64,000 nt of DNA from Cupriavidus pauculus (lineage in GTDB: Bacteria; Pseudomonadota; Gammaproteobacteria; Burkholderiales; Burkholderiaceae). The translations under genes were made by a program, and so were the position numbers. Positions 1-64,000 of this stretch are shown here, in pieces (position 1 is the stretch's first letter; each line of letters begins with the position of its first letter). Where the stretch lies: NCBI RefSeq assembly GCF_003854935.1, contig NZ_CP033970.1:1833730-1897729 (forward strand). Reading direction: 5' to 3'. The notes below the pieces were generated by a model that worked only from the letters and a program-made list of their open reading frames with translations, searched no databases and was not told the origin of the DNA.

Positions 1-1792
<1,792 letters not shown>

Positions 1793-2065
1793 TACATACT
1801 CCTGTGGGCAGGCGGCTGATGATTTGGCGTTCTACCGCTATGCACGACATTGCTGACCGCTTGCCAGTACACAAGGCTCCTACAGCGAGAACCTTCTGCC
1901 GGTCCACAGTGTGCGCGAAAAATGGGGATCGCGCATGATACTGATCGCGATGATGCAGTGCAACGTGAGCTTGGCTCGCGCTTTGCGATTGTGGACGGTG
2001 GGTTGCATTTCAAGCGGCCGCCACGCTCATCGCGCGTTTCAACGGGCCTGCAACGACCCTGGACA

Positions 2066-2722
2066 TCAGGCGGAAGGGGCTTCGGCCAGCAAGACCAGGT
2101 CTGCCAAGGCTCTGCCGCCTGCCGAAATATGGATGCGCATCGCTTCGGCGGCGGCATCCGCTTGTCCGCTCAGTATCGCGTCGACAACCTGGCTGTGTTC
2201 GCGATAAGACGACGCCAGGCGCGCCTCATTGATAAGGTCCTTGCGCTGCCAGTAAATGGCCAGGCGCCTTCTCAACTGGACGATCTGCTCGGTCAGAAAC
2301 GGATTGGCTGCGGCCTGGTACAGCACGTCATGGAAGGCGCGATTTGCCTCGGCATAGGCGGCCGCATTGCATGCACGGGCCGGGATACCCGCGGCTTCGT
2401 GCGCGGTTGACAGTGCTTTTCGACCCTCTGTGGAAATTCGTCGCGTCGCCAGACGGGCGACCACCCCCTCCATTTCCGCCAGCGTCTCGAACATGGCCAC
2501 CAGCTCCGCCGCACTGGGCTTGTGGACAAACATGCCGGCACGCGGCGCGATCGATACCAATCCTTGGGCTGCGAGCATCAGTAACGCCTCGCGGACAGGC
2601 GTGCGCGAGCTGTCGAACTGTTCGGCCAAGGCCTTCTCATCTATCTGCGCGCCAGGGCGCAACTCGCCGGCCTGGATCGCGGCGATAACGTTTTCTCGGA
2701 TGCGGTCTTGGAGCGATTGCAC
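2066..2722 (-). CDS. GntR-family transcriptional regulator, FadR/FCD subgroup
   Basis: A 218-residue one-component regulator. The N-terminal winged helix-turn-helix spans about residues 8-70, with the typical FDSSRTPVREALLMLAAQGL recognition segment. The C-terminal all-helical FCD ligand-binding domain covers about 80-205 and includes the expected Asp/His metal-ligand pattern (AFHDVLY and REHSQVVDAI). Proteins of this type usually repress the divergent catabolic operon until a carboxylic acid or CoA-related effector binds. Here the gene is divergent from the crotonase/TctC/CaiB operon, with 78 bases between start codons. That gap contains a perfect 16-bp palindrome, which makes local control very likely. 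The ligand is not predictable. Confidence 0.92.
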   Translation of the reverse strand: MQSLQDRIRENVIAAIQAGELRPGAQIDEKALAEQFDSSRTPVREALLMLAAQGLVSIAPRAGMFVHKPSAAELVAMFETLAEMEGVVARLATRRISTEGRKALSTAHEAAGIPARACNAAAYAEANRAFHDVLYQAAANPFLTEQIVQLRRRLAIYWQRKDLINEARLASSYREHSQVVDAILSGQADAAAEAMRIHISAGGRALADLVLLAEAPSA

Positions 2723-2764
2723 GGGTTAACCCTCTACTTTCCCTTGGAAAATATCTGTAGCCTG

Positions 2765-2780
2765 TTTTGATATATCAAAA
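2765..2780. promoter_or_regulatory. Probable GntR operator overlapping operon promoter
   Basis: TTTTGATATATCAAAA is a perfect 16-bp palindrome in the 78-base gap between the divergent GntR gene and the crotonase gene. A related half, ATATATCAAG, ends directly before the crotonase ATG at 2801. TTGGAA at 2744-2749 could be a -35 element with the palindrome covering the -10, so binding would occlude the promoter. The assignment to this regulator is inferred from position. Confidence 0.65.
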
Positions 2781-2800
2781 GGCCAACGAAATATATCAAG

Positions 2801-3562
2801 ATGAATGATAACTTGCCCTCGCTCTCCGTCGAAGGTCGCATTGCCACGATTACGCTGCGACGACCCAAGGTGGCCAATCGCCTAAGTCCAGCCGACCTCG
2901 ACGCATTGCGCGATCACGTGGCGGCGGTCAACGGCCGGCCAGAGGTGCTTGTGCTCCGATTTGCCGCCGAGGGCAAGTATTTCTGCAGTGGCTACGACAT
3001 CGGCTCCCTGGGTGGCAAAGCGGAAGAGGGCGCCGCAAATTTCGGCGACGTGATGGATGCCATCGCCGTGGCTCGGCCGGTCACGATCGCTGCGATCCAG
3101 GGCGGGGTCTACGGGGGAGCAACGGACCTCTGCCTGGCATGCGATTTCCGGGTGGGGGTACCGGATTGCGACATGTTCATGCCGGCTGCTCGGCTCGGCC
3201 TGCATTTCTATCGCGGCGGCATGGAGCGCTATGTCTCGCGTCTCGGTCTGAACGCGGCCAAGAGGCTGTTTCTGACAGCCGACCGTATTTCGGCGGAAGA
3301 GATGCTGCGCGTGGGCTTTCTGACAGAGCTGGTGGCAGCCGAGGCGCTGACTTCCCGTGTCGAAGCACTGAGCGCGCAGCTTGCCAGCATGGCGCCCATT
3401 GCGCTGCTGGGCATGAAACGCCACCTCAACGACATCGCCTGCGGGCGCCTTGACATTGACGCCTTGCAGGAGGACATCCGTCACTCGGAGTCATCGGAAG
3501 ACCTGCGCGAGGGCGCAGCAGCATGGCGGGAAAAACGGATCCCGGCGTTCCACGGCAGGTAG
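2801..3562 (+). CDS. Crotonase-superfamily protein (enoyl-CoA hydratase-like)
   Basis: A 253-residue cytosolic crotonase-fold protein, the usual length for the family. The CoA-binding and oxyanion-hole segments are recognisable at EGKYFCSGYDIGSL (about residues 64-77) and GGVYGGATDLCLACDFRV (about 106-123). The two catalytic glutamates of rat crotonase appear to be missing: the E144 position reads as Ala in PAARLGLHF, and the E164 position reads as Arg in AKRLFLTADRISA. A plain hydratase reaction is therefore doubtful, and an isomerase, hydrolase or other crotonase reaction is possible. It is the first gene of a three-gene operon with a TctC receptor and a CaiB-type CoA-transferase, so it probably acts on the CoA ester of an imported acid. 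Confidence 0.88.
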   Translation: MNDNLPSLSVEGRIATITLRRPKVANRLSPADLDALRDHVAAVNGRPEVLVLRFAAEGKYFCSGYDIGSLGGKAEEGAANFGDVMDAIAVARPVTIAAIQGGVYGGATDLCLACDFRVGVPDCDMFMPAARLGLHFYRGGMERYVSRLGLNAAKRLFLTADRISAEEMLRVGFLTELVAAEALTSRVEALSAQLASMAPIALLGMKRHLNDIACGRLDIDALQEDIRHSESSEDLREGAAAWREKRIPAFHGR

Positions 3563-3612
3563 CCTGCCGCGGCCATTCACTCAAGTGGCGATACAGCTAC
3601 GGAGGAGACATC

Positions 3613-4602
3613 ATGATGAAGACCACCCCGACCCGTCGTACTGTGCTTGCCGTGATCGGCACGGTGATGGGCGCCTTGCCCATTGCCGCCTCGGCGCAGG
3701 CCAACTATCCCACCAAGCCGATACGACTCGTGATCGGCTTTCCCGCCGGCGGCGGCGCCGACAATACCGCGCGCCTCTACGGCGATGCGCTGAGTCGAGA
3801 GCTGGGCCAGCCGGTGGTCGTCGACAACCGGCCGGGGGCGGGCACGACTATCGCGGCGGAGTATGTCGCCAAATCGGCCCCCGACGGCTACACGCTGTAT
3901 ATTGCCACCGCCAGTCTGATGGGTGGCGACAAGGTGCTGTACAAGAACATTCGCTACGAGCCGTCAGACTTCGCGCCCATCACGAAGCTGTCGGCGGCGC
4001 CGCTGATCCTGGCCGTGAACAAGGACGCTGGCATCCGGAACGTGCAGGACCTGATTGCCCAGGCCAAGGCCCATCCGGGCGCCATCAACTATTCGTCATC
4101 GGGCAACGGCGTGATCACGCACCTGGCGGGCGTCTATTTCACCAAGCTGGCCGGCGTGCGCATGACACACGTGCCGTACAAGGGCGGCGCGCCGTCGGCA
4201 CAGGCTGTCGCAGCCGGAGACGTGCAACTGACGTTCGGCACGGCGCCGTCCGTCAAACCCATGATCGACACCCACAAGGTGATTCCGATCGCCGTCACGT
4301 CGGCCCAACGCTCGAATGCAAACCCGCAGTTGCCGACCATTGCAGAAAGCGGCCTCAAGGGCTACGACCTTTCCGCCTGGTACGGGCTTTTTGCACCCGC
4401 CAGGACCCCGCCGGAAATCATCGACAAGCTGTTTGCGGCGACGGCAAAGGTCATGGCCGATCCCGAACTTCGCAAGCGCTTCCTGGCGCAAGGCGACGAG
4501 GTGTCCGTATCGGCTTCCGTGGCCGAGTTTCGCGAATTCGCTGCACGCGAAGGCAAGATCGGCGTGGACCTTGCGCAATCGAGCGGGGCGAAGATTGACT
4601 GA
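3613..4602 (+). CDS. TctC/Bug-family periplasmic solute receptor
   Basis: A 329-residue extracytoplasmic binding protein of the tripartite tricarboxylate transporter (Bug) family, which binds carboxylates in the periplasm. The signal peptide covers residues 1 to about 30 and ends near ASAQA. The family signatures YPTKPIRLVIGFPAGGGAD and VVDNRPGAGTTIAAEYVAK follow, then the mid-protein HVPYKGGAP. An ATG at 3613 preceded by GGAGGAG was chosen over the longer frame that begins inside the crotonase gene. No TctA/TctB permease genes are adjacent, so this is an orphan receptor that may pair with a distant permease or act as a sensor. The stop overlaps a possible upstream ATG of the next gene by one base. 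Confidence 0.92.
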   Translation: MMKTTPTRRTVLAVIGTVMGALPIAASAQANYPTKPIRLVIGFPAGGGADNTARLYGDALSRELGQPVVVDNRPGAGTTIAAEYVAKSAPDGYTLYIATASLMGGDKVLYKNIRYEPSDFAPITKLSAAPLILAVNKDAGIRNVQDLIAQAKAHPGAINYSSSGNGVITHLAGVYFTKLAGVRMTHVPYKGGAPSAQAVAAGDVQLTFGTAPSVKPMIDTHKVIPIAVTSAQRSNANPQLPTIAESGLKGYDLSAWYGLFAPARTPPEIIDKLFAATAKVMADPELRKRFLAQGDEVSVSASVAEFREFAAREGKIGVDLAQSSGAKID

Positions 4603-4637
4603 TGCCGAAGGGTAAACCAAGCATGAAGGAAACCGGT

Positions 4638-5792
4638 ATGAACGTCCTGCAGGGCCCGCTGCACGGCATTACGGTCATTGACCTGACCCGGGTGCTGGCC
4701 GGCCCCTACTGCACAATGATGCTGGCCGACCTGGGCGCCCGCGTCATCAAGATCGAAAACCCCGGCAAGGGCGACGACTCGCGCCAGGTGGGGCCATTCG
4801 TCGACGGCGAATCCGCATATTTTGCGTCGGTCAACCGCAACAAGTCGTCGATTGCGCTTGATCTGAAGGCCGACGTGGACCGGGCAGTCCTTGAACGGAT
4901 GCTGGAAGGGGCCGATGTTCTGGTCGAGAACTTTCGCGCCGGCGTGATGGACAAGCTGGGCTACACCTGGGAGATGCTTCGGCAGCGATATCCGCGCCTA
5001 GTGTACGCGTCCATATCCGGCTTTGGCCAGACAGGTCCCTATCGAAACCGGCCGGCCTATGACATGGTAGTCCAGGCGATGGGCGGACTGATGAGCGTGA
5101 CGGGCGAGCCGGATGGAAACCCGGCGCGCGTCGGCGTGTCGATCGGCGATATTGGTGCCGGCCTATATGCCACCATCGGCATCCAGGCCGCGCTCCTGCG
5201 CCGCGCGACAACGGGAGTGGGGGAGCGGGTCGACATCTCGATGCTCGATTGCCAGGTGGCGCTGCTGGAAAATCCCATCGCCCGCTTCTCCGCGACGGGC
5301 ACGGTGCCCAAGCCGCTCGGCACCCGCCATCCGTCGATTACGCCGTTCGACATGTTCGCCACGCAAGACGGCTTCGTTGTCATCGCTGTCGGCAACGACG
5401 CGCTGTTCGAGCGGCTTTGCAACGCGCTGGACCGACCCGAGTGGATCGCAGACCCGAGATTCGCATCCGTACCGGCCCGCAACGAACATCACGCTGCACT
5501 GAAGGCATGTCTGGAAGGCCGATTGCGGGAGGCCAGGACGGCGAATTGGGAAGCCGTGCTGGAGGCAGCCGGCGTACCGCATGGACCCTTGAACGGTGTG
5601 CCGGAGATCATGGAGAACGCCCACGTATCTGCCCGACACATGCTGTTGGACGTCCCGATCGGGGGCGACAGGACGCTGCGTGTGTCTGGAAACCCCATCA
5701 AGATCGGCGAAGCGTGGCAGGGTAGCGCTGTACGCCGCGCGCCCCGACTGGATGAAGATCGTGAAGCCCTGCTAGGGGAGTTCGGCACCTGA
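4638..5792 (+). CDS. CaiB/BaiF-type CoA-transferase (family III)
   Basis: A 384-residue family III CoA-transferase, which moves CoA between organic acids through an aspartyl-CoA anhydride. Typical features are GITVIDLTRVLAGPYCTMML at the N-terminus, then ADLGARVIKIENPG, the RNKSSIALDLK block, FGQTGPYRNRPAYDMVVQAM, whose Asp matches the catalytic aspartate, and the late GVPHGPLNGVPEI. The start at 4638 follows AAGGA by seven bases. Earlier in-frame ATGs at 4602 and 4623 add 12 or 5 unconserved residues. As the last gene of the GntR-linked operon it would activate the acid delivered by the TctC system, after which the crotonase-like enzyme may act. The substrate is unknown. Confidence 0.93.
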   Translation: MNVLQGPLHGITVIDLTRVLAGPYCTMMLADLGARVIKIENPGKGDDSRQVGPFVDGESAYFASVNRNKSSIALDLKADVDRAVLERMLEGADVLVENFRAGVMDKLGYTWEMLRQRYPRLVYASISGFGQTGPYRNRPAYDMVVQAMGGLMSVTGEPDGNPARVGVSIGDIGAGLYATIGIQAALLRRATTGVGERVDISMLDCQVALLENPIARFSATGTVPKPLGTRHPSITPFDMFATQDGFVVIAVGNDALFERLCNALDRPEWIADPRFASVPARNEHHAALKACLEGRLREARTANWEAVLEAAGVPHGPLNGVPEIMENAHVSARHMLLDVPIGGDRTLRVSGNPIKIGEAWQGSAVRRAPRLDEDREALLGEFGT

Positions 5793-5855
5793 CGGGTCGT
5801 CCACGGGAAAACTGGCCATGGCCAGGTGTGGAGGCTGCCCGGCCGGACGACAAGG

Positions 5856-6353
5856 TTATCGCCGGATCTGACCGAATCCACCCTCCGCCCATCGCGTCGC
5901 GCTGTCCACCGTCAAACGAAAGTCCGCGGGCACGCTGACGCTCGCCACGACCTCACCATACGGATCGATTGCGGTCAGCGTGCCGAACGGTTCGAATTCG
6001 TCCGGCGTGATTGCGAGTTTGACGGTCAGCATCTGCAAAGCAGTCGTAATGGTGACTTCCTTGTTCAGTCGTGCATGCAACTGCTGCTCGTGCCGGCGGA
6101 TGACTTCGGACGCTGTCTTGACCAACGTCTGGTGCGCAGCCGCGTCGAGCGGCTTGGGATCGACCTTGTTCCGGCCCATTGTCCACGGGCCGACGAGTGC
6201 AGGCTCGACATGACCGTCGCGAATCATCTCCACAGCCCATCCTTCGCCGTCCTCGTTCTTGATGACCCTTGCCGTCCAGCCTTTGTCTCGCCAAATCCTC
6301 GGTTCGTGGATGTGCGGAACGTCGTCTTCCAGGGGGGTGGGATTCGAGGACAT
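5856..6353 (-). CDS. Uncharacterised protein under a LexA box
   Basis: A 165-residue soluble protein that I do not assign to a named family. It has no signal peptide or membrane segment. It opens with a Pro-rich acidic stretch, then a basic/aromatic block (IHEPRIWRDKGWTARVIKNE), a central helix-prone segment (AAHQTLVKTASEVIRRHEQQ), and a C-terminal part rich in beta-type residues. The ATG at 6353 was chosen over 6410 because the longer start would place the LexA box inside the coding region. The consensus LexA site at 6390-6405 lies 37-52 bases upstream, so the gene is probably induced by DNA damage. It converges on the CoA-transferase gene. Confidence 0.75.
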   Translation of the reverse strand: MSSNPTPLEDDVPHIHEPRIWRDKGWTARVIKNEDGEGWAVEMIRDGHVEPALVGPWTMGRNKVDPKPLDAAAHQTLVKTASEVIRRHEQQLHARLNKEVTITTALQMLTVKLAITPDEFEPFGTLTAIDPYGEVVASVSVPADFRLTVDSATRWAEGGFGQIRR

Positions 6354-6389
6354 GGGCGAAGCGTCAGGAGTCAAGGTGGCGGGATTATA

Positions 6390-6405
6390 CTGTATGAATA
6401 TACAG
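6390..6405. promoter_or_regulatory. LexA (SOS) box
   Basis: CTGTATGAATATACAG matches the CTGT-N8-ACAG LexA consensus exactly. It sits in an unusually AT-rich patch between the divergent genes at 5856-6353 (minus) and 6637-6954 (plus). Its distance of 37 bases to the minus-strand ATG fits a promoter site for that gene. The plus-strand gene starts 231 bases away and is a less likely target. Confidence 0.85.
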
Positions 6406-6636
6406 TGCAAGTGATCAGCAGCAAACTAGCATCCAATCATTGTTATGTTAAATACCAGATACCAGTAAAAATTGCCTCCCCAAGCATCCCTGCCACCCAC
6501 AACCGCCTCCCGAGTGCCGCCCCAGCCCCACGAGGCCCTCCCACGCCCCGGCACCATCCTTGCAACCGACTGAGACACGCCGCTTGCCGCCCCAGGCGTC
6601 ATAGCGGTCCATGCCACCCGACACGTTGAGGTTTTC

Positions 6637-6954
6637 ATGATCAAGACACTCCTGCACAGCGTTATGGCAGTCGCCGTCGTCGCCGCGCCGTTGGCGTATG
6701 CCCAGACCAAGTCGGTCGATCCGTACACCCAGGGCGCTAAGACGGCCAAGCCTGATCCGTATCTGGACGGGGCCAAGACCGGCAAGCCGGATACGTTCAC
6801 CGATGGTGCGAAGTCTGGCAAGTTCGACTCCTATACTGAAGGCGCCCGTCAGCCGACCGCTTCGAGCCTGGCGCCGGGCAAGACGGCGGATCCGTTCACG
6901 GATGGCGCGCGCAAGGCTGATCCCTACACCGATGGCGCGAAAAGTTCGCGATAG
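6637..6954 (+). CDS. Small exported DPYTDGAK-repeat protein
   Basis: A 105-residue protein with a Sec signal peptide (cleavage near AYAQ at about residue 23). The mature part is almost wholly repeats around D-P-Y-T-D-G-A-K. Six copies are seen, reading DPYTQGAK, DPYLDGAK, DTFTDGAK, DSYTEGAR, DPFTDGAR and DPYTDGAK. The first four are spaced exactly 12 residues apart and a short PTASSLAPGKT linker separates the last two. The repeats are charged and probably disordered or ion-binding, but no function is known to me. It is a free-standing gene between the LexA-box gene and the KaiC-like gene. Confidence 0.82.
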   Translation: MIKTLLHSVMAVAVVAAPLAYAQTKSVDPYTQGAKTAKPDPYLDGAKTGKPDTFTDGAKSGKFDSYTEGARQPTASSLAPGKTADPFTDGARKADPYTDGAKSSR

Positions 6955-7201
6955 CCTGCCAGTGCGCTAGCCGATCGTCACCGCACTTTCGGACATGCCC
7001 GCGCGGCCTGCACCGCGCACCGCCCGGCGGCCCCAGCGGCCATCGGGCCCGGCCGCTGCGGCTGGCCCGATCGCAGCCGGCCACAACGAGCCGCGTCAAC
7101 TGCACCCCGGTGGGATAGAATCGCCCAATCCGGGGTCGCCCCCGTCCCTGCACTCCCCTTCTGGGCCAGCCTTCGCGGTCGGGCCTGTTATCGATCCAGT
7201 T

Positions 7202-8668
7202 ATGACTAAACAGCTCGTGCGCGTCCAAAGCGGTGTACCGGGGCTTGATACGATTCTTTGCGGCGGCCTTGTGCAGGGGGCGACGTACATCGTCCAGGGC
7301 AGTCCCGGCGCGGGAAAGACGATCCTGGCCAACCAGATCGCGTTCCATCAGGTCAAGGCCGGCGGCCGCATTCTCTACGTGACGCTGCTGGCGGAGTCGC
7401 ATGACCGGTTGTTCCAGGCGCTGGCGACGTTCGATTTCTACGATGGCGCAGCGGTCGGCCGCGACGTCTTCTACATCAGCCTGTTCAAGATCCTGCAGGA
7501 GCAGGGGCTCCAGGCGCTGGTCAAGGCGCTGCGCCAGGAAATGGCGCGCAACCAGTGCGACACGCTGGTGCTGGACGGCCTGCTGATTGCCAAGGACAAG
7601 GCCGAGTCCGCGCTGGACGTCAAGACGTTCGTGGCCGAATTGCAGAGCCACGCGGCGTTCACCGGCTGCACCGTCTTCTTCCTGACCAGCGCCGGCATCG
7701 ACGATGTCAGCCCCGAACACACGATGGTCGATGGCGTCATCCAGCTCAAGGAAGAACTGGTCGGCATCCGGACCGTGCGCCAGATGCGCATCTCCAAGTC
7801 GCGCGGCAGTGCCGCGCTGGGCGGCCTGCACCAGTACCGCATCTCCGACCACGGCATCGACGTCTATCCGCGCCTGGAGGCGCTGCACGACACTCCGTCC
7901 AGCGACGAATGGCTCGAACACGCGCGCCTGGAAACCGGCGTGCAGGGCCTGGAACCGCTGATCGGCGGCGGGCTGCCAGCCAGTTCGGTGACGCTGCTCA
8001 TGGGCGCGGCCGGCAGCGGTAAGACGACGTTCGGCATCAATTTCCTGAGCCTGGTCACCCCCGAGTCGCCCGGGCTCTATTTCGGGTTCTACGAATCGCC
8101 GCTGCGGTTGAAGGCGAAGGCGCGCGCGCTGGGCATCGACCTCGATGCGCTGGAGCGCTCCCGCGCGCTGTACATCCTCTGGAATCCGATGACCGAGAAC
8201 CTGCTGGACCTGCTGGGCCACCAGTTGCTCGCCGCCGTGCGCGAACATGGCGTGCGCCGGGTGTTCATCGATGGCGTGACGGGGTTCCAGCGGTCTGCCT
8301 TCCACCAGGGCCGCCTGGTCGAGTTCTACACGGCCGTGACCAATGAACTGCGCGCCGCCGGCGTTTCCACCGTCGCGACGCTGGAGGTGCCGGATTTCAA
8401 CAGCCTGACGGGCACCGATCCCCTGCCCGACTACAGCAGCCTGATGGACAACCTGATGCTGCTGCGGCACGTCAGGCTGGGCGGCGAGCTGCGGCGGTTC
8501 GTGGGCGTCGTCAAGATGCGCGACAGCGCGTTCGACACCACGTTCCATGACGTCGTGATCGGTCCCGGAGGCCTGCGGGTCGCCAACCGCCTGATCGTGT
8601 CCCAACATCCAGGCGAACCGGATTCTGTTTCAGTTTTCACAGGCGCCCAACCCCAAACCAGGTCCTAA
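7202..8668 (+). CDS. KaiC-like double RecA-domain ATPase
   Basis: A 488-residue protein with two tandem KaiC/RadA-type RecA folds. The first has Walker A GSPGAGKT at residues 33-40 and the second GAAGSGKT near 270-277. Each is followed by a Walker-B-like strand (DTLVLDGLL and RRVFIDGVTG). In KaiC a pair of glutamates activates water; here the matching places read LLAESHD and GFYESPL, with one Glu each. A longer reading frame reaches back to 6995, but its first 69 residues are Pro/Ala-rich and unlike the family, so the ATG at 7202 was chosen. The single-receiver gene begins four bases after the stop, which suggests a two-protein signalling pair rather than a clock, since no kaiA or kaiB is nearby. 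Confidence 0.88.
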   Translation: MTKQLVRVQSGVPGLDTILCGGLVQGATYIVQGSPGAGKTILANQIAFHQVKAGGRILYVTLLAESHDRLFQALATFDFYDGAAVGRDVFYISLFKILQEQGLQALVKALRQEMARNQCDTLVLDGLLIAKDKAESALDVKTFVAELQSHAAFTGCTVFFLTSAGIDDVSPEHTMVDGVIQLKEELVGIRTVRQMRISKSRGSAALGGLHQYRISDHGIDVYPRLEALHDTPSSDEWLEHARLETGVQGLEPLIGGGLPASSVTLLMGAAGSGKTTFGINFLSLVTPESPGLYFGFYESPLRLKAKARALGIDLDALERSRALYILWNPMTENLLDLLGHQLLAAVREHGVRRVFIDGVTGFQRSAFHQGRLVEFYTAVTNELRAAGVSTVATLEVPDFNSLTGTDPLPDYSSLMDNLMLLRHVRLGGELRRFVGVVKMRDSAFDTTFHDVVIGPGGLRVANRLIVSQHPGEPDSVSVFTGAQPQTRS

Positions 8669-8671
8669 GCC

Positions 8672-9043
8672 ATGGCAACGGTAGTCGTCATTGACGATGA
8701 AACCATGAATGCCGATGCGCTGGCGTTCATGCTGGAGGCCGAGGGGCTCGAGGTTCGCACGGCTGCCGATGGCGAGGAAGGCATTCGCCTGGTGGCAGAC
8801 CTGGTGCCGGACGTCGTCATCACGGACTTCATGATGCCTGTGATGACCGGCCTGGAAGTCGCGCAGGCGCTGCGGGCGGACCAGGCGGTGGCGCACATCC
8901 CCATCATCCTGCTCACCGCTGCGCAGGCCGAGATCGGTCGCCAGCATCCTCACCTGTTCGATGTCGTGCTCGAAAAGCCCTGCCTGCCCGTCGACGTGAT
9001 CGACATTGTGATGCGGCTCGCCAGGGACGGCCGCGGCAACTAG
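8672..9043 (+). CDS. Stand-alone response-regulator receiver domain
   Basis: A 123-residue CheY-like protein with no output domain. The acidic pocket is D8/D9, the phospho-acceptor is D52 in VVITDFMMP, the switch Thr is T82 in IILLTAA, and the conserved Lys is K102 in LEKPC. It follows the KaiC-like ATPase gene after three bases and is surely co-transcribed. It probably relays phosphorylation state to or from the ATPase or a distant histidine kinase. No kinase gene is in the window. Confidence 0.93.
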   Translation: MATVVVIDDETMNADALAFMLEAEGLEVRTAADGEEGIRLVADLVPDVVITDFMMPVMTGLEVAQALRADQAVAHIPIILLTAAQAEIGRQHPHLFDVVLEKPCLPVDVIDIVMRLARDGRGN

Positions 9044-9053
9044 CCAAAAGAGC

Positions 9054-9075
9054 CGGGCCGCCCACTGGCGGCCCG
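9054..9075. terminator. GC-rich hairpin between convergent genes
   Basis: Arms CGGGCCGCC and GGCGGCCCG flank a four-base CACT loop between the stop codons of the receiver gene and the minus-strand TonB receptor gene. On the minus strand the stem is followed by GCTCTTTT, a weak T-tract. A shared bidirectional terminator is likely. Confidence 0.55.
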
Positions 9076-9087
9076 TCCCGTACTGCC

Positions 9088-11199
9088 TTACATCCGGTAG
9101 CGCAGGGTCGCCATGACGCTGCGCGGTGCGCCCGGCAGGTTCAGGTTCGGGCTGGAGCCGTGCCCGGACACGATGTAGCCCTGGTTGAAGATGTTGTAGA
9201 GGTTCAGTTGCGCCTCGAACTTGCCCCGGCGATACCAGGCCACCATGTCGGCCGTGACGTAGCCCGGCAGCGTCACCGTGTTGGCCGGATCGGCCTGCCG
9301 CGCGCCCACCAGGTTCAGCCCGCCGCCCAGGCCAAAGCCGTGGCCCAGGTCCTTGGTCAGCCAGACATTGCCCGAATGGCGCGGCGTCAGCGTTGCCTGC
9401 TTGCCCTGCAGCGCCGGCGTGGACTGCGTGACCACCGCATCCAGATAGGCGTAGCCGCCCAGCATGCGCCAGCCGCCGCCCAGTTCCGCCGCGCCGCTCA
9501 GTTCCAGGCCGTCGGTCCGCTGCTCGCCAATCGGGATCAGCGCCGTGCCCGTGGCGTTGGCCACCTTGATGTTGGTCCGTTCGATCCGGAACAGCGACAC
9601 CGTCGTGCTGGCCTTGCCATCCAGGAAGTCGTACTTGGCGCCCACTTCGGTATTGCGCGTCGTCTCCGGCGCCAGCTGCGCGTTGTTGGCCGCCAGCGAG
9701 AACGCTTCACCGGACGGCTGGAACGACCGGCTCCACGACACGTAGTACGACTGCTGCTTCGACGGCTGCCAGACCAGTCCGGCGCGCGGGCTCCAGGCAT
9801 TGTCCGTGCGCGCCAGGTTCGGCTGGCCCGGCAGGCGCTGGATGGTTTCCTGCTCGAAGCGGTCGTAGCGCACGCCCACCAGCGCCTTCCACTGTTCCGA
9901 GAACTGGATCATGTCCTGCGTGTAGAGCCCCAGCGTCTTGAACACGCCCAGGTTGCTCGTGGCCGGCGTGCCGCCCACCAGGCGCGGCAGCACCGGCAGC
10001 ACCGGGTTGAACAGGTCCACCGACGCCACGTTGGCACGCGAGTAGTTGACCAGGTCCTTGTTCTGCTGCCCCACTTCCACGCCATACAGCAGCTCGTGCT
10101 TCATGCCGAAGAACTCCGCCTTCTGCGTCAGGTCGGTCTGGTTGAACCAGCCGTGTTCCTCGCGGTAGACGTTGCCATGCGTCAGCGATGCGCGCCGCGT
10201 GGTCTCGTTGACCGAGCCCACCAGCGTGTTGTTGCGGTCGAGCGAATAGTGGTAGTAGCGCGTGGCGTTGCGGATCGACCAGTTGTCGTTGAACCGGTGG
10301 TTCACGGTGGCCGTGCCCGAGTAGACGCGGCTCTGGCTGTAGTCGGCATCGCGCGCGTTGGCGGCGCCGTAGTACGTCGACGGGTCCACCGGCACGGGAC
10401 GGCCCCGGTACGCCGGCACGCCGAAGTCGGTAACGCGGCGGTCTTCCAGCCAGTCTGCCTGCAGCAGCACGGTGGTCTGCGGGGCCAGCCGCAGCTCCAG
10501 AGACGGCGCCACGGCCGTCCGGTTCAGGAACTGCTGCGACCGGTAGCTGTTGGCTTCCTCGTGGGCGGCGGTAATGCGGAATGCCGCGGCGCCGTCGCCG
10601 AACGTGCGGCCCACGTCGCCCTCCACCCGGCGGTCGGCCCACATGCCGTAGCTGAGCGCGAAATCGGTGACGTCGATGCCCGGCTTCTTCGTGACGCGAT
10701 TGATCAGGCCGCCCGACGAGCCCCGCCCGTAAAGCACGGCGGCCGGCCCCTTGATGACCTCGATACGGTCGACGTTGGACAGGTCGCGGAAGTACAGCGC
10801 GTCGTCGCGGATGCCGTCGACGAACTGGTCGGCAATGGCGCTGAAGCCACGGATCGACACCTGGTCGCGCTGCCCGTCGCCCGACGAAAAACTCACGCCC
10901 GGCACGTTCTTGAGCGCGTCCTGGATCGACGTCGCATGCTGGTCCTGCATGACCTGCGCGGTCACCACGTTGACGGTTTGCGGGACGTCGCGCAGCGGTG
11001 CCTCGGTCTTGGTGGCGCTGACCGTCGACGTGGGCTTGTAGCCGGTGCCGAGGTCCTTGTCGCCATCGGCGCGGACCGTCACGGAAGGCAGTGTCTGGGG
11101 TTCGGCGGGCACGTTCTGGGCGTGCGCGACATGGAAAAGCAATGCGGGTCCGATCGAAACGCTGACACGGACGTACTTCTTGTGCAGATAACGGCTCAT
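9088..11199 (-). CDS. TonB-dependent siderophore receptor
   Basis: A 703-residue outer-membrane receptor for ferric siderophores. It has a signal peptide ending near AHAQ, a TonB-box-like LPSVTVRA, a plug domain from about residue 60 (VPQTVNVVTAQVMQDQ, IEVIKGPAAVLYGRGSSGG), and then a 22-strand barrel ending in the aromatic-terminal ATLRYRM. The ATG at 11199 follows AGGGA and precedes a normal signal peptide, so the longer frame to 11448 is rejected. A Fur-like site lies about 40-55 bases upstream, in keeping with iron repression. It is divergent from arnT. The ligand cannot be told from sequence, though the plug resembles hydroxamate-type receptors. Confidence 0.93.
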   Translation of the reverse strand: MSRYLHKKYVRVSVSIGPALLFHVAHAQNVPAEPQTLPSVTVRADGDKDLGTGYKPTSTVSATKTEAPLRDVPQTVNVVTAQVMQDQHATSIQDALKNVPGVSFSSGDGQRDQVSIRGFSAIADQFVDGIRDDALYFRDLSNVDRIEVIKGPAAVLYGRGSSGGLINRVTKKPGIDVTDFALSYGMWADRRVEGDVGRTFGDGAAAFRITAAHEEANSYRSQQFLNRTAVAPSLELRLAPQTTVLLQADWLEDRRVTDFGVPAYRGRPVPVDPSTYYGAANARDADYSQSRVYSGTATVNHRFNDNWSIRNATRYYHYSLDRNNTLVGSVNETTRRASLTHGNVYREEHGWFNQTDLTQKAEFFGMKHELLYGVEVGQQNKDLVNYSRANVASVDLFNPVLPVLPRLVGGTPATSNLGVFKTLGLYTQDMIQFSEQWKALVGVRYDRFEQETIQRLPGQPNLARTDNAWSPRAGLVWQPSKQQSYYVSWSRSFQPSGEAFSLAANNAQLAPETTRNTEVGAKYDFLDGKASTTVSLFRIERTNIKVANATGTALIPIGEQRTDGLELSGAAELGGGWRMLGGYAYLDAVVTQSTPALQGKQATLTPRHSGNVWLTKDLGHGFGLGGGLNLVGARQADPANTVTLPGYVTADMVAWYRRGKFEAQLNLYNIFNQGYIVSGHGSSPNLNLPGAPRSVMATLRYRM

Positions 11200-11240
11200 T
11201 TCCCTGACTGTAATGGTTTTGTAATTCTTTGAATGGGAGC

Positions 11241-11256
11241 GATTATCATTTTCGAT
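11241..11256. promoter_or_regulatory. Fur-like site upstream of the TonB receptor
   Basis: GATTATCATTTTC agrees with 11 of 13 bases of the half-site GATAATCATTATC of the classical Fur consensus. It lies 42 bases upstream of the receptor start at 11199. Assignment to Fur is inferred from this match and from the function of the gene. Confidence 0.6.
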
Positions 11257-11314
11257 ACCTGCGCCGTCAACGAATTTGCTCCAAACGGGTGAAACTGTTG
11301 CGCGATCCGGCGGC

Positions 11315-11331
11315 GTTAAGGTTTTTTTAAG
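11315..11331 (+). promoter_or_regulatory. PmrA-like direct-repeat box upstream of arnT
   Basis: GTTAAG, five bases (GTTTT), then TTTAAG form a direct repeat matching the YTTAAK-N5-YTTAAK PmrA box except for the first G. It lies about 90 bases before the arnT ATG, a reasonable activator position. Another OmpR-class activator could use it. Confidence 0.5.
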
Positions 11332-11420
11332 GTCCGTCGGATACTCTGCGCGACGGCGCTTGGCCCGTCCTCCACGGGCAGGCGCCGGCCGATCCACCGC
11401 CTGACGCAGAGACGATCTCC

Positions 11421-13220
11421 ATGCCTCACCACAAGCCCCGGCCCCCACACCTCCGGCCGGCCGGCGTACCGCTGTATGGCCAGGGATCGATCGCCCCCCA
11501 TCTGTCCGGCGCAGGCTGGGCCGCCCTGTGGGTTGCCGCCGCCCTGCTGCTCTGGTTCGGTACGCTGGGCCTGGGTCACCTGCTCGGGCCCGACGAAGGC
11601 CGCTACGCGGAAATCTCGCGCGAAATGCTGTCCACCGGTGACTGGGTCACCATCCGCTACAACGACCTGAAGTACTTCGAGAAGCCGCCCTTCCACATGT
11701 GGGCGACGGCCGTGGTCTACGCGCTGTTCGGCATCGGCGAGTGGCAGGCCCGGCTGACGGTGGCGCTGGCCGGCCTGCTCGGCATGGCGATGACGATGCT
11801 GGCCACGTGGCGATGGTTTGGCCTGCGGGCCGCCGCCTTTGCCGGGCTGGCCCTGCTGGCCGCGCCCATCTGGAGCATCGCCGCCCACTACAACACGCTC
11901 GACATGACCCTGGCCGGCGTCATGTCCTGCGTGCTGGCCTGCATGCTGATGGCCCAGCACCCGGACGCCGCGCCCGCCGCGCGCCGCAGGTGGATGCTGG
12001 CCTGCTGGGCCGCGATGGGCGTGGCGATCCTGACCAAGGGGCTGGTCGGCATCGCCCTGCCGGGGCTGGTGTTGCTGGTCTACATGGCCGTGACGCGCGA
12101 CTGGCGGCTGTGGCGGCGCCTGCATCCCGTGCCGGGCGCGCTGGTCATGCTGGCCGTCACCGTGCCGTGGTTCTATCTGGTGGCCAGCCGCAACGCGGAA
12201 TTCCTCCATTTCTTCTTTATCCACGAGCACTGGCAGCGCTACACGACCAACCTGCACGCCCGGAGCGGCCCCCTCGCCTACTTCGTGCCGATCCTGGTCG
12301 GCGGTTTCCTGCCCTGGATCGGCCTGTGGCCACGGATCTGGGCGGCCGTGCCCCGCACGGACGGGCGCCAGCCGCCCGCGTTCCGGCCGGCACTGATGGC
12401 CGGCCTCTGGGCCGCATCGATCTTCGTGTTCTTCAGCCTGTCCCATTCCAAGCTGCCCGGCTATATCGTGCCGATCGTCCCGGCGCTCGGCCTGCTGGCC
12501 GGCGTGGCGCTCGACAAGCTCGACCCCGCAGCGTGGCGCAGGCAACTGCGGATCATGGCGGCGATTGCCGGCTGCGGGCTGCTGGCCGCGCCGTTCGTGG
12601 CCACGCTGCATGCCAACCACACGCCCAACGCGGTCTGGCGCGTCTACGCCGTGTGGGTCGCCGCGGCCTTCCTGATCATGCTGGTGTCGATCGCCATCGC
12701 CGGCGTGCTGGCGCGCCGCGGCGTGCTGCGCAGCGTGGCGGTGTACGCGATGGGCATGTACCTGGGCTTCAGCACGGCGCTGGTCGGCTACGAGACCGTG
12801 GACGGCCCCGCGTCGGGCGCCACGCTGGCCCCGGAACTGCGGCTGGTGCTGACGCCCCGGATGCCGCTGTACGGCGTGCAGATGCTCGACCACACGCTGC
12901 CGTTCTACGTCGGCCATCCGCTGACGATGGTCGGCGCGGCCGACGAGCTGACGTTCGGCACCGACATCGAGCCGGACCGCGCCGTTCCCACCCTTGACGC
13001 GTTCGAAAAGCGCTGGGCCGGCCCCGAGGCGGCGATGGCCGTCATGTCGCCGGAGACCTACCTGCAACTCTCGCCGCTGATGCATACCTATGTGGTCTAC
13101 CGCGACTGGTACCGCGTCGTGGTCAGCAACACCCCGCTGCCGGCCGCGCTGGCGGGCCATCGGGGCGCCCCCCGGCCCGTCGATTCCCGCGAGATCCGGC
13201 TCGGCATGCGGCACCCGTAG
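11421..13220 (+). CDS. arnT: ArnT-like lipid A glycosyltransferase (GT83)
   Basis: A 599-residue integral inner-membrane glycosyltransferase of the ArnT/PMT superfamily, which transfers 4-amino-4-deoxy-L-arabinose from undecaprenyl phosphate to lipid A and so lowers binding of cationic peptides. The diagnostic N-terminal loop GPDEGRYAEISREML lies near residues 56-70, followed by KYFEKPPFHMW. About a dozen hydrophobic helices follow (for example ALPGLVLLVYMAV and LPGYIVPIVPALGLLAGVAL). A soluble periplasmic C-terminal domain begins near 450. The rest of the arn pathway is not next to it. A PmrA-like box lies upstream. Other sugar or galactosamine donors are possible for single-gene ArnT homologues. 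Confidence 0.88.
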   Translation: MPHHKPRPPHLRPAGVPLYGQGSIAPHLSGAGWAALWVAAALLLWFGTLGLGHLLGPDEGRYAEISREMLSTGDWVTIRYNDLKYFEKPPFHMWATAVVYALFGIGEWQARLTVALAGLLGMAMTMLATWRWFGLRAAAFAGLALLAAPIWSIAAHYNTLDMTLAGVMSCVLACMLMAQHPDAAPAARRRWMLACWAAMGVAILTKGLVGIALPGLVLLVYMAVTRDWRLWRRLHPVPGALVMLAVTVPWFYLVASRNAEFLHFFFIHEHWQRYTTNLHARSGPLAYFVPILVGGFLPWIGLWPRIWAAVPRTDGRQPPAFRPALMAGLWAASIFVFFSLSHSKLPGYIVPIVPALGLLAGVALDKLDPAAWRRQLRIMAAIAGCGLLAAPFVATLHANHTPNAVWRVYAVWVAAAFLIMLVSIAIAGVLARRGVLRSVAVYAMGMYLGFSTALVGYETVDGPASGATLAPELRLVLTPRMPLYGVQMLDHTLPFYVGHPLTMVGAADELTFGTDIEPDRAVPTLDAFEKRWAGPEAAMAVMSPETYLQLSPLMHTYVVYRDWYRVVVSNTPLPAALAGHRGAPRPVDSREIRLGMRHP

Positions 13221-13315
13221 CGGGGCATTCAGGCGTCCGACAGCCGTCGGCGGGCGGTCTTACATTTGCGAGCAGAGCCGTGTATAAGTCGGTCTGGCTT
13301 GATTCCCGCGCAACA

Positions 13316-14218
13316 ATGAAGACGACGATCGACGAACTGCTGGCCTTTGTGGCCGTCGTGGACACCGGCTCGATCACGGCGGCGGCCGATCACCTGTCGC
13401 TGACCGTATCCGCCACCAGCCGCACGCTGAGCCGGCTGGAGGAAAAGCTGCAGACCACGCTGCTGCGCCGGACCACGCGGCGGCTGGAGTTGACCGAGGA
13501 GGGCGCCGCCTTCCTGGAACAGGCACGCGCCATCCTGGCGATGGTGGACGCGGCCGAGGAGCAGATGGCCGCCCGCCGCCTGCGCCCGGTGGGCCGCCTG
13601 CGCGTCGACGCCGCCACGCCATTCATGCTCCATGTCATCGTGCCGCTCGTGGAAGGCTTCCGCGCGCGCTACCCCGACGTCGAACTCGAACTCAATTCGA
13701 ACGAAGGCATCATCGACCTGCTGGAAAAGCGCACGGATGTGGCGTTCCGGATCGGCACGCTCAAGGATTCGACGCTGCATGCCCGCCCCATCGGCACCAG
13801 CCGTATCCGCGTGCTGGCCAGCCCCGACTACCTGAAGCGGCACGGCACGCCGACAAAGGTCGAGCAACTGTCCGGCCATGCGCTGCTGGGCTTCACGCAG
13901 CCCGAATCGCTGAACGACTGGCCGCTGCGCGCCGCCGACGGGGGCATCGTCCACATCAAGCCGACCATTGCCTCATCGAGCGGCGAGACGCTGCGCAGCC
14001 TGGCGCTGGCCGGCCAGGGCATTGTCTGCCTGTCCGATTTCATGACGCGCGACGACCGCCAGTCCGGCCGGCTGGTGCCGCTCTTTGCCCGCCAGACGCT
14101 CGATGTCCGCCAGCCGATCCACGCAGTCTATTACCGCAACACCGCCCTGGCCTCGCGCATCACCTGCTTTGTCGACTACGTGGTCGCCACGCTTGGCCGC
14201 CGGCCGTTCGAGGACTAG
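13316..14218 (+). CDS. LysR-family transcriptional regulator
   Basis: A 300-residue LysR regulator. The winged HTH covers residues 1-60 (TGSITAAADHLSLTVSATSR, then LEEKL and LLRRTTRRLELTEEG). The type-2 periplasmic-binding-like effector domain spans about 88-295 (GRLRVDAATPFMLHVIVPLV, DVAFRIGTL). The ATG at 13316 fits the family start pattern; the frame is open 12 codons further upstream. It lies downstream of arnT on the same strand and convergent with the PilZ gene, so its target is not obvious. It belongs to the large CrgA/DmlR-like group by general appearance. Confidence 0.92.
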   Translation: MKTTIDELLAFVAVVDTGSITAAADHLSLTVSATSRTLSRLEEKLQTTLLRRTTRRLELTEEGAAFLEQARAILAMVDAAEEQMAARRLRPVGRLRVDAATPFMLHVIVPLVEGFRARYPDVELELNSNEGIIDLLEKRTDVAFRIGTLKDSTLHARPIGTSRIRVLASPDYLKRHGTPTKVEQLSGHALLGFTQPESLNDWPLRAADGGIVHIKPTIASSSGETLRSLALAGQGIVCLSDFMTRDDRQSGRLVPLFARQTLDVRQPIHAVYYRNTALASRITCFVDYVVATLGRRPFED

Positions 14219-14227
14219 CCGGCGCGC

Positions 14228-15100
14228 CTAGTCGGGCGACTTCACGCCGGGCCGCATCGTGGCGCTTTCCAGCAACTGTTCGTGGACGAACGCGTACAGC
14301 ACCAGCGATTCGCGCTCGCCGTAGGCATCGAAGGCCACGCCGACGTTGTGGAATGGCTCGGCCGCATCGGCGTCGGGGTCCTGCCGTGTCCACCCTTCGA
14401 CAGACAGCTTCTGCTTCAGCCCCGCCGCGCGCAGCGTAAATTCCAGCCGCACCGGCTGCCCCGGCGTTTCAAACTGCGGCGACGCCGTGGAAATCGACGC
14501 CCCGCCCGTGCTCAGGTCGGTGATCAGTACCGTCTGCGGCCGGGCCTGTTCCCCGGACAGCACCAGCGACCCCACCAGCCGCACCGGTACGCGGATGCTG
14601 CCGCGCATCTCGCGCGCCTCGATATGCCGGATATCGTCAAGCATCCAGTACGGGAACGGCGTGCGCGACGTGGCCTGGACGCGCGCCGAGAAGCTGTGGA
14701 TGTTGGTGCCCGAGAACCCGCGGAACAGCACCACTTCGCCATCGGCGATCTCGGCGGCCACGCCGGCAAGGGCGGGCCAGCCGATGAACGCGGCGCCGTC
14801 GTTGAAGCCGATCAGCCGGCTGACGGCCGCGCGCGCCGCGTCGGTAGGCCGCTTGACGTGCAGCAGCGTGCCGACCAGCAGGCCATACCGGTCGTGCCAG
14901 GCGGTGCTCGGCATGTCGGCCCGCAGCGGCGCCTCGCCATCGGCCCAGAAACAGCGGCCGCCGTGCAGCGCCAGTTCCCGCTCCTCGGCGGCGTGGAACA
15001 CCGTGCCTTCGTCCGCGACCGGAAAGCCCAGTTCATCGACCAGCGTCGCCTTCAGCGGTTGGCCCAGTTCGATCTCTTCAGCCTGCACTTCCCTGCGCAT
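14228..15100 (-). CDS. YcgR-like PilZ c-di-GMP receptor
   Basis: A 290-residue two-domain protein. The N-terminal half resembles the YcgR_2/PilZN domain (about residues 10-140). The C-terminal PilZ domain starts near 155, where MRGSIRVPVRLVG supplies the RxxxR-like motif and ITDLSTGGASI supplies the D/NxSxxG motif that bind cyclic di-GMP. Proteins with this layout slow flagellar rotation when the second messenger is high. The ATG at 15100 follows AAAGGG with good spacing, and the frame upstream to 15139 is ignored. No flagellar genes are adjacent. It converges on the LysR gene with nine bases between stops. Confidence 0.85.
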   Translation of the reverse strand: MRREVQAEEIELGQPLKATLVDELGFPVADEGTVFHAAEERELALHGGRCFWADGEAPLRADMPSTAWHDRYGLLVGTLLHVKRPTDAARAAVSRLIGFNDGAAFIGWPALAGVAAEIADGEVVLFRGFSGTNIHSFSARVQATSRTPFPYWMLDDIRHIEAREMRGSIRVPVRLVGSLVLSGEQARPQTVLITDLSTGGASISTASPQFETPGQPVRLEFTLRAAGLKQKLSVEGWTRQDPDADAAEPFHNVGVAFDAYGERESLVLYAFVHEQLLESATMRPGVKSPD

Positions 15101-15178
15101 GGTCAGCCCTTTGTTGTGGTGGGCGGGTCGATCCGCCACGGTGATTCGTGTTTCCGGCCCAGACCATCGCCGGGACGC

Positions 15179-16858
15179 TCAGCCGCCGAAGGCATCTTCC
15201 ATCTGCCGGGCGCGCTTGACACTGTCGCCATGCAGGTAGAGCGAGGTCGTCGATACCGACGCATGGCGCAGGTTGTCGCGCACCGTGGTCAACTCCGCGC
15301 CGCGTGCCAGCGCGTGCGTGGCGTGGGTATGGCGCAGCCAGTGCGGGCTGGCCTGGCGCAGTTTCTCCGCCGTGGCCGGCCGCTCGGCCTCTAGCGTGTC
15401 GGCGGCGGTCGAGAAGAACCGCTTGATGATCATCCACAATCGCGCGCCTGTAATCCCCCCACTTTCGTCGGGGCCCAGGCTGCCGACAATTGGCGTAGCG
15501 GGGTCCCAATGGGCGCGGGCCACCGGCAGGCCGCGTTCGACCAGGTAGCGGTCCAGCGCGTTGCGCGCCAGCGGCGGCAGCGCCACCCGGCCCGCCTTGG
15601 CGCCCTTGCCCACCAGATGCAGCCAGTGGTCGCCATGCAGGTCGGTTTCCACGTTGCGCAGCGTGGCGCCGACCAGTTCGCTGGCGCGCAGGCCCGTGGC
15701 GTAGGTGAAATCGAGGATGAAACGCAGCCGCTGGGCCGCCGGCGCCTCCCAGCCGTACGACCATTCCAGGCCGTCGGCGATGCTGCGCGTGAGCATCCAT
15801 TCCCCTTCGGAGAACGCATGCGAGACGTCCAGCGCCGCCGTCTTGGTCCCGCCGCGCACCTTCAGCCCGGCAAACGGATTGGCCAGCACGTAGCGCTGCT
15901 GCACCAGCCAGCGGAACAGCGCGCCCAGCACCTGCAGCGTGTAGGCGGCCGAGCGCGGCGACAACGCATCGGTAAACGGCTTCCAGTCCGGCGCGCTGCG
16001 CGGCCGGGCCGGGCCCACCCAGCGGTCGCGCGGCCGGGGCTGGCGCAGGAAATTGCGGTAGGCGGTGGCGTCCTCGGTCGTCAGCGACGACAGCGGCCGG
16101 CCTTTCTCGATGATCGCCCACAGGATCAGGCGCTCGGCCTCCTTGCGGTAGGCGCGCTGCGTCGACGGGGATTCATGGAGCGCCAGCCACGCCTGCACCG
16201 CCGCGTAATCGTTGTCGGCGTTGAGCGAGCAGGTGTCGCGCGGCGCGCGGAACTGGCCCAGCGAACCGTCCACTTCATGCGGCAGATGGCCCATCTGCTC
16301 CCACGGCACGATCATCGCGCGGGGCTGCGCCGCGACCAGCGCCCGGGCGCGGGCGGTCAGCTCGGGCCATTCGGCAAAGAACGCCTCGATCCGCCGCGCA
16401 CCGCTGACGCCCAGGCCGGGAATCGTTGCCCACCACTGGCGGCGGCGCGGGATGCGGACGGTCAGGTCGGCCAGCGTGTGGATGTCGTGTGCCCGCAGCG
16501 CGGCCACCGACGCCGGCGCCAGCCACATGCCGATGTCATCGGCAATCTGCGGCGCGGGCGGCGGCATGTTGCGCAGCGTCTCGATGGCCTGGTCCGCCGC
16601 CCTGCCCCGCTGCGGCCGTTCGGCGGCCGGGAATTCGAACAGGGCGGCCAGGTCCTCGCGCCGGCGGTAGCGGGCGTAGGCCGCCAACTGGCGCCGGATG
16701 CGGCCGAGGATGCCGCGCGACGACTGGCCGTGCGCGCGGTCGGCATCGAGATACTGGGTGACGGCGGCCCGCGTCGACATCCCCGCGTGCCACGCGCGCA
16801 GCGTGGCCAGGGAATCGGCGTCGGGAAAGGCGGAAAGCGGGGTCTGGGGGGCTGTCAT
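15179..16858 (-). CDS. Tyrosine recombinase with long N-terminal extension
   Basis: A 559-residue site-specific recombinase, longer than XerC/XerD (about 300). The catalytic domain holds the full set: Arg in ATGLRASELV (about 390), Lys in VGKGAKAGRV (about 417), His-x-x-Arg in HWLRHTHATH (about 507), His in LRHASVSTTS (about 531) and Tyr in SLYLHG (about 540). Residues 210-320 form the SAM-like core-binding domain (PSTQRAYRKEAERLILW). Residues 1-200 resemble the phage-integrase N-terminal domain common in Burkholderiales chromosomal integrases and contain a helix-hairpin-helix-like IPGLGVSGARRIEAF. No phage or transposon genes are nearby. A dif-shaped inverted repeat lies 31 bases upstream of its start. 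Confidence 0.9.
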   Translation of the reverse strand: MTAPQTPLSAFPDADSLATLRAWHAGMSTRAAVTQYLDADRAHGQSSRGILGRIRRQLAAYARYRRREDLAALFEFPAAERPQRGRAADQAIETLRNMPPPAPQIADDIGMWLAPASVAALRAHDIHTLADLTVRIPRRRQWWATIPGLGVSGARRIEAFFAEWPELTARARALVAAQPRAMIVPWEQMGHLPHEVDGSLGQFRAPRDTCSLNADNDYAAVQAWLALHESPSTQRAYRKEAERLILWAIIEKGRPLSSLTTEDATAYRNFLRQPRPRDRWVGPARPRSAPDWKPFTDALSPRSAAYTLQVLGALFRWLVQQRYVLANPFAGLKVRGGTKTAALDVSHAFSEGEWMLTRSIADGLEWSYGWEAPAAQRLRFILDFTYATGLRASELVGATLRNVETDLHGDHWLHLVGKGAKAGRVALPPLARNALDRYLVERGLPVARAHWDPATPIVGSLGPDESGGITGARLWMIIKRFFSTAADTLEAERPATAEKLRQASPHWLRHTHATHALARGAELTTVRDNLRHASVSTTSLYLHGDSVKRARQMEDAFGG

Positions 16859-16888
16859 CGGCGGGAGTCTAGCACCGGCGTCCTCGCG

Positions 16889-16912
16889 TTGCGATAACTT
16901 TTCTTATCGCAA
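16889..16912. other. dif-like inverted repeat upstream of recombinase gene
   Basis: Perfect 9-bp arms TTGCGATAA and TTATCGCAA flank a six-base centre, CTTTTC. Two inverted arms around a 6-8 bp core is the geometry of tyrosine-recombinase core sites such as dif and FRT. It sits 31 bases upstream of the recombinase ATG. It could equally be an operator or hairpin; function is inferred from shape and place. Confidence 0.45.
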
Positions 16913-16955
16913 TGGCTTGCGTTGCTACCCAAACCTTCCCGCCGCAGTTTGCCGG

Positions 16956-17411
16956 TCAGTGGACCGACTCGCCCCGGATCAGCAGTACCGGCTTGGCCGA
17001 CTTCGAAATCACGCCCTCGGAAACGCTGCCCATGATCACGCGCCGCATGCCGCGCCGGCCGTGGGTGCCCATCACGATCAGGTCGGCCTGCCATTGGTCG
17101 GCGTGGCTGACGATGGTCCCCGAGATGTTGCCCGGCGACACCGGCTTTTCGGCCAGCGCGGTCAGGCAGCGCACCCCGGCGTTCTCGAAGCGCCGCGACG
17201 CGGCCGCCAGCGCCTTCTGCCCCACGTGGACCATGCCGTTGACGATTTCGGTGGGATCGATATAGGCGTGCTCGAAGAACAGTTCGCTGTCATCCACCAC
17301 GAACAGCACCTTGACTTCGGCCTGCAGTTGCTTGGCCAGGCCCACCGCCTGCGCGATGGCCAGTTCGGAGGACGGGCCGCCATCCACCGCCACGAGAATC
17401 CGCTCGTACAT
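16956..17411 (-). CDS. Universal stress protein UspA family
   Basis: A 151-residue single-domain universal stress protein. It opens with YERILVAVDGGPSSELAIAQ and carries the ATP-binding GTHGRRGMRRVIMGSVSEGV near residues 115-135, so it is of the ATP-binding class. The ATG at 17411 follows GAGGTGCATCG; the frame upstream adds 26 residues that do not fit the family. It stands alone between the recombinase and the L,D-transpeptidase genes, divergent from the latter. Confidence 0.92.
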   Translation of the reverse strand: MYERILVAVDGGPSSELAIAQAVGLAKQLQAEVKVLFVVDDSELFFEHAYIDPTEIVNGMVHVGQKALAAASRRFENAGVRCLTALAEKPVSPGNISGTIVSHADQWQADLIVMGTHGRRGMRRVIMGSVSEGVISKSAKPVLLIRGESVH

Positions 17412-17594
17412 CGATGCACCTCTTGCGTCTGCGTTGTCGTTGCTACCAAGCATAGTTCCCGCGAAGCCGTGCAAATTGACCTGAATCAAGCGCGATGCAA
17501 TCGTAGAAACTTTATTTCCAGATGTTCAAAGGGCTGGATCGATCACGATGATCGGATAGGATAGGCAGACGCCGAACGCAATCGACCCCATACG

Positions 17595-19226
17595 ATGACT
17601 GTTGCCGCTGTTGCATGCATGACCCGGAAGTTCACGCCGGCCGCACTGCCCACGCCGGTCCGCCGGTCCCTCAATCAGGTGTTCGCCAGCGCCGGCACGG
17701 CATGGCTGCTCTGCAGCGCCACCGCCGCCCTGGCCCAGCCCCCGCAGGACCTGCTCTGGTTTGCCGAAGGCCGGCCCTCGCAGGCCGCGCAGGCCGCAAT
17801 CAAGGCGCTGAACGATTCGCCGGCCGACGGCCTCGATCCGCGTGACTACGACGCCGAGGGCCTGCAACGCACGCTTGGCGAGCTGGTCGGCGCCCCGGCC
17901 GCGTCACCCGAAGCCGCGCAGCGCTTCGACACCGCGCTGACCCGCGCGATGACGCGCTACCTGGCCGACCTCCATCGCGGCCGCGTGGATCCACGCAAGG
18001 TCCACGCGAATTTCTCGGCCAGCAACCTGCCACCGTTCGATCCCGAGGCCTACCTGCGCAACGCCATGACCGCCAACCGGCTGGCCGACGCGCTGCGCGA
18101 GGCCGCCCCGTCGTTCCCGCTCTACGGCACGCTGCGCACCGCGCTGGCCAGGTATCGCAAGCTGGCGGCCGAGCCGTACTGGAAGTCGCCACTGCCCGCA
18201 CCCGCCGGCGGCAAGCTGACGCCGGGCCAGCCCTACGCCGCCCTGCCCCAGCTTGCGCAACGGCTGGAAGCGCTGGGCGATCTGGCGCCCGGCACCGCCG
18301 TGCCGCAGCGCTACGAAGGCGCGCTCGTCGATGGCGTCAAGGCGTTCCAGAAGCGCCATGCGCTGGATACCGACGGCGTGATCGGCGCCGGCACGCTGGC
18401 GCAGCTCAATGTGTCGCCAGCCGCCCGCGTGGCGCAGATCGGCCTGACGATGGAGCGCCTGCGCTGGACGCCGCTGGCCGAGGGCCCGCGCATGATCGTG
18501 GTCAACGTGCCCGAATTCGTGCTGCGCGCCTACGACTATTCCGAAGGCAAGCTAGACATCAAGCTGGAGATGAAGGTCATCGTCGGCAAGGCGCTGGACA
18601 CCCGCACGCCGCTGTTCAAGGAGGACATGCGCTACATCGAGTTCAGTCCGTACTGGAACGTGCCGTCGTCGATCGCGCGCAAGGAGGTCATTCCGAAGGC
18701 GCAGCGCGACCCCGGCTATTTCTCGCGGCAGGGCTTCGAGTTCGTCTACGGCACGCAGGCCAACGCCACGCTGAGCCAGGCGAACATCGACGCGGTGCTG
18801 AACGGGCAGGCGCGCATCCGCCAGCGCCCCGGCCCGCTGAACGCGCTGGGCGACATCAAGTTCATCTTCCCGAACAACCAGGCCATCTACCTGCACCACA
18901 CGCCCACGCCGCAGTTGTTCAAGCGCGAGCGGCGCGACTTCAGCCACGGCTGCATCCGCGTGGAGGCGCCGGTGGCGCTGGCCCAGTTCGCGCTTCAGGG
19001 GATGCCCGAATGGACCGAGTCGCGCATCCGTGAGGCAATGACGGCTGGCAAATCGAAGACCGTCGCGCTACAGCAGCCCGTGCCCGTGGTGCTGGCGTAT
19101 GGCACCGCCGTCGCGCGCGCCGATGGGCGGGTATACTTCGTGCCTGACATTTACGGACAGGACAAGTTGCTGGACCAGGCGCTGCGGCAGCGCGCGGGCG
19201 CCAGGCCTGCCGTACGGCCCTCCTGA
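17595..19226 (+). CDS. L,D-transpeptidase, YcbB (LdtD) type
   Basis: A 543-residue periplasmic enzyme making 3-3 cross-links in peptidoglycan. It has an N-terminal signal (hydrophobic stretch ending near ALAQ at about residue 48), a scaffold domain, a peptidoglycan-binding domain near 240-275 (VKAFQKRHALDTDGVIGAGTL), and a YkuD catalytic domain near 300-475. The catalytic motif is HHTPTPQLF followed by FSHGCIRV, with Cys near 453. The start is uncertain, since an ATG at 17619 would shorten the signal peptide by eight residues. The DUF882 gene follows after 25 bases, the same order as ycbB-ycbK in E. coli. Confidence 0.92.
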   Translation: MTVAAVACMTRKFTPAALPTPVRRSLNQVFASAGTAWLLCSATAALAQPPQDLLWFAEGRPSQAAQAAIKALNDSPADGLDPRDYDAEGLQRTLGELVGAPAASPEAAQRFDTALTRAMTRYLADLHRGRVDPRKVHANFSASNLPPFDPEAYLRNAMTANRLADALREAAPSFPLYGTLRTALARYRKLAAEPYWKSPLPAPAGGKLTPGQPYAALPQLAQRLEALGDLAPGTAVPQRYEGALVDGVKAFQKRHALDTDGVIGAGTLAQLNVSPAARVAQIGLTMERLRWTPLAEGPRMIVVNVPEFVLRAYDYSEGKLDIKLEMKVIVGKALDTRTPLFKEDMRYIEFSPYWNVPSSIARKEVIPKAQRDPGYFSRQGFEFVYGTQANATLSQANIDAVLNGQARIRQRPGPLNALGDIKFIFPNNQAIYLHHTPTPQLFKRERRDFSHGCIRVEAPVALAQFALQGMPEWTESRIREAMTAGKSKTVALQQPVPVVLAYGTAVARADGRVYFVPDIYGQDKLLDQALRQRAGARPAVRPS

Positions 19227-19251
19227 ACGCCGCACCGTTGTAAAAGTTTCC

Positions 19252-19818
19252 ATGTCCGATTCCAGCACCTCCCAGCGTCGCCGTTTCTTTCACCGTGCCG
19301 GCGCCATCGCGCTAGGCGCGGGCCTGTCGACGCTGGCACCGCGTGCCGCGCTGGCAGCGCTGGGCCCCGATGCCCGCTCGCTTTCCTTCGAACACACCCA
19401 CACCGGCGAGCACCTGTCGCTGGTCTACGCGATGGGCGACCAGGTGCTGCCGCAGGCGCAGACGTCGCTCAATCACTTCCTGCGCGACCACTATTCGGGC
19501 ACGGTCGGCGAGATCGATCCGAAGCTGTTCGCCCTGCTGTTCAGCCTGCGCCGCGAGGTGGGCAGCAACGCGCCATTCCAGGTGATCTCCGGCTACCGCT
19601 GCCCGCTGACCAACGACCGCCTGCGCAAGACGCGCGGCGGCGGCGTGGCCCGGCGCAGCCTGCACATGGACGGCATGGCCATCGACATCCGGCTGCCCGG
19701 CGTGCCGCTGGCAGACCTGCGCGACGCCGCGCAGTCGCTGCAGGTGGGCGGCGTGGGCTTCTACCAGTCCGACAACTTCCTCCACGTCGACACCGGCCGC
19801 GTACGCCGCTGGGGCTAA
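19252..19818 (+). CDS. Tat-exported DUF882 (YcbK-like, M15 peptidase fold)
   Basis: A 188-residue periplasmic protein with a twin-arginine signal (SQRRRFFHRAGAIALG). The mature part has the peptidase M15A/DUF882 metal-site pattern: SGYRCPLTNDRLR, then RRSLHMDGMAIDIRL with the HxxxxAxD motif, and a final FLHVDTGRVRRWG. Such proteins probably trim peptidoglycan peptides. The ATG at 19252 was chosen because it puts the Tat motif near the N-terminus. It follows the L,D-transpeptidase gene and should act with it on the cell wall. Its stop overlaps that of the convergent MocR gene by four bases. Confidence 0.9.
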   Translation: MSDSSTSQRRRFFHRAGAIALGAGLSTLAPRAALAALGPDARSLSFEHTHTGEHLSLVYAMGDQVLPQAQTSLNHFLRDHYSGTVGEIDPKLFALLFSLRREVGSNAPFQVISGYRCPLTNDRLRKTRGGGVARRSLHMDGMAIDIRLPGVPLADLRDAAQSLQVGGVGFYQSDNFLHVDTGRVRRWG

Positions 19819-21206
19819 CGCCGCTCCAGCACCTTGAGCAGGGCCGCCTCGAAGCGCGGGTCCTGCAGCGCGCCGACGTTGTAGCGCGACCACGGCTGCG
19901 GCGAGTCCGCATCCACGCGGAACACGCGGCCGGGCGCGATCATCACCTTCTCCTGCAGCAGTTGCTCGGCCAGCGCCAGCGTGTCCGGCACGCCCGGTAG
20001 CGCGGCCCAGATGTACAGCGACTGCTCGGGCCGCACCAGCACCTCGGCGCCCAGCCGGTCGAACAGCGCCAGCGCACGGCTCGTGGCCTCGGCCAGCCGC
20101 GCGCGCAGCCGCGTGATGTAGCGCTGGTAGTGGCCCTCGCTCAGGATCACGTCGACGGTCCGCTCGCAATATTCCGAACTGCTCACGTGGATCAGCGCCT
20201 TCAGGTCGGCCAGATCGCTGGCCAGGTCTGCCCCGCAGGCGATAAAGCCGACCCGCAGCGCCGCCGAGCATGACTTCGAAAAACTGCCGATATAGAGCGT
20301 CCGGTCGAGCTGGTCCAGCGCGGACAGCCGCGGCAGCGTGGCCGGCTTGAAATCGGCCAGCGGGTCGTTTTCCACCACCTGGATGTTGTATTTCTGGGCC
20401 AGTTGCAGCACCCGGAATGCCTTGGCCGCCGACAGGTCCGAGCCCGTCGGGTTGTGACCCACCGACTGCGTGAAGAACAGCCGCGGCCGTTCGCGGATCA
20501 GGATCTGCTCGAATGCCTCCAGGTCCGGCCCATCGGCCAGCCGCGGCACACCGACGATTCGCACGCCCGCCAGCTTGAGCTTGCCGAACAGCGGGTAGTA
20601 GCCCGGATCATCCACCAGCGCGGTCTCGCCCGGCTGCAGGAAGTAGCGGATGACCAGGTCCAGCGCGTCGTTGGCGCCGTGCGTCAGCACGATCTGCCGG
20701 GCTTCGGCGCCGATGCCCAGGTCGCCCAGCTTGCGCACCAGATGGTCGCGCAGCGGCGCGTAGCCGAACCGGTTGCCATAGCGGAACAGCGCCCCCAGCC
20801 CGGTGCGCACGACCTTGTGGTGGTACTTGTCCAGCCGCGCCTCGGACAGCCATTCGACGGGCGGAAAGCCGTCGCCCACCGCCAGCACGTCGGGCCGGCT
20901 CTTGAGCTGCTCGCGCATCAGCCAGACGATGTCCATCGCCCGGTTCAGCGAGCCGGCATCCTCGTCCGGCTTCGGCCGGGCCGGCTGGGACGTCACGAAG
21001 TAGCCCGCGCCGCGCCGGGGCTCCACCAGCCCCCGCCCCACCAGGATTTCGAACGCGGCGACGATCGTGTTTTTGCTATGGCCCTGCAACTGGGCCAGCT
21101 CGCGCAGGGACGGCAGTTTCTCGCCGCTGCGGTAGGCACCGTCCAGGATCTGGCGCTCCAGCATATCGGCCAGCGAGACGGAAATCGGCGTGGATTTTGG
21201 GCTCAT
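19815..21206 (-). CDS. MocR/PdxR-type regulator (GntR HTH fused to aminotransferase fold)
   Basis: A 463-residue chimeric regulator. Residues about 5-75 form a GntR winged helix (LADMLERQILDGAYRSGEKL, SLRELAQLQGHSKNTIVAAF). Residues 110-460 form a type-I aminotransferase domain with the PLP lysine in YIGSFSKSCSAALRVGF and the NPTG motif in SVGHNPTGSD. Such proteins sense PLP or amino compounds and usually do not transaminate. The ATG at 21206 was preferred over 21221 and 21260. The gene is divergent from the HMG-CoA reductase operon and separated by an inverted repeat, so it is the likely regulator of that operon. Confidence 0.92.
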   Translation of the reverse strand: MSPKSTPISVSLADMLERQILDGAYRSGEKLPSLRELAQLQGHSKNTIVAAFEILVGRGLVEPRRGAGYFVTSQPARPKPDEDAGSLNRAMDIVWLMREQLKSRPDVLAVGDGFPPVEWLSEARLDKYHHKVVRTGLGALFRYGNRFGYAPLRDHLVRKLGDLGIGAEARQIVLTHGANDALDLVIRYFLQPGETALVDDPGYYPLFGKLKLAGVRIVGVPRLADGPDLEAFEQILIRERPRLFFTQSVGHNPTGSDLSAAKAFRVLQLAQKYNIQVVENDPLADFKPATLPRLSALDQLDRTLYIGSFSKSCSAALRVGFIACGADLASDLADLKALIHVSSSEYCERTVDVILSEGHYQRYITRLRARLAEATSRALALFDRLGAEVLVRPEQSLYIWAALPGVPDTLALAEQLLQEKVMIAPGRVFRVDADSPQPWSRYNVGALQDPRFEAALLKVLERR

Positions 21207-21261
21207 AGGGGTACAGACCATCACAAAGGGAGGACGAGGTGGGCGCGACTGTCCCGCCAAA

Positions 21262-21285
21262 CTGTACCTTTCGATACTGGTACAG
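21262..21285. promoter_or_regulatory. Probable MocR operator
   Basis: Arms CTGTACC and GGTACAG, separated by ten bases, form a perfect inverted repeat in the gap between the divergent MocR gene and the HMG-CoA reductase gene. A further CTGTCTCC-type half follows near 21296. MocR regulators commonly bind such repeats; the match to this protein is inferred from position. Confidence 0.6.
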
Positions 21286-21328
21286 CGTCCCTAAACTGTC
21301 TCCATCTTATACACATATGGAGACCTCG

Positions 21329-22615
<1,287 letters not shown>

Positions 22616-22693
22616 TCAGCAGTTCATCCTTGAAGAAAGAGCTGGCCAGGCGTGCAAGGGCATGCCCAGGCCAGCCGATATCGGAGACAAATC

Positions 22694-23173
22694 ATGCATC
22701 CACACGAGAATGCATCGGAACGCCGCCTGGTGGAGGTCTGGGGCGACACGGCCGATACGACGCACCTGGCGTGGTCCATCGCCATCGGCGCCGCGGTCAG
22801 CCTGACCTGCTACTGGGCCGCGAGCCGGCTGCTGGCCGCCGTGGTGGATTCGCCCGAGCTGGCGCGCGCCTACGCCATGCTGGCCGGCCTGTTCGGCTGC
22901 CTGGTAGCCGGCCTGATCTGCGCCATGCTGTTCAAGCCCAAACGCATCGTCGTGGAAAACGAGACCGGCCAGACTGCGGCCCGCCTGGACGCGCTGCGCA
23001 AGCTGGCCGAAGACGCCGGCGGCATCGGCCCGATCCACGCGCTGCCGCCCGTGGTAGTGGCCGAACTGCGCGAGCTGCAACTGCTGGAACTGTTTCATTC
23101 GCCAGAACATCCCGGTGCCGCACCGGCCAGCGCCCCCGTGGCGCAGGCACTGGCGCAGCGGCAAGCGGTTTGA
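22694..23173 (+). CDS. Small two-helix membrane protein, possible TctB-like subunit
   Basis: A 159-residue protein that I do not place in a named family. It has two hydrophobic segments (about residues 24-46 and 57-79, the latter LAGLFGCLVAGLICAMLF), then a basic KPKR stop and an Ala/Leu-rich C-terminal helix. The ATG at 22694 follows CGGAG. It lies directly upstream of a TctA-like permease gene, the position where the small TctB subunit is usually encoded, but it has two rather than four helices. A permease partner role is inferred from this position only. Confidence 0.7.
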   Translation: MHPHENASERRLVEVWGDTADTTHLAWSIAIGAAVSLTCYWAASRLLAAVVDSPELARAYAMLAGLFGCLVAGLICAMLFKPKRIVVENETGQTAARLDALRKLAEDAGGIGPIHALPPVVVAELRELQLLELFHSPEHPGAAPASAPVAQALAQRQAV

Positions 23174-23192
23174 AGTCCCGGGGAGACCATTC

Positions 23193-24581
23193 ATGATCGA
23201 ATCCACACTGTTCTCGCATATTCTCGTCGCCGCCGGCATGGGGCTGGCCGGCGCCATCGTCTTTGCCGCCATCGGACTGATTTCCGGCACCGATGAAACC
23301 ACCACGCTGGCGCCGCTGACGCTGCTGGTGGTACTGCTGGGCGTGCCGCCCGAGGGCGTGTTCACGTTCTTCCTGGCCGGCGCCGTGGCCAAGCACATGA
23401 CCCACGCCATTCCCACCGCGCTGCTGGGCATTCCCGGCGACACCATGGCCACGCCGTTGCTGCAGGACGCCAACCACCTGCGCAACCTGGGCGTGCCGCA
23501 TATCGCGCTGCGCAAGATGATCTCGGGCGCCATCATCGCGGCCTTCGTGGCCGTGCCGCTGGCCGTGCTGTTCGCGGTGCTGCTGGCACCGTTCGGGCCG
23601 ACCATCACCAAGGCGGCGCCGTGGATCTTCGTGGCGGCGGCCGTGATCATCGCCTACAGCTCGGCGGGCCGCTGGGCGTCGGTGGCCGCGCTGCTGCCGT
23701 TCGTGGTGGTGATCGTCGCGCTGCAGACGCTGACGGCCAAGTTCGGCGTCAAGCTCAGCATCAGCTACTTCCTGGGCATCGCCATCGGGCCGCTGATCGC
23801 AGACCTGTTCTCGTCGATCTCGCCCGTGGAACGCCCGCGCATGCGGCGCGACAAGGTGCGCACGTTCTCGCTGGCGCCCGACGTCAAGGGCTGGGCGGGC
23901 TATTTCCCGAACCCGCTGCGCGTGCTGGACCGCAGCCAGGTCAAGTGGACGCTCGGCACCGCCGTCATCTCCAGCGCCACGTTCGTGTTCAGCCCCGTGG
24001 CGATGACCGTGGTGCTGGGCGAACTGGTCGGCTCGCGCGTGCGCCACGCCTACCATCGGCTGACCACGGTGCTGAGCGCCCGCAACGGCGTGACCGAGGC
24101 CACCTACATCGCCGAGGCGCTGATCCCGCTGATCGCCTTCGGCCTGCCGCTGAGCCCGGTGGCCGCCGGCCCGGCCGCGCCGCTGTTCAACGCACCGCCG
24201 GTCTACACGGTCGACGCCGGCGGCGGCCAGACCCACAACCTCCACAACCTGCTGAACCACTGGGAGTTCCTGGGCTACGGCATGCTCGCCGTGGTGCTCG
24301 CGGCGCTGGTGTCCTACCCGTTCGCGATGAACCACGCGCGCCGCGCGGCCCTGTTCGTGGCCCGCAAGATCTCCCACGAGGCGATCATCGCCACGTTCGT
24401 CGGCCTGATCCTCGTGATCAGCGTCTGGGAAGGCAACTTCCTGGGCCTGCTGGTGATCCTGACAATGGGCCTGCTCGGCGGCCTGCTGTCGCGCACCATC
24501 GGCTTTAACACCGGCGTGCAGTTCATGGGCTACTACACGGCCGTGCTGACGGTGCCGGCGGTACTGAAGCTGGTGGGGTAA
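23193..24581 (+). CDS. TctA-like permease of the tripartite tricarboxylate transporter family
   Basis: A 462-residue integral membrane protein with about 11-12 hydrophobic helices and TctA-family features: the early GAIVFAAIGLISGTDETTTL and later AIPTALLGIPGDTMATPLL, plus the second-half repeat YIAEALIPLIAFGLPLSP. The ATG at 23193 follows GGGGAGA; the longer frame back to 23115 overlaps the upstream gene. Its operon with degradative HMG-CoA reductase suggests uptake of mevalonate, HMG or a related acid. No receptor (TctC) gene is in this operon, though three orphan TctC genes occur elsewhere in the window. Confidence 0.87.
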   Translation: MIESTLFSHILVAAGMGLAGAIVFAAIGLISGTDETTTLAPLTLLVVLLGVPPEGVFTFFLAGAVAKHMTHAIPTALLGIPGDTMATPLLQDANHLRNLGVPHIALRKMISGAIIAAFVAVPLAVLFAVLLAPFGPTITKAAPWIFVAAAVIIAYSSAGRWASVAALLPFVVVIVALQTLTAKFGVKLSISYFLGIAIGPLIADLFSSISPVERPRMRRDKVRTFSLAPDVKGWAGYFPNPLRVLDRSQVKWTLGTAVISSATFVFSPVAMTVVLGELVGSRVRHAYHRLTTVLSARNGVTEATYIAEALIPLIAFGLPLSPVAAGPAAPLFNAPPVYTVDAGGGQTHNLHNLLNHWEFLGYGMLAVVLAALVSYPFAMNHARRAALFVARKISHEAIIATFVGLILVISVWEGNFLGLLVILTMGLLGGLLSRTIGFNTGVQFMGYYTAVLTVPAVLKLVG

Positions 24582-24599
24582 GGCCGCGTTGCCCCGCGG

Positions 24600-25016
24600 C
24601 TAGTGTTCGCGCGGGGCGGGCTGGGTCCAGTCTTCGATCTGGATGCCCGGATACGACGCGAAATCGCTCACATTGTTGGTGACCACGACTGCGCCGACGG
24701 ACCGGGCGTGCGCGGCAATCAGCTTGTCGAGCGCGTCGGACTTTCGATGGCGCGTGGCCTTGCGGATGGCGCCATAGGCATGGGCGGCGGCAGGCGTCAG
24801 CGGCAGCACCGGCACGCGTGCGACGAGCGCGTCCAGTGCGTGCCGGGCATGCTCGGGGGCGCTGGAAACCGATACACCGTATTCGAGTTCCGCAAGCGTA
24901 ATCACCGACAGCACGACCTCACCCTCAAAACATTCCGCCAGCCGCGCCGCAACCTGCGGCGGCTGCCGCTTCATCAGGTAGATGCAGATATTGGTATCCA
25001 GCATGTAGGTCGGCAT
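24600..25016 (-). CDS. vapC: VapC-type PIN-domain ribonuclease toxin
   Basis: A 138-residue PIN-domain toxin, probably a site-specific ribonuclease held inactive by its antitoxin. The acidic metal site is visible: D7 in YMLDTNICIYL, E43 in TLAELEYG, D94/D97 in RKSDALDKLIAAHA and D118 in NNVSDF. Its ATG overlaps the antitoxin stop as TGATG, which shows tight co-translation. The order antitoxin-toxin is standard. Confidence 0.93.
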   Translation of the reverse strand: MPTYMLDTNICIYLMKRQPPQVAARLAECFEGEVVLSVITLAELEYGVSVSSAPEHARHALDALVARVPVLPLTPAAAHAYGAIRKATRHRKSDALDKLIAAHARSVGAVVVTNNVSDFASYPGIQIEDWTQPAPREH

Positions 25017-25252
25017 CAGAGCGCATCCCTTTCCGACTGGGACTGCTCCTCACGGCCCTCGGCCATGAAGTCGGCCGGAAAACTGGCGAAGACATCCAGC
25101 AGTCCGGTGAGACGCCTGCGGGCCGGGCGGATGCGCAATTCATCGCCCACCCGCTCGATCTCGAATGGAATATCGGTATCCGGATAGGCAAGATCGGCGG
25201 GAATCCGAATGGCCTGCGAATTGCCGTTTCGGAAGAGTTTCGTGCGGTGCAT
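25016..25252 (-). CDS. vapB: VapB-type antitoxin (AbrB/MazE fold)
   Basis: A 78-residue antitoxin. The N-terminal swapped-hairpin DNA-binding domain is typical (KLFRNGNSQAIRIPADLAYP), and the acidic C-terminal tail should block the toxin. The ATG at 25252 follows AGAGG with good spacing; an earlier in-frame start would place the operator within the coding sequence. A perfect inverted repeat lies 45 bases upstream and is the expected autoregulatory site. Confidence 0.9.
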   Translation of the reverse strand: MHRTKLFRNGNSQAIRIPADLAYPDTDIPFEIERVGDELRIRPARRRLTGLLDVFASFPADFMAEGREEQSQSERDAL

Positions 25253-25296
25253 GGCGGCCTCTGAACAGATAACGAAACCAGTATACGCCGCCGACG

Positions 25297-25325
25297 CCAG
25301 ATGTACATACCGTGTGTACATCTGG
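25297..25325. promoter_or_regulatory. VapBC autoregulatory operator
   Basis: Arms CCAGATGTACA and TGTACATCTGG (11 bp, perfect) are separated by seven bases. The repeat lies 45-73 bases upstream of the antitoxin ATG. AbrB-fold antitoxins bind such palindromes as the VapB/VapC complex, so autorepression is likely. Confidence 0.75.
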
Positions 25326-25374
25326 CTCACATGCATTCTTGGCGTCACATTTCCGAACCATGCCTGGGAATTCG

Positions 25375-26316
25375 TCAGCTTCTCGACTCCCGCCGCACCG
25401 CCTGCGGCGGCATGCCGAAGCCGCGCAGGAAGGCTTCGCGCATGTGGCGGCGGTCGCGGAAGCCGGTTTCGCGGGCCACTACGTCCAGCGGGTGGCGGCT
25501 TTGTTCGATCATCAGGCGGGCGGCTTCCAGGCGCAGGCTTTCGATGGCCTTGGCTGGTGACTGGCCGGTCTCGGCCGTGAATACGCGGCTGAACTGGCGG
25601 GGGCTCAGGTGGACGGCGGTGGCCAGGTCTTCTACGGTCAGCGCGCGGTGCAGGTTCTTGCGCGCGTAGTCGAGCGCGCTCTGGATGCGGTCGGACTTCG
25701 GCGCCAGGTCCAGCAGTTCGGAATGCTGCGACTGCCCGCCCGCGCGGCGCTGGTACATCACCAACTTGTGGGCCACGGACCGCGCGGCGTCAGCGCCGAG
25801 GTCCTTTTCCACCATCGCCAGCGCCAGGTCAAAGCCGGCCGTCATGCCCGCCGACGTCCAGATCGGTCCGTCGACGATATGGATGCGGTCGTCCTCCACG
25901 CGGATCTCCGGATGGGCGCGCTGCATCTCGCGCGAGAAGAACCAGTGGGTGGTGGCGCGGCGGCCGTCGAGCAGCCCGGCTTCCGCCAGCACGAACGCGC
26001 CCGTGCAGATCGACGCCACGCGCCGCGCCCGGGGCGCCGCCTTGCGCATGAAATCGAGTACCGGGGCCGGCGCGGGGGCGGCAATCGGATCACCCACGCC
26101 CGCGACGATCCAGGTGTCCACGGTCACGCGCGCCGTTGCCGGCCGCGCCTCGACCATCACACCGAGCGACGACCGCACCGGGCCGCCCGGCACCGCGTAG
26201 ACGTCGATCCGGTAGAACGGCTCGCCCGCCACGAGGTTCGCGTACTCGAAAACCGCCTGGGCGCCCAGCGTCATCATCTGGAAGCCGTCCGTCAACAAAA
26301 ACCCCACCCGGTGCAT
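25375..26316 (-). CDS. GlxA-family AraC regulator (DJ-1/PfpI domain plus HTH)
   Basis: A 313-residue regulator. The N-terminal class-I glutamine-amidotransferase-like (DJ-1/PfpI) domain covers about 1-175, with the nucleophile-elbow-like SICTGAFVLAEAG. The C-terminal AraC double HTH covers about 205-310 (LTVEDLATAVHLSPRQFSRV, RLEAARLMIEQS). The frame remains open far upstream to 28737, but that part is antisense to other genes; the ATG at 26316 gives the normal GlxA start HRVGFLLTDGFQMMTLG. It is divergent from the SDR gene and may control it. Confidence 0.92.
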   Translation of the reverse strand: MHRVGFLLTDGFQMMTLGAQAVFEYANLVAGEPFYRIDVYAVPGGPVRSSLGVMVEARPATARVTVDTWIVAGVGDPIAAPAPAPVLDFMRKAAPRARRVASICTGAFVLAEAGLLDGRRATTHWFFSREMQRAHPEIRVEDDRIHIVDGPIWTSAGMTAGFDLALAMVEKDLGADAARSVAHKLVMYQRRAGGQSQHSELLDLAPKSDRIQSALDYARKNLHRALTVEDLATAVHLSPRQFSRVFTAETGQSPAKAIESLRLEAARLMIEQSRHPLDVVARETGFRDRRHMREAFLRGFGMPPQAVRRESRS

Positions 26317-26442
26317 TCCCGCCCCTCGCCATGTCCGATGTCCTGAAAACGGACTATATACGTCATTTCGGCCAGGGCCAACCTTCCCTACCATGCTTCC
26401 CATGGATGCCGCGCATCCCCTACCACCCGAATGGAGAAGCTC

Positions 26443-27243
26443 ATGTCCCCGCACCCCTACCTTGGCACCGCCCTCGTCACCGGCGCATCGTCCGGCATCG
26501 GCGCGATCTACGCAGACCGGCTGGCCCGGCGCGGCCACGACCTCGTGCTGGTCGCCCGCAGCCGCGACAAGCTCGACGCGCTGGCGCGGCGCATCACCGA
26601 CGAAACCGGCCGCGCGGTCGAGGTGTTTCCGGCCGACCTGGGCGACCGCGCGTCGCTGGCCACCGTCGAAGACAAGCTGCGCACCGATGCCAGCATCACG
26701 CTGCTGGTCAACAACGCCGGCATCGGCACCCATACGCCGCTGCTGGACAGCGACGTCGACCAGATGACCAGGATGATCGAGCTGAACGTGACCGCGCTGA
26801 CGCGGCTCAGCTACGCCGCAGTGCCCGGCTTCGTGGCGCGCGGCCAGGGCACCATCGTCAACATCTCGTCGATCGTGTCCATCGCGCCGGAGATCCTGAA
26901 CGGCGTCTACGGCGGCAGCAAGGCGTTCGTTACCGCGTTCAGCCAGTCGCTGCACCACGAGCTGGCGGCCAAGGGCGTGCGCGTGCAGGCCGTGCTGCCC
27001 GGCGCCACGGCCACCGATTTCTGGGAAACGGGCGGCCTGCCGGTCGAGCACCTGGACCAGGCCATCGTCATGCCGGCGGCGGACCTTGTCGACGCCGCGC
27101 TGGTCGGCCTGGACCGCGGCGAGCTGATCACGATCCCGTCGCTCCACGCGGTGGAGCACTGGCAAGCCTACGAAGCCGCGCGCGGGGCGATGGCCGCGGT
27201 GCTGTCGCAGAACACGCCAGCGGCGCGCTACGCCAGGGACTGA
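26443..27243 (+). CDS. Short-chain dehydrogenase/reductase
   Basis: A 266-residue classical SDR. Cofactor binding is shown by TGASSGIG (residues 13-20) and NNAG, and catalysis by Ser in NISSIVS and Tyr-x-x-x-Lys in VYGGSKAFV. The basic residues after the second strand (VARSRDKL) favour NADP(H). The ATG at 26443 has GGAG six bases upstream, so it is preferred to 26431. It lies divergent from the GlxA-type regulator and overlaps the convergent argininosuccinate-lyase-like gene by 16 bases. The substrate is unknown. Confidence 0.9.
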   Translation: MSPHPYLGTALVTGASSGIGAIYADRLARRGHDLVLVARSRDKLDALARRITDETGRAVEVFPADLGDRASLATVEDKLRTDASITLLVNNAGIGTHTPLLDSDVDQMTRMIELNVTALTRLSYAAVPGFVARGQGTIVNISSIVSIAPEILNGVYGGSKAFVTAFSQSLHHELAAKGVRVQAVLPGATATDFWETGGLPVEHLDQAIVMPAADLVDAALVGLDRGELITIPSLHAVEHWQAYEAARGAMAAVLSQNTPAARYARD

Positions 27244-28733
27244 AGCCGCTCCACCGCGCGCCGCAGCGCGGCCCGGCTGGCGTCGACGGTGACACGCAGC
27301 GCGTCGATGGCCTGCCGGTCGCGCGCCAGTTCGTCGAGCTGGTCGGCCACCTGCTGCCGCACCAGCGCGGGGGCCGGCCCGCCGGCCGACTGCCGCGCCG
27401 CCACGCCCTGCACGGGATCGAGACAACGCGCCACGACCTCTGCATCGACGTCCAGCGCCCGGCCCGTGTGCGCGGCGGCGGCCCGGTTCACCATGCCGCT
27501 GTCGATCTCGCTGGCCGGCAGGTGGCGGTCGAGCGCCTCGCGCACCACGGCGCCGACCACGTGGTGCGCCTCGCGGAACGACATGCCGGCGTCGCGCACC
27601 AGCATGTCCGCCAGATCGGTGGCCGACGAGAAATCGCAGCGGGCCCGGTCCAGCATGTTTGCGCGACGCGGCGTGGCGGTCTGCAGCACCAGCTTCAGCA
27701 GGCTCGCGCAGCGCAGCGCCTCGTCGGTGGCGTCCCAGAAGCCGCGCATGCTTTCGCGGTTGCCGTCGCCGGAATGCGTGAAATGGCTGCCCTTGAGCGC
27801 CGCCAGCGACGCCGTGAGCATGCCGATCATGTGGCCACCCTTGCCCTTCAGGTACTCCAGCACCACCGGGTTTTTCTTCTGCGGCATGATGCTCGACGTG
27901 CCAGCCACGCTGTCCGGAAAGTCGATCAGCCCGAACTCGGGCGTGGCCCAGACGTAGAGGTCCTGCGCCACGCGGCCCCAGGTGACCGTGGCGATGGCCA
28001 TGGCCGACAGGATCTCCCAGGCGAAGTCGCGCGACGCCACCGCATCGAGCGCGTTCGGCGCGTAGGTGCCAAAGCCCAGCCAGCGGGCCGTGGCCGCCCG
28101 GTCGATCGGAAACGCGGTGCCGGCCAGCGCGCCGGCGCCCAGCGGGCAGGCGTCCAGCCGGTCCAGCGCCTGGCGCAGCCGCGCGATGTCGCGCCCCAGC
28201 GCCTGCGCCACGCCGCACAGGTAGTAGCCATACGTGATCGGCTGCGCGGCCTGCAGGTGCGTGTAGCCGGGCATCACGGCATCGGCGTGGGCATCGGCCT
28301 GCCGCAGCGCCACGTCGCGCGTGTCGGCCAGCGCGGCCAGCAGCGCCAGCACGGTGTCGCGGGCGCGCAGGCGGTCGTGCGTGGCCAGGATGTCGTTGCG
28401 GCTGCGCGCCACATGCAGGCGGCCGCCCGCGTCGGCGCCGGCCATCGCCATCAGGTGCGCTTCGTAGTTGAAATAGGCGTCCTCGCGTTCGGGGTCCAGC
28501 GGCACCGCGTCGGGGCCGTCCTGCTCGATCCGCAGCAGCGCCCGCGCCAGCGTGGCGGCCACGTCCGTCGGCACCAGTCCGGCGCCATGCAGCATGACCA
28601 GATGCGCCGCGTTGATGTCGGTGAGATAGCGAAAGCCGGGGGCAAACTCGCGCGCCAGGCGCGGCAGGTAGATGTGCGCGCAAAGCTCGGGGGCGGTGGC
28701 TTGCGTCAGGCGGCGGCTGACCTTCGATTCCAT
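27228..28733 (-). CDS. Argininosuccinate lyase paralogue (fumarase/aspartase superfamily)
   Basis: A 501-residue member of the argininosuccinate lyase branch. The family loop GTSSIMPQKKNP contains the catalytic Ser, and MPGYTHLQAAQPITYGYYL contains the conserved His region. VARSRNDI matches the substrate-binding SRNDQ motif with I for Q. The protein is about 35 residues longer than typical ArgH, and no arginine genes are nearby. It may act on another succinyl or fumaryl conjugate. The family and fold are sure but the substrate is not. Confidence 0.85.
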   Translation of the reverse strand: MESKVSRRLTQATAPELCAHIYLPRLAREFAPGFRYLTDINAAHLVMLHGAGLVPTDVAATLARALLRIEQDGPDAVPLDPEREDAYFNYEAHLMAMAGADAGGRLHVARSRNDILATHDRLRARDTVLALLAALADTRDVALRQADAHADAVMPGYTHLQAAQPITYGYYLCGVAQALGRDIARLRQALDRLDACPLGAGALAGTAFPIDRAATARWLGFGTYAPNALDAVASRDFAWEILSAMAIATVTWGRVAQDLYVWATPEFGLIDFPDSVAGTSSIMPQKKNPVVLEYLKGKGGHMIGMLTASLAALKGSHFTHSGDGNRESMRGFWDATDEALRCASLLKLVLQTATPRRANMLDRARCDFSSATDLADMLVRDAGMSFREAHHVVGAVVREALDRHLPASEIDSGMVNRAAAAHTGRALDVDAEVVARCLDPVQGVAARQSAGGPAPALVRQQVADQLDELARDRQAIDALRVTVDASRAALRRAVERLQSLA

Positions 28734-28774
28734 GCAACTCTCCTCGTTGATGGCGCCGAGTATGGGAATCGCAC

Positions 28775-28816
28775 GGTCATACCGTCAAATCACAGTTTGC
28801 ACGGGGGTCATACGGT
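28775..28816. promoter_or_regulatory. Direct repeat in divergent promoter region
   Basis: GGTCATACCGT at 28775-28785 and GGTCATACGGT at 28806-28816 match at ten of eleven bases and start 31 bases apart, about three helical turns. They lie between the lyase-like gene (minus) and the histidine phosphatase gene (plus). A regulator binding one face of the DNA is plausible; none is identified. Confidence 0.4.
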
Positions 28817-28884
28817 TTTGTTATGCGTCCGGCCGTGGTCTATCGTGAAGGACGTCCACCCCGGACGCCCCGCCGGAGCCCGCC

Positions 28885-29484
28885 GTGCCCACTCGCCGCA
28901 GCCTGCTTGTCCTCCCCGCCGCCCTCTGGACGGCCACCCTGCCGGCGCTCCTGCCGCCCCGCGCGCACGCGGCAACGTCGCCCGTCGACCTGACCCGCCC
29001 GAACGTCGTGGTCGTGCTGCGCCATGCCCGCGCGCCGGGGGTGGGCGATCCCGCCGGCTTCCGGCTCGACGACTGCGCGACGCAGCGCAACCTCTCCGCA
29101 GGCGGGCGCGAGCAGGCGCGCAAGCTGGGCGAACGATGGAAGGCGGCCGGATTCCGGCCCACGCAGGTGCTCACCAGCGCCTGGTGCCGCTGCCAGGACA
29201 CGGCGCGGCTGATCGGCCTTGGGCCGGTGCGCGTGGAACCGATGCTGAATTCGTTCTTGGGGTCGGACGCCGCCGCGCGTGACGCGCAGATCAAGCGGCT
29301 GTCGCGCTATATCGACCAGCTCGACCCGCGCGGCGGGCCGTACCTGCTGGTCACGCACCAGGTGGTGGTCACGGCGCTGACCGGCCATGATGCCGACAGC
29401 GGCGGCGGCGTGACGATCGAACTGCCGGTGGCGGGACAGGCGCGGCGCGTGACCGTGCTGCCCGCGCCCGAAGTGGCCGACTAG
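28885..29484 (+). CDS. Exported histidine-phosphatase-superfamily protein
   Basis: A 199-residue protein with a Sec-type signal (SLLVLPAALWTATLPALL, cleavage near AHAA). The histidine phosphatase core follows, with VVVLRHARAPG as the phospho-accepting RH motif and LLVTHQVVVTALTG as the second catalytic His. The third position of the classical RHG is Ala. The start is GTG at 28885, with CCGGAG upstream. It is convergent with the LacI gene, with two bases between stops. A periplasmic phosphatase role is likely, but the substrate is unknown. Confidence 0.85.
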   Translation: MPTRRSLLVLPAALWTATLPALLPPRAHAATSPVDLTRPNVVVVLRHARAPGVGDPAGFRLDDCATQRNLSAGGREQARKLGERWKAAGFRPTQVLTSAWCRCQDTARLIGLGPVRVEPMLNSFLGSDAAARDAQIKRLSRYIDQLDPRGGPYLLVTHQVVVTALTGHDADSGGGVTIELPVAGQARRVTVLPAPEVAD

Positions 29485-29486
29485 CG

Positions 29487-30482
29487 TCAGGTGGAGCCGC
29501 GCTCGACGATGCGGAAGCCGACGTCGACCACCGGCTGCGCCACGGTCTCGCCGCGGCAGCGCGCCAGCAGCAGCCCGGCCGCCAGCGTGCCCATGCCCGC
29601 GCCGTCGACCTGCACGGACGTCAGCGACGGCACCATGTGCGCGGCAAAATCGGCGTCGCCAAAGCCGCAGACGGCCAGATCCTCGGGCACGCGCAGGCCG
29701 CGCGCCCGCGCTTCCTCGATCACGCCCTGGGCCAGTTGGTCCGAACTGCAGAAGATGGCCTCGATGCGCGGGTCCTGCGCCAGCAGGTCGCCCAGCGCCT
29801 GCCGCCCGAGCCCCAGGCTGCTGGGCGCCGGCACGCGCGCGACGGGCACGTCGTGGCCCAGTGTCGAGACAAAGCCTTCGCGCCGCACAGCGGCCCGCTG
29901 GTCGTCGCCGGTGGCGATGCCAAAGCGCCGCCAGCCCTTCGACAGGAAATAGCCCGCCACGGCGCTGCCGACCTTCAGGTGCGAGAACCCCACGGCCATG
30001 TCCACGGGCCGGTCGCTCAGGTCCCAGGTCTCCACCACGGGAATGCCGGACCGCCGCAGCCGGTCGCGCGATGCCTGCGCGTGGACCAGCCCGGTGACGA
30101 CGATGCCGTCCGGGCGGCGGCTGATCATCGTGCCCAGCAGCGCCTCCTCGCGCGCGTGGTCGTAGCCGGTCTGCCCCAGGATCAACTGGTAGCCGGCCGC
30201 GTCCAGCGCATCGGTCAGGGCCTTGACCGTCGGGATGAACTGCGCCACCGCGATATTGGGCACCAGCGCGGCCACGGTCATGGTGCGGCGCGACTTCAGG
30301 CCGCCGGCCAGCAGGTTCGGGATATAGCCGGTGGCCTCCACCGCCTGGCGCACGCGGGCAATGGTCTTGTCGGAGACCAGGCCCGGGTTGCTCAGCGCGC
30401 GCGAAGCGGTAATCAGTGACACGCCGGCCTCGCGGGCGACGTCGTGCAGCGTGACAGACTTGCTGCCGGATGAATCGGACAT
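29487..30482 (-). CDS. LacI-family transcriptional regulator
   Basis: A 331-residue LacI/GntR-I type repressor. The HTH and hinge occupy residues 8-60 (VTLHDVAREAGVSLITASRA, then NLLAGGLKSRRT), followed by a periplasmic-binding-like effector domain. The ATG at 30482 gives the standard start about seven residues before the HTH; the longer frame to 30632 is rejected. It is divergent from an acid-sugar dehydratase and TctC operon, with LacI-type operators in the gap, so it most likely represses that operon until a sugar acid binds. Confidence 0.92.
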   Translation of the reverse strand: MSDSSGSKSVTLHDVAREAGVSLITASRALSNPGLVSDKTIARVRQAVEATGYIPNLLAGGLKSRRTMTVAALVPNIAVAQFIPTVKALTDALDAAGYQLILGQTGYDHAREEALLGTMISRRPDGIVVTGLVHAQASRDRLRRSGIPVVETWDLSDRPVDMAVGFSHLKVGSAVAGYFLSKGWRRFGIATGDDQRAAVRREGFVSTLGHDVPVARVPAPSSLGLGRQALGDLLAQDPRIEAIFCSSDQLAQGVIEEARARGLRVPEDLAVCGFGDADFAAHMVPSLTSVQVDGAGMGTLAAGLLLARCRGETVAQPVVDVGFRIVERGST

Positions 30483-30547
30483 AAGGGGTTTGCGGTGCGG
30501 GTAAACGACTACGCCAGGTGCGGCCCGCCCCGATTGACCGGGGCGGA

Positions 30548-30561
30548 TGACAACGTTAGCA
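30548..30561. promoter_or_regulatory. Possible second LacI operator
   Basis: TGACAACGTTAGCA shares the central CG and the left half TGACAACG with the stronger operator at 30685-30698, but its right half is imperfect. It lies 66 bases upstream of the LacI-type gene and could mediate autoregulation or looping. Confidence 0.4.
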
Positions 30562-30684
30562 TTCTTTCCATTCGCTGTCCGGGCAACGTGTTGCCGGTGA
30601 CGCGAAAGCAGCTTCGGGCCGTCGCCAGTCAATGCATGGCCCCGGATGATAGCAATGCCCGTGCGGCCGGTTTCGGCCGTTTTT

Positions 30685-30698
30685 TGACAACGATGTCA
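30685..30698. promoter_or_regulatory. LacI-family operator
   Basis: TGACAACGATGTCA is an inverted repeat with arms TGACA and TGTCA around a central CG, the standard form of GntR/GalR-type LacI operators. It lies 56 bases upstream of the chosen dehydratase start. Repression of the dehydratase/TctC operon is inferred. Confidence 0.7.
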
Positions 30699-30753
30699 TA
30701 CGATGTCTGAAGTCTGGAACCCGGTTCCGACGTTTTACAGGATGCGCCCGCCC

Positions 30754-31920
30754 ATGACCGCCCCGTCTGTCTCGCCCGCTTCGCAACGCCCGTCCGCCGC
30801 CGACGCCATCACGTCGATCCGGCTGTCGTCCTGCTACCTGCCGCTGGCCACGCCGATCAGCGACGCCAAGGTGCTGACCGGGCGCCAGAAGCCGATGACC
30901 GAAGTGGCCATCCTGTTCGCGGAAATCCGCACCGCCAGCGGCCACGAGGGGCTGGGCTTCAGCTATTCCAAGCGCGCGGGCGGCCCGGGCCAGTTCGCCC
31001 ACGCCCAGGAGATCGCCCCTACCCTGCTGGGCGAAGACCCGAGCGACATCGGCAAGCTCTGGGACAAGCTATGCTGGGCCGGCGCGTCGGTAGGCCGCAG
31101 CGGCCTGTCGACGCAGGCCATCGGCGCGTTCGACGTGGCGCTGTGGGACCTGAAGGCCAGGCGCGCGGGGCTGTCGCTGGCCAAGCTGCTGGGCGCCCAC
31201 CGTGACGCCGTGCGCTGCTACAACACGTCCGGCGGCTTCCTGCACACGCCGCTGGACCAGTTGCTGGTCAACGCGGCCGCGTCGGTGGAGCGCGGCATCG
31301 GCGGCATCAAGCTCAAGGTCGGCCAGCCCGACGGCAAGCTCGACATCCAGCGCGTGTCGGCCGTACGCGAGAAGCTGGGCGATGCGGTGCCGATCATGGT
31401 CGACGCCAACCAGCAGTGGGACCGCCCCACCGCGCAGCGCATGTGCCGCACGTTCGAATCGTTCAACCTGGTCTGGATCGAGGAACCGCTGGACGCCTAC
31501 GACCACGAGGGCCACGCCGCGCTGGCGCAGCAGTTCGATACGCCGATCGCCACCGGCGAGATGCTGACCAGCGCCGCCGAGCACTGGGACCTGATCCGCC
31601 ACCGCGCGGCCGACTACCTGATGCCCGACGCGCCGCGCGTGGGCGGCATCACGCCGTTCCTGAAGGTCTGCGCGCTGGCCGAGCATGCCGGGCTGATGAT
31701 CGCGCCGCACTTTGCGATGGAGCTGCACGTCCACCTGGCCGCCGCCTATCCGCGCGAGCCGTGGGTCGAGCATTTCGACTGGCTGGAGCCGCTGTTCAAC
31801 GAGCGGCTGGACATCGCCAACGGCCGGATCATCGTCCCCACCCGCCCCGGCCTGGGGCTGACCATCAGCGACCAGGCCCGCGCCTGGACGCGCGAGCAGG
31901 CCGAATTCGGCACGCGCTGA
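30754..31920 (+). CDS. Enolase-superfamily acid-sugar dehydratase (talarate/galactarate type)
   Basis: A 388-residue mandelate-racemase-type enolase-superfamily enzyme. It has the KLKVGQPD catalytic Lys motif, metal-ligand aspartate in VDANQQWD, glutamates in WIEEPLDAYD and ATGEM, and a His in IAPHFAMELHVHL. KLKVGQPD and the general pattern resemble L-talarate/galactarate dehydratase; the exact sugar acid is an inference. The frame opens at 30703, but the operator at 30685-30698 lies almost on that codon, so the ATG at 30754 was chosen. It is followed by a TctC receptor gene, so uptake and dehydration of one acid sugar are probably coupled. Confidence 0.85.
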   Translation: MTAPSVSPASQRPSAADAITSIRLSSCYLPLATPISDAKVLTGRQKPMTEVAILFAEIRTASGHEGLGFSYSKRAGGPGQFAHAQEIAPTLLGEDPSDIGKLWDKLCWAGASVGRSGLSTQAIGAFDVALWDLKARRAGLSLAKLLGAHRDAVRCYNTSGGFLHTPLDQLLVNAAASVERGIGGIKLKVGQPDGKLDIQRVSAVREKLGDAVPIMVDANQQWDRPTAQRMCRTFESFNLVWIEEPLDAYDHEGHAALAQQFDTPIATGEMLTSAAEHWDLIRHRAADYLMPDAPRVGGITPFLKVCALAEHAGLMIAPHFAMELHVHLAAAYPREPWVEHFDWLEPLFNERLDIANGRIIVPTRPGLGLTISDQARAWTREQAEFGTR

Positions 31921-31970
31921 CCCGCGCTGCCGGCCACACGTACAACACACGCACAACGAAGGAGACAACG

Positions 31971-32930
31971 ATGATGAAGAAAGCGCTGGTATCGCTGCTG
32001 CTGGGCGCCACGATGGCCGCCGCCCACGCGGCCTGGCCCGAAAAACCCGTGACGATGATCGTGCCGTTCCCGCCGGGCGGCTCCACCGACAACATCGCGC
32101 GCATCCTGAGCGCCAAGTTCCAGCAGACGTTTGGCGGCAGCTTTGTGGTGGACAACCGCCCGGGCGCGGCCGGCATGATCGGCGCGGCGGCAGCCAGGCG
32201 CGCGCCGGCCGACGGCTACACGCTGTTCGTGTCGTCGCTGGGCCCGTTCGTGATCGGCCCGCACCTGACCAAGAACGCGGGCTACGACCCGACCAAGGAT
32301 TTCGACTACATCAGCGTGGCCGTGCAGGCGCCGAACGTGCTGGCCGTGCCGGCCGCATCGCCGCACAAGTCGCTGCAGGACGTGATCGCGTTCGAGAAGG
32401 CCAACCCGAACAAGATGTCGTTCGCCTCGGCAGGCAACGGCACCAGCGACCACCTGACCGCCGAGCTGTTCTGGCAGCAGACCGGCACCACCGGCGTGCA
32501 CGTGCCGTACAAGGGCGGCGCGCCGGCGCTGAACGACCTGCTGGGCGCCCAGGTGGATGCCACGTTCATGAACATCAACACCGCCGTGCCGCACCTGAAG
32601 GCCGGCAAGCTGCGCGCGCTGGCCATCACCAGCACCAAGCGCTCGCCGATCCTGCCCGACGTGCCGACCATGGAGGAACTGGGCTACAAGGGCGTGACGG
32701 TCTACTCGTGGCAGGCCATCGCCGCGCCCAAGGGCCTGCCGGCGGATATCAAGGCCAAGCTCCACAATGCCGTGGTGGCTGCGATGAACGACCCGGCCAA
32801 CAAGCCCAAGCTGCTGGAACTGGGCTTCGAGGTCGTCGCCAACACGCCGGAGCAGTTCACGGCGTTCCAGGCGTCCGAGTTCGCGCGCTGGAAGAAGGTC
32901 ATCCAGACCGGCAACATCACGGCCGACTGA
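31971..32930 (+). CDS. TctC/Bug-family periplasmic solute receptor
   Basis: A 319-residue receptor of the tripartite tricarboxylate transporter family. The signal peptide ends near AHAAWPEKP. The family segments VTMIVPFPPGGSTDNIARIL, VVDNRPGAAGMIGA and VHVPYKGGAPALNDLLG are present. The ATG at 31971 follows AAGGAGA. It lies 50 bases after the acid-sugar dehydratase gene and ends in a clear intrinsic terminator, so these two genes form the LacI-controlled unit. Without adjacent permease genes it must share a permease or serve sensing. Confidence 0.93.
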   Translation: MMKKALVSLLLGATMAAAHAAWPEKPVTMIVPFPPGGSTDNIARILSAKFQQTFGGSFVVDNRPGAAGMIGAAAARRAPADGYTLFVSSLGPFVIGPHLTKNAGYDPTKDFDYISVAVQAPNVLAVPAASPHKSLQDVIAFEKANPNKMSFASAGNGTSDHLTAELFWQQTGTTGVHVPYKGGAPALNDLLGAQVDATFMNINTAVPHLKAGKLRALAITSTKRSPILPDVPTMEELGYKGVTVYSWQAIAAPKGLPADIKAKLHNAVVAAMNDPANKPKLLELGFEVVANTPEQFTAFQASEFARWKKVIQTGNITAD

Positions 32931-32962
32931 TTCGGCCGTCGTCCCCCTCCTACCACGCCTGC

Positions 32963-32992
32963 GGGGCGCCTTCATGGCGCCCCGTTTTATTT
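32963..32992 (+). terminator. Intrinsic terminator of the dehydratase/TctC operon
   Basis: Stem GGGGCGCC and GGCGCCCC around a five-base TTCAT loop is followed by GTTTTATTT. It begins 33 bases after the TctC stop codon. Confidence 0.85.
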
Positions 32993-33039
32993 CGGTGATG
33001 TCGCCACAGTTTTACATTCGGTTTCACGAAGCGGCGATT

Positions 33040-33057
33040 GCGTCACTGGCCTGTCAC
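33040..33057 (+). promoter_or_regulatory. Pho-box-like direct repeat
   Basis: GCGTCAC, four bases (TGGC), then CTGTCAC give the 7-4-7 spacing of PhoB boxes (CTGTCAT-N4-CTGTCAT). The second half agrees at six of seven positions and the first at four. It lies 75 bases before the lipoprotein/phospholipase C genes, which are phosphate-regulated in other bacteria. Confidence 0.45.
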
Positions 33058-33131
33058 GTTCCCTCCTTAGCCTTGCGGGGCTTCCGGCCATCTGCCGGAG
33101 CAAGACAACCCCTCCAGTCGAAGGAATCCCC

Positions 33132-33317
33132 ATGCCATCCCTGCTGCGCCCTGCCCGGGTGCTGCTGGCCGTCTGCCTGACGGTCGCGGCACTGTCCGCC
33201 TGCGGCGGCAACGACGACGCCCCGGCACCGTCGAATCCGACCAACCCCGGCAACCCGTCGAACCCCTCGGACCCGTCCACCCCGTCCCAGCCCGTCGAGA
33301 AGCGCTGCGCGCCCTGA
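33132..33317 (+). CDS. Small Asn/Pro/Ser-rich lipoprotein
   Basis: A 61-residue predicted lipoprotein. The signal peptide ends in the lipobox LSAC (Cys at about residue 24). The mature peptide is a short disordered chain of Asn-Pro-x repeats (NPTNPGNPSNPSDPSTPSQP) ending in EKRCAP. An AAGGAA-type ribosome site precedes the ATG. It lies 44 bases before the phospholipase C gene and is probably co-transcribed. A tether or secretion helper is possible, but nothing proves it. Confidence 0.75.
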   Translation: MPSLLRPARVLLAVCLTVAALSACGGNDDAPAPSNPTNPGNPSNPSDPSTPSQPVEKRCAP

Positions 33318-33361
33318 TCGCCTGCCGCGCACCGCCACCAACCCTTGCCCGTTTCCAGAAC

Positions 33362-35596
33362 ATGACATCCCGCCGCAAATTCCTGCAGGCCAGCGCCGGC
33401 GCCGCCTTCTCGGCCGCAGCCCTCGCCACCTTTCCGCCCAGCATCCGCCGCGCGCTGGCCATTCCGGCCAGCAACGTCACCGGCACCATCATGGACGTCC
33501 AGCACGTCGTGATCCTGATGCAGGAAAACCGCTCGTTCGACCACTACTTCGGCACGCTCATGGGCGTGCGCGGGTTTGGCGACCGCATCACGATCCCGAT
33601 GCCGAACGGCCGCAAGGTCTGGCAGCAGGAACGCGCCAACGGCACGCTGATCACGCCGTACCACCTGGATGACCAGGCCGGCAACGCCCAGCGCGTATCC
33701 GGCACCCCGCACGCCTGGGCCGACAGCCAGCAGGCGTGGGACAACGGCCGCATGTCGCGCTGGCCCGTGGCCAAGACCGACACGTCGATGGGCTACTACA
33801 AGGAAAAGGAGATCCCGTTCCAGTTCGCCCTGGCCAACGCGTTCACGATCTGCGACGCCTATCACTGCGCCATGCACACGGGCACCGACGCCAACCGCTC
33901 GTTCCACATGACCGGCACCAACGGCGCGATGCCCCAGGGCGTGGCCTTCGTCAACAACGAGTGGGACGCCATCAACGGCACGGCCGGCGACGCCAACACC
34001 GGCTACACGTGGAAGACCTACGCCGAGCGCCTGGAAGAGGCCGGCGTGAGCTGGATCAGCTACCAGAACATGCCCGACGAATGGGGCGACAACATGCTGG
34101 GCGCGTTCCGCACGTTCCGCCAGGCCAACCTGAACTCGGGCTTCCCGGTGTCCAGCGGCGGCGCGCCGGGCGCCCCGTACAACAACACGGGCCAGGCGCT
34201 GCCGTACCACGCCTACAACGCGGCCACCGACAACGCGGCCAATCCGCTGTACAAGGGCATCGCCAACACGCTGCCGGGCGCGCAGCCGGAGCAGTACCTC
34301 GATGCGTTCCGCCGTGACGTGATGAACGGCACGCTGCCGCAGGTGTCGTGGATCAACGCGCCGTCGATCTATTGCGAGCATCCGGGGCCGTCGAGCCCGG
34401 TGCAGGGGTCGTGGTTCCTGGCCGAGGTGCTGGACGCGCTGACCGCCAACCCCGACGTCTGGAGCAAGACCGTCCTGCTGATCAACTTCGACGAGAACGA
34501 TGGCTACTTCGACCACGTGCCGTCGCCGTCGGCCCCGTCGCGCAACGTCGACAAGAGCTACGCCGGCAAGACCACGCTGTCCGAGGACGACCTCAAGGCC
34601 GAGTACTTCGACCACGGCCCGCCGGCCGGCAGCACCAGCCAGCCGGCCAAGGACGGCCGCGTCTACGGCCCGGGCCCGCGCGTGCCGCTGTACGTGATTT
34701 CGCCGTGGAGCCGGGGCGGCTGGGTCAACTCGCAGGTGTTCGACCACACGTCGGTGCTGCGCTTCCTGGAAGCCCGCTTTGGCGTCAAGGAGCCGAACAT
34801 CAGCCCGTACCGCCGCGCCGTCTGCGGCGACCTGACCAGCGCCTTCAACTTCAAGTCGCCGAACACCGAGCCGCTGCCCGCGTTCAGCGGCCCGTCCACG
34901 CGCACCCAGGCCGACCAGATTCGCGCCGCGCAGCAGGCCCTGCCGCAGGTGCCGGTGCCGCGCGACATGCTGCTGCCGCAGCAGGCGCAGGGCACCCGGC
35001 CGTCGCGCGCGCTGCCCTACGAGCTGCACACCAGCGCCCGCTGCCACGCCAGCGGCCAGGTGGAACTGGTCTTCGCCAACACGGGCGGCCAGGCGGCCGT
35101 GTTCCACGTGTACGACGTCAACAAGCTCGACCGCAACCCGCGCCGCTACATGGTGGAAGCCGGCAAGACGCTGACCGACAGCTGGGACGCCGCGCTGGAC
35201 AACTTCGGCAAGTACGACCTGTGGGTGCTCGGCCCGAACGGCTACCACCGCCGCTTCACCGGCGACGTCAAGACGCTGGGCGCGGCGCAGGCAGCGCCCG
35301 AGATCCGCGTCTGCTACGACATCGCCAACGGCAACGTCTACGTCGACCTGATGAACCAGGGCGCCAGGCCGTGCACGTTCACGGTCACGCCGCTGGCCTA
35401 CCGGACCGACGGCCCGTGGAAGGCTGACGTGGCCGCCGGCGGCACGTCGACGCTGGACTGGAAGCTGGCCGACAGCGCCCAGTGGTACGACTTCGCGGTC
35501 ACGTGCAGCAGCGACCCGACGTTCTACCGCCGCTTTGCCGGCCGCGTCGAAACCGGCCGCCACGGCATCAGCGACCCGGCGATGGCATTGGGTTGA
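33362..35596 (+). CDS. plcN: Tat-exported phosphocholine-specific phospholipase C
   Basis: A 744-residue bacterial phospholipase C of the PlcH/PlcN type, which splits phosphatidylcholine and related lipids. A twin-arginine signal (TSRRKFLQASAG) opens the protein. The phosphoesterase domain runs from about 45 to 430, with metal and catalytic motifs VVILMQENRSFDHYFGTL, AMHTGTDANRSF and INFDENDGYFDHV. Two repeats of the C-terminal DUF756 domain follow near 535-620 and 635-715. The symbol is by family resemblance; PlcN and PlcH cannot be told apart safely here. A Pho-like box upstream suggests phosphate control. Confidence 0.9.
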   Translation: MTSRRKFLQASAGAAFSAAALATFPPSIRRALAIPASNVTGTIMDVQHVVILMQENRSFDHYFGTLMGVRGFGDRITIPMPNGRKVWQQERANGTLITPYHLDDQAGNAQRVSGTPHAWADSQQAWDNGRMSRWPVAKTDTSMGYYKEKEIPFQFALANAFTICDAYHCAMHTGTDANRSFHMTGTNGAMPQGVAFVNNEWDAINGTAGDANTGYTWKTYAERLEEAGVSWISYQNMPDEWGDNMLGAFRTFRQANLNSGFPVSSGGAPGAPYNNTGQALPYHAYNAATDNAANPLYKGIANTLPGAQPEQYLDAFRRDVMNGTLPQVSWINAPSIYCEHPGPSSPVQGSWFLAEVLDALTANPDVWSKTVLLINFDENDGYFDHVPSPSAPSRNVDKSYAGKTTLSEDDLKAEYFDHGPPAGSTSQPAKDGRVYGPGPRVPLYVISPWSRGGWVNSQVFDHTSVLRFLEARFGVKEPNISPYRRAVCGDLTSAFNFKSPNTEPLPAFSGPSTRTQADQIRAAQQALPQVPVPRDMLLPQQAQGTRPSRALPYELHTSARCHASGQVELVFANTGGQAAVFHVYDVNKLDRNPRRYMVEAGKTLTDSWDAALDNFGKYDLWVLGPNGYHRRFTGDVKTLGAAQAAPEIRVCYDIANGNVYVDLMNQGARPCTFTVTPLAYRTDGPWKADVAAGGTSTLDWKLADSAQWYDFAVTCSSDPTFYRRFAGRVETGRHGISDPAMALG

Positions 35597-35621
35597 GCGT
35601 GGATTGAGCTGATGGGTGGCG

Positions 35622-35644
35622 CCCCTCTCCCGCTGGGAGAGGGG
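35622..35644. repeat. Palindromic GC-rich element, copy 1
   Basis: Arms CCCCTCTCCC and GGGAGAGGGG flank a three-base GCT centre. It lies between the convergent phospholipase C gene and the SphA-like gene. A second copy with the same arm core occurs 70 bases on, so this looks like a REP-type intergenic element that may also act as a terminator. Confidence 0.65.
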
Positions 35645-35714
35645 CTTCGGGAGAGGGCGTCGAGGTTCTGCTTGCCGAGTGGTGGCAACTTGTACCGCTG
35701 GCCCTCACCCCCGG

Positions 35715-35740
35715 CCCCTCTCCCGCGCGCGGGAGAGGGG
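35715..35740. repeat. Palindromic GC-rich element, copy 2
   Basis: Half-site CCCCTCTCCCGCG is followed at once by its exact complement CGCGGGAGAGGGG, a perfect 26-bp palindrome. It lies 28 bases downstream of the minus-strand SphA-like gene stop and shares its arms with the copy at 35622-35644. No T-tract adjoins. Confidence 0.65.
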
Positions 35741-35767
35741 AGAAAACGCTGCCGGAGATGCGGGCTG

Positions 35768-36727
35768 TCAGAACACCAGCGTCGCCGTGGCCAGGAAGGT
35801 TGCGGTGCCGTCGAGCCGGTTCTTGCTGGCGACGGTTGGCACCCAGCGCAGGCTGAACGACAGCGGATGCTTGCCGGCCAGCCTGGTGTCGTAGGTCACG
35901 ATCGGGCCGATCGCGAAGTCGTGGCCGCGAAAGCCGTTCAGGCGGTCGGCCACGGGGCCGGTATCGTCGCCGAGCTGCTGGACCGTGCCCATGACCACCC
36001 CGGCGCCCCAGGCGCCGAATTTCTTGACGCCCATGACGTCCAGCGTGAACAGCGGCGCGTTCTGGTAGTCGGTGGCGCTGTTGCGCGTGTAGAACTGGAA
36101 CGCGGCCACCGCGTTGAATTCCAGCCCGTACTGCGGCATCAGGTGGGTGAATGCCACCTGCGGCACGAAGGTCCAGGTGTTCAGGCCCGGGTTGGCCAGC
36201 GCGTTCTTGTCGTACTGGCCGGTGGGGGCCCAGATGTTGAAGCTCAGCGCCATGTGGCTGGTCTTCGAGAAGTGATAGCCGGCGATGACCGGCGCAAAGT
36301 AGATGTCGTAGAGGTTCGACGCCCGGTCCGAGCTGCCGCGCGAGAACGCGCCGTTGGCGCCCGTGAAGGCCGTGGTGGCGTGCACCGACGTCCAGACATA
36401 GGGCAGCGTGAAGCTCGTGGCAAAGTTCCAGGCGCCCGGGCCGGTGTTCCAGACCTTCATCACCGTTGCCAGCGTCAGCGCCAGCTTGGCGTCGATGCCG
36501 GCCGTGGTGCGTCCGCCGATGGCTACCTCGCGCCCGCCGCTGACCGACCCGTCCAGGTAAAGCTGCTGGAGGTTGCCGATCCAGACCGGCTGGTCCGGGA
36601 TCACCCCCACGTTGGGCGACACGCTGGTGCCGGCCACCGGCCGCCCGAGCGCGCCTTCGGTGGCCTGCGCGGCCAGCGGCGCCAACAGCCCGGCGGCCGC
36701 CAGGGCGCCCAGACATGCGCGTTTCAT
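35768..36727 (-). CDS. SphA-like outer-membrane protein (phenol_MetA_deg family)
   Basis: A 319-residue predicted outer-membrane beta-barrel. The signal peptide ends near AAQATEG. The mature part has alternating beta-strand patterns typical of the MetA-pathway/SphA transporter family and ends in the barrel-terminal ATATLVF. The ATG at 36727 follows AGGAGA; the longer frame to 36835 is not needed. Such proteins aid uptake of hydrophobic or aromatic compounds. The SMP-30 gene lies upstream on the same strand, so the two may share a transcript. Confidence 0.82.
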   Translation of the reverse strand: MKRACLGALAAAGLLAPLAAQATEGALGRPVAGTSVSPNVGVIPDQPVWIGNLQQLYLDGSVSGGREVAIGGRTTAGIDAKLALTLATVMKVWNTGPGAWNFATSFTLPYVWTSVHATTAFTGANGAFSRGSSDRASNLYDIYFAPVIAGYHFSKTSHMALSFNIWAPTGQYDKNALANPGLNTWTFVPQVAFTHLMPQYGLEFNAVAAFQFYTRNSATDYQNAPLFTLDVMGVKKFGAWGAGVVMGTVQQLGDDTGPVADRLNGFRGHDFAIGPIVTYDTRLAGKHPLSFSLRWVPTVASKNRLDGTATFLATATLVF

Positions 36728-36859
36728 GAAGGTCTCCTCGTGGGTGCGGGCAAGCCCGCCTGGACGGTGGCGAATGCCGCATCGTCGCAGATTCCACGCG
36801 GATTGGAAGTCAGTTTTCTCGGTGGGTGATTTCAATAGTTTTTGTCAGCGCCGGCGGCC

Positions 36860-36884
36860 CCGGCGGCCATGTATCGGCCGCCGG
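36860..36884. terminator. GC-rich hairpin after the SMP-30 gene
   Basis: Arms CCGGCGGCC and GGCCGCCGG flank a seven-base loop, just downstream of the minus-strand SMP-30 stop. No T-tract follows, so termination is only possible, not shown. Confidence 0.35.
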
Positions 36885-36901
36885 TGGCGCGCCGGTCAGA
36901 C

Positions 36902-37963
36902 TCAGACCGCGCCGCGTGTTTCCACGTACAGGGCGTACACCGAATGGCTGCTGGCCATGTACAGGCGGTTGCGCTTGGGCCCGCCGAAGCACAGGTTGGG
37001 GCAGCGCTCGGGCAGGTGGATATGGCCGATGGCCTTGCCCTGCGGGTTGAACACGCGCACGCCGTCGAGCTTGGCCGGGTCCGCGCCGGGCGCCCCGCTG
37101 CTGCCCCAGCCGGCCCAGATGTTGCCGTCCACGTCGACCTTGAAGCCGTCCAGCGCGCCGGGGCCGTTGGCATCGATCACGCGCGTCTTGCCGCTCAGTT
37201 GGCCGTCGGCGCCCACGTCATAGGCCCACATCACGCGGTACGGCTGCGCGCGGGACTCGATCACGTACAGCTTGCGCTCGTCGGGCGAGAACGCCAGGCC
37301 GTTGGGGCCGTTCAGGTCGGCGATGACCTGCGTCACGCTGTTGTCCTTGGGGTCGATGCGATAGACCGCGTGCGGCAGTTCCGACGCGGCCTTGTCGCCC
37401 TCCCAGTCGCCGGCGATGCCGAACGGCGGGTCGGTGAACCACAGCGAGCCGTCGGACTTGCAGACGATGTCGTTGGGCGAGTTGAAGCGCTTGCCCTGGT
37501 AGCGGTCCGCCAGCACCGTGATCGAGCCGTCGTACTCGGTGCGGGTCACGCGCCGCGTCAGGTGTTCGCAGCTCACCAGCCGGCCCTGCCGGTCGCGGCA
37601 GTGGCCGTTGGTGAAATTGGCCGGCGACCGGAACACGCTCCACTGGTTGGTCGTTTCGTCGAACTTGATGATGCGGTTGTTCGGAATGTCCGAGAACAGC
37701 AGGTAGCGGCCATCGGCAAAGTACACCGGCCCCTCGACCCAGCGGAACCCGGTGGCCACCTGCTCCACGGTGGAGCTGAACAGGCGGTACTTGCCAAAGC
37801 TCGGGTCCAGGATCTCGACGGCCGGGTCGGGGTAGCGCTGGGCCGGCTTGAATTCGAAAGCCTGGGCCAGGGCCTGGCCGCTCGCGGCGGCGGCGCCAAG
37901 GGCCGCGCCGGCCTTGAGCCACTGGCGGCGGCGGGTATCGACGTTGGACGGATGCGATGCCAT
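36902..37963 (-). CDS. Exported SMP-30/gluconolactonase-like hydrolase
   Basis: A 353-residue six-bladed beta-propeller enzyme of the SMP-30/gluconolaconase/LRE family. A twin-arginine-like leader (TRRRQWLKAGAALGAAAAS) precedes the propeller. Metal-site elements are visible: EGPVYFADGRYLLFSD with the first Glu, the RFNSPNDIVCKSDGSLWFTD segment with Asn/Asp ligands, and later NGLAFSPDERKLYV. The ATG at 37963 follows GAGGAGA. It probably opens a sugar-acid or other lactone in the periplasm. It is divergent from the D-2-hydroxyacid dehydrogenase gene. Confidence 0.88.
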   Translation of the reverse strand: MASHPSNVDTRRRQWLKAGAALGAAAASGQALAQAFEFKPAQRYPDPAVEILDPSFGKYRLFSSTVEQVATGFRWVEGPVYFADGRYLLFSDIPNNRIIKFDETTNQWSVFRSPANFTNGHCRDRQGRLVSCEHLTRRVTRTEYDGSITVLADRYQGKRFNSPNDIVCKSDGSLWFTDPPFGIAGDWEGDKAASELPHAVYRIDPKDNSVTQVIADLNGPNGLAFSPDERKLYVIESRAQPYRVMWAYDVGADGQLSGKTRVIDANGPGALDGFKVDVDGNIWAGWGSSGAPGADPAKLDGVRVFNPQGKAIGHIHLPERCPNLCFGGPKRNRLYMASSHSVYALYVETRGAV

Positions 37964-38207
37964 GCGGTCTCCTCTTTGGGATGCCGGACGGGTGCGTTGG
38001 AAGCCGCGTCCAGCGTCGTTATAGTTGTCCGACATCCTATGAGAAAGTGCGCCGCGTGACAAGCACTTGTATGACGACTGGCCGGTCCCCTATGGCTTGC
38101 CCATAACCCCAGCACGGGAAAGGCTCGGTGCTATTGTCTGGTTGTGCGCGTCCGGTACAGGACGCCCGATCCGCCTTCTAAACTCCTCTGAAGCACGCCC
38201 TACCCTC

Positions 38208-39413
38208 ATGGCAAGCGCTCTCCTGCTCGAAAACATCCACGCCAGCGGCCAGCAACTGCTGGGCCGCCATCAGATCGACGTCGCCACGCAATCGAAGGCG
38301 CTGGCCGGCGACGCCCTGCTTGCCGCCGTCCGCGACCACGACCTGCTGGGCATCCGCTCCGCCACGCATCTGGGCGCCGAACACTTTGCCAACGCCCAGC
38401 GGCTGCTGACGGTTGGTTGCTTCTGCATCGGCACCTCGCAGGTGGACCTCGGGGCCGCGGCCCACGCCGGCATTCCGGTGTTCAACGCGCCGTTCTCGAA
38501 CACGCGCTCGGTGGCCGAGCTGGTGATCGGCCAGACCATCATGCTGATGCGCCGCATCCCCGAGAAAAGCCGCGCCGCGCACCAGGGCCAGTGGCAGAAG
38601 ACGGCCAAGGGCTCGTTCGAGATCCGTGGCAAGACCATGGCCGTGATCGGCTACGGCAATATCGGCGCCCAGGTGGGCATCCTGGCCGAGGCGATGGGCA
38701 TGCGCGTGGTGTTCTACGACGTCCGCCCGCGCCTGTCGATTGGCGGCGCGGTGCCGATGCACTCGCTCGAAGACGCGCTGGCGGCGGCCGACGTGGTGAC
38801 GCTGCACGTGCCCGCCACGCCCCAGACGCGCAACCTGCTCAACGCGAAGGCGCTGGCCGCCATGCGGCCGGGCAGCATCCTGCTCAACGCGTCGCGCGGG
38901 ACGGTGGTCGATATCGACACGCTCGCCGCGATGCTCGACAGCGGCCACATCGCCGGCGCCGCCATCGACGTGTTTCCGGAGGAACCGCGCAGCAATACCG
39001 ATCCGTTCGTCACGCCGCTGCAGGGCAAGCCGAATGTGATTCTGACACCGCACGTGGGCGGCAGCACCGAGGAAGCGCAAGAGAACATCGGCGTCGAGGT
39101 GGCCACCAAGCTGGCCAACTTCCTGGAAACAGGCGCGACAATCGGCGCCGTGAACCTGCCGCAGATCCAGCCGAACCCGCTCGATTCCCCGGCGCGGGTG
39201 CTCAACATCCACTACAACCGGCCCGGCACGCTGTCGCACCTGAACCAGGCGCTGGCCGAGATTGGCGCCAACATCGAGGCCCAGCAACTGCAGACCGAGG
39301 GCGACATCGGCTATGTGATTACCGATATCAGCCTGGTGCCGCCGGCCGGCTGGGCCGACACGCTGATGCAGCACGAGGCATTCATCCGGTCGCGCGTGAT
39401 TGTGAACAGCTAG
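38208..39413 (+). CDS. serA: D-2-hydroxyacid dehydrogenase, SerA (phosphoglycerate dehydrogenase) type
   Basis: A 401-residue NAD-dependent dehydrogenase with the E. coli-type SerA layout. The substrate domain is split around the Rossmann domain (MAVIGYGNIGAQVGILAE). Catalytic residues are Arg in NASRGTVVDI, Glu in AIDVFPEEP and His in LTPHVGGSTEEA. A C-terminal ACT domain covers about 330-401 (NIHYNRPGTLSHLNQALAE). The ATG at 38208 was chosen by homology; the open frame upstream to 38067 lacks family character. It may be a second copy serving a catabolic route beside the SMP-30 and TctC genes. Confidence 0.88.
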   Translation: MASALLLENIHASGQQLLGRHQIDVATQSKALAGDALLAAVRDHDLLGIRSATHLGAEHFANAQRLLTVGCFCIGTSQVDLGAAAHAGIPVFNAPFSNTRSVAELVIGQTIMLMRRIPEKSRAAHQGQWQKTAKGSFEIRGKTMAVIGYGNIGAQVGILAEAMGMRVVFYDVRPRLSIGGAVPMHSLEDALAAADVVTLHVPATPQTRNLLNAKALAAMRPGSILLNASRGTVVDIDTLAAMLDSGHIAGAAIDVFPEEPRSNTDPFVTPLQGKPNVILTPHVGGSTEEAQENIGVEVATKLANFLETGATIGAVNLPQIQPNPLDSPARVLNIHYNRPGTLSHLNQALAEIGANIEAQQLQTEGDIGYVITDISLVPPAGWADTLMQHEAFIRSRVIVNS

Positions 39414-39420
39414 GCCAGCC

Positions 39421-39454
39421 CGCCCGCATGCAATGCAGGCTACGCATGCGGGCG
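39421..39454. terminator. Stem-loop after the SerA-type gene
   Basis: Eleven-base arms CGCCCGCATGC and GCATGCGGGCG flank a 12-base loop, eight bases after the stop codon at 39413. There is no T-tract, so it may serve as a transcript-stabilising stem or a rho-type stop. Confidence 0.45.
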
Positions 39455-39584
39455 ATGAAATCGGTGGATAAGCGCGCGACCTGCGCAAAGTCCCGATGGC
39501 GAGGCGTCTCCGGGGTTGTCATACTGGCCAAACAACCTCGCAGACCGGACATGACCGATCCGGCAGACAACCCAGGAGACCCTC

Positions 39585-40562
39585 ATGCAACGACGACGCT
39601 TGCTTGGCGCCGCGCTGGCCCTGTCCGGGCTGACGCTGGCCGCCGCCGGCCCCGCCCTGGCGGCCGACGAATTCCCCACCCGTCCCATCCGGCTGATCGT
39701 GCCCTACGGCGCGGGCGGCGTGACCGACCAGGTGGCACGCGCGCTGGCCGATGCCGCCGGCCGCGAGCTGGGCCAGTCCATCGTGGTCGAGAACAAGCCC
39801 GGTGTCAGCGGCACGCTCGGCGCCACGCAGATGGTGACCACCGAGCCAGACGGCTACACGCTCAGCATGGCGCCCGTGGTGATCTTCCGGCTGCCGCACG
39901 TGCAGAAGATGCGCTACGACCCGCTCAAGGACCTGACGTACGTGTCGATGATCGCGGACTACAACTTCGCGGTGGCGGTGCGCAAGGACGCCAAGTGGCA
40001 GACGATGCAGGAGCTGATTGCCGACGCCAAGGCCGACAAGAAGGGCATCAGCTACGGCACCACGGGCATCTACGGCAGCCAGCACCTGACGATCTCGGAA
40101 CTGGCGCGCGTCACGCAATCGAACTGGACGCACGTGCCGTACAAGGGCGACGCCGAGGCCATCACGGCGCTGCTGGGCGGGTCGTCGGACGTGGCCGTGC
40201 TGTCGAACACGCTGCTGCCGTACGTGCAGAACGGCCAGATGCGCGTGCTGGCCACGCTGTCGGAGAAGCGGGCTGCCGATTTTCCGAACGCGCCGACGCT
40301 GAAGGAGATCGGCTATCCGGTCTGGTCGAATTCGCCGTTCGGCATCATCGGCCCGGCCAACATGAAGCCGGCCGTGGTCAAGCGGCTGGACGACGCCTTC
40401 CGCACCGCGCTCAAGGACCCGAAGTTCCTGACCGTGACGCGCCAGTACGGCATGGACACCAACTACATGGGCCCCGACCAGTACGCCGCCTACGCCCAGA
40501 AGGCGTTCAAGACCGAAGGCGAGATCATCCGCCGGCTGGCCGACGCGATGAAAAACCAGTAG
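39585..40562 (+). CDS. TctC/Bug-family periplasmic solute receptor
   Basis: A 325-residue orphan receptor of the tripartite tricarboxylate transporter family. The signal peptide ends near ALAADEFP. Family signatures are RPIRLIVPYGAGGVTDQVAR, VVENKPGVSGTLGATQMV and WTHVPYKGDAEAITALLGG. The ATG follows CAGGAGA. It lies 171 bases after the SerA-type gene and ends at a strong hairpin. No permease subunits are adjacent. Confidence 0.93.
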   Translation: MQRRRLLGAALALSGLTLAAAGPALAADEFPTRPIRLIVPYGAGGVTDQVARALADAAGRELGQSIVVENKPGVSGTLGATQMVTTEPDGYTLSMAPVVIFRLPHVQKMRYDPLKDLTYVSMIADYNFAVAVRKDAKWQTMQELIADAKADKKGISYGTTGIYGSQHLTISELARVTQSNWTHVPYKGDAEAITALLGGSSDVAVLSNTLLPYVQNGQMRVLATLSEKRAADFPNAPTLKEIGYPVWSNSPFGIIGPANMKPAVVKRLDDAFRTALKDPKFLTVTRQYGMDTNYMGPDQYAAYAQKAFKTEGEIIRRLADAMKNQ

Positions 40563-40597
40563 CGCCCGGCCGCGCCGGGGAGGCGGCGGCCGGGCGC
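40562..40597. terminator. Hairpin after TctC gene
   Basis: Arms GCGCCCGGCCG and CGGCCGGGCGC (11 bp, perfect) begin at the last base of the TctC stop codon. The next gene on the other strand ends 35 bases away, so a two-way stop is plausible. No T-tract is present. Confidence 0.5.
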
Positions 40598-40631
40598 GGG
40601 ACGCGGCAGGGTCATGGCAAGCCGCTCCGGG

Positions 40632-40955
40632 TCAGGCTCCGTCGTAGAACGCGTTGCGCGGCAGGTCGATGCGCGGCACCGTGTTGGCGGCGTGCATGCT
40701 TGCCATCGGCTGCACCGTCTGCACCGGCTGCTTCACGCCCTGTTCGGCCGCGACCTTGGCCTCGGCGCGCTGCAGGTCGACCGGATAGTCGTCGTCATTG
40801 CGGCCCGGCTGGTAGCCGGCCTTTTCCAGCGCGATCAGGTCGGCCCGCACCTCGGCGCGGGTCACCGGCGCCTGGGCGCTCTGCACGCTCTGGGCGAACG
40901 ACATTGCGGGGATTGCCACGATCGTGGCGCCAATCAGCATCTTCCATGTGTTCAT
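40632..40955 (-). CDS. DUF4148 exported protein
   Basis: A 107-residue small periplasmic protein typical of Burkholderiales. The signal peptide ends near MSFAQ. The DUF4148 core follows, with TRAEVRADLIALEKAGYQPG and the NDDDYPVDLQRAEAKV element. The ATG follows AAGGAGC. Its function is unknown across the family. Confidence 0.88.
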   Translation of the reverse strand: MNTWKMLIGATIVAIPAMSFAQSVQSAQAPVTRAEVRADLIALEKAGYQPGRNDDDYPVDLQRAEAKVAAEQGVKQPVQTVQPMASMHAANTVPRIDLPRNAFYDGA

Positions 40956-41052
40956 GATTTGCTCCTTGTGTCAGCAGGGGTTGCGAACAAGCTGAATCAT
41001 GGACGTCAAAGGCCAATCGGCTTTTTCAGTTCGCACGACGGTTGTTCCGTTG

Positions 41053-41559
41053 TCACGGTTCGCGGCGCGCGGCCCCCGGGCAGGCGCCGGGCTCCACGTG
41101 CGCGCCCGGGCCCTCGCCGGCCATCACATCCTGCGGATTACGTAGTGGACACGCCTTCAGCGACAGGCAGCCGCAGCCGATGCAGCCGTCAAGCTGGTCG
41201 CGCAGCAGGGTCAGCATGCGGATGCGGGCGTCCAGGTCCTCGCGCCACGCGGCGGACAGCCGCCGCCAGTCGGCCACGGTTGGCGCCTTGCTGGCGGGCA
41301 GGTGCGCGAACGCGTCGGCGATCGTCGCCAGCGGCAGCCCCATGCGCTGCGCCACGCGGATGACGGCCAGCCGGCGCAGGATGCCGCGCGGATAGCGGCG
41401 CTGGTTGCCCGCGCTGCGGGTGCTGGCGATCAGCCCCTTCGATTCGTAGAAATGCAGCGCGGACACGGCAATGCCGCTGCGCTCGGCCACCTGGCCAATG
41501 GTCAGCGGGTCTTGCGCCCGCAGCCTCGGCGCGTCTGGTGTCTTGGTCATGGTCGTCAT
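41053..41559 (-). CDS. soxR: Redox-sensitive activator SoxR
   Basis: A 168-residue MerR-family regulator that senses redox-cycling compounds through a [2Fe-2S] cluster. The winged HTH lies at residues 18-70 ([20 protein letters not shown]), followed by a dimerisation helix. The four cluster cysteines are C126, C129, C131 and C137 in [19 protein letters not shown], the same spacing as E. coli SoxR. The gene is divergent from a RidA-like gene with an exact SoxR-type promoter between them. As in other non-enterics, no soxS is present. Confidence 0.96.
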
Positions 41560-41599
41560 CGGAAAGCCCTTGCACCGCGCGATGGTATCGCAACCGCGC

Positions 41600-41630
41600 T
41601 TGACCTCAAGTGCGCTTGAGGTCTGATACT
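41600..41630 (+). promoter_or_regulatory. SoxR-controlled promoter (SoxR box in 19-bp spacer)
   Basis: The inverted repeat CCTCAAGTGCGCTTGAGG at 41604-41621 lies between a -35 TTGACC (41600-41605) and a -10 GATACT (41625-41630), with a 19-base spacer. The long spacer is the hallmark of MerR-family activation. The promoter points to the RidA-like gene. Confidence 0.88.
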
Positions 41631-41680
41631 GCCGCGACGCCTTTTTCGTGGACCCTCACCCCCTACCCCAGGACCCTGCC

Positions 41681-42121
41681 ATGCTGCTCGAATCGCCCCG
41701 CGCCCCCTATCTGCAGTTCATGAACCCGCCCGACCTGTACGACCCCCGGCTCAACGGCTATTCCCACGTGGCCGTGGCCACCCGCCCGGCCCGGATCATA
41801 TTCGCCGCCGGCCAGGGCGGCGAGGACATGTGCGGCGGGCTGCGCGCCGACTTCGCGGCGCAGGTCAACCAGGCGCTGGCCAACCTGCGCGTGGCGCTGC
41901 AGGCCGGCGGCGCCGACATTCCGGACATCGCCAAGATCACGGTGCTGATCGTCGACCATTCGATGGAGCGCCTGGCCGTCTTCAGCCGGGCCTGGCAGGC
42001 GCTGCTGGGCGACTGGCCGGCGCCGCCCTGCACGTTGATCCCGGTGCCGCGGCTGGCGCTGGACGGCATGCTGTTCGAGATCGAGGCGGTCGCCGTGCTG
42101 CCCGAATCGGCGGGGGATTGA
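41681..42121 (+). CDS. RidA/YjgF-family protein, SoxR target
   Basis: A 146-residue RidA-superfamily protein. The fold is shown by NGYSHVAVATRPARIIFAAGQGG, QVNQALANLRVALQAGGAD and KITVLIVDHS; the usual C-terminal Arg of imine deaminases sits in the PCTLIPVPRLALDGMLFEIE stretch, though the flanks differ. The ATG at 41681 follows CAGGA by seven bases. It is the first gene downstream of the SoxR promoter, so it should respond to redox-cycling agents. A role in quenching reactive intermediates is plausible but not shown. Confidence 0.85.
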   Translation: MLLESPRAPYLQFMNPPDLYDPRLNGYSHVAVATRPARIIFAAGQGGEDMCGGLRADFAAQVNQALANLRVALQAGGADIPDIAKITVLIVDHSMERLAVFSRAWQALLGDWPAPPCTLIPVPRLALDGMLFEIEAVAVLPESAGD

Positions 42122-42221
42122 TACCGCCGTTCGCCGGACCGGCACGCGGCTTGCAACTTTTCCGATCATGCCCGGCTATACGGCCGGGTTGCCCTTCCTG
42201 ACCGGCCGGAGTTGCAACCGT

Positions 42222-42953
42222 ATGGAAATTCCACACCCCCTGACCATCATTTCGCCCCATCTGGAAGACGCGGTATTCAGTTGTGGCAGCCTGCTGGCCG
42301 CCAGCCGGCGCGCCATGGTCATCACCGTGTTCGCGGGATTGCCCGATCGCCACCAGCCCGCGCGGGCGCGCGACAGCGCGGCGGGTTTCACGTCCGCGCG
42401 GCAGGCCATGGAGGCCCGCCGCCAGGAAGACGCCCGCGCGCTGGCCACGCTAGGCGCCCAGCCCGTGTGGCTGGACTTTCTGTCGCAGGACGAAGGCCCG
42501 CGCTACGACCCGGTAACCATCGCGGTGCGGCTGGGCCGGCTGCTGGCGCTCCAGCCCGGCAGCACGATCCTGGCGCCGATGGGGCTGCGCCACGCCGACC
42601 ACATGCTCGTCAATGCCGCGTGCATGCTGGTGCGTGAGGCCGCCTATGTCGACGTGCCCGAGACCGTGCCCAGCACGCACCCGACCGTCGCGTCATCGTT
42701 CCGCTGGATCTTCTACGAGGAAGCCATCCACCGCCGCGTGCCCGGCGCGCTGCAGAGCCGCATGGCCGGGTGGTGGCAGGAGGGGCTGCTGGCGTCGCCG
42801 GTGCACATGCCCGTTGGCGTGTTCACCGCGCAGAAGGCCCGCGCGGTGCAAGCCTACGAGAGCCAGCTAGGGCTGTTCTCGCCGGCACAGCTTGCCGACG
42901 TCTGCGCGCCCGAGCGTTACTGGTCGCTCGACGCGGCCGATCTGGTGCGATAG
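42222..42953 (+). CDS. PIG-L/LmbE-like deacetylase family protein
   Basis: A 243-residue protein of the PIG-L zinc deacetylase fold. The metal motif reads SPHLEDAVFSCG where PHxDD is usual, so one Asp is Glu. The second metal residues lie in GLRHADHMLVNAACMLV. Family enzymes remove acetyl groups from GlcNAc-like substrates. The ATG at 42222 begins the domain; the frame open from 42168 adds 18 residues. It follows the RidA-like gene by 100 bases and may belong to the same SoxR transcript. Confidence 0.82.
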   Translation: MEIPHPLTIISPHLEDAVFSCGSLLAASRRAMVITVFAGLPDRHQPARARDSAAGFTSARQAMEARRQEDARALATLGAQPVWLDFLSQDEGPRYDPVTIAVRLGRLLALQPGSTILAPMGLRHADHMLVNAACMLVREAAYVDVPETVPSTHPTVASSFRWIFYEEAIHRRVPGALQSRMAGWWQEGLLASPVHMPVGVFTAQKARAVQAYESQLGLFSPAQLADVCAPERYWSLDAADLVR

Positions 42954-42970
42954 CCGATGAACCAAGCCCA

Positions 42971-42993
42971 GGCCCCCGCGCGTGGCGGGGGCC
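42971..42993. terminator. Hairpin after PIG-L gene
   Basis: Arms GGCCCCCGC and GCGGGGGCC flank a five-base loop, 17 bases after the PIG-L stop codon and 22 bases before the convergent small gene ends. It lacks a T-tract. Confidence 0.5.
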
Positions 42994-43015
42994 CGGCATC
43001 GGATTGCTGCGTTGG

Positions 43016-43288
43016 TTACGGCCGCTTGGCCGGCGCCTTCTTCGGCGCGGAAGCGGGATAGTCGTAGGTCTGCGCCGCAGAGGCGCCCTGGTTCGACGCG
43101 GTGCCGCTGCCCGACTTGCGATGGCCGTCCTTCGACACACCCGTCGACGGCGCACCGGGCGCCACGTCCGACGCGGCCATGCCCGGCCCGCGATTATCGA
43201 CCTTGGGCGTCTGGGTAGACGTCTGGGCGTGGGCCACGCCGTACATGGCCAGCAGCGCGATGGCGCTGGCAGCTATCGAATGTCGCAT
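43016..43288 (-). CDS. Small exported protein of unknown function
   Basis: A 90-residue protein with a clear signal peptide (IAASAIALLAMYGVAHAQ). The mature part is low-complexity, Ser/Gly/Ala/Lys-rich, ending in a basic APKKAPAKRP tail. GAGGAGGA precedes the ATG. I recognise no family. It lies 12 bases downstream of the next minus-strand small gene and is probably co-transcribed with it. Confidence 0.72.
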   Translation of the reverse strand: MRHSIAASAIALLAMYGVAHAQTSTQTPKVDNRGPGMAASDVAPGAPSTGVSKDGHRKSGSGTASNQGASAAQTYDYPASAPKKAPAKRP

Positions 43289-43300
43289 GGTGTCCTCCTC

Positions 43301-43579
43301 TCAGGAACGGTTGTCGACCGGCGGAGCGTCCGGGTCGCGGCTGCCGGGGTCCAGCAGGTCTTCGCTGCCCACGCCCGGCGGCATCTCGCCGCGCTGCGGC
43401 TCGCGCGCGGTGGCGCGTTCCTCGTCGGCCGCGCGGCGGGCGGCTGTGGGGTCCCGTTCCTCGCGCGCCTCGGTGGGGCGGGTGCCGTCCGGCTGGGCGG
43501 CGCTGCTTTCCAGCGTGTCGTGAGCGCGCCGGCGGTCGCGGTTGCGGCGGCGACGGGTTCCTGCATAGGCGAAAGGCAT
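43301..43579 (-). CDS. Small charged, probably disordered protein
   Basis: A 92-residue hydrophilic protein with an Arg-rich N-terminal block (GTRRRRNRDRRR), then Glu/Arg/Ala-rich sequence and a Pro/Asp-rich end. No signal peptide or domain is seen. The ATG at 43579 follows GAGGAG; earlier in-frame starts lack a site. It lies between the secreted 90-residue protein and the large BON protein, all on the minus strand. Confidence 0.6.
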   Translation of the reverse strand: MPFAYAGTRRRRNRDRRRAHDTLESSAAQPDGTRPTEAREERDPTAARRAADEERATAREPQRGEMPPGVGSEDLLDPGSRDPDAPPVDNRS

Positions 43580-43681
43580 GGCATCTCCTCGTTGGAATGG
43601 ATGGTTGGCGGATGCACGTGCGGGGCGCCGCGCCGGTCCGGTCAGCACAGGCCGACCAGACCGGCGCAGGCAAACGCGTCG

Positions 43682-45418
43682 TCAGCTACCCGACTTGCCC
43701 GGCGTCGAGCCGCTGCCGAGGCCGCCCGATGTACTGCTGCTGCCCAGGCCACTACTGCTGGTGCTGCTGCCGATGCTGCTGCCCAGGCTGCCACTGCTGC
43801 CGGACGCACTGGACGCTGCGCTGGTGCCCTGGCCCGACAGACCCTGCGACTGGCCGCTGGTGCCGCTGGTACCACTGGTGCCGCTGGCACCACCGCTGCC
43901 GCTGCCGCCCGATCCGCTGCCGGCCAGGCCGCCGGTGCGGCTGACACCCTGCCCGCCAGCCGAGCCCGATTCCCGCGAATCGCGCGAGTCACGCGATTCC
44001 CGCGCGACGCGGATCTGGTTGTGCACGTCCTTCACGCCGAACACGTCATCGACCATGTCCTCGATGCGGTACTTCTGCTGCCGATCCTGCACCGTGCCGC
44101 TCAGTGTCACCACGCCGCCCGAGACCGATACCTCCACCTCGCGCACGTCGACGCGGCTGGTCATCGCCAGCCGTTCGCACAGGTCCTCGCGGATGCGCTC
44201 GTCCGAGCGCTGGTAGCCCTTCGGTCCCACCCGCTGCGAGCGGCGCGCCGCTGCCGAACCACCCGCGCCGCCGTAGCCACGGTTCAGGTCGCTGCGCTCG
44301 TCGGCGCCGGTAAAGTGTTCGTACGCGCGTTCGTCGGGGTCATAGCGGCCCCCGCTGCTGCGTCCGCCCGAACCGTAGCCATAGCCGCCCGAGCGTTGCT
44401 CGCGCCCGTAGGTCTGGCCGCGGAACTGCTCGCCGCCGCCCTGGCCGCTGCCATAGCGCTCGCTGCCGAAATCGGACTGGCCATAGCCGCCGCGATAGTG
44501 GGTGCGCATGTCGGCTTCGGATCCGGTCGGGCCCGACCAGTCGTCGCCCCAGGACTGGCCGCCACGCGACTGGCCGCCACCCGCCTGGCCCCCCTGGCTC
44601 CATTGCCCCGAGCGGCCGGACTGGCCCGCTTGCCCGAACTGACCGGACTGGCCCGACTGGCCCGACTGGCCCGATTGCCACGACTGTCCGCCGCGCTGGC
44701 TACCCGACTGGCCGCCCCATGACTGGCCACGGCCCTGCGATTCACCACCCTGCGACCAACGACCCTGCCCTTCCCGTCCGCGCTCCCAGCCACCTTGCCG
44801 CTGGGATTGCCCGCCGCGTGCCGGCTGGTCCCATGCGGCGCGGCCTTGTCCCCATTCATCGCGCTGGCTGCCTTGCTGGCTCGACCATTCGCTGCCCCGG
44901 CCTTCCTGATGCCAGTCGCCCCAGCGCTCGCGCTCGTCGTGCTGCGACTGCGATCCATAGCGCTCGCGTTCGCCGCGCTGCTGGCCCTGCTGCCCGCCGG
45001 CCGACTGTCCGCCGCGCCGTTGCTGGTCGCCTTCGCCGTATTCGCCGTAGCGGCCCTCGCCGTAGCCTTCCTCGAAGCGGCGGCCCTGGCCTTCATAGCC
45101 GCCGTAGCCGCTGGACTGCGACACCGGCGACGATCCCGATCCCGACGTGCGCTGGCCGCCCCAGCTGCTGCCGCCGGCCTGCTGGCCGCTGCCCTGCCAG
45201 TCGCTGCCGGCGCCGGGCTGCTGGCTGCCACGCCCCTGCCCTTCGCTGCCGCCCTGCTGGCGGTGCGTCAGCCAGTCGCTGCCGCTGTACGCCTCCTGCT
45301 GGCGCTGGCGGGAACCCTGGCTTCGGCGGTCGTCACGGTCTTCCCGATCCTCGCCCTGGCTGCCGTAGCCGCCCTGGCGGTCGTCGTAGTCACTGTTCCT
45401 GCTATTCCCCTGGTTCAT
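43682..45418 (-). CDS. BON-domain protein with long Gly/Ser/Gln-rich disordered regions
   Basis: A 578-residue protein that begins MNQGNSRNSD with no signal peptide, so it is probably cytosolic. Residues 1 to about 410 are Gly/Gln/Ser/Arg/Tyr-rich with short repeats such as GQSGQSGQSGQF, GYGSQ and YGGYEGQG. A single BON domain follows near 415-495 (SDERIREDLCERL, VEVSVSGGVVTLSGTVQDRQ, VDDVFGVKDVHNQIRV). The last 80 residues are Gly/Ser/Thr-rich. BON domains bind lipid or polymeric surfaces; the prion-like composition suggests condensates or surface films, an inference from sequence only. The ATG at 45418 follows TGGAGA. A related protein is encoded at 47391-48683. Confidence 0.85.
   Translation of the reverse strand: MNQGNSRNSDYDDRQGGYGSQGEDREDRDDRRSQGSRQRQQEAYSGSDWLTHRQQGGSEGQGRGSQQPGAGSDWQGSGQQAGGSSWGGQRTSGSGSSPVSQSSGYGGYEGQGRRFEEGYGEGRYGEYGEGDQQRRGGQSAGGQQGQQRGERERYGSQSQHDERERWGDWHQEGRGSEWSSQQGSQRDEWGQGRAAWDQPARGGQSQRQGGWERGREGQGRWSQGGESQGRGQSWGGQSGSQRGGQSWQSGQSGQSGQSGQFGQAGQSGRSGQWSQGGQAGGGQSRGGQSWGDDWSGPTGSEADMRTHYRGGYGQSDFGSERYGSGQGGGEQFRGQTYGREQRSGGYGYGSGGRSSGGRYDPDERAYEHFTGADERSDLNRGYGGAGGSAAARRSQRVGPKGYQRSDERIREDLCERLAMTSRVDVREVEVSVSGGVVTLSGTVQDRQQKYRIEDMVDDVFGVKDVHNQIRVARESRDSRDSRESGSAGGQGVSRTGGLAGSGSGGSGSGGASGTSGTSGTSGQSQGLSGQGTSAASSASGSSGSLGSSIGSSTSSSGLGSSSTSGGLGSGSTPGKSGS
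44612..44690. repeat. Short tandem repeats within BON-protein coding sequence
   Basis: Imperfect copies of the 9-base unit GACTGGCCC run through this part of the BON gene and encode the Ser-Gly-Gln tract. The repeat is coding, but may vary in length between strains by slippage. Confidence 0.7.
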
Positions 45419-45699
45419 GAGCGTCTCCAGTACGTGGGTCAATACAGGGGAGGCGACGCAAGTTCCATACCGCTGCGGCGCGCGGGCGCGGAGTGCGCGC
45501 TGCCACCGCCCGCGGCGCGTCCCATGCGCCGCGCGGCACGCGGCCGGCGCGGACCGATTTACATCGGCATATAAATCCTGCCAACGTCCGCCACATGTTG
45601 TAGTCAACGACCTACAGGGGTTTCAGTCGGGCCCTCCTGAGCGGGCGGGTGCGCGGGACATATCGTGAAGTCACCGCCACCATTCCTTGGAGACGTACG

Positions 45700-46050
45700 A
45701 TGAAACGCTTGCTTGCTATCACCGCCCTCGCGGTCAGTTCCGCCCTCTGCGTGCCTGCCATGGCACAACAGGCGCCTGTCTCGCCCAACGCACCGAACCC
45801 CAGCGCCCCGCCGGCACCGGAAGGTCCGTCGACCCAGCGCGGCAGCATGGGCACCACCACCACGCCGGGTGGCAGCGGTGCCATGACGTCCGATTCGACG
45901 ATGCAGCACGACTCGATGAAGTCGTCCAAGCCCAAGAACACGGGCCAGCGCGCCAAGAAGCCGCGCGAGCAGAACGCATCGCCCACGGCCACGCCGACCG
46001 CGCCTTCGGGCCCGAAGGGTGATTCGCCGGACCCGGTGCCGAAGCAGTAA
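45700..46050 (+). CDS. Small exported Pro/Ser/Thr/Lys-rich protein
   Basis: A 116-residue protein with a signal peptide ending near AMAQQ. The mature chain is disordered, with a Pro/Asn/Ala-rich start, a Met/Ser/Thr middle (MTSDSTMQHDSMKSSK) and a basic KKPREQ segment. The ATG at 45700 follows TTGGAGA. It is divergent from the large BON gene and ends in an intrinsic terminator. It recalls the small secreted proteins at 43016-43288, but no family is recognised. Confidence 0.72.
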   Translation: MKRLLAITALAVSSALCVPAMAQQAPVSPNAPNPSAPPAPEGPSTQRGSMGTTTTPGGSGAMTSDSTMQHDSMKSSKPKNTGQRAKKPREQNASPTATPTAPSGPKGDSPDPVPKQ

Positions 46051-46114
46051 CCATCGGTCCACGCAGCGGACCTGACTTTCCCCGATGTGCCGCGCGCGCA
46101 TCGGCGGTCCGCAC

Positions 46115-46162
46115 GCGGCGCGCCGCACGCAGCTCTCCGGGGCGGCGCGCGGCGCGTTTTTT
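46115..46162 (+). terminator. Intrinsic terminator
   Basis: A GC-rich stem built on CGCGCCGC and GCGGCGCG ends in GGCGCGTTTTTT. It lies 65 bases after the small exported protein gene and should stop its transcript. Confidence 0.75.
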
Positions 46163-46269
46163 GCTTCTCCCCGTGGCTGGACTGCAGATTTTTCACAACG
46201 GACACGGGCTTGAAACGCTGGCCTCCGGGCGTGCGTCGCCTACATTGAATGCATGAACCGGAGACGGAC

Positions 46270-46755
46270 ATGGAAGGACTGAACACCTCGCTGGCGCGGC
46301 TCGGCCGCCATGCGATGCAGTGTGCGGAGGCGCTGTCGGCGGTGGCCGCCGCCGCGTCGGACCCGCAGATGCGGGCGGTGTTCGCGCACCGCGCCAACAT
46401 GCAGCGCTGTGCGGCGGTGGAACTGGCGGCGCGCGCAGGCGCGGCCGCAGAAGGGACGTCGGCGCCGCTGCCCACGGTAGGCAGGCGTCGCGACCCACAG
46501 CAGATGCTGCCCCCGTCAGAAGCCGGCGAACTGCCGCTGGTGCGCTATGCGGCCCAGCAGGCCGGACGCGCCGCCGCGGCCTATGGCGAACTGCTGCGCG
46601 CGCCGCAGATCGAGCCCGAACTGCGGCTGCTGCTGGCCCACTACTACCGGGGCGCGACCGAATTGCAGCGTCTGCTGGAGCAGCGCGCGATGGAGTTCGG
46701 CTCCGCCCGCACCGCCGGCATGGCCGCACGGCGCGCCACGCCGCCGATGCACTAG
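46270..46755 (+). CDS. Helical protein of unknown function
   Basis: A 161-residue Ala/Leu/Arg-rich protein, predicted almost wholly helical (SLARLGRHAMQCAEALSAVA; PQIEPELRLLLAHYYRGATE). The heptad-like pattern suggests a four-helix bundle of the ferritin-like or DUF2383 shape, but I see no clear metal-ligand set. The ATG at 46270 follows CGGAG; a possible start at 46249 lacks a site. It is convergent with the next gene, with three bases between stops. Confidence 0.7.
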   Translation: MEGLNTSLARLGRHAMQCAEALSAVAAAASDPQMRAVFAHRANMQRCAAVELAARAGAAAEGTSAPLPTVGRRRDPQQMLPPSEAGELPLVRYAAQQAGRAAAAYGELLRAPQIEPELRLLLAHYYRGATELQRLLEQRAMEFGSARTAGMAARRATPPMH

Positions 46756-46758
46756 CCG

Positions 46759-47298
46759 TCAGACCTGCCCCGCCGGGGTCCGCAGCGCGGCCTGGCGCCG
46801 TGCGGTCAATTCCTGCTGCGGCTGGTAAGGACGAATCACCACGGCGACATAGTCCTGGTCATCGGGATTGACGACCAGATAGACCAGCCCGGACATCACC
46901 AGCGCCACCTCGCCCAGCTGCGCGGCCACGCGCGCCGCCACGAAGTACTGCAACAGGTTGGGATCCACGGACGTGTCGATGGCCCGCGCCGCCGTGCAGA
47001 TGGTCATCATGCACTGCTCCACCGCGCGGCACACCACGATCACTTCATCGAGCGCATGGCCGGTCTGGGCCGCCCGGACCAGCACGGACACGCCCTGGCT
47101 GGTGTGGGCCCGATGCCAGCCGGGCTTGGCGGCAAACTCGGGCAGCGTCAGCTTGGCCCCGGCCTCCTGGGCCGCGACATTGAATTTCTGCGCAAAGTCG
47201 TGCGGGCTGATCGACAGCAACTGCTTTTCGACGGGCGTGGACGATACGGCCACGGACGATGCCACGCTGAGGGTGGCCAGGACGGCAGTGAGGTTCAT
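46759..47298 (-). CDS. Exported protein of unknown function
   Basis: A 179-residue protein with an N-terminal signal-like helix (LTAVLATLSVASSVAVSS). The mature part has a soluble N-domain and a more hydrophobic Cys-containing middle (VIVVCRAVEQCMMTICTAAR), then a beta-type stretch (ALVMSGLVYLVVNPDD). The ATG at 47298 follows GGGAGA. I recognise no family. Its periplasmic placement fits the surrounding run of small exported genes. Confidence 0.7.
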   Translation of the reverse strand: MNLTAVLATLSVASSVAVSSTPVEKQLLSISPHDFAQKFNVAAQEAGAKLTLPEFAAKPGWHRAHTSQGVSVLVRAAQTGHALDEVIVVCRAVEQCMMTICTAARAIDTSVDPNLLQYFVAARVAAQLGEVALVMSGLVYLVVNPDDQDYVAVVIRPYQPQQELTARRQAALRTPAGQV

Positions 47299-47390
47299 CG
47301 CTTGTCTCCCACGCACGATGCTTCCCTTGCTTCAGCAATAGCCGTTCCAGCCCGCTGGCGGGCAGTGCGGCGCCGGTCCCCTGGCTTCCA

Positions 47391-48683
47391 CTATAGGCGT
47401 CCGTTGGCGTCCGCCACGGCTCCGCTGCAACTGGCATGCAACTTGCCGCCTCCTGCTTTCAGATCGACACGCAAAAGGAGCCACGATGAGCAAGACCACC
47501 CGACAAGGACGCCCTGAAGCCGCCGCACCGGACGTCGACTTGAGCGAGACCGAGAGCATTCCCAGCACGCTGGACCCGACGCTCGACCCGGAGACCACCG
47601 AGGAGCTGGAGCGCGAGATCGGCGATATCGCGCCGGAGAATCACGAGCCGCCCGAGGACGAGATTCCCGAGGAAGCCATCTTCGAGGAAGTGCGCCGCGC
47701 CGCCGAGGAACTGCCGGCCGACACGCCCGTGGACCGTGCCGACCAGACCGACAAGCGCATGGAGAATCCGCCCAGCGGCAGCGACCTGTAACCAGGCGCC
47801 GCCCAGCAAAAAAGCCCCGGCCAGGCCGGGGCTTTGTCCATGGCGCGCGGGTGGTCCGCGGGCGCACGTGCAACTGGTTGACGACGTCGGACACGCCATA
47901 GGTATCGTCGACGATGTCCTCGATCTCGTACTTCATGCGCCGGTTGTCCACCGAGCCTGTCAGCGTGACCACGCTGCCGGTCACCGTCACCGTGACATCG
48001 CTGACGTCGACGGTCGGGGCGTGGGTCAGGCGCTCGCAGACTTCCTCGCGCACCCGCTCGTCCGAGCGCGTGTAGTTCTTCGGCCCGGCCTGCCGCCCGC
48101 CGTACGGACGCTGCGACTCGCCGCCGTAGGCGTACGGGCCTCGGCCCTGCACGGCGTCGCCGGTGCGCGGGCGTTGGCGGAAATTGCGGCCCGCCCGCAC
48201 GCCGTAGTCCTCGTAACCGGTTTCATAGCCGCCGCGGGTGCCGGCCCAGCGTTCGTCGCTGTCGCGCGACGGGTTGCGCGCCGAAGAACGCGATGCGGCG
48301 TCGTAGCCATCCTCGTAGCCGCTGCTGTATGCGCTGACGTAGCCGGGGCTGTGCGGCGAGCTTTCGTCGCGCGATTCCTGGTAGGTGGAGCGGCCCGGGT
48401 AGTACACCGTGCCGCTGCGTGACCGCCATCCGCCGCTCAACTGCGCCGTGCGGCCCTGCCGCCACGCGCCTCGGCTGCGCGGGTCCTCGTCGCGGCCGCG
48501 CGTGTCGCCGTTGTCGTAGGCGTCATGGGGGTTGCGTTCGGTGGCGTTGCCATAGCGGCCTGCGGACAGGTCACGGTCGCGCCAGTTTCGATCGTCGCCA
48601 GGCACGTGGCCATAGCCCTCCTCATAGCCTCCGTAGCGCTGATCGGGCCTGCGGCGACGTCCGTAGTCGTCTGATCGGTTCAT
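47391..48683 (-). CDS. Second BON-domain protein with disordered N-terminus; C-terminus uncertain
   Basis: The frame encodes 430 residues from the ATG at 48683. Residues 1 to about 190 are Arg/Asp/Tyr/Gly-rich and disordered (for example YGGYEEGYG and ESSPHSPGYVSAYSSGYEDG). A BON domain follows near 200-270 (SDERVREEVCERL, VTVTVTGSVVTLTGSVDN, VDDTYGVSDVVNQLHV), closely related to the BON protein at 43682-45418. After about residue 280 the frame runs on through an intrinsic terminator and antisense to the acidic gene at 47486-47791, with unlikely Arg-rich sequence. The true protein may be shorter, through a lost stop codon or an assembly error, but no stop is present before 47391. Confidence 0.75.
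   Translation of the reverse strand: MNRSDDYGRRRRPDQRYGGYEEGYGHVPGDDRNWRDRDLSAGRYGNATERNPHDAYDNGDTRGRDEDPRSRGAWRQGRTAQLSGGWRSRSGTVYYPGRSTYQESRDESSPHSPGYVSAYSSGYEDGYDAASRSSARNPSRDSDERWAGTRGGYETGYEDYGVRAGRNFRQRPRTGDAVQGRGPYAYGGESQRPYGGRQAGPKNYTRSDERVREEVCERLTHAPTVDVSDVTVTVTGSVVTLTGSVDNRRMKYEIEDIVDDTYGVSDVVNQLHVRPRTTRAPWTKPRPGRGFFAGRRLVTGRCRWADSPCACRSGRHGPRACRPAVPRRRGALPRRWLPRESRPRAARDSPARYRRSRAPAPRWSPGRASGPACWECSRSRSSRRPVRRLQGVLVGWSCSSWLLLRVDLKAGGGKLHASCSGAVADANGRL
47486..47791 (+). CDS. Small acidic protein of unknown function
   Basis: A 101-residue, strongly acidic hydrophilic protein (TTEELEREIGDIAPENHEPP; IPEEAIFEEVRRAAEEL) without signal peptide. AAAAGGAGC precedes the ATG with ideal spacing, and a bidirectional-type terminator follows 16 bases after the stop. 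It lies wholly antisense to the run-on end of the second BON gene. The ribosome site and the terminator support this gene over the antisense extension. Confidence 0.7.
   Translation: MSKTTRQGRPEAAAPDVDLSETESIPSTLDPTLDPETTEELEREIGDIAPENHEPPEDEIPEEAIFEEVRRAAEELPADTPVDRADQTDKRMENPPSGSDL
47808..47834. terminator. Bidirectional intrinsic terminator
   Basis: Stem GCCCCGGCC/GGCCGGGGC with a two-base AG centre is flanked by A6 on the left and TTT on the right. It can stop both the acidic gene (plus) and transcripts from the BON side (minus). Confidence 0.82.
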
Positions 48684-48763
48684 TGCCTTGCCTCCGTGTA
48701 GCTGGGGCGATACGCCCCGATACCCGGGATGCGGGCAAGTTTCATACCGATGCGCCAGCCCAT

Positions 48764-48793
48764 GAAAAATGGCGCCCGGGCCACGGGCGCCAT
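48764..48793 (-). terminator. Intrinsic terminator of the MFS gene
   Basis: Arms ATGGCGCCC and GGGCGCCAT flank a seven-base loop; on the minus strand the stem is followed by TTTTT. It lies 55 bases after the MFS stop at 48848. Confidence 0.8.
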
Positions 48794-48847
48794 GCACAAT
48801 CTACAAGGTCTGCGCGCAGGTCTTGCCCCTGCCGTCCGCCTTGATCG

Positions 48848-50278
48848 TCAGGATGACTTGCCGGCGCCCTGCATCGCCGCGCTGTCCGCGCTCTGCGGCG
48901 TGACCAGCCGCAGCCAGCTTGCGACGGCCGCCGCGGCGGCGAACCCGGCGCCCAGGCCAAGCGCCAGCGTCGGGCCATGCGCGCCGGCGATGCCGAACGA
49001 CAGCGCCACCAGTGCCGCGCCAGTGGCCTGTCCCAGCAGCCGCGCCGTGGCCACCACGCCGCTTGCGCCGCCGGCCCGCTCGCGCGGCGCGCTGGCCATC
49101 AGCGCCTTGAGGTTGGGCGACTGGAAGAAGCCAAAGCCGGCGCCGCAGATCGCCATCCGGATGCCGATGTTCAGCACGCTGGCGTCGGCCGGCATCATCG
49201 CCAGCGACGCCATGCCGGCCGCCATGATCGCCAGCCCGATGCCGCCCAGCAGCCCCGGCGGATAGCGGTCCGACAGCCGCCCGGCAATCGGCGCCATCAG
49301 CGCCACCACGGCCGACCACGGCGTGAGCAGGAAGCCGGTTTCCACCGGGTTGCGGCCCAGCACGTGCTCGAAATAGAACGGCAGCGACACGAACGCCAGC
49401 CCCTGGGCCGCGAACGAGCAGACGGCGGTGGCCGTGGACAGCGCGAACATTGGCCGCTTGAGCAAGTCCACGGGCAGCATCGGCGCCGGATGGCCGCGCT
49501 CGCGGCGCAGCAGCAGGCCGAAGGCAATCACGAACACGGCGGCCGCGGCCACCACGTATTGCACCGGCTCGCGCTGCACGCCCTCGCCCAGCGCGAAGAT
49601 CAGCGCGGCGAACGTGATGGCGTTGAGCACGGCCGCCACGGGGTCAAAGCGGTGCTGGCTGCGCTTGGTCTCCGGCAGCGACGGCCACGCCATGAACAGC
49701 GCCAGCAGCCCGATCGGCAGGTTGACGGCGAACAGCCACGGCCACGAGCCAAATGACAGGATGACCGACGCCACGGTCGGCCCGACCGCGAACGACACGC
49801 CCACGATGAGCGCGTTGAGGCCCACGCCGCGCCCCAGCCGGTGGATCGGAAAGATCGCGCTGATCAGCGCCGTGTTGACGCTCATGACGGCCGCCGCGCC
49901 AATACCCTGCAGCAGCCGCGCGGCCGCCAGCGTCGGCAGCGACCACGCCATTGCGCAGATCACAGACGAGACGATGAAAACGATGACGCCGCCGATGTAG
50001 ATGCGCCGGTGGCCGACCACGCCGCCCAGCGCCGCGAACGGCAGCAGCGTGGCCACCATCGCGAGCTGGTAGGCGTTGATGATCCAGACCGACGCCGCCG
50101 GCGTGCTGTTCAGGTCGGCCGCGATGTTCGGCAGCGCGGTGTTGGCGATGGCCGTGTCCAGCGTGGCCAGCGACACGGCAATCATGATCGCGGCCATCGC
50201 GCGCTTCTCGCGCGGGGTCATCGAGGAGTCGGCGGGTGGCACGGCGGCTTGGGCAGGCTGGCTGGCGGGGCTTGTCAC
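48848..50278 (-). CDS. MFS exporter, DHA2 (EmrB/QacA) family
   Basis: A 476-residue inner-membrane proton antiporter with about 14 hydrophobic helices. Family marks are the early TLDTAIANTALPNIAADL motif (DHA2 motif D1), the RLLQGIGAAAVMS motif and GRLSDRYPPGLLG between domains. Such carriers export drugs or metabolites. The ATG at 50278 has a short Ala/Pro-rich leader. No membrane-fusion partner is adjacent, and the lipoprotein and HxlR genes lie upstream on the same strand. Confidence 0.92.
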   Translation of the reverse strand: MTSPASQPAQAAVPPADSSMTPREKRAMAAIMIAVSLATLDTAIANTALPNIAADLNSTPAASVWIINAYQLAMVATLLPFAALGGVVGHRRIYIGGVIVFIVSSVICAMAWSLPTLAAARLLQGIGAAAVMSVNTALISAIFPIHRLGRGVGLNALIVGVSFAVGPTVASVILSFGSWPWLFAVNLPIGLLALFMAWPSLPETKRSQHRFDPVAAVLNAITFAALIFALGEGVQREPVQYVVAAAAVFVIAFGLLLRRERGHPAPMLPVDLLKRPMFALSTATAVCSFAAQGLAFVSLPFYFEHVLGRNPVETGFLLTPWSAVVALMAPIAGRLSDRYPPGLLGGIGLAIMAAGMASLAMMPADASVLNIGIRMAICGAGFGFFQSPNLKALMASAPRERAGGASGVVATARLLGQATGAALVALSFGIAGAHGPTLALGLGAGFAAAAAVASWLRLVTPQSADSAAMQGAGKSS

Positions 50279-50464
50279 GATATCGATCCGGGGGCGGCTG
50301 GTACGACGGACGGCGGCGTGAATGACGCGGCAATCATTGCGCAGTCAAGCATCGCCAGATCGAGACGATACGCCAAAACGCCAAGGCTTGCTCGGGCGCA
50401 AATCGGGACGCGGGGATCGGTCGGACGGGATCGGCGGGGCCGGGCGGGATCGACCATGCAACAT

Positions 50465-50492
50465 GGCCGGCGTTCCGTCGGGAACGCCGGCC
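50465..50492. terminator. Hairpin downstream of lipoprotein gene
   Basis: Twelve-base arms GGCCGGCGTTCC and GGAACGCCGGCC flank a GTCG loop. It lies 36 bases after the minus-strand lipoprotein stop. The following T-content is low, so it is a probable rather than sure terminator. Confidence 0.55.
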
Positions 50493-50527
50493 AACATCGT
50501 GGAACCGGAAAGAAACGAATGCCCGGC

Positions 50528-50953
50528 CTAGTGCGGGCCGTAGCGCATCTGGACGTCGTCCACGCGCTGCGTGCGGACGTTGTAGAGGCAGGTGTAGCGG
50601 AAGCCCATTGCTTCCTCGCTGGCATCGGGCTCGAAGGTACCCTCGCCGCTCACGGCCGTCTGGTTGACGGTCTGCTGGGTGATGCGTTCGCGGTCCGGCA
50701 TCATCATGACGCTGCCCGGCTGCGGGTAGCGCATCTTGACCGCGTCGGCCACGCGCTTTTCGCAGGCGTTGCCGGCGGCTTCCAGTTGCGCGCGGCTGAA
50801 GCCGCCTTGGGACGGCGTGGTGATCGTCGCGGGCGCCGTCGGCTGGGTGCGCGGCGGCTGCGGTGGCGGCATCGGGGTGCTGGCACAGCCGGCCAGCCAG
50901 GCGGCCGTCAGCAAGGCTGCGGCGGTGGAAAACGGGGTCGGGAAACGAGGCAT
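50528..50953 (-). CDS. Lipoprotein of unknown function
   Basis: A 141-residue predicted outer-membrane lipoprotein. The signal ends in lipobox LAGC, followed by a Pro/Thr-rich linker (PMPPPQPPRTQPTAPAT) and a folded C-terminal domain with two Cys (ACEKRVADA; YTCLYNVRTQRVDDV). The ATG at 50953 starts the signal peptide; the frame upstream to 51037 is ignored. It lies between the HxlR regulator and the MFS gene. Confidence 0.78.
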   Translation of the reverse strand: MPRFPTPFSTAAALLTAAWLAGCASTPMPPPQPPRTQPTAPATITTPSQGGFSRAQLEAAGNACEKRVADAVKMRYPQPGSVMMMPDRERITQQTVNQTAVSGEGTFEPDASEEAMGFRYTCLYNVRTQRVDDVQMRYGPH

Positions 50954-51054
50954 CAGGTCTATCCGGAGTCGGCGGGAAACCGTCGGAGGACGGGCTGCAG
51001 GTCCTTGGACTCTATGCCAGAAATGCTTTTGGAGCAACCTGGCAGCCGCCCGGC

Positions 51055-51582
51055 TCAGGCCGCCGGTACCTTGGCCGCCGCCGGACTGGCCATGTGCGAA
51101 GCCGCCGACGAGAGCCGGTCGCGCGTGCGATCGTCGGCTGCCGGGCCAGCGCGCATGACGTGGCGCTTGCCCATCTGCAGCGGTTCGCCGGTGGCCGCAT
51201 CCACCAGCAGCGGCTCCACCACCTTGCCGGTCTCGCGGTCGACGATCTGCACGCTGGCACCCTCGGGCGCGAAATTGCGGTTGCCCCAGGCCAGCAGCGC
51301 CAGCAGCACGGGCCGGAAGTCGCGTCCGCAGTCGGTCAGCACGTATTCATAGCGCGGCGGGCGTTCCGAGTACTGGCGCTTTTCCAGCAGGCCCTCCTCG
51401 ACCAGCCCGTTGAGCCGCCGCGTCAGCATGTTCGGCGCGATGTCGAGATTGCGCTGAAATTCGTCGAAGCGCTTCGTGCCGTAGAACGCATCGCGCAGGA
51501 TCAGAATGCTCCACCACTCGCCCACGCGCTCCAGGCTGCGGGCGATGGGGCATTGCAGGTTGCGGAATGTCTTGCGTTGCAT
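51055..51582 (-). CDS. HxlR-family transcriptional regulator
   Basis: A 175-residue winged-helix regulator of the HxlR/MarR-like family. The typical N-terminus CPIARSLERVGEWWSILILR (Cys near residue 11) and the wing RRLNGLVEEGLLEKRQYSE are present. The C-terminal 60 residues extend beyond the usual domain and hold a VDRETGKVVEPLLVDAATGE segment seen in longer members. The ATG at 51582 was chosen by the family start (QRKTFRNLQCPIARS). The Cys may sense reactive electrophiles. The target is unknown, but the MFS gene downstream on the same strand is a candidate. Confidence 0.9.
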   Translation of the reverse strand: MQRKTFRNLQCPIARSLERVGEWWSILILRDAFYGTKRFDEFQRNLDIAPNMLTRRLNGLVEEGLLEKRQYSERPPRYEYVLTDCGRDFRPVLLALLAWGNRNFAPEGASVQIVDRETGKVVEPLLVDAATGEPLQMGKRHVMRAGPAADDRTRDRLSSAASHMASPAAAKVPAA

Positions 51583-51669
51583 GGTGTTCGGACCTTTTTT
51601 GCGCCAGTGCGATGCCGATGATACGCATCTTTCGTCGCCAGCCCGCCAAAGCACCTGCCCGTCGTGATG

Positions 51670-51703
51670 AAAAAAGGCGCCGCACCCGATGGGCTGCGGC
51701 GCC
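51670..51703 (-). terminator. Intrinsic terminator of the porin gene
   Basis: Arms GGCGCCGCA and TGCGGCGCC flank a ten-base loop. On the minus strand the stem is followed by TTTTTT. It lies 72 bases after the porin stop codon. Confidence 0.85.
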
Positions 51704-51774
51704 GCAATGCCTGCGCGTCGTGGAGTTCGCGCCGGCCCCTCGCCTGGCGTAGGCGGCCCGGGCGCCGGGCCCGG

Positions 51775-52932
51775 TCAGAAGATGTGGCGCATGCCCAGCG
51801 AAATGCCAAGCTGGCCGCTGGCATCGGGCGTCTTGTAGTAGACCTGCGACGTCGACGGCAGGTAGCCGACCGACTGGCCGTTGGGCAGGTACGAGATGTT
51901 GTCCCAGTTCAGCGACGCATTGCGCGCGTAGTTGACCGCGAAGAACACGTCGGTGCGCTTGGACAGGCTGTAGTCGGCCAGCGCCAGGTACTGCTGCGGG
52001 TTCTTCGGATTGGTCGACACGCCGTTGATGCGCGCCGCCTTGATGTCGTCGTAGTAGTAGGCCAGCGTCAGGCGCAGCGCCGCCGACGCGTCCCAGCTCA
52101 CGCCGGCCCAGTACATGTCGTCGCGATGGGGCAGCAGCGTGGGCGTGCCCGTGGCCGGCGCCACCGAATTGCCCCAGCGATAACCCGCCACCATCTTGAC
52201 CGGCCCCAGCCGGTAGCTGCCGCCCACCATGGCGCGCATGTCGCGGCCGTGGTCGTTCGATCCCGACGTGCCGGCCGCCTGCGCCGTGTTCAGCGTCTTG
52301 ACCTCGTCATAGGCCGCCGCCAGCCCCAGCGGCCCGGCGTTGTACTGCAGGCCCACGCCGTAGGCCGAGCCGGCCGCGAACGTGCCCGAGCGCTCGCCGA
52401 ACGACCAGTGGGCCATCGCCGTGACCGGGCCGAACGTGCCCTGGTACTGGACCATGTTGTTCTCGCGGAAGTTCGGGCCGGCGATGCCCACCACCGGCTC
52501 GAACTCCGGCGCGTACGCCACCGGCGTGAAGCTGCCCATCGTCAGGAACGCGGACGTGTACTGGCGTCCGAACGTCAGCTTGCCCCACGGGTTCTGCACG
52601 CCCACGAACGCCTGGCGGCCGAACAGCAGCCCGCCGTTGCCCAGCCGGCCGTCGTCGGCGTTGAACTGGTTTTCCAGCACGAACAGGCTCTTCAGGCCGC
52701 CGCCCAGGTCTTCCACGCCGCGCAGGCCGAAACGCGACTGCGCGATGCCCGACGAGTTCATGAACACGGCGGAGCCGCTGCCCGGCGCCAGCACGCCATT
52801 GCTGGTGTTCTGGACGTGGTTGACGTACTGGATGCTGGTGGTCACGACGCCATAGAGCGTCACGGACGATTGGGCCCAGGCGGCTGGCGCCAGCAGCGCG
52901 CCGGCGACAGCGGCGAACAGCGTCTTCTTCAT
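51775..52932 (-). CDS. Trimeric porin, Burkholderiales OmpC/OmpQ type
   Basis: A 385-residue outer-membrane porin. The signal peptide ends near AAWAQ and the mature chain opens with SSVTLYGVVTTSIQYV, the hallmark of the family. A 16-stranded pattern follows, with the L3-like FGRQYTSAFLTMGSF segment and a terminal LGISLGMRHIF ending in Phe. The ATG at 52932 starts the signal; the frame upstream to 53070 is not coding. A TetR-family gene is divergent, and strong inverted repeats between them point to shared control. Confidence 0.93.
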   Translation of the reverse strand: MKKTLFAAVAGALLAPAAWAQSSVTLYGVVTTSIQYVNHVQNTSNGVLAPGSGSAVFMNSSGIAQSRFGLRGVEDLGGGLKSLFVLENQFNADDGRLGNGGLLFGRQAFVGVQNPWGKLTFGRQYTSAFLTMGSFTPVAYAPEFEPVVGIAGPNFRENNMVQYQGTFGPVTAMAHWSFGERSGTFAAGSAYGVGLQYNAGPLGLAAAYDEVKTLNTAQAAGTSGSNDHGRDMRAMVGGSYRLGPVKMVAGYRWGNSVAPATGTPTLLPHRDDMYWAGVSWDASAALRLTLAYYYDDIKAARINGVSTNPKNPQQYLALADYSLSKRTDVFFAVNYARNASLNWDNISYLPNGQSVGYLPSTSQVYYKTPDASGQLGISLGMRHIF

Positions 52933-53019
52933 TGTTTGTGGTTCCGAGAGGGAGTGGCTGATGGCGCCAGTGGTCTCCTCCGTCCGGCGCCCGACGCACG
53001 GCCGTTGCCGGCCGCATTC

Positions 53020-53050
53020 TGCCGGATTAATCCCTTGTATTAATCCGGCA
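53020..53050. promoter_or_regulatory. Perfect inverted repeat in porin/TetR gap
   Basis: Twelve-base arms TGCCGGATTAAT and ATTAATCCGGCA flank a seven-base spacer, about 88 bases upstream of the porin ATG. A TetR-family operator overlapping the porin promoter is likely. Confidence 0.7.
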
Positions 53051-53130
53051 TGGACGCAGGCTAATGGCATCCGGCGGTTCAGATAGCTAGGGCTTTCCCG
53101 AAGCGGGTATGAAATTGAAGGAATTACGAT

Positions 53131-53154
53131 GCGGATCAGATGTCGGACATCCGC
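53131..53154. promoter_or_regulatory. Inverted repeat near the TetR gene
   Basis: Outer arms GCGGAT and ATCCGC enclose the inner repeat GATGTC-G-GACATC (53139-53151). It lies 62 bases upstream of the TetR start at 53216 and may be an autoregulatory site or a site for another regulator. Confidence 0.5.
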
Positions 53155-53215
53155 TTTTTCCGTATCCTTGCGAAGCTTTCATTTCGATAACGACAAGCCT
53201 CCACGCAAAGCCCCC

Positions 53216-53989
53216 ATGAAGCTCAAGCAAGCGCGCGCCCTGATCGCCGACGAGCCCCGCACCCCGGCCGCCCCCCGGCCGCGCCGCGCGGCGCCAGCCG
53301 AGACGGCCCCGGCCGACGACGCCACGGCGCCCGACAGCCGCGACGGGCTGACCGACACCGCGCGGCGCATCCTGGAGATCGCCGAGCGGCTGTTTGCGGA
53401 GCAAGGGGTGGAGCAGGTGCCGCTACGGCAGATCGTGGTGGAAAGCGGCCAGCGCAACCGGTCCGCCCTGCACTATCACTTTGGCTCGCGCGAGGCGCTG
53501 GTCAGCCACCTGCTGAACCGGCGGCTGCACCAGGTCAACGAGATCCGCCACCGCTACCTGGACGCGCTGGAAGGCCGCGGGCAGCCCATCGACATCCACG
53601 GCGTGGTGCAAGCCACCATCCGCCCGCTGGTCGACGTGGTCCTGCACACGGACTGGGGCACCCACTACCTGCAGGTGCTGGCGCAGACCACGTTCAGCCC
53701 CGGCCTGCTCAACAAGGGCCTGGTCGACAAGACGGCCATGAGCGCGCTGTACCGCGTGCGCGAGCACGTGTACGGCCTGCTGCCGGACGTGCCGCGGCCC
53801 GTCATGAAGCTGCGGCTGATCTGGTTCATGGACACGGTGGTCTATTCGCTCGCCCACTGGGTGCGCGAGCGCGGCAAGCGCGTGCGCAGCGATCCGCCGG
53901 TGGAGGAACTGGTCGACTTCTGCGCGGCGGCGCTGGCCGGGCCACGGCCGCCGCCATCGCCACCGGGCCGGCCGGCGCGGACGCGCTAG
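53216..53989 (+). CDS. TetR-family transcriptional regulator
   Basis: A 257-residue TetR regulator. A 50-residue Ala/Pro-rich basic leader precedes the HTH (LTDTARRILEIAERLFAEQG; then QIVVESGQRNRSALHYHFGS at about 83-102). The C-terminal helical domain has aromatic-rich stretches (HTDWGTHYLQVLAQTTFSPG). The start at 53216 is one of two possible; the frame is also open from 53129, but that would lie over the inverted repeat. It is divergent from the porin gene. Confidence 0.88.
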   Translation: MKLKQARALIADEPRTPAAPRPRRAAPAETAPADDATAPDSRDGLTDTARRILEIAERLFAEQGVEQVPLRQIVVESGQRNRSALHYHFGSREALVSHLLNRRLHQVNEIRHRYLDALEGRGQPIDIHGVVQATIRPLVDVVLHTDWGTHYLQVLAQTTFSPGLLNKGLVDKTAMSALYRVREHVYGLLPDVPRPVMKLRLIWFMDTVVYSLAHWVRERGKRVRSDPPVEELVDFCAAALAGPRPPPSPPGRPARTR

Positions 53990-54040
53990 CCGCCTACGCC
54001 CGTCCGGCGCCCTTCCCGCCCGCCCGGCGACCGCTGCCGG

Positions 54041-57000
54041 TCAGCCCGCCGCGCGCGCCGCGTCCGGTGCGTCCGGCGCCGTGCGTGCCAGCACCGGCAC
54101 CAGCGCGGCCCCGGTGTGGCTGGCCTTGATGCGCGCCAGCGCCTCCGGATCGGCCGATCCGACGATGGTGCCGCCCTGCGCGCCGCCTTCCGGCCCCAGG
54201 TCGATGATCCAGTCGGCCTCGGCAATCACGTCGAGGTCGTGCTCGATCACCACCACGCTATGGCCGCCATCGGTCAGCCGGTGCAGCACGCGGATCAGCC
54301 GCGCCACGTCGGCCATGTGCAGGCCCACGGTGGGCTCGTCCAGCACGTAGAGCGTGTGCGCCGCCTTCTGGCCGCGCCGCGTGATGTCGTCGCGCACCTT
54401 CGACAGCTCGGTGACCAGCTTGATCCGCTGCGCCTCGCCGCCGGACAGCGTTGGCGACGGCTGGCCCAGCGTCAGGTAGCCCAGCCCCACGTCCTTCATC
54501 AGCTGCAGCGGATGCGCGATCTGCGTGATGGCGGCGAAGAACGCCACGGCCTCGTCGATCTCCATCGTCAGCACGTCGCCAATGTTCTTGCCGCGCCACG
54601 TCACCGCCAGCGTCTCCGGGTTGAAGCGCTGGCCATGGCAGACGTCGCACGGCACCTTCACATCGGGCAGGAAGCTCATGCCGATGGTGCGCACGCCCTG
54701 GCCCTCGCAGGCCGGGCAGCGCCCCTCGCTGGTATTGAACGAGAACCGCGACGCGCTGTAGCCGCGCGCCTTGGCCTCCAGCGTCTCCGCGAACAGCTTG
54801 CGGATCGCGTCCCAGACGCCGATATAGGTGGCCGGGCACGAGCGCGGCGTCTTGCCGATCGGCGTCTGGTCCACTTCGAGCACGCGGTCGATCGATTCCC
54901 AGCCGCTGATGGCCTCGCAGCCATGCCAGGCATGGGCCACGCTGAGCTGCCGGGTCGCCGTCGGCTTGCCGGCCTTTTCAGCCGCCGCGCGGGCGCGGCG
55001 CGTGGCCGGCGACGACATCACCGAGCGGCCCACCGCATCCAGCAGGTTGGTCATCAGCACGTCGCGCGCCAGCGTGGACTTGCCCGACCCCGACACGCCG
55101 GTGATGGCCACTAGGCGTCCGAGCGGAATGCGGGCCGTCACGTCGCGCAGGTTGTGCAGGTGCGCGCCGTGCACGGTCAGCCATTGCGCGGGCTCGGCTT
55201 CCTTGCCGGCCCGGGCAGGCCGTACCGGCCGGCGCGGCTGCAGCGGGTGGATCATCGGCCGGGCCAGGAAGCGGCCGGTCGTGGAATCGGGCGCCGCCGC
55301 CAGCGCGGCCACGCCACCCTGGGCCACCAGGTTGCCGCCGCGCTTGCCCGCGCCGGGGCCGATGTCGATGATGTGGTCGGCGCGCCGGATCGTGTCCTCG
55401 TCATGCTCCACCACCACCAGCGTGTTGCCCTTGTCGCCCAGCTTGCGCAGGGCGTCGAGCAGGATCTGGTTGTCGCGCGGATGCAGGCCGATGGTCGGCT
55501 CGTCCAGCACGTAGCAGACACCCTGCAGGTTGCTGCCAAGCTGCGCGGCCAGCCGGATCCGCTGCGCTTCGCCGCCGGACAGGCTCGGCGCGGCACGGTC
55601 GAGGCTCAGGTAGCCCAGCCCCACCTCCTCCAGAAACTGCAGGCGGCTGGCGATCTCGGTCACCACGTCGCGGGCGATCTCTGCGTCGCGGCCCGTCAGC
55701 CGCAGGCCGTCGACCCAGCGCCGGGTGTCCGATACCGTCCACTGCGCCACGTCGGTAATCGCGTTGGTGTCGAAGGTCACAGCCCGCGCCACGTCGTTCA
55801 GGCGCGTGCCGCCGCAATCCGGACATGGCGTATCGGCCACGCCTTCGGGCTCCTGCTCCTCCGACGGCAGCGTCTGCTCGCGGCCGCGGTCGTCGCCACC
55901 CACGACGGTGTCGTCGTAGGCCGCGCGCTGCTCGCCGGTCAGCGCCAGCCCGGTGCCCACGCAGGTGCCGCACCAGCCGTGCTTGCTGTTGTACGAGAAC
56001 ATGCGCGGATCGAGTTCCGGATAGCTCGTGCCGCAGACCGGACAGGCGCGCTTGGTCGAGAACACCACCGTCTCGCACTCGTGCGTGGTGCCGCACTGCA
56101 TCGCGTCGCTCAGGCCGTCCAGCGGGGCCAGCAGGTGCATCACGCCCTTGCCGGCTTCCAGCGTCTGGTCCAGCAGCGCGCGCAGCGCCGCCTCGTTATC
56201 TGGCGAAACGACGATGTCGCCGACCGGCAGCTCGATCGTGTGCTCGCGGAAGCGGTCCAGCCGCGGCCACGGGTCCACGGGCAAGAATTCGCCGTCGACG
56301 CGCAGGTGCGTATTGCCGCGCGCCTTGGCCCACTTGGCCAGGTCGGTATAGACGCCCTTGCGGTTAACCACCAGCGGCGCCAGCAGGCCCACGTGCTGGC
56401 CGCGATAGTTGCGCAGCAGTTGCGCGGCAATCGACGCGGGGCTCTGGGACGTCACCGGCGCGCCGTCGTGCACGCAATGCTGGATGCCCAGCTTGACGTA
56501 GAGCAGGCGCAGGAAGTGCCAGACCTCGGACGTCGTCGCCACGGTACTCTTGCGCCCGCCGCGCGACAGCCGCTGCTCGATGGCCACGGTCGGGGGGATG
56601 CCATAGACCGCGTCCACCTCCGGGCGGCCCGCCGGCTGCACGATCGACCGTGCATAGGCGTTCAGCGATTCCAGGTAGCGCCGCTGACCTTCGTGGAACA
56701 GGATGTCGAACGCCAGCGTCGACTTTCCCGACCCGGACACGCCGGTGATGACGTTGAACTTGCCATGCGGGATATCGACGTTCAGCGCCTTGAGGTTGTG
56801 CTCATGAGCGTTGACGATGCGCACCACGCCCTCGCCTTCCACGGCGCGGCGCGCCCGGGCCGCCTGCACCGCCGCCTGCAGCGGCAAGCCGTGGCGGGCC
56901 TGTTCCTCGCGCTCCGCCGCCAGCGTGCCGGCCTCGCCGAGCGCCTGGTCGTAGGCCACCAGCGCGTGCCCGGTATGCGAGTCCGGGCAGCCCTTGACCG

Positions 57001-59905
57001 TCTCGGGCGTGCCCACGCACAGCACCTGCCCACCGGCGTCGCCGCCTTCCGGCCCCAGGTCGATGATCCAGTCTGAGGCGCGGATCACGTCCAGGTTGTG
57101 CTCGATCACGATCAGCGAGTGGCCGCCGTCCAGCAGCTTGCCGAACGCCCGCATCAGCTTGGCGATATCGTCGAAATGCAGGCCGGTGGTCGGTTCGTCG
57201 AACATGAACAGCCGCTTCGGCAGCACCACGGCCTTGCGGTTCTTTGCCGGATGGGCGGCGGCCGTCTCGGCCAGGAAGCCGGCCAGCTTCAGGCGCTGGG
57301 CCTCGCCGCCCGACAGCGTCGGCACGGGCTGGCCCAGCTTCACGTATTCCAGGCCCACGTCGGCAATCGGCGCCAGCACGCGCAGCACGGCGCCGTCGCC
57401 CTCGAACAGCGCCGTGGCCTCGCTGACGGTCAGCTCCAGCACGTCGGCCACGCTCAGCAGGCGCGGCGCCTGTCCGCGCGCGGCGCGCTCGATCTTGACC
57501 TCCAGCACTTCGGCGCGATAGCGGGTGCCGTCGCAGTCCGGGCAACGCAGGTAGACGTCGGACAGGAACTGCATCTCCACGTGCTCGAAGCCCGAGCCGC
57601 CGCAGGTGGGGCATCGGCCATCGCCCGAGTTGAAGCTGAACGTGCCGGCCGTGTAGCCGCGCTGCAGCGCCAGCGGCGCCTTGGCGAACAGCTTGCGGAT
57701 CTCGTCGAACGCGCCCACGTAGCTGGCCGGGTTGGACCGCGCGGTCTTGCCGATCGGCGACTGGTCGACGAACACGACGTCATCGACCAGCTCGGCCCCG
57801 GCCAAGTTGCGGAACGCGCCCGGCGACTCGGTGGCCTTGCCGAAATGGCGCGCCATCGCCGGGTAGAGCACGTCCTGCAGCAGCGTGGACTTGCCCGAGC
57901 CCGACACGCCCGTCACGCAGACCAGCCGGTTCAGCGGAATCTCGACCGTCACGTCCTTGAGGTTGTGCTCCGTCGCGCCTTCCAGCCGCAGGCGCGGGGT
58001 GCCGTCGTCCACGGGGCGCAGCTGCCAGTCCGTGGCGTCGGTCACGCGCCGGCGGCCACCCAGGTAGTCGCCAGTCAGCGTCGGCTCGCCGCGGATGGTC
58101 TCGGGCGTGCCGTCGAAGATGATCGACCCGCCGCGCTCGCCGGGGCCGGGGCCCATGTCGATCAGGCGGTCGGCGGCCAGCATGACCGACGGGTCGTGCT
58201 CCACCACCACAAGCGTGTTGCCCGCGTCGCGCAGCCGGTGCATTGCCTCGACAATGCGGTTCAGGTCGCGCGGATGCAGGCCGATGCTGGGCTCGTCGAG
58301 CACGAACAGCGTGTTGACCAGCGACGTGCCCAGCGCGGTCGTCAGGTTGATCCTCTGCACCTCGCCGCCGGACAGCGTGCGGCTCTGGCGGTCCAGCGTC
58401 AGGTAGCCCAGGCCCACGTCGCACAGGTACTTGAGCCGCGTGCGCACTTCGGCCAGCAGCAGCTTGAGCGCGTCGTCCAGCAACGCGGTGGGCAGCGTCA
58501 GGTCGTCGAAGAAGCGCCGGATACGCGCGATCGGCATCAGCATCAGGTCGTGCACGGTCAGGCCCGGCAACGATTCGAGCTGGCTGCGGTCCCAGTCCAC
58601 GCCACGCGGCAGGAAGCGGCCGGCCGGCGCCAGCACGGCGTCGGCGTTGTCCCGGCTGCCCAGGCGCCACAGCAGCGCCTCGGTCTTGAGCCGGGCGCCG
58701 CCGCAGGTCTCGCACGGCGTGTAGCTGCGGTACTTCGACAGCAGCACGCGGATGTGCATCTTGTACGCCTTCGACTCCAGGTAGTTGAAGAAGCGCATCA
58801 CGCCGTACCACTGCTTGTTCCACTGGCCCGTCCAGTCCGGCGACCCGTGGATGACCCAGTGCTGCTCGGCCTCGGTGAGCTGGTTCCACGGCAGGTCGCG
58901 CGGGATGCCGGCCTTGGCGGCGTAGCGCATCAGGTCGTCCTGGCACTCCTTCCAGGCCGGCGTCTGCATCGGCTTGATCGCGCCGTCGCGCAGCGACTTG
59001 CGGCCGTCGGGGATCACCAGGCCCAGGTCCACGCCGATGACGCGCCCGAAGCCGCGGCACGTTTCGCAGGCGCCATAGGCCGAGTTGAACGAGAACAGCG
59101 CCGGCTGCGGATCGGCGTAGCGGATGTCGCTCTCGGGGCTGTGCAGGCCCGTGGAGAACTTCCAGACCGGGCCCTCGCCGTCATCGGTCACCACGTTCAC
59201 GCTGACCCGCCCGCCGCCGCGCTTCAGCGACGCCTCGATGGCCTCCACGGCGCGGGCTTTTTCCACGTTGCCGATGCGGAAGCGGTCTGCCACCACGTCC
59301 AGCACCTTGCGCCGGCCCGTGGGCGATTCCACGATCCGCTGGCCGTGCACGCGGGTATAGCCGCTGACCGACAGCCACTGCGCCACCTCGTCCTCGGTGG
59401 CCGACTCCGGCAGTTCCACCGGAAACGTGACCACCAGCCGCGCATCGGCAAACGGCTGCCCGGCCGCGGTGCGGGCCTGCAGCTCGGCGTAGATGGTCTC
59501 GGGGGAATCGTGGCGCACCGGCAGCGCGCTCTGCTTGTCGAACAGCTCGGCCGCGCGGGCGTAGAGCAGCTTCAGGTGATCGTTCAGCTCCGTCATCGTG
59601 CCGACCGTGGAGCGCGAGCTGCGCACCGGGTTGGTCTGGTCGATGGCGATGGCGGGCGGCACGCCGTCCACCTTGTCCACCTGCGGACGGTCCATGCGGT
59701 CCAGGAACTGGCGCGCATAGGCGCTGAAGGTCTCGACGTAGCGACGCTGCCCTTCGGCGTACAGGGTGTCGAACACGAGGCTCGACTTGCCCGACCCGGA
59801 CGGCCCCGTCACGACGGTCATCTGCCCCGTGTGCAGGTCCAGATCAATGTTCTTGAGATTGTGCTGACGGGCGCCGCGAATGCGAATGGTGCCGGAATCT
59901 GACAA
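54041..59905 (-). CDS. uvrA: Tandem-duplicated UvrA (double-length excinuclease ABC subunit A)
   Basis: A 1954-residue protein, about twice normal UvrA (~940). The N-terminal half (1 to about 1010) and C-terminal half (about 1030-1954) are each a full UvrA with two ABC domains. Walker A motifs lie near residues 35 (GPSGSGKSS), 668, 1057 and 1603 (each GVSGSGKST), each paired with LSGGE signatures. The late zinc modules are complete (CPTCGGSG with CPDCDG; CPACEGQG with CDVCHG). In the first half the first zinc module keeps only CETCRGFG, and its CPxCG pair is replaced, while the second half keeps CPVCGTSYPELDPRMFS. The start is TTG at 59905, after GAGG. A LexA box lies about 96 bases upstream. 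It should recognise DNA damage for excision repair, or sense drugs or DNA adducts as UvrA2 types do. Confidence 0.95.
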   Translation of the reverse strand: MSDSGTIRIRGARQHNLKNIDLDLHTGQMTVVTGPSGSGKSSLVFDTLYAEGQRRYVETFSAYARQFLDRMDRPQVDKVDGVPPAIAIDQTNPVRSSRSTVGTMTELNDHLKLLYARAAELFDKQSALPVRHDSPETIYAELQARTAAGQPFADARLVVTFPVELPESATEDEVAQWLSVSGYTRVHGQRIVESPTGRRKVLDVVADRFRIGNVEKARAVEAIEASLKRGGGRVSVNVVTDDGEGPVWKFSTGLHSPESDIRYADPQPALFSFNSAYGACETCRGFGRVIGVDLGLVIPDGRKSLRDGAIKPMQTPAWKECQDDLMRYAAKAGIPRDLPWNQLTEAEQHWVIHGSPDWTGQWNKQWYGVMRFFNYLESKAYKMHIRVLLSKYRSYTPCETCGGARLKTEALLWRLGSRDNADAVLAPAGRFLPRGVDWDRSQLESLPGLTVHDLMLMPIARIRRFFDDLTLPTALLDDALKLLLAEVRTRLKYLCDVGLGYLTLDRQSRTLSGGEVQRINLTTALGTSLVNTLFVLDEPSIGLHPRDLNRIVEAMHRLRDAGNTLVVVEHDPSVMLAADRLIDMGPGPGERGGSIIFDGTPETIRGEPTLTGDYLGGRRRVTDATDWQLRPVDDGTPRLRLEGATEHNLKDVTVEIPLNRLVCVTGVSGSGKSTLLQDVLYPAMARHFGKATESPGAFRNLAGAELVDDVVFVDQSPIGKTARSNPASYVGAFDEIRKLFAKAPLALQRGYTAGTFSFNSGDGRCPTCGGSGFEHVEMQFLSDVYLRCPDCDGTRYRAEVLEVKIERAARGQAPRLLSVADVLELTVSEATALFEGDGAVLRVLAPIADVGLEYVKLGQPVPTLSGGEAQRLKLAGFLAETAAAHPAKNRKAVVLPKRLFMFDEPTTGLHFDDIAKLMRAFGKLLDGGHSLIVIEHNLDVIRASDWIIDLGPEGGDAGGQVLCVGTPETVKGCPDSHTGHALVAYDQALGEAGTLAAEREEQARHGLPLQAAVQAARARRAVEGEGVVRIVNAHEHNLKALNVDIPHGKFNVITGVSGSGKSTLAFDILFHEGQRRYLESLNAYARSIVQPAGRPEVDAVYGIPPTVAIEQRLSRGGRKSTVATTSEVWHFLRLLYVKLGIQHCVHDGAPVTSQSPASIAAQLLRNYRGQHVGLLAPLVVNRKGVYTDLAKWAKARGNTHLRVDGEFLPVDPWPRLDRFREHTIELPVGDIVVSPDNEAALRALLDQTLEAGKGVMHLLAPLDGLSDAMQCGTTHECETVVFSTKRACPVCGTSYPELDPRMFSYNSKHGWCGTCVGTGLALTGEQRAAYDDTVVGGDDRGREQTLPSEEQEPEGVADTPCPDCGGTRLNDVARAVTFDTNAITDVAQWTVSDTRRWVDGLRLTGRDAEIARDVVTEIASRLQFLEEVGLGYLSLDRAAPSLSGGEAQRIRLAAQLGSNLQGVCYVLDEPTIGLHPRDNQILLDALRKLGDKGNTLVVVEHDEDTIRRADHIIDIGPGAGKRGGNLVAQGGVAALAAAPDSTTGRFLARPMIHPLQPRRPVRPARAGKEAEPAQWLTVHGAHLHNLRDVTARIPLGRLVAITGVSGSGKSTLARDVLMTNLLDAVGRSVMSSPATRRARAAAEKAGKPTATRQLSVAHAWHGCEAISGWESIDRVLEVDQTPIGKTPRSCPATYIGVWDAIRKLFAETLEAKARGYSASRFSFNTSEGRCPACEGQGVRTIGMSFLPDVKVPCDVCHGQRFNPETLAVTWRGKNIGDVLTMEIDEAVAFFAAITQIAHPLQLMKDVGLGYLTLGQPSPTLSGGEAQRIKLVTELSKVRDDITRRGQKAAHTLYVLDEPTVGLHMADVARLIRVLHRLTDGGHSVVVIEHDLDVIAEADWIIDLGPEGGAQGGTIVGSADPEALARIKASHTGAALVPVLARTAPDAPDAARAAG

Positions 59906-60000
59906 TTTCTTGCCTCGAATCAGTAGGTTGGAAGCGAAACCTGAAGTGTTGCATGCACTTGGCTGCGCAGGGCTCCGGAGGCGGAGGTGCCGTAACTATA

Positions 60001-60016
60001 CTGTATAAACGTACAG
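60001..60016. promoter_or_regulatory. LexA (SOS) box upstream of double uvrA
   Basis: CTGTATAAACGTACAG matches CTGT-N8-ACAG exactly. It lies 96-111 bases upstream of the minus-strand uvrA start and 150 bases from the plus-strand toxin gene. Damage-inducible control of uvrA is the natural reading. Confidence 0.85.
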
Positions 60017-60122
60017 CCTTCCTGACAGCCAGCAGACAATTCTGATTCTGGCGCCAAGGGATGGACGCGCCGCCAAACCGTCCGCTACATTGCCCTCGAC
60101 CGCCAAGCCGCCCCCGGATACA

Positions 60123-60158
60123 GCAAACTTTGTTTGCAATGAATTAGCTTTATGCTAA
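60123..60158. promoter_or_regulatory. Two inverted repeats upstream of RelE/XRE module
   Basis: GCAAAC-TTT-GTTTGC at 60123-60137 and TTAGC-TTTAT-GCTAA at 60144-60158 are adjacent inverted repeats. The second ends eight bases before the toxin ATG at 60166. They are likely operator sites for the XRE-type antitoxin. Confidence 0.6.
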
Positions 60159-60165
60159 CCTCGGG

Positions 60166-60426
60166 ATGCAGCACACGATCGACTTCACCAGACAGGCTAC
60201 ACAGCAGTTGTTGGCGATGCCACGAAACATTGCCGCCAACATCCGCGCCAAGATCGACTTGCTGGCGGCCAATCCGTACGCGCCGAACCAGAACGTCAGG
60301 AAACTTGCCGGCCGGGATGCCTTCCGGCTCCGCGTGGGCGACTGGCGCGTCGTGTACAGGATCGAGGCCGGGCAACTGGTGATCGTGGTGCTGACCGTCA
60401 AATCCCGTGGGAGTGCCTATTCATGA
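60166..60426 (+). CDS. RelE/ParE-superfamily toxin
   Basis: An 86-residue RelE/ParE fold toxin. Family pattern is seen in LLAMPRNIAANIRAKIDLLA, then NVRKLAGRDAFRLRVGDWRV and VVYRIEAGQLVIVVLTVKSRG. RelE members cut ribosome-bound mRNA; the basic C-terminus suits this, though ParE-type gyrase targeting cannot be excluded. The gene overlaps the antitoxin gene as ATGA and lies first in the operon, the HigBA-like order. Confidence 0.88.
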   Translation: MQHTIDFTRQATQQLLAMPRNIAANIRAKIDLLAANPYAPNQNVRKLAGRDAFRLRVGDWRVVYRIEAGQLVIVVLTVKSRGSAYS

Positions 60427-60836
60427 ACGCCATCCAATTCATCGAGCGTGACGGCCAACGCGAGTACGCGATCGTGCCGATCGACATCTGGGAGCGGGTC
60501 CGCGAACTCGTCGAGGATGCCGAAGACGTGCTGCTTCACGACGCCGCCGTGGCGGCCGACGACGGCTTTCGCGTGCCGTCCGCCGTGGTGGACGCGCTGC
60601 TGGCCGGCGACCATCCCGTCAAGGCGTGGCGCATGCACCGCCGCCTGACCCAGGACGCCCTGGCCACGGCCGCCGGCCTCAGCAAGCCCTACCTGAGCCA
60701 GATCGAAACCCGCAAGCGCGACGGCAGCGTGGACGTGCTGCGGGCCCTGGCCACGGCGCTCGGGGTGCCGCTCGACGCGCTGGTCGAGCGCCCTGCGGCT
60801 AGCCCTGCTGCGGCAGCTTCCAGCCCGGCCGGATGA
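60423..60836 (+). CDS. XRE-type antitoxin with N-terminal Phd-like segment
   Basis: A 137-residue antitoxin. Residues 1 to about 55 ([20 protein letters not shown] and [17 protein letters not shown]) resemble the short Phd/RelB-type toxin-binding segment. Residues 66-120 form an XRE/Cro HTH ([43 protein letters not shown]), followed by an Ala/Pro/Ser tail. This joins two antitoxin styles in one chain. Start and toxin stop overlap by four bases. It overlaps the convergent msrA gene by 38 bases. Confidence 0.88.
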
Positions 60837-61305
60837 AGTGGCAGGTATAGCCGTTGGGAATCCGTTCCAGATAGTCCTGATGCTCGGGCTCCGCTTCCCA
60901 GAACGGGCCGGCCGGCACGATCTCCGTGACGACCTTGCCGGGCCAGAGGCCCGACGCGTTCACGTCGGCCACGGTCTGCTCGGCCACGCGCTTCTGGGCG
61001 TCGTCGCGGTAGAAGATGGCCGAGCGGTAGCTGGTGCCGACGTCGTTGCCCTGCCGGTTCCGCGTGGTCGGATCGTGGATCTGGAAGAAGAATTCGAGGA
61101 TCTGGCGGTAGCTGATCTGGCCGGGATCGAACACGATCTCGATCCCCTCCGCATGGGTGCCGTGGTTGCGGTACGTGGCATTGGGCACGTCGCCACCGGT
61201 GTAGCCCACGCGCGTGGTCAGCACGCCGGGGTAGCGGCGCAGCAGGTCCTGCATGCCCCAGAAGCAGCCGCCGGCCAGGATCGCGGTTTCGGTTTGTGTC
61301 GTCAT
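60799..61305 (-). CDS. msrA: Peptide methionine sulfoxide reductase MsrA
   Basis: A 168-residue repair enzyme that reduces Met-S-sulfoxide. The catalytic GCFWGMQD motif lies near residues 12-19, and the conserved [32 protein letters not shown] and [10 protein letters not shown] blocks follow. The C-terminal [13 protein letters not shown] shows no late resolving cysteine pair. The ATG at 61305 gives the standard start; the frame to 61356 is rejected. It is divergent from the UDG-family gene. Confidence 0.95.
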
Positions 61306-61373
61306 GGTCGTGTTCCATCGCAATGCATCGAGCCTCGTAATATACGCACACGCCACGGAATCCGCTTGCCACG

Positions 61374-61973
61374 ATGAAGTCTCCCCACCCCGCCCAGGGT
61401 GTCATCGCGTCCCTGCGGCGCGAGATTGCCGATTGCACCCAATGCGCCGCCGATCTGGCCGCCGGGCCGCGCCCGGTGCTGCAGTTCAGCGCCACTGCCC
61501 GCATCCTTGTCATCGGCCAGGCGCCGGGATCGCGCGTGCATGCCAGCGGCGTGCCGTTCGACGATCCCAGCGGCGACCGCCTGCGCGACTGGATGGGCAT
61601 CGACAAGGACACGTTCTACGACGCGTCGCGCGTCGCCATCATGCCGATGGGGTTCTGCTATCCGGGCAAGGGCAGGAGCGGCGACCTGCCGCCCCGCAAG
61701 GAGTGCGCGCCGCGCTGGCATGCGCGCGTGCTGGAATGCCTGCCCGCTGACCGTCTGACGCTGCTGGTCGGCAGCTACGCGCAGGCCGCCTATCTGCCGA
61801 CACCGGCCGGGACGTCGATGACAGCCCAGGTGGAAGACTTCCGGCGCCACGGGCCGGGCGTATTCCCGCTGCCCCACCCGTCGTGGCGGGTCGTGATGTG
61901 GATGCGTCAGCACCCGTGGTTCGAAGCCGAGCTGTTGCCCGCGTTGCGGGCGGCGGTGCGGGCGCGGCTGTAG
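61374..61973 (+). CDS. Uracil-DNA glycosylase superfamily protein
   Basis: A 199-residue UDG-fold protein of the COG1573 type. Motif 1 reads [20 protein letters not shown], with GQAPG replacing the GEAPG/GQDPG of other groups, and motif 2 reads LPHPSWR. An N-terminal CTQC remains, but I do not see the full four-Cys set of Fe-S family-4 enzymes. It probably removes uracil or another damaged base, or binds such DNA. It lies near uvrA and msrA, so the area is rich in repair genes. Confidence 0.85.
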
Positions 61974-61983
61974 GCCGCCCCGG

Positions 61984-62454
61984 TCAGCCCAGCGGCAGCG
62001 CCGTGCTGTACAGCACCTGCTTAAGCGCGAAGCTGGAGCGAATGTTGGCCACGCCGGGAATGCGCGTGATGTGGTCGATGATCAGCCGTTCCAGCGCTTC
62101 CACGTCCGGCACCACCACGCGCAGCAGGTAGTCGGCGTCGCCCGACATCAGGTAGCACTCCATCACCTGCGGCAGCGCCCCGATCTTGCGCTCGAATGTG
62201 TCCAGCGTCTCGCGCCGCTGCTTGTCCAGCGACACCGAGATAAAGACCACCACCTTGAGACCCAGCCGCCGCGCGTCCAGCAACGTCACCCGCCGCGAAA
62301 TCACGCCGATCTTCTCCAGCCGCTTGACGCGCGCCAGGCAAGGCGACGGGGACAGGTTGATGCGGCTGGCCAGCTCGACGTTGGTCAGGCTGCCGTCACG
62401 CTGCAGTTCGCCCAGGATCCGGATATCCGTGGCGTCGAGGTCGATGTCCAGCAT
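61984..62454 (-). CDS. Lrp/AsnC-family regulator
   Basis: A 156-residue Lrp-type regulator. The HTH lies at residues 8-55 ([38 protein letters not shown]), and the RAM effector domain follows ([36 protein letters not shown]). The start fits the family. It converges on the UDG-family gene, with ten bases between stops. The amino-acid ligand is unknown. Confidence 0.94.
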
Positions 62455-62535
62455 GATTGGCCTGTGGGAAGGGAGGTGGTCAGCATTCTATGCTGCCGAT
62501 ATCGGGATGAACAGTGGCGGACCGCCGCCCCGGGC

Positions 62536-63006
62536 TCACGGCTGGACCGACGGCTCGCGCTTCAGCGTCCGCAACACGAACGTCGAGTGGCTGTGCCGCA
62601 GGCCCGGCAGCTTGTAGAGCTTATGGCGCAGGAACTCCTCGTAGCCCTCGGTGCCGGCCACCGCCACCTTGATCAGGTAGTCGTACTCGCCCGTCAGCAG
62701 GTGGGCTTCCAGCACTTCGGGCAGTTCGGCCAGCGCCTCGCCAAAGCGGTGGAGCATGTCGTCGTCATGTCGATCCAACGTCACTTCGATCAATACGGTG
62801 TCGGGCAGGCCCAGCGCCTTCTGGTTCAGCAGCGCCGCGTAGCCGCTGATGACCCCGGCATCTTCCAGGGCCTTCACGCGGTTCCAGCAAGGCGTGGCGG
62901 ACAGGCCGACGCGCTCGGCCAGCTTGGCGTTCGAAATCCGTCCATCCCGGCGCAGTTCGCGCAGGATGCGGCGGTCCATGTCATCGAGTTTGGGAACGTT
63001 TGTCAC
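62536..63006 (-). CDS. Lrp/AsnC-family regulator (second copy)
   Basis: A second Lrp-type regulator. I chose the GTG at 63006, giving 156 residues that begin VTNVPKLDDMDRRILRELRR, the usual distance to the HTH. The frame also opens at an ATG at 63072, which would add 22 residues (EKEYVVRRIFTENSFFLADN) without family character. The RAM domain shows VLIEVTLDRHDDDMLHRFGE and HLLTGEYDYLIKVAV. It lies upstream of and in the same direction as the Lrp gene at 61984-62454, and is divergent from the small ACT-like gene. Confidence 0.9.
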   Translation of the reverse strand: MTNVPKLDDMDRRILRELRRDGRISNAKLAERVGLSATPCWNRVKALEDAGVISGYAALLNQKALGLPDTVLIEVTLDRHDDDMLHRFGEALAELPEVLEAHLLTGEYDYLIKVAVAGTEGYEEFLRHKLYKLPGLRHSHSTFVLRTLKREPSVQP

Positions 63007-63174
63007 GAGGTTGTCGGCAAGGAAAAAAGAATTCTCCGTGAATATACGCCGAACCACGTATTCCTTCTCCATTTCGAATCAGAATGGAGAAAATTCAGAA
63101 GCCCATTTTGCCGCCCGGCTGGTAGATTTACCGGACCCCTAGCGAATCACTTCGCGCCACGAACCGGACCCGCC

Positions 63175-63456
63175 ATGCCCGCCCTGCACCTTTCCCTGCA
63201 ACTCGACAATGCCGACGTCTTCGGCAGCCTGGAATGGGTATTGGCCAACGCCCGTCGCACCGGCCTGTCGCTCGCGCAAATGCATTTCGACGCCAGCCGG
63301 GCCAATGCCGTGCGACTGCACTGCGTGGCGCCGGCCGTGGAACTGCTCGAACTGTTCGTGCGGCGGGTGGCCCACGGCGTGGACCTGGACATCGTCGATG
63401 CGGAATTTTCCGACGATGTCGATGCCGTTGAGGCCCAGGAGCCGCTAGCCGCCTGA
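63175..63456 (+). CDS. Small ACT-like protein (IlvM-like)
   Basis: A 93-residue protein whose length and beta-alpha-beta pattern (LHLSLQLDNADVFGSLEWVL; ANAVRLHCVAPAVELLELFV) resemble the ACT domain of small acetolactate-synthase subunits such as IlvM. Late acidic residues (VDAEFSDDVDAVE) end the chain. No large subunit is adjacent, so a stand-alone amino-acid sensor is equally possible. It is divergent from the Lrp gene, and its stop overlaps the convergent MetR-like gene by 12 bases. Confidence 0.68.
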   Translation: MPALHLSLQLDNADVFGSLEWVLANARRTGLSLAQMHFDASRANAVRLHCVAPAVELLELFVRRVAHGVDLDIVDAEFSDDVDAVEAQEPLAA

Positions 63457-64000
63457 CGGCCCGGCGGCGTCCAGCAGTTCGATGCCGTCCAGCTCGGCCG
63501 CGCACGTTTCGCGCACGATCGACACAAAATCGCCCACGTACGGGCGGTCCGCCATCGCCACCGGCAGCACGGCATAGAGCTCGCTCCACAGGCCCTTGGC
63601 GCCGATGCGCTTGGCCAGCACGTAGTCGTGATCGACGTAGTTCTTGACGCCCCAGTTGGGCAGCGCGGCCACGCCGCGGCGGCTGGCCACCAGTTGCAGC
63701 ACCGCCACGGTCAGCTCGGCCGTGCGCCGTTCCAGGTGGATGCCGGCCGGCTCCAGCACCTCGCGGATCAAGTCGATGCGGGTTTCGGGCACCGGGTAGG
63801 TAATCAGCGTCTCGCCCGCCAGGTCGGCGGCCTCGATGCGCCGCTTGTTGCGCAACCGGTGCTCGTTGGCGATGACCGCCAGGATCTCGAAACGGAACAG
63901 CGGCGCCACCGCCAGCCCGCGCTTGGACGGCGGCTTCGACCCGATCACCATGTCCGCCTTGCCCTGCGCCAACAGCGCCAGCGGATCGGCATGAAAGCCG
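63445..64000 (-). CDS. metR: MetR-like LysR-family regulator (5' part outside window)
   Basis: The C-terminal 185 or so residues of a LysR regulator. The effector domain resembles MetR, the homocysteine-responsive activator of methionine genes: LAVAPLFRFEILAVIANEHR, GETLITYPVPETRIDLIREV, LEPAGI, and LVASRRGVAALPNWGVKNYV agree with MetR in order and spacing. The HTH lies beyond base 64000. The assignment rests on this partial match only. Confidence 0.8.
   Translation of the reverse strand, partial: GFHADPLALLAQGKADMVIGSKPPSKRGLAVAPLFRFEILAVIANEHRLRNKRRIEAADLAGETLITYPVPETRIDLIREVLEPAGIHLERRTAELTVAVLQLVASRRGVAALPNWGVKNYVDHDYVLAKRIGAKGLWSELYAVLPVAMADRPYVGDFVSIVRETCAAELDGIELLDAAGPSGG

What the first reader, a model, noticed from the sequence alone, without database searches (positions are those of the whole stretch)
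54041..60016. SOS-linked tandem UvrA with an incomplete first zinc module
One protein holds two full UvrA units, four Walker A motifs and four LSGGE signatures, behind an exact LexA box. The first half lacks the CPxCG pair of the first zinc module while the second half keeps it. A built-in dimer with one altered arm may recognise different lesions from normal UvrA. Long UvrA proteins are known, but this asymmetry and SOS control deserve study.
Basis: partly seen in the sequence, partly recalled or inferred. Interest (0 to 1): 0.7.

Follow-up and report, generated by a model that had tools for sequence, protein, structure and literature searches.

The report
Lopsided fused UvrA under SOS control
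A long DNA-repair protein made of two joined copies of the damage sensor UvrA keeps its DNA-reading arm and its likely UvrB-docking residues in only one half, and sits behind a DNA-damage switch, so it could show whether one UvrB is enough for repair.

Summary
The finding is real. The gene (59905 to 54041, minus strand, 1954 aa) joins two UvrA units with four intact ATPase sites, 96 nt behind an exact LexA box. The same box type precedes recA, lexA and dinB in this genome. An exact box precedes 38 of 120 tandem genes scanned (six control patterns: 0-1), but only 1 of 57 ordinary uvrA genes of the genus and family.

The zinc-1 loss in half 1 is real (104 of 123 tandem proteins) but not special: 12 of 30 ordinary UvrA lack three of its four ligands. 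The deeper asymmetry was missed. Only half 1 has the insertion domain. Half 1 keeps residues equivalent to E. coli R216 and E222 (mutated in print as the UvrB surface) and D205-R206; half 2 has lost them. Half 2 alone keeps R158-K159-G160, H198 and R730. Each half forms one clade.

Best reading: an SOS-induced, covalently asymmetric UvrA pseudo-dimer that docks one UvrB, on half 1. The docking and the induction are inferred, not shown. Tandem UvrA is common in Burkholderiales and annotated simply as UvrA; nine searches of the held library did not turn up a description of this division. The structure prediction did not finish.

The parts
54041..59905 (-). tandem uvrA gene (uvrA2 in C. metallidurans), TTG start, 1954 aa
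   Evidence: TIGR00630 1876.9 bits against cut-off 729.8 and NF001503 1915.7 against 1147
60001..60016 (-). LexA box CTGTACGTTTATACAG (read on the gene's strand), 96 nt upstream of the start codon
   Evidence: exact box upstream of 38 of 120 tandem loci, controls 0,1,0,0,0,0
56885..59905 (-). half 1 (residues 1-1007): complete two-ATPase UvrA unit with insertion domain; the cut at 1007/1008 is mine, within the linker
54044..56884 (-). half 2 (residues 1008-1954): two-ATPase UvrA unit without insertion domain
59129..59539 (-). half 1 zinc-1 region and UvrB-binding domain (residues 123-259): all four zinc-1 ligand positions lost; keeps R185, D207, R208, R218, E224 (E. coli R176, D205, R206, R216, E222)
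   Evidence: PF17760 only 22.8 bits, cut-off 23.3
58718..59032 (-). half 1 insertion (DNA-binding) domain, residues 292-396, between the zinc-2 cysteine pairs
   Evidence: PF17755 45.4 bits
56033..56476 (-). half 2 zinc-1 region and UvrB-binding domain (residues 1144-1291): C1144, D1147, C1288, C1291; keeps R1182-K1183-G1184 and H1222, lost the R176/D205/R206/R216/E222 equivalents
   Evidence: PF17760 83.8 bits
55829..55939 (-). short linker of half 2 (residues 1323-1359) in place of the insertion domain

Best explanation
The protein is a covalent UvrA pseudo-dimer that works as a damage-inducible sensor and UvrB loader for nucleotide excision repair. LexA represses it; damage relieves this. 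All four ATPase sites are kept. Half 1 carries the one insertion domain, which senses the lesion, and the one UvrB/Mfd-docking surface; half 2 supplies ATPases and the stronger signature-II DNA contacts. [quoted passage not shown] The protein would thus load one UvrB on one side, not two. Shown by sequence: fusion, intact ATPase motifs, domain and residue asymmetry, box and its conservation. Inferred: LexA repression, pairing of the two halves with each other, UvrB docking on half 1 only, role in NER.
For: Residues printed as the UvrB interaction surface of E. coli UvrA (R216A E222A, PMC3025350 passages) are R in 123 of 123 and E in 121 of 123 in half 1, but R in 3 and E in 12 of 123 in half 2; D205 and R206: 123 against 0; R176: 113 (10 K) against 1. 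Insertion domain: 99-107 residues between zinc-2 pairs in half 1, 19-38 in half 2, 123 rows. R730, one of four Arg mutated together to abolish DNA binding: 0 in half 1, 123 in half 2; R712 and R724 kept in both. Walker A Lys: half 1 122 (one gap) and 123, half 2 123 and 123 of 123. Box before 38 of 120 tandem loci against 0,1,0,0,0,0 for control patterns, and before recA, lexA, dinB; ordinary uvrA has an exact box in 1 of 30 (genus, 600 nt) and 0 of 27 (family, 300 nt). Two-contact UvrB interface: PMC7616783 passages. In genome G392 the tandem is the only UvrA found.
Against: No protein or expression experiment. Half 2 matches the UvrB-interaction domain model better (83.8 bits) than half 1 (22.8, just under the cut-off), so UvrB could dock on half 2 in a changed way. 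The residues split between halves in the UvrB domain (4 half-1-only, 4 half-2-only, 3 both, 4 neither, 8 mixed of 23) are about as exclusive as independent loss predicts (8 seen, about 7.5 expected by hand from the margins). Two UvrB contacts printed for signature II (T754, S780; numbering is one off from the 3pih chain) do not separate the halves clearly and are absent from this genome's ordinary UvrA. The box is missing in 82 of 120 tandem loci, including Ralstonia and the Comamonadaceae rows, and before both copies in G392. No sigma-70-like promoter was found. No structure model was obtained.
Confidence: 0.45

Rival explanations
1. An ordinary second UvrA: the fusion only fixes the dimer, both UvrB domains still bind UvrB or Mfd, and the sequence differences have little effect.
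For: All ATPase motifs and the checked zinc-2 and zinc-3 cysteines kept in both halves; half 2 still scores 83.8 bits with the UvrB-interaction model; NCBI names it excinuclease ABC subunit UvrA.
Against: The half-specific residues and the missing insertion domain hold across 123 of 123 rows (D205, R206, R158, H198, R730), which is not drift; in E. coli, deleting the insertion domain weakens lesion discrimination (PMC3025350 passages).
Confidence: 0.25
2. A UvrB-independent guard: it binds particular adducts or intercalators and clears or marks them, like Ecm16/DrrC or class II UvrA2.
For: Those proteins also work as second UvrA copies and rely on the insertion domain (PMC10192343 passages); zinc 1 of half 1 is lost in 104 of 123.
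Against: Class II proteins lack the whole UvrB-binding domain; here both halves keep one (101-181 and 114-148 residues in the 37 aligned), and the printed UvrB-surface residues are conserved in half 1. This genome has a separate class II protein.
Confidence: 0.15
3. A regulator of repair: half 1 occupies UvrB or Mfd and modulates ordinary UvrA during the SOS response, rather than loading UvrB itself.
For: Ordinary uvrA without a box is present in 30 of 30 genus genomes, so the tandem acts beside it there.
Against: Four conserved ATPase sites and the signature-II DNA contacts argue for an active enzyme; in G392 it is the only UvrA found.
Confidence: 0.1

Closest known systems
Ordinary class I UvrA (E. 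coli, B. stearothermophilus 2R6F, T. maritima 3PIH)
   Same: Same fold order, ATPase motifs, zinc 2 and 3, UvrB-binding domain.
   Different: One unit per chain, symmetric homodimer; each unit has insertion domain and UvrB surface. Here two units are fused and each lacks a different part.
Class II UvrA2 / Ecm16 / DrrC
   Same: Second UvrA-like protein beside ordinary UvrA; insertion domain kept in half 1.
   Different: Class II lacks UvrB-binding domain and zinc 1 altogether; both halves here keep a UvrB-binding domain.
NCBIfam NF001885 (PRK00635), excinuclease ABC subunit A of 1809 positions; I recall this as the chlamydial tandem UvrA
   Same: Tandem UvrA of similar length; five matched stretches.
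   Different: 1066 bits against a cut-off of 3054: not that family. Whether its halves share this asymmetry was not tested.
uvrA2 (Rmet_4549) of Cupriavidus metallidurans CH34
   Same: Very likely the direct orthologue: second excinuclease gene on the second replicon (PMC2864759 passages); tandem gene at 93.3% identity on that replicon. The locus tag was not matched to the coordinates.
   Different: The passages seen do not mention the fusion, the box or the asymmetry.
Beta-proteobacterial SOS core 'uvrA' (PMC3323433)
   Same: Reports uvrA under LexA in Burkholderiaceae including Cupriavidus (section 7 and passages read).
   Different: Does not say in what I read which uvrA; ordinary uvrA here has no conserved box, so I infer the tandem gene was meant. 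Its Figure 5 was not available.

Membership tests
UvrA (NCBIfam TIGR00630 / NF001503) | score above curated cut-off | tested here: met
   1876.9 against 729.8 and 1915.7 against 1147 bits
UvrA (class I) | two Walker A and two signature motifs per unit, zinc 2 and 3 cysteines | tested here: met
   both halves
UvrA (class I) | UvrB-binding domain with conserved surface | tested here: inconclusive
   half 1 keeps the surface residues but 22.8 bits (cut-off 23.3); half 2 83.8 bits but surface residues lost
UvrA (class I) | insertion domain in each unit | tested here: not met
   present in half 1, absent in half 2
UvrA (class I) | zinc module 1 | tested here: not met
   no ligand left in half 1 of this protein; CxxD + CxxC in half 2; but 12 of 30 ordinary UvrA also lack three of four ligands, so it does not define the class
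Class II UvrA2 / Ecm16 | no UvrB-binding domain | tested here: not met
   both halves retain one
Tandem UvrA NF001885 | score above curated cut-off | tested here: not met
   1066 against 3054 bits
LexA regulon gene | LexA box upstream, conserved in orthologues | tested here: met
   restricted to part of the Burkholderiaceae
LexA regulon gene | binds LexA and is induced by damage | not testable with these tools
   no expression or binding data
NER enzyme | loads UvrB and supports incision | not testable with these tools
   needs biochemistry

The most novel reading that the evidence does not exclude
A naturally asymmetric, single-chain UvrA that loads exactly one UvrB on a fixed side of the lesion: a natural UvrA2B1 machine, induced by SOS and in some genomes (G392) able to replace ordinary UvrA. 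It would show that loading two UvrB molecules is not required for excision or strand choice.
Probability: 0.3. Interest if true: 0.8.

Novelty: new variant of a known kind. Interest (0 to 1): 0.6.

Why it matters
Whether the damage sensor is UvrA2B2 or UvrA2B1, and how two loaded UvrB become one in the incision complex, is stated as unreconciled in a review (PMC7835731 passages); another study argues that two UvrB, one per strand, are how the system finds the damaged strand (PMC7616783 passages). A family in which nature has fused the dimer and seemingly removed one docking surface and one insertion domain offers a direct test, because each half can be mutated on its own. It may also change how the SOS regulon of this group is read: the LexA-controlled uvrA would be the fused gene, not the ordinary one.

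Tried and rejected
Zinc-1 loss as the central feature: rejected, since 12 of 30 ordinary UvrA show it. Half 2 as the UvrB dock, my first reading from Pfam scores: turned round after the residue alignment with E. coli; the scores remain evidence against my reading. Residue-level complementary partition as a statistical claim: not made, because exclusivity equals what independent loss predicts. Signature-II UvrB contacts: inconclusive. Conserved gene neighbourhood: none evident in the two annotated records; the third, C. metallidurans, carries no annotation. Literature: nine searches turned up no description of the split, seen as listings plus the passages I opened; two of them returned no papers. 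My recollection that R176 and R206 contact UvrB was not confirmed. Structure: the half 2 job had not finished; half 1 was never accepted. No chlamydial tandem sequence was obtained.

Full report
What is there. The gene runs from 59905 to 54041 on the minus strand, starts with TTG, and encodes 1954 residues. It scores as UvrA over NCBI's cut-offs (1876.9 bits for TIGR00630, cut-off 729.8). Walker A motifs lie at residues 34, 666, 1055 and 1603 and LSGGE at 511, 864, 1442 and 1820. The window lies in a Cupriavidus-like genome: the closest named records are C. pauculus (best segment 96%) and C. metallidurans (93.3%). The genome also holds an ordinary uvrA and a third, class II-like UvrA of 902 aa.

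LexA box. CTGTATAAACGTACAG lies at 60001-60016, 96 nt before the start. In the genome TACTGTN8ACAG occurs in 25 strand-wise rows (15 distinct sites by my count) against 3 for the reversed pattern. Sites precede RecA (TIGR02012, 571.5 bits), LexA (TIGR00498, 230.6 bits; two boxes) and DNA polymerase IV (NF002677, 279.4 bits, cut-off 256). Within 300 nt upstream of tandem genes an exact CTGTN8ACAG is present in 38 of 120 loci; spacings of 6, 7, 9, 10 and two reversed patterns give 0, 0, 1, 0, 0, 0. Four loci were left out for short upstream sequence (one of them, L014, has the box), and one counted row (L133) is a truncated gene. In the relatives the box is in the 18 loci L006-L023 and, even with one mismatch, absent from L024-L034. 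Among named loci it is in 20, all from Cupriavidus, Burkholderia, Paraburkholderia, Caballeronia, Pandoraea or a Candidatus Burkholderia; it is missing in Ralstonia, C. gilardii, Ca. B. crenata, a Cupriavidus MAG and the Comamonadaceae-type rows. A further family draw gave 11 of 18 scanned tandem rows (L141 is also; L259 and L264 are identical copies; L250 and L265 gave no start). Ordinary uvrA: an exact match in 1 of 30 genus loci within 600 nt (L213, a GC-rich one), and 0 of 27 further family loci within 300 nt; one-mismatch matches occur in one more of each (L218, L245). E. coli's own uvrA site has one mismatch to the exact pattern, so exact counts miss weak sites. No sigma-70-like promoter was found near the box.

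Zinc 1. This module belongs to the UvrB-binding domain, and zinc 2 flanks the insertion domain (PMC10192343, passages). In this protein half 1 has none of the four zinc-1 ligand positions; half 2 has C, D, C, C. In 123 tandem proteins longer than 1700 aa (of 124 gathered), half 1 has all four Cys in 19, one in 65 and none in 39; half 2 has C,D,C,C in 105, four Cys in 17 and C,A,C,C in 1. Of 30 ordinary proteobacterial UvrA, 14 have CHCC, 4 CCCC and 12 STCS.

The stronger asymmetry. With Pfam, half 1 matches the UvrA DNA-binding (insertion) domain at 45.4 bits and the UvrB-interaction domain at 22.8 (cut-off 23.3); half 2 matches the interaction domain at 83.8 and has no insertion-domain match; the ordinary UvrA of this genome scores 127.3 and 110.2. 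Between the zinc-2 pairs half 1 has 99-107 residues and half 2 19-38 in 123 proteins. In E. coli numbering (UvrA WP_000357740.1), counts of the canonical residue in half 1 and half 2 of 123 are: R158 0/123, K159 1/123, G160 1/123, R176 113/1, H198 0/123, D205 123/0, R206 123/0, R216 123/3, E222 121/12, R730 0/123. R712 and R724 are kept in both halves throughout. R216A E222A is the UvrB-surface mutant, R712A R722A R724A R730A the DNA-binding mutant, and the 290-400 deletion the insertion-domain mutant with poorer lesion discrimination in E. coli (PMC3025350, passages). Over domains, positions at least 97% invariant in ordinary UvrA are kept in both halves in 35 of 76 (N-terminal ATPase part), 3 of 23 (UvrB domain), 8 of 14, 0 of 11 (insertion domain), 46 of 75 and 86 of 128 (C-terminal ATPase part), in the 37 tandem proteins chosen of 124. 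Divergence is thus concentrated in the two accessory domains. The split in the UvrB domain (8 exclusive positions) is no more than independent loss would give (about 7.5, worked by hand).

Origin and spread. In a quick maximum-likelihood tree of 78 rows, half 1 (23 rows), half 2 (23) and ordinary UvrA (31) are each one side of a branch (SH-aLRT 100, 100, 99); the single class II row is a long branch whose place is unsure. One fusion, old relative to these lineages, explains this. The tandem gene is in 22 of 23 same-genus relatives (the missing one is 54% complete) and 6 of 16 other-family representatives of the order; in draws, 59 of 150 genomes of the order (one, G101, by a single-length frame), 20 of 143 of the class (two, G239 and G278, single-length; some others on split frames, not checked one by one) and 21 of 41 of the family.

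A natural test case. In the family draw, 8 of 41 genomes gave no ordinary uvrA at E 1e-250; seven of these have no tandem gene either and are 0.2-1.2 Mb. The eighth, G392 (2.6 Mb, 97% complete), has two identical tandem copies, and all ten matches to ordinary UvrA at E 1e-10 or better lie inside them. One copy lies near a contig start, so the duplication may be an assembly effect. It shows the same residue split and has no box in 300 nt. Incomplete assembly is not excluded and uvrB/uvrC were not checked.

Mechanism. [quoted passage not shown] With docking residues and insertion domain on half 1, and the fuller signature-II DNA contacts on half 2, the simplest reading is one working UvrB-loading face per fused protein, induced by SOS. 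Shown: fusion, motifs, asymmetry, box. Inferred: that the halves pair within one chain, that half 2 does not bind UvrB, that LexA represses, and that the output is excision repair. Against: half 2 has the better overall interaction-domain score; two printed signature-II contacts are uninformative; the box is missing in most non-Burkholderiaceae relatives. No structure model was obtained.

Against what is known. Tandem UvrA proteins are named in databases (NF001885, which this protein fails at 1066 of 3054 bits; that it is the chlamydial type is recalled). The C. metallidurans genome paper calls the chromosome-2 copy uvrA2 (PMC2864759, passages), and LexA sites at 'uvrA' are reported for this group (PMC3323433, section 7 and passages). 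Nine library searches brought up no account of the asymmetry. I therefore rate it a new variant of a known kind. UvrB stoichiometry, the question it could settle, is described as variously estimated and in need of reconciling (PMC7835731, passages).

Noticed in passing
window 6390-6405: A second exact LexA-type box (CTGTATGAATATACAG) just upstream of a minus-strand ORF (5859-6350) with no Pfam or NCBIfam match: a candidate uncharacterised SOS gene.
   Followed up: partly
L036:335-1489 (own genome, C2 near 41889): A PA0069-family radical SAM protein (NF033668, 479.2 bits, cut-off 360) directly behind a LexA-type box; I recall this family as related to photoproduct lyases.
   Followed up: partly
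window 60166-60836, plus strand: ParE/RelE-like toxin (PF05016) and helix-turn-helix partner, divergent from the tandem uvrA; Burkholderia stagnalis has a Phd/YefM antitoxin gene at the same side.
   Followed up: partly
G392 (L259, L264): Genome with two identical tandem uvrA copies and no ordinary uvrA found; possible sole-UvrA case.
   Followed up: partly
G115:C1:265868-271505: Tandem uvrA match split over two overlapping frames of 1229 and 1216 aa: natural split or frameshift.
   Followed up: no
L156-L185 (ordinary UvrA): 12 of 30 ordinary proteobacterial UvrA have S/T/C/S in place of the zinc-1 ligands, so zinc module 1 is dispensable in many lineages.
   Followed up: partly
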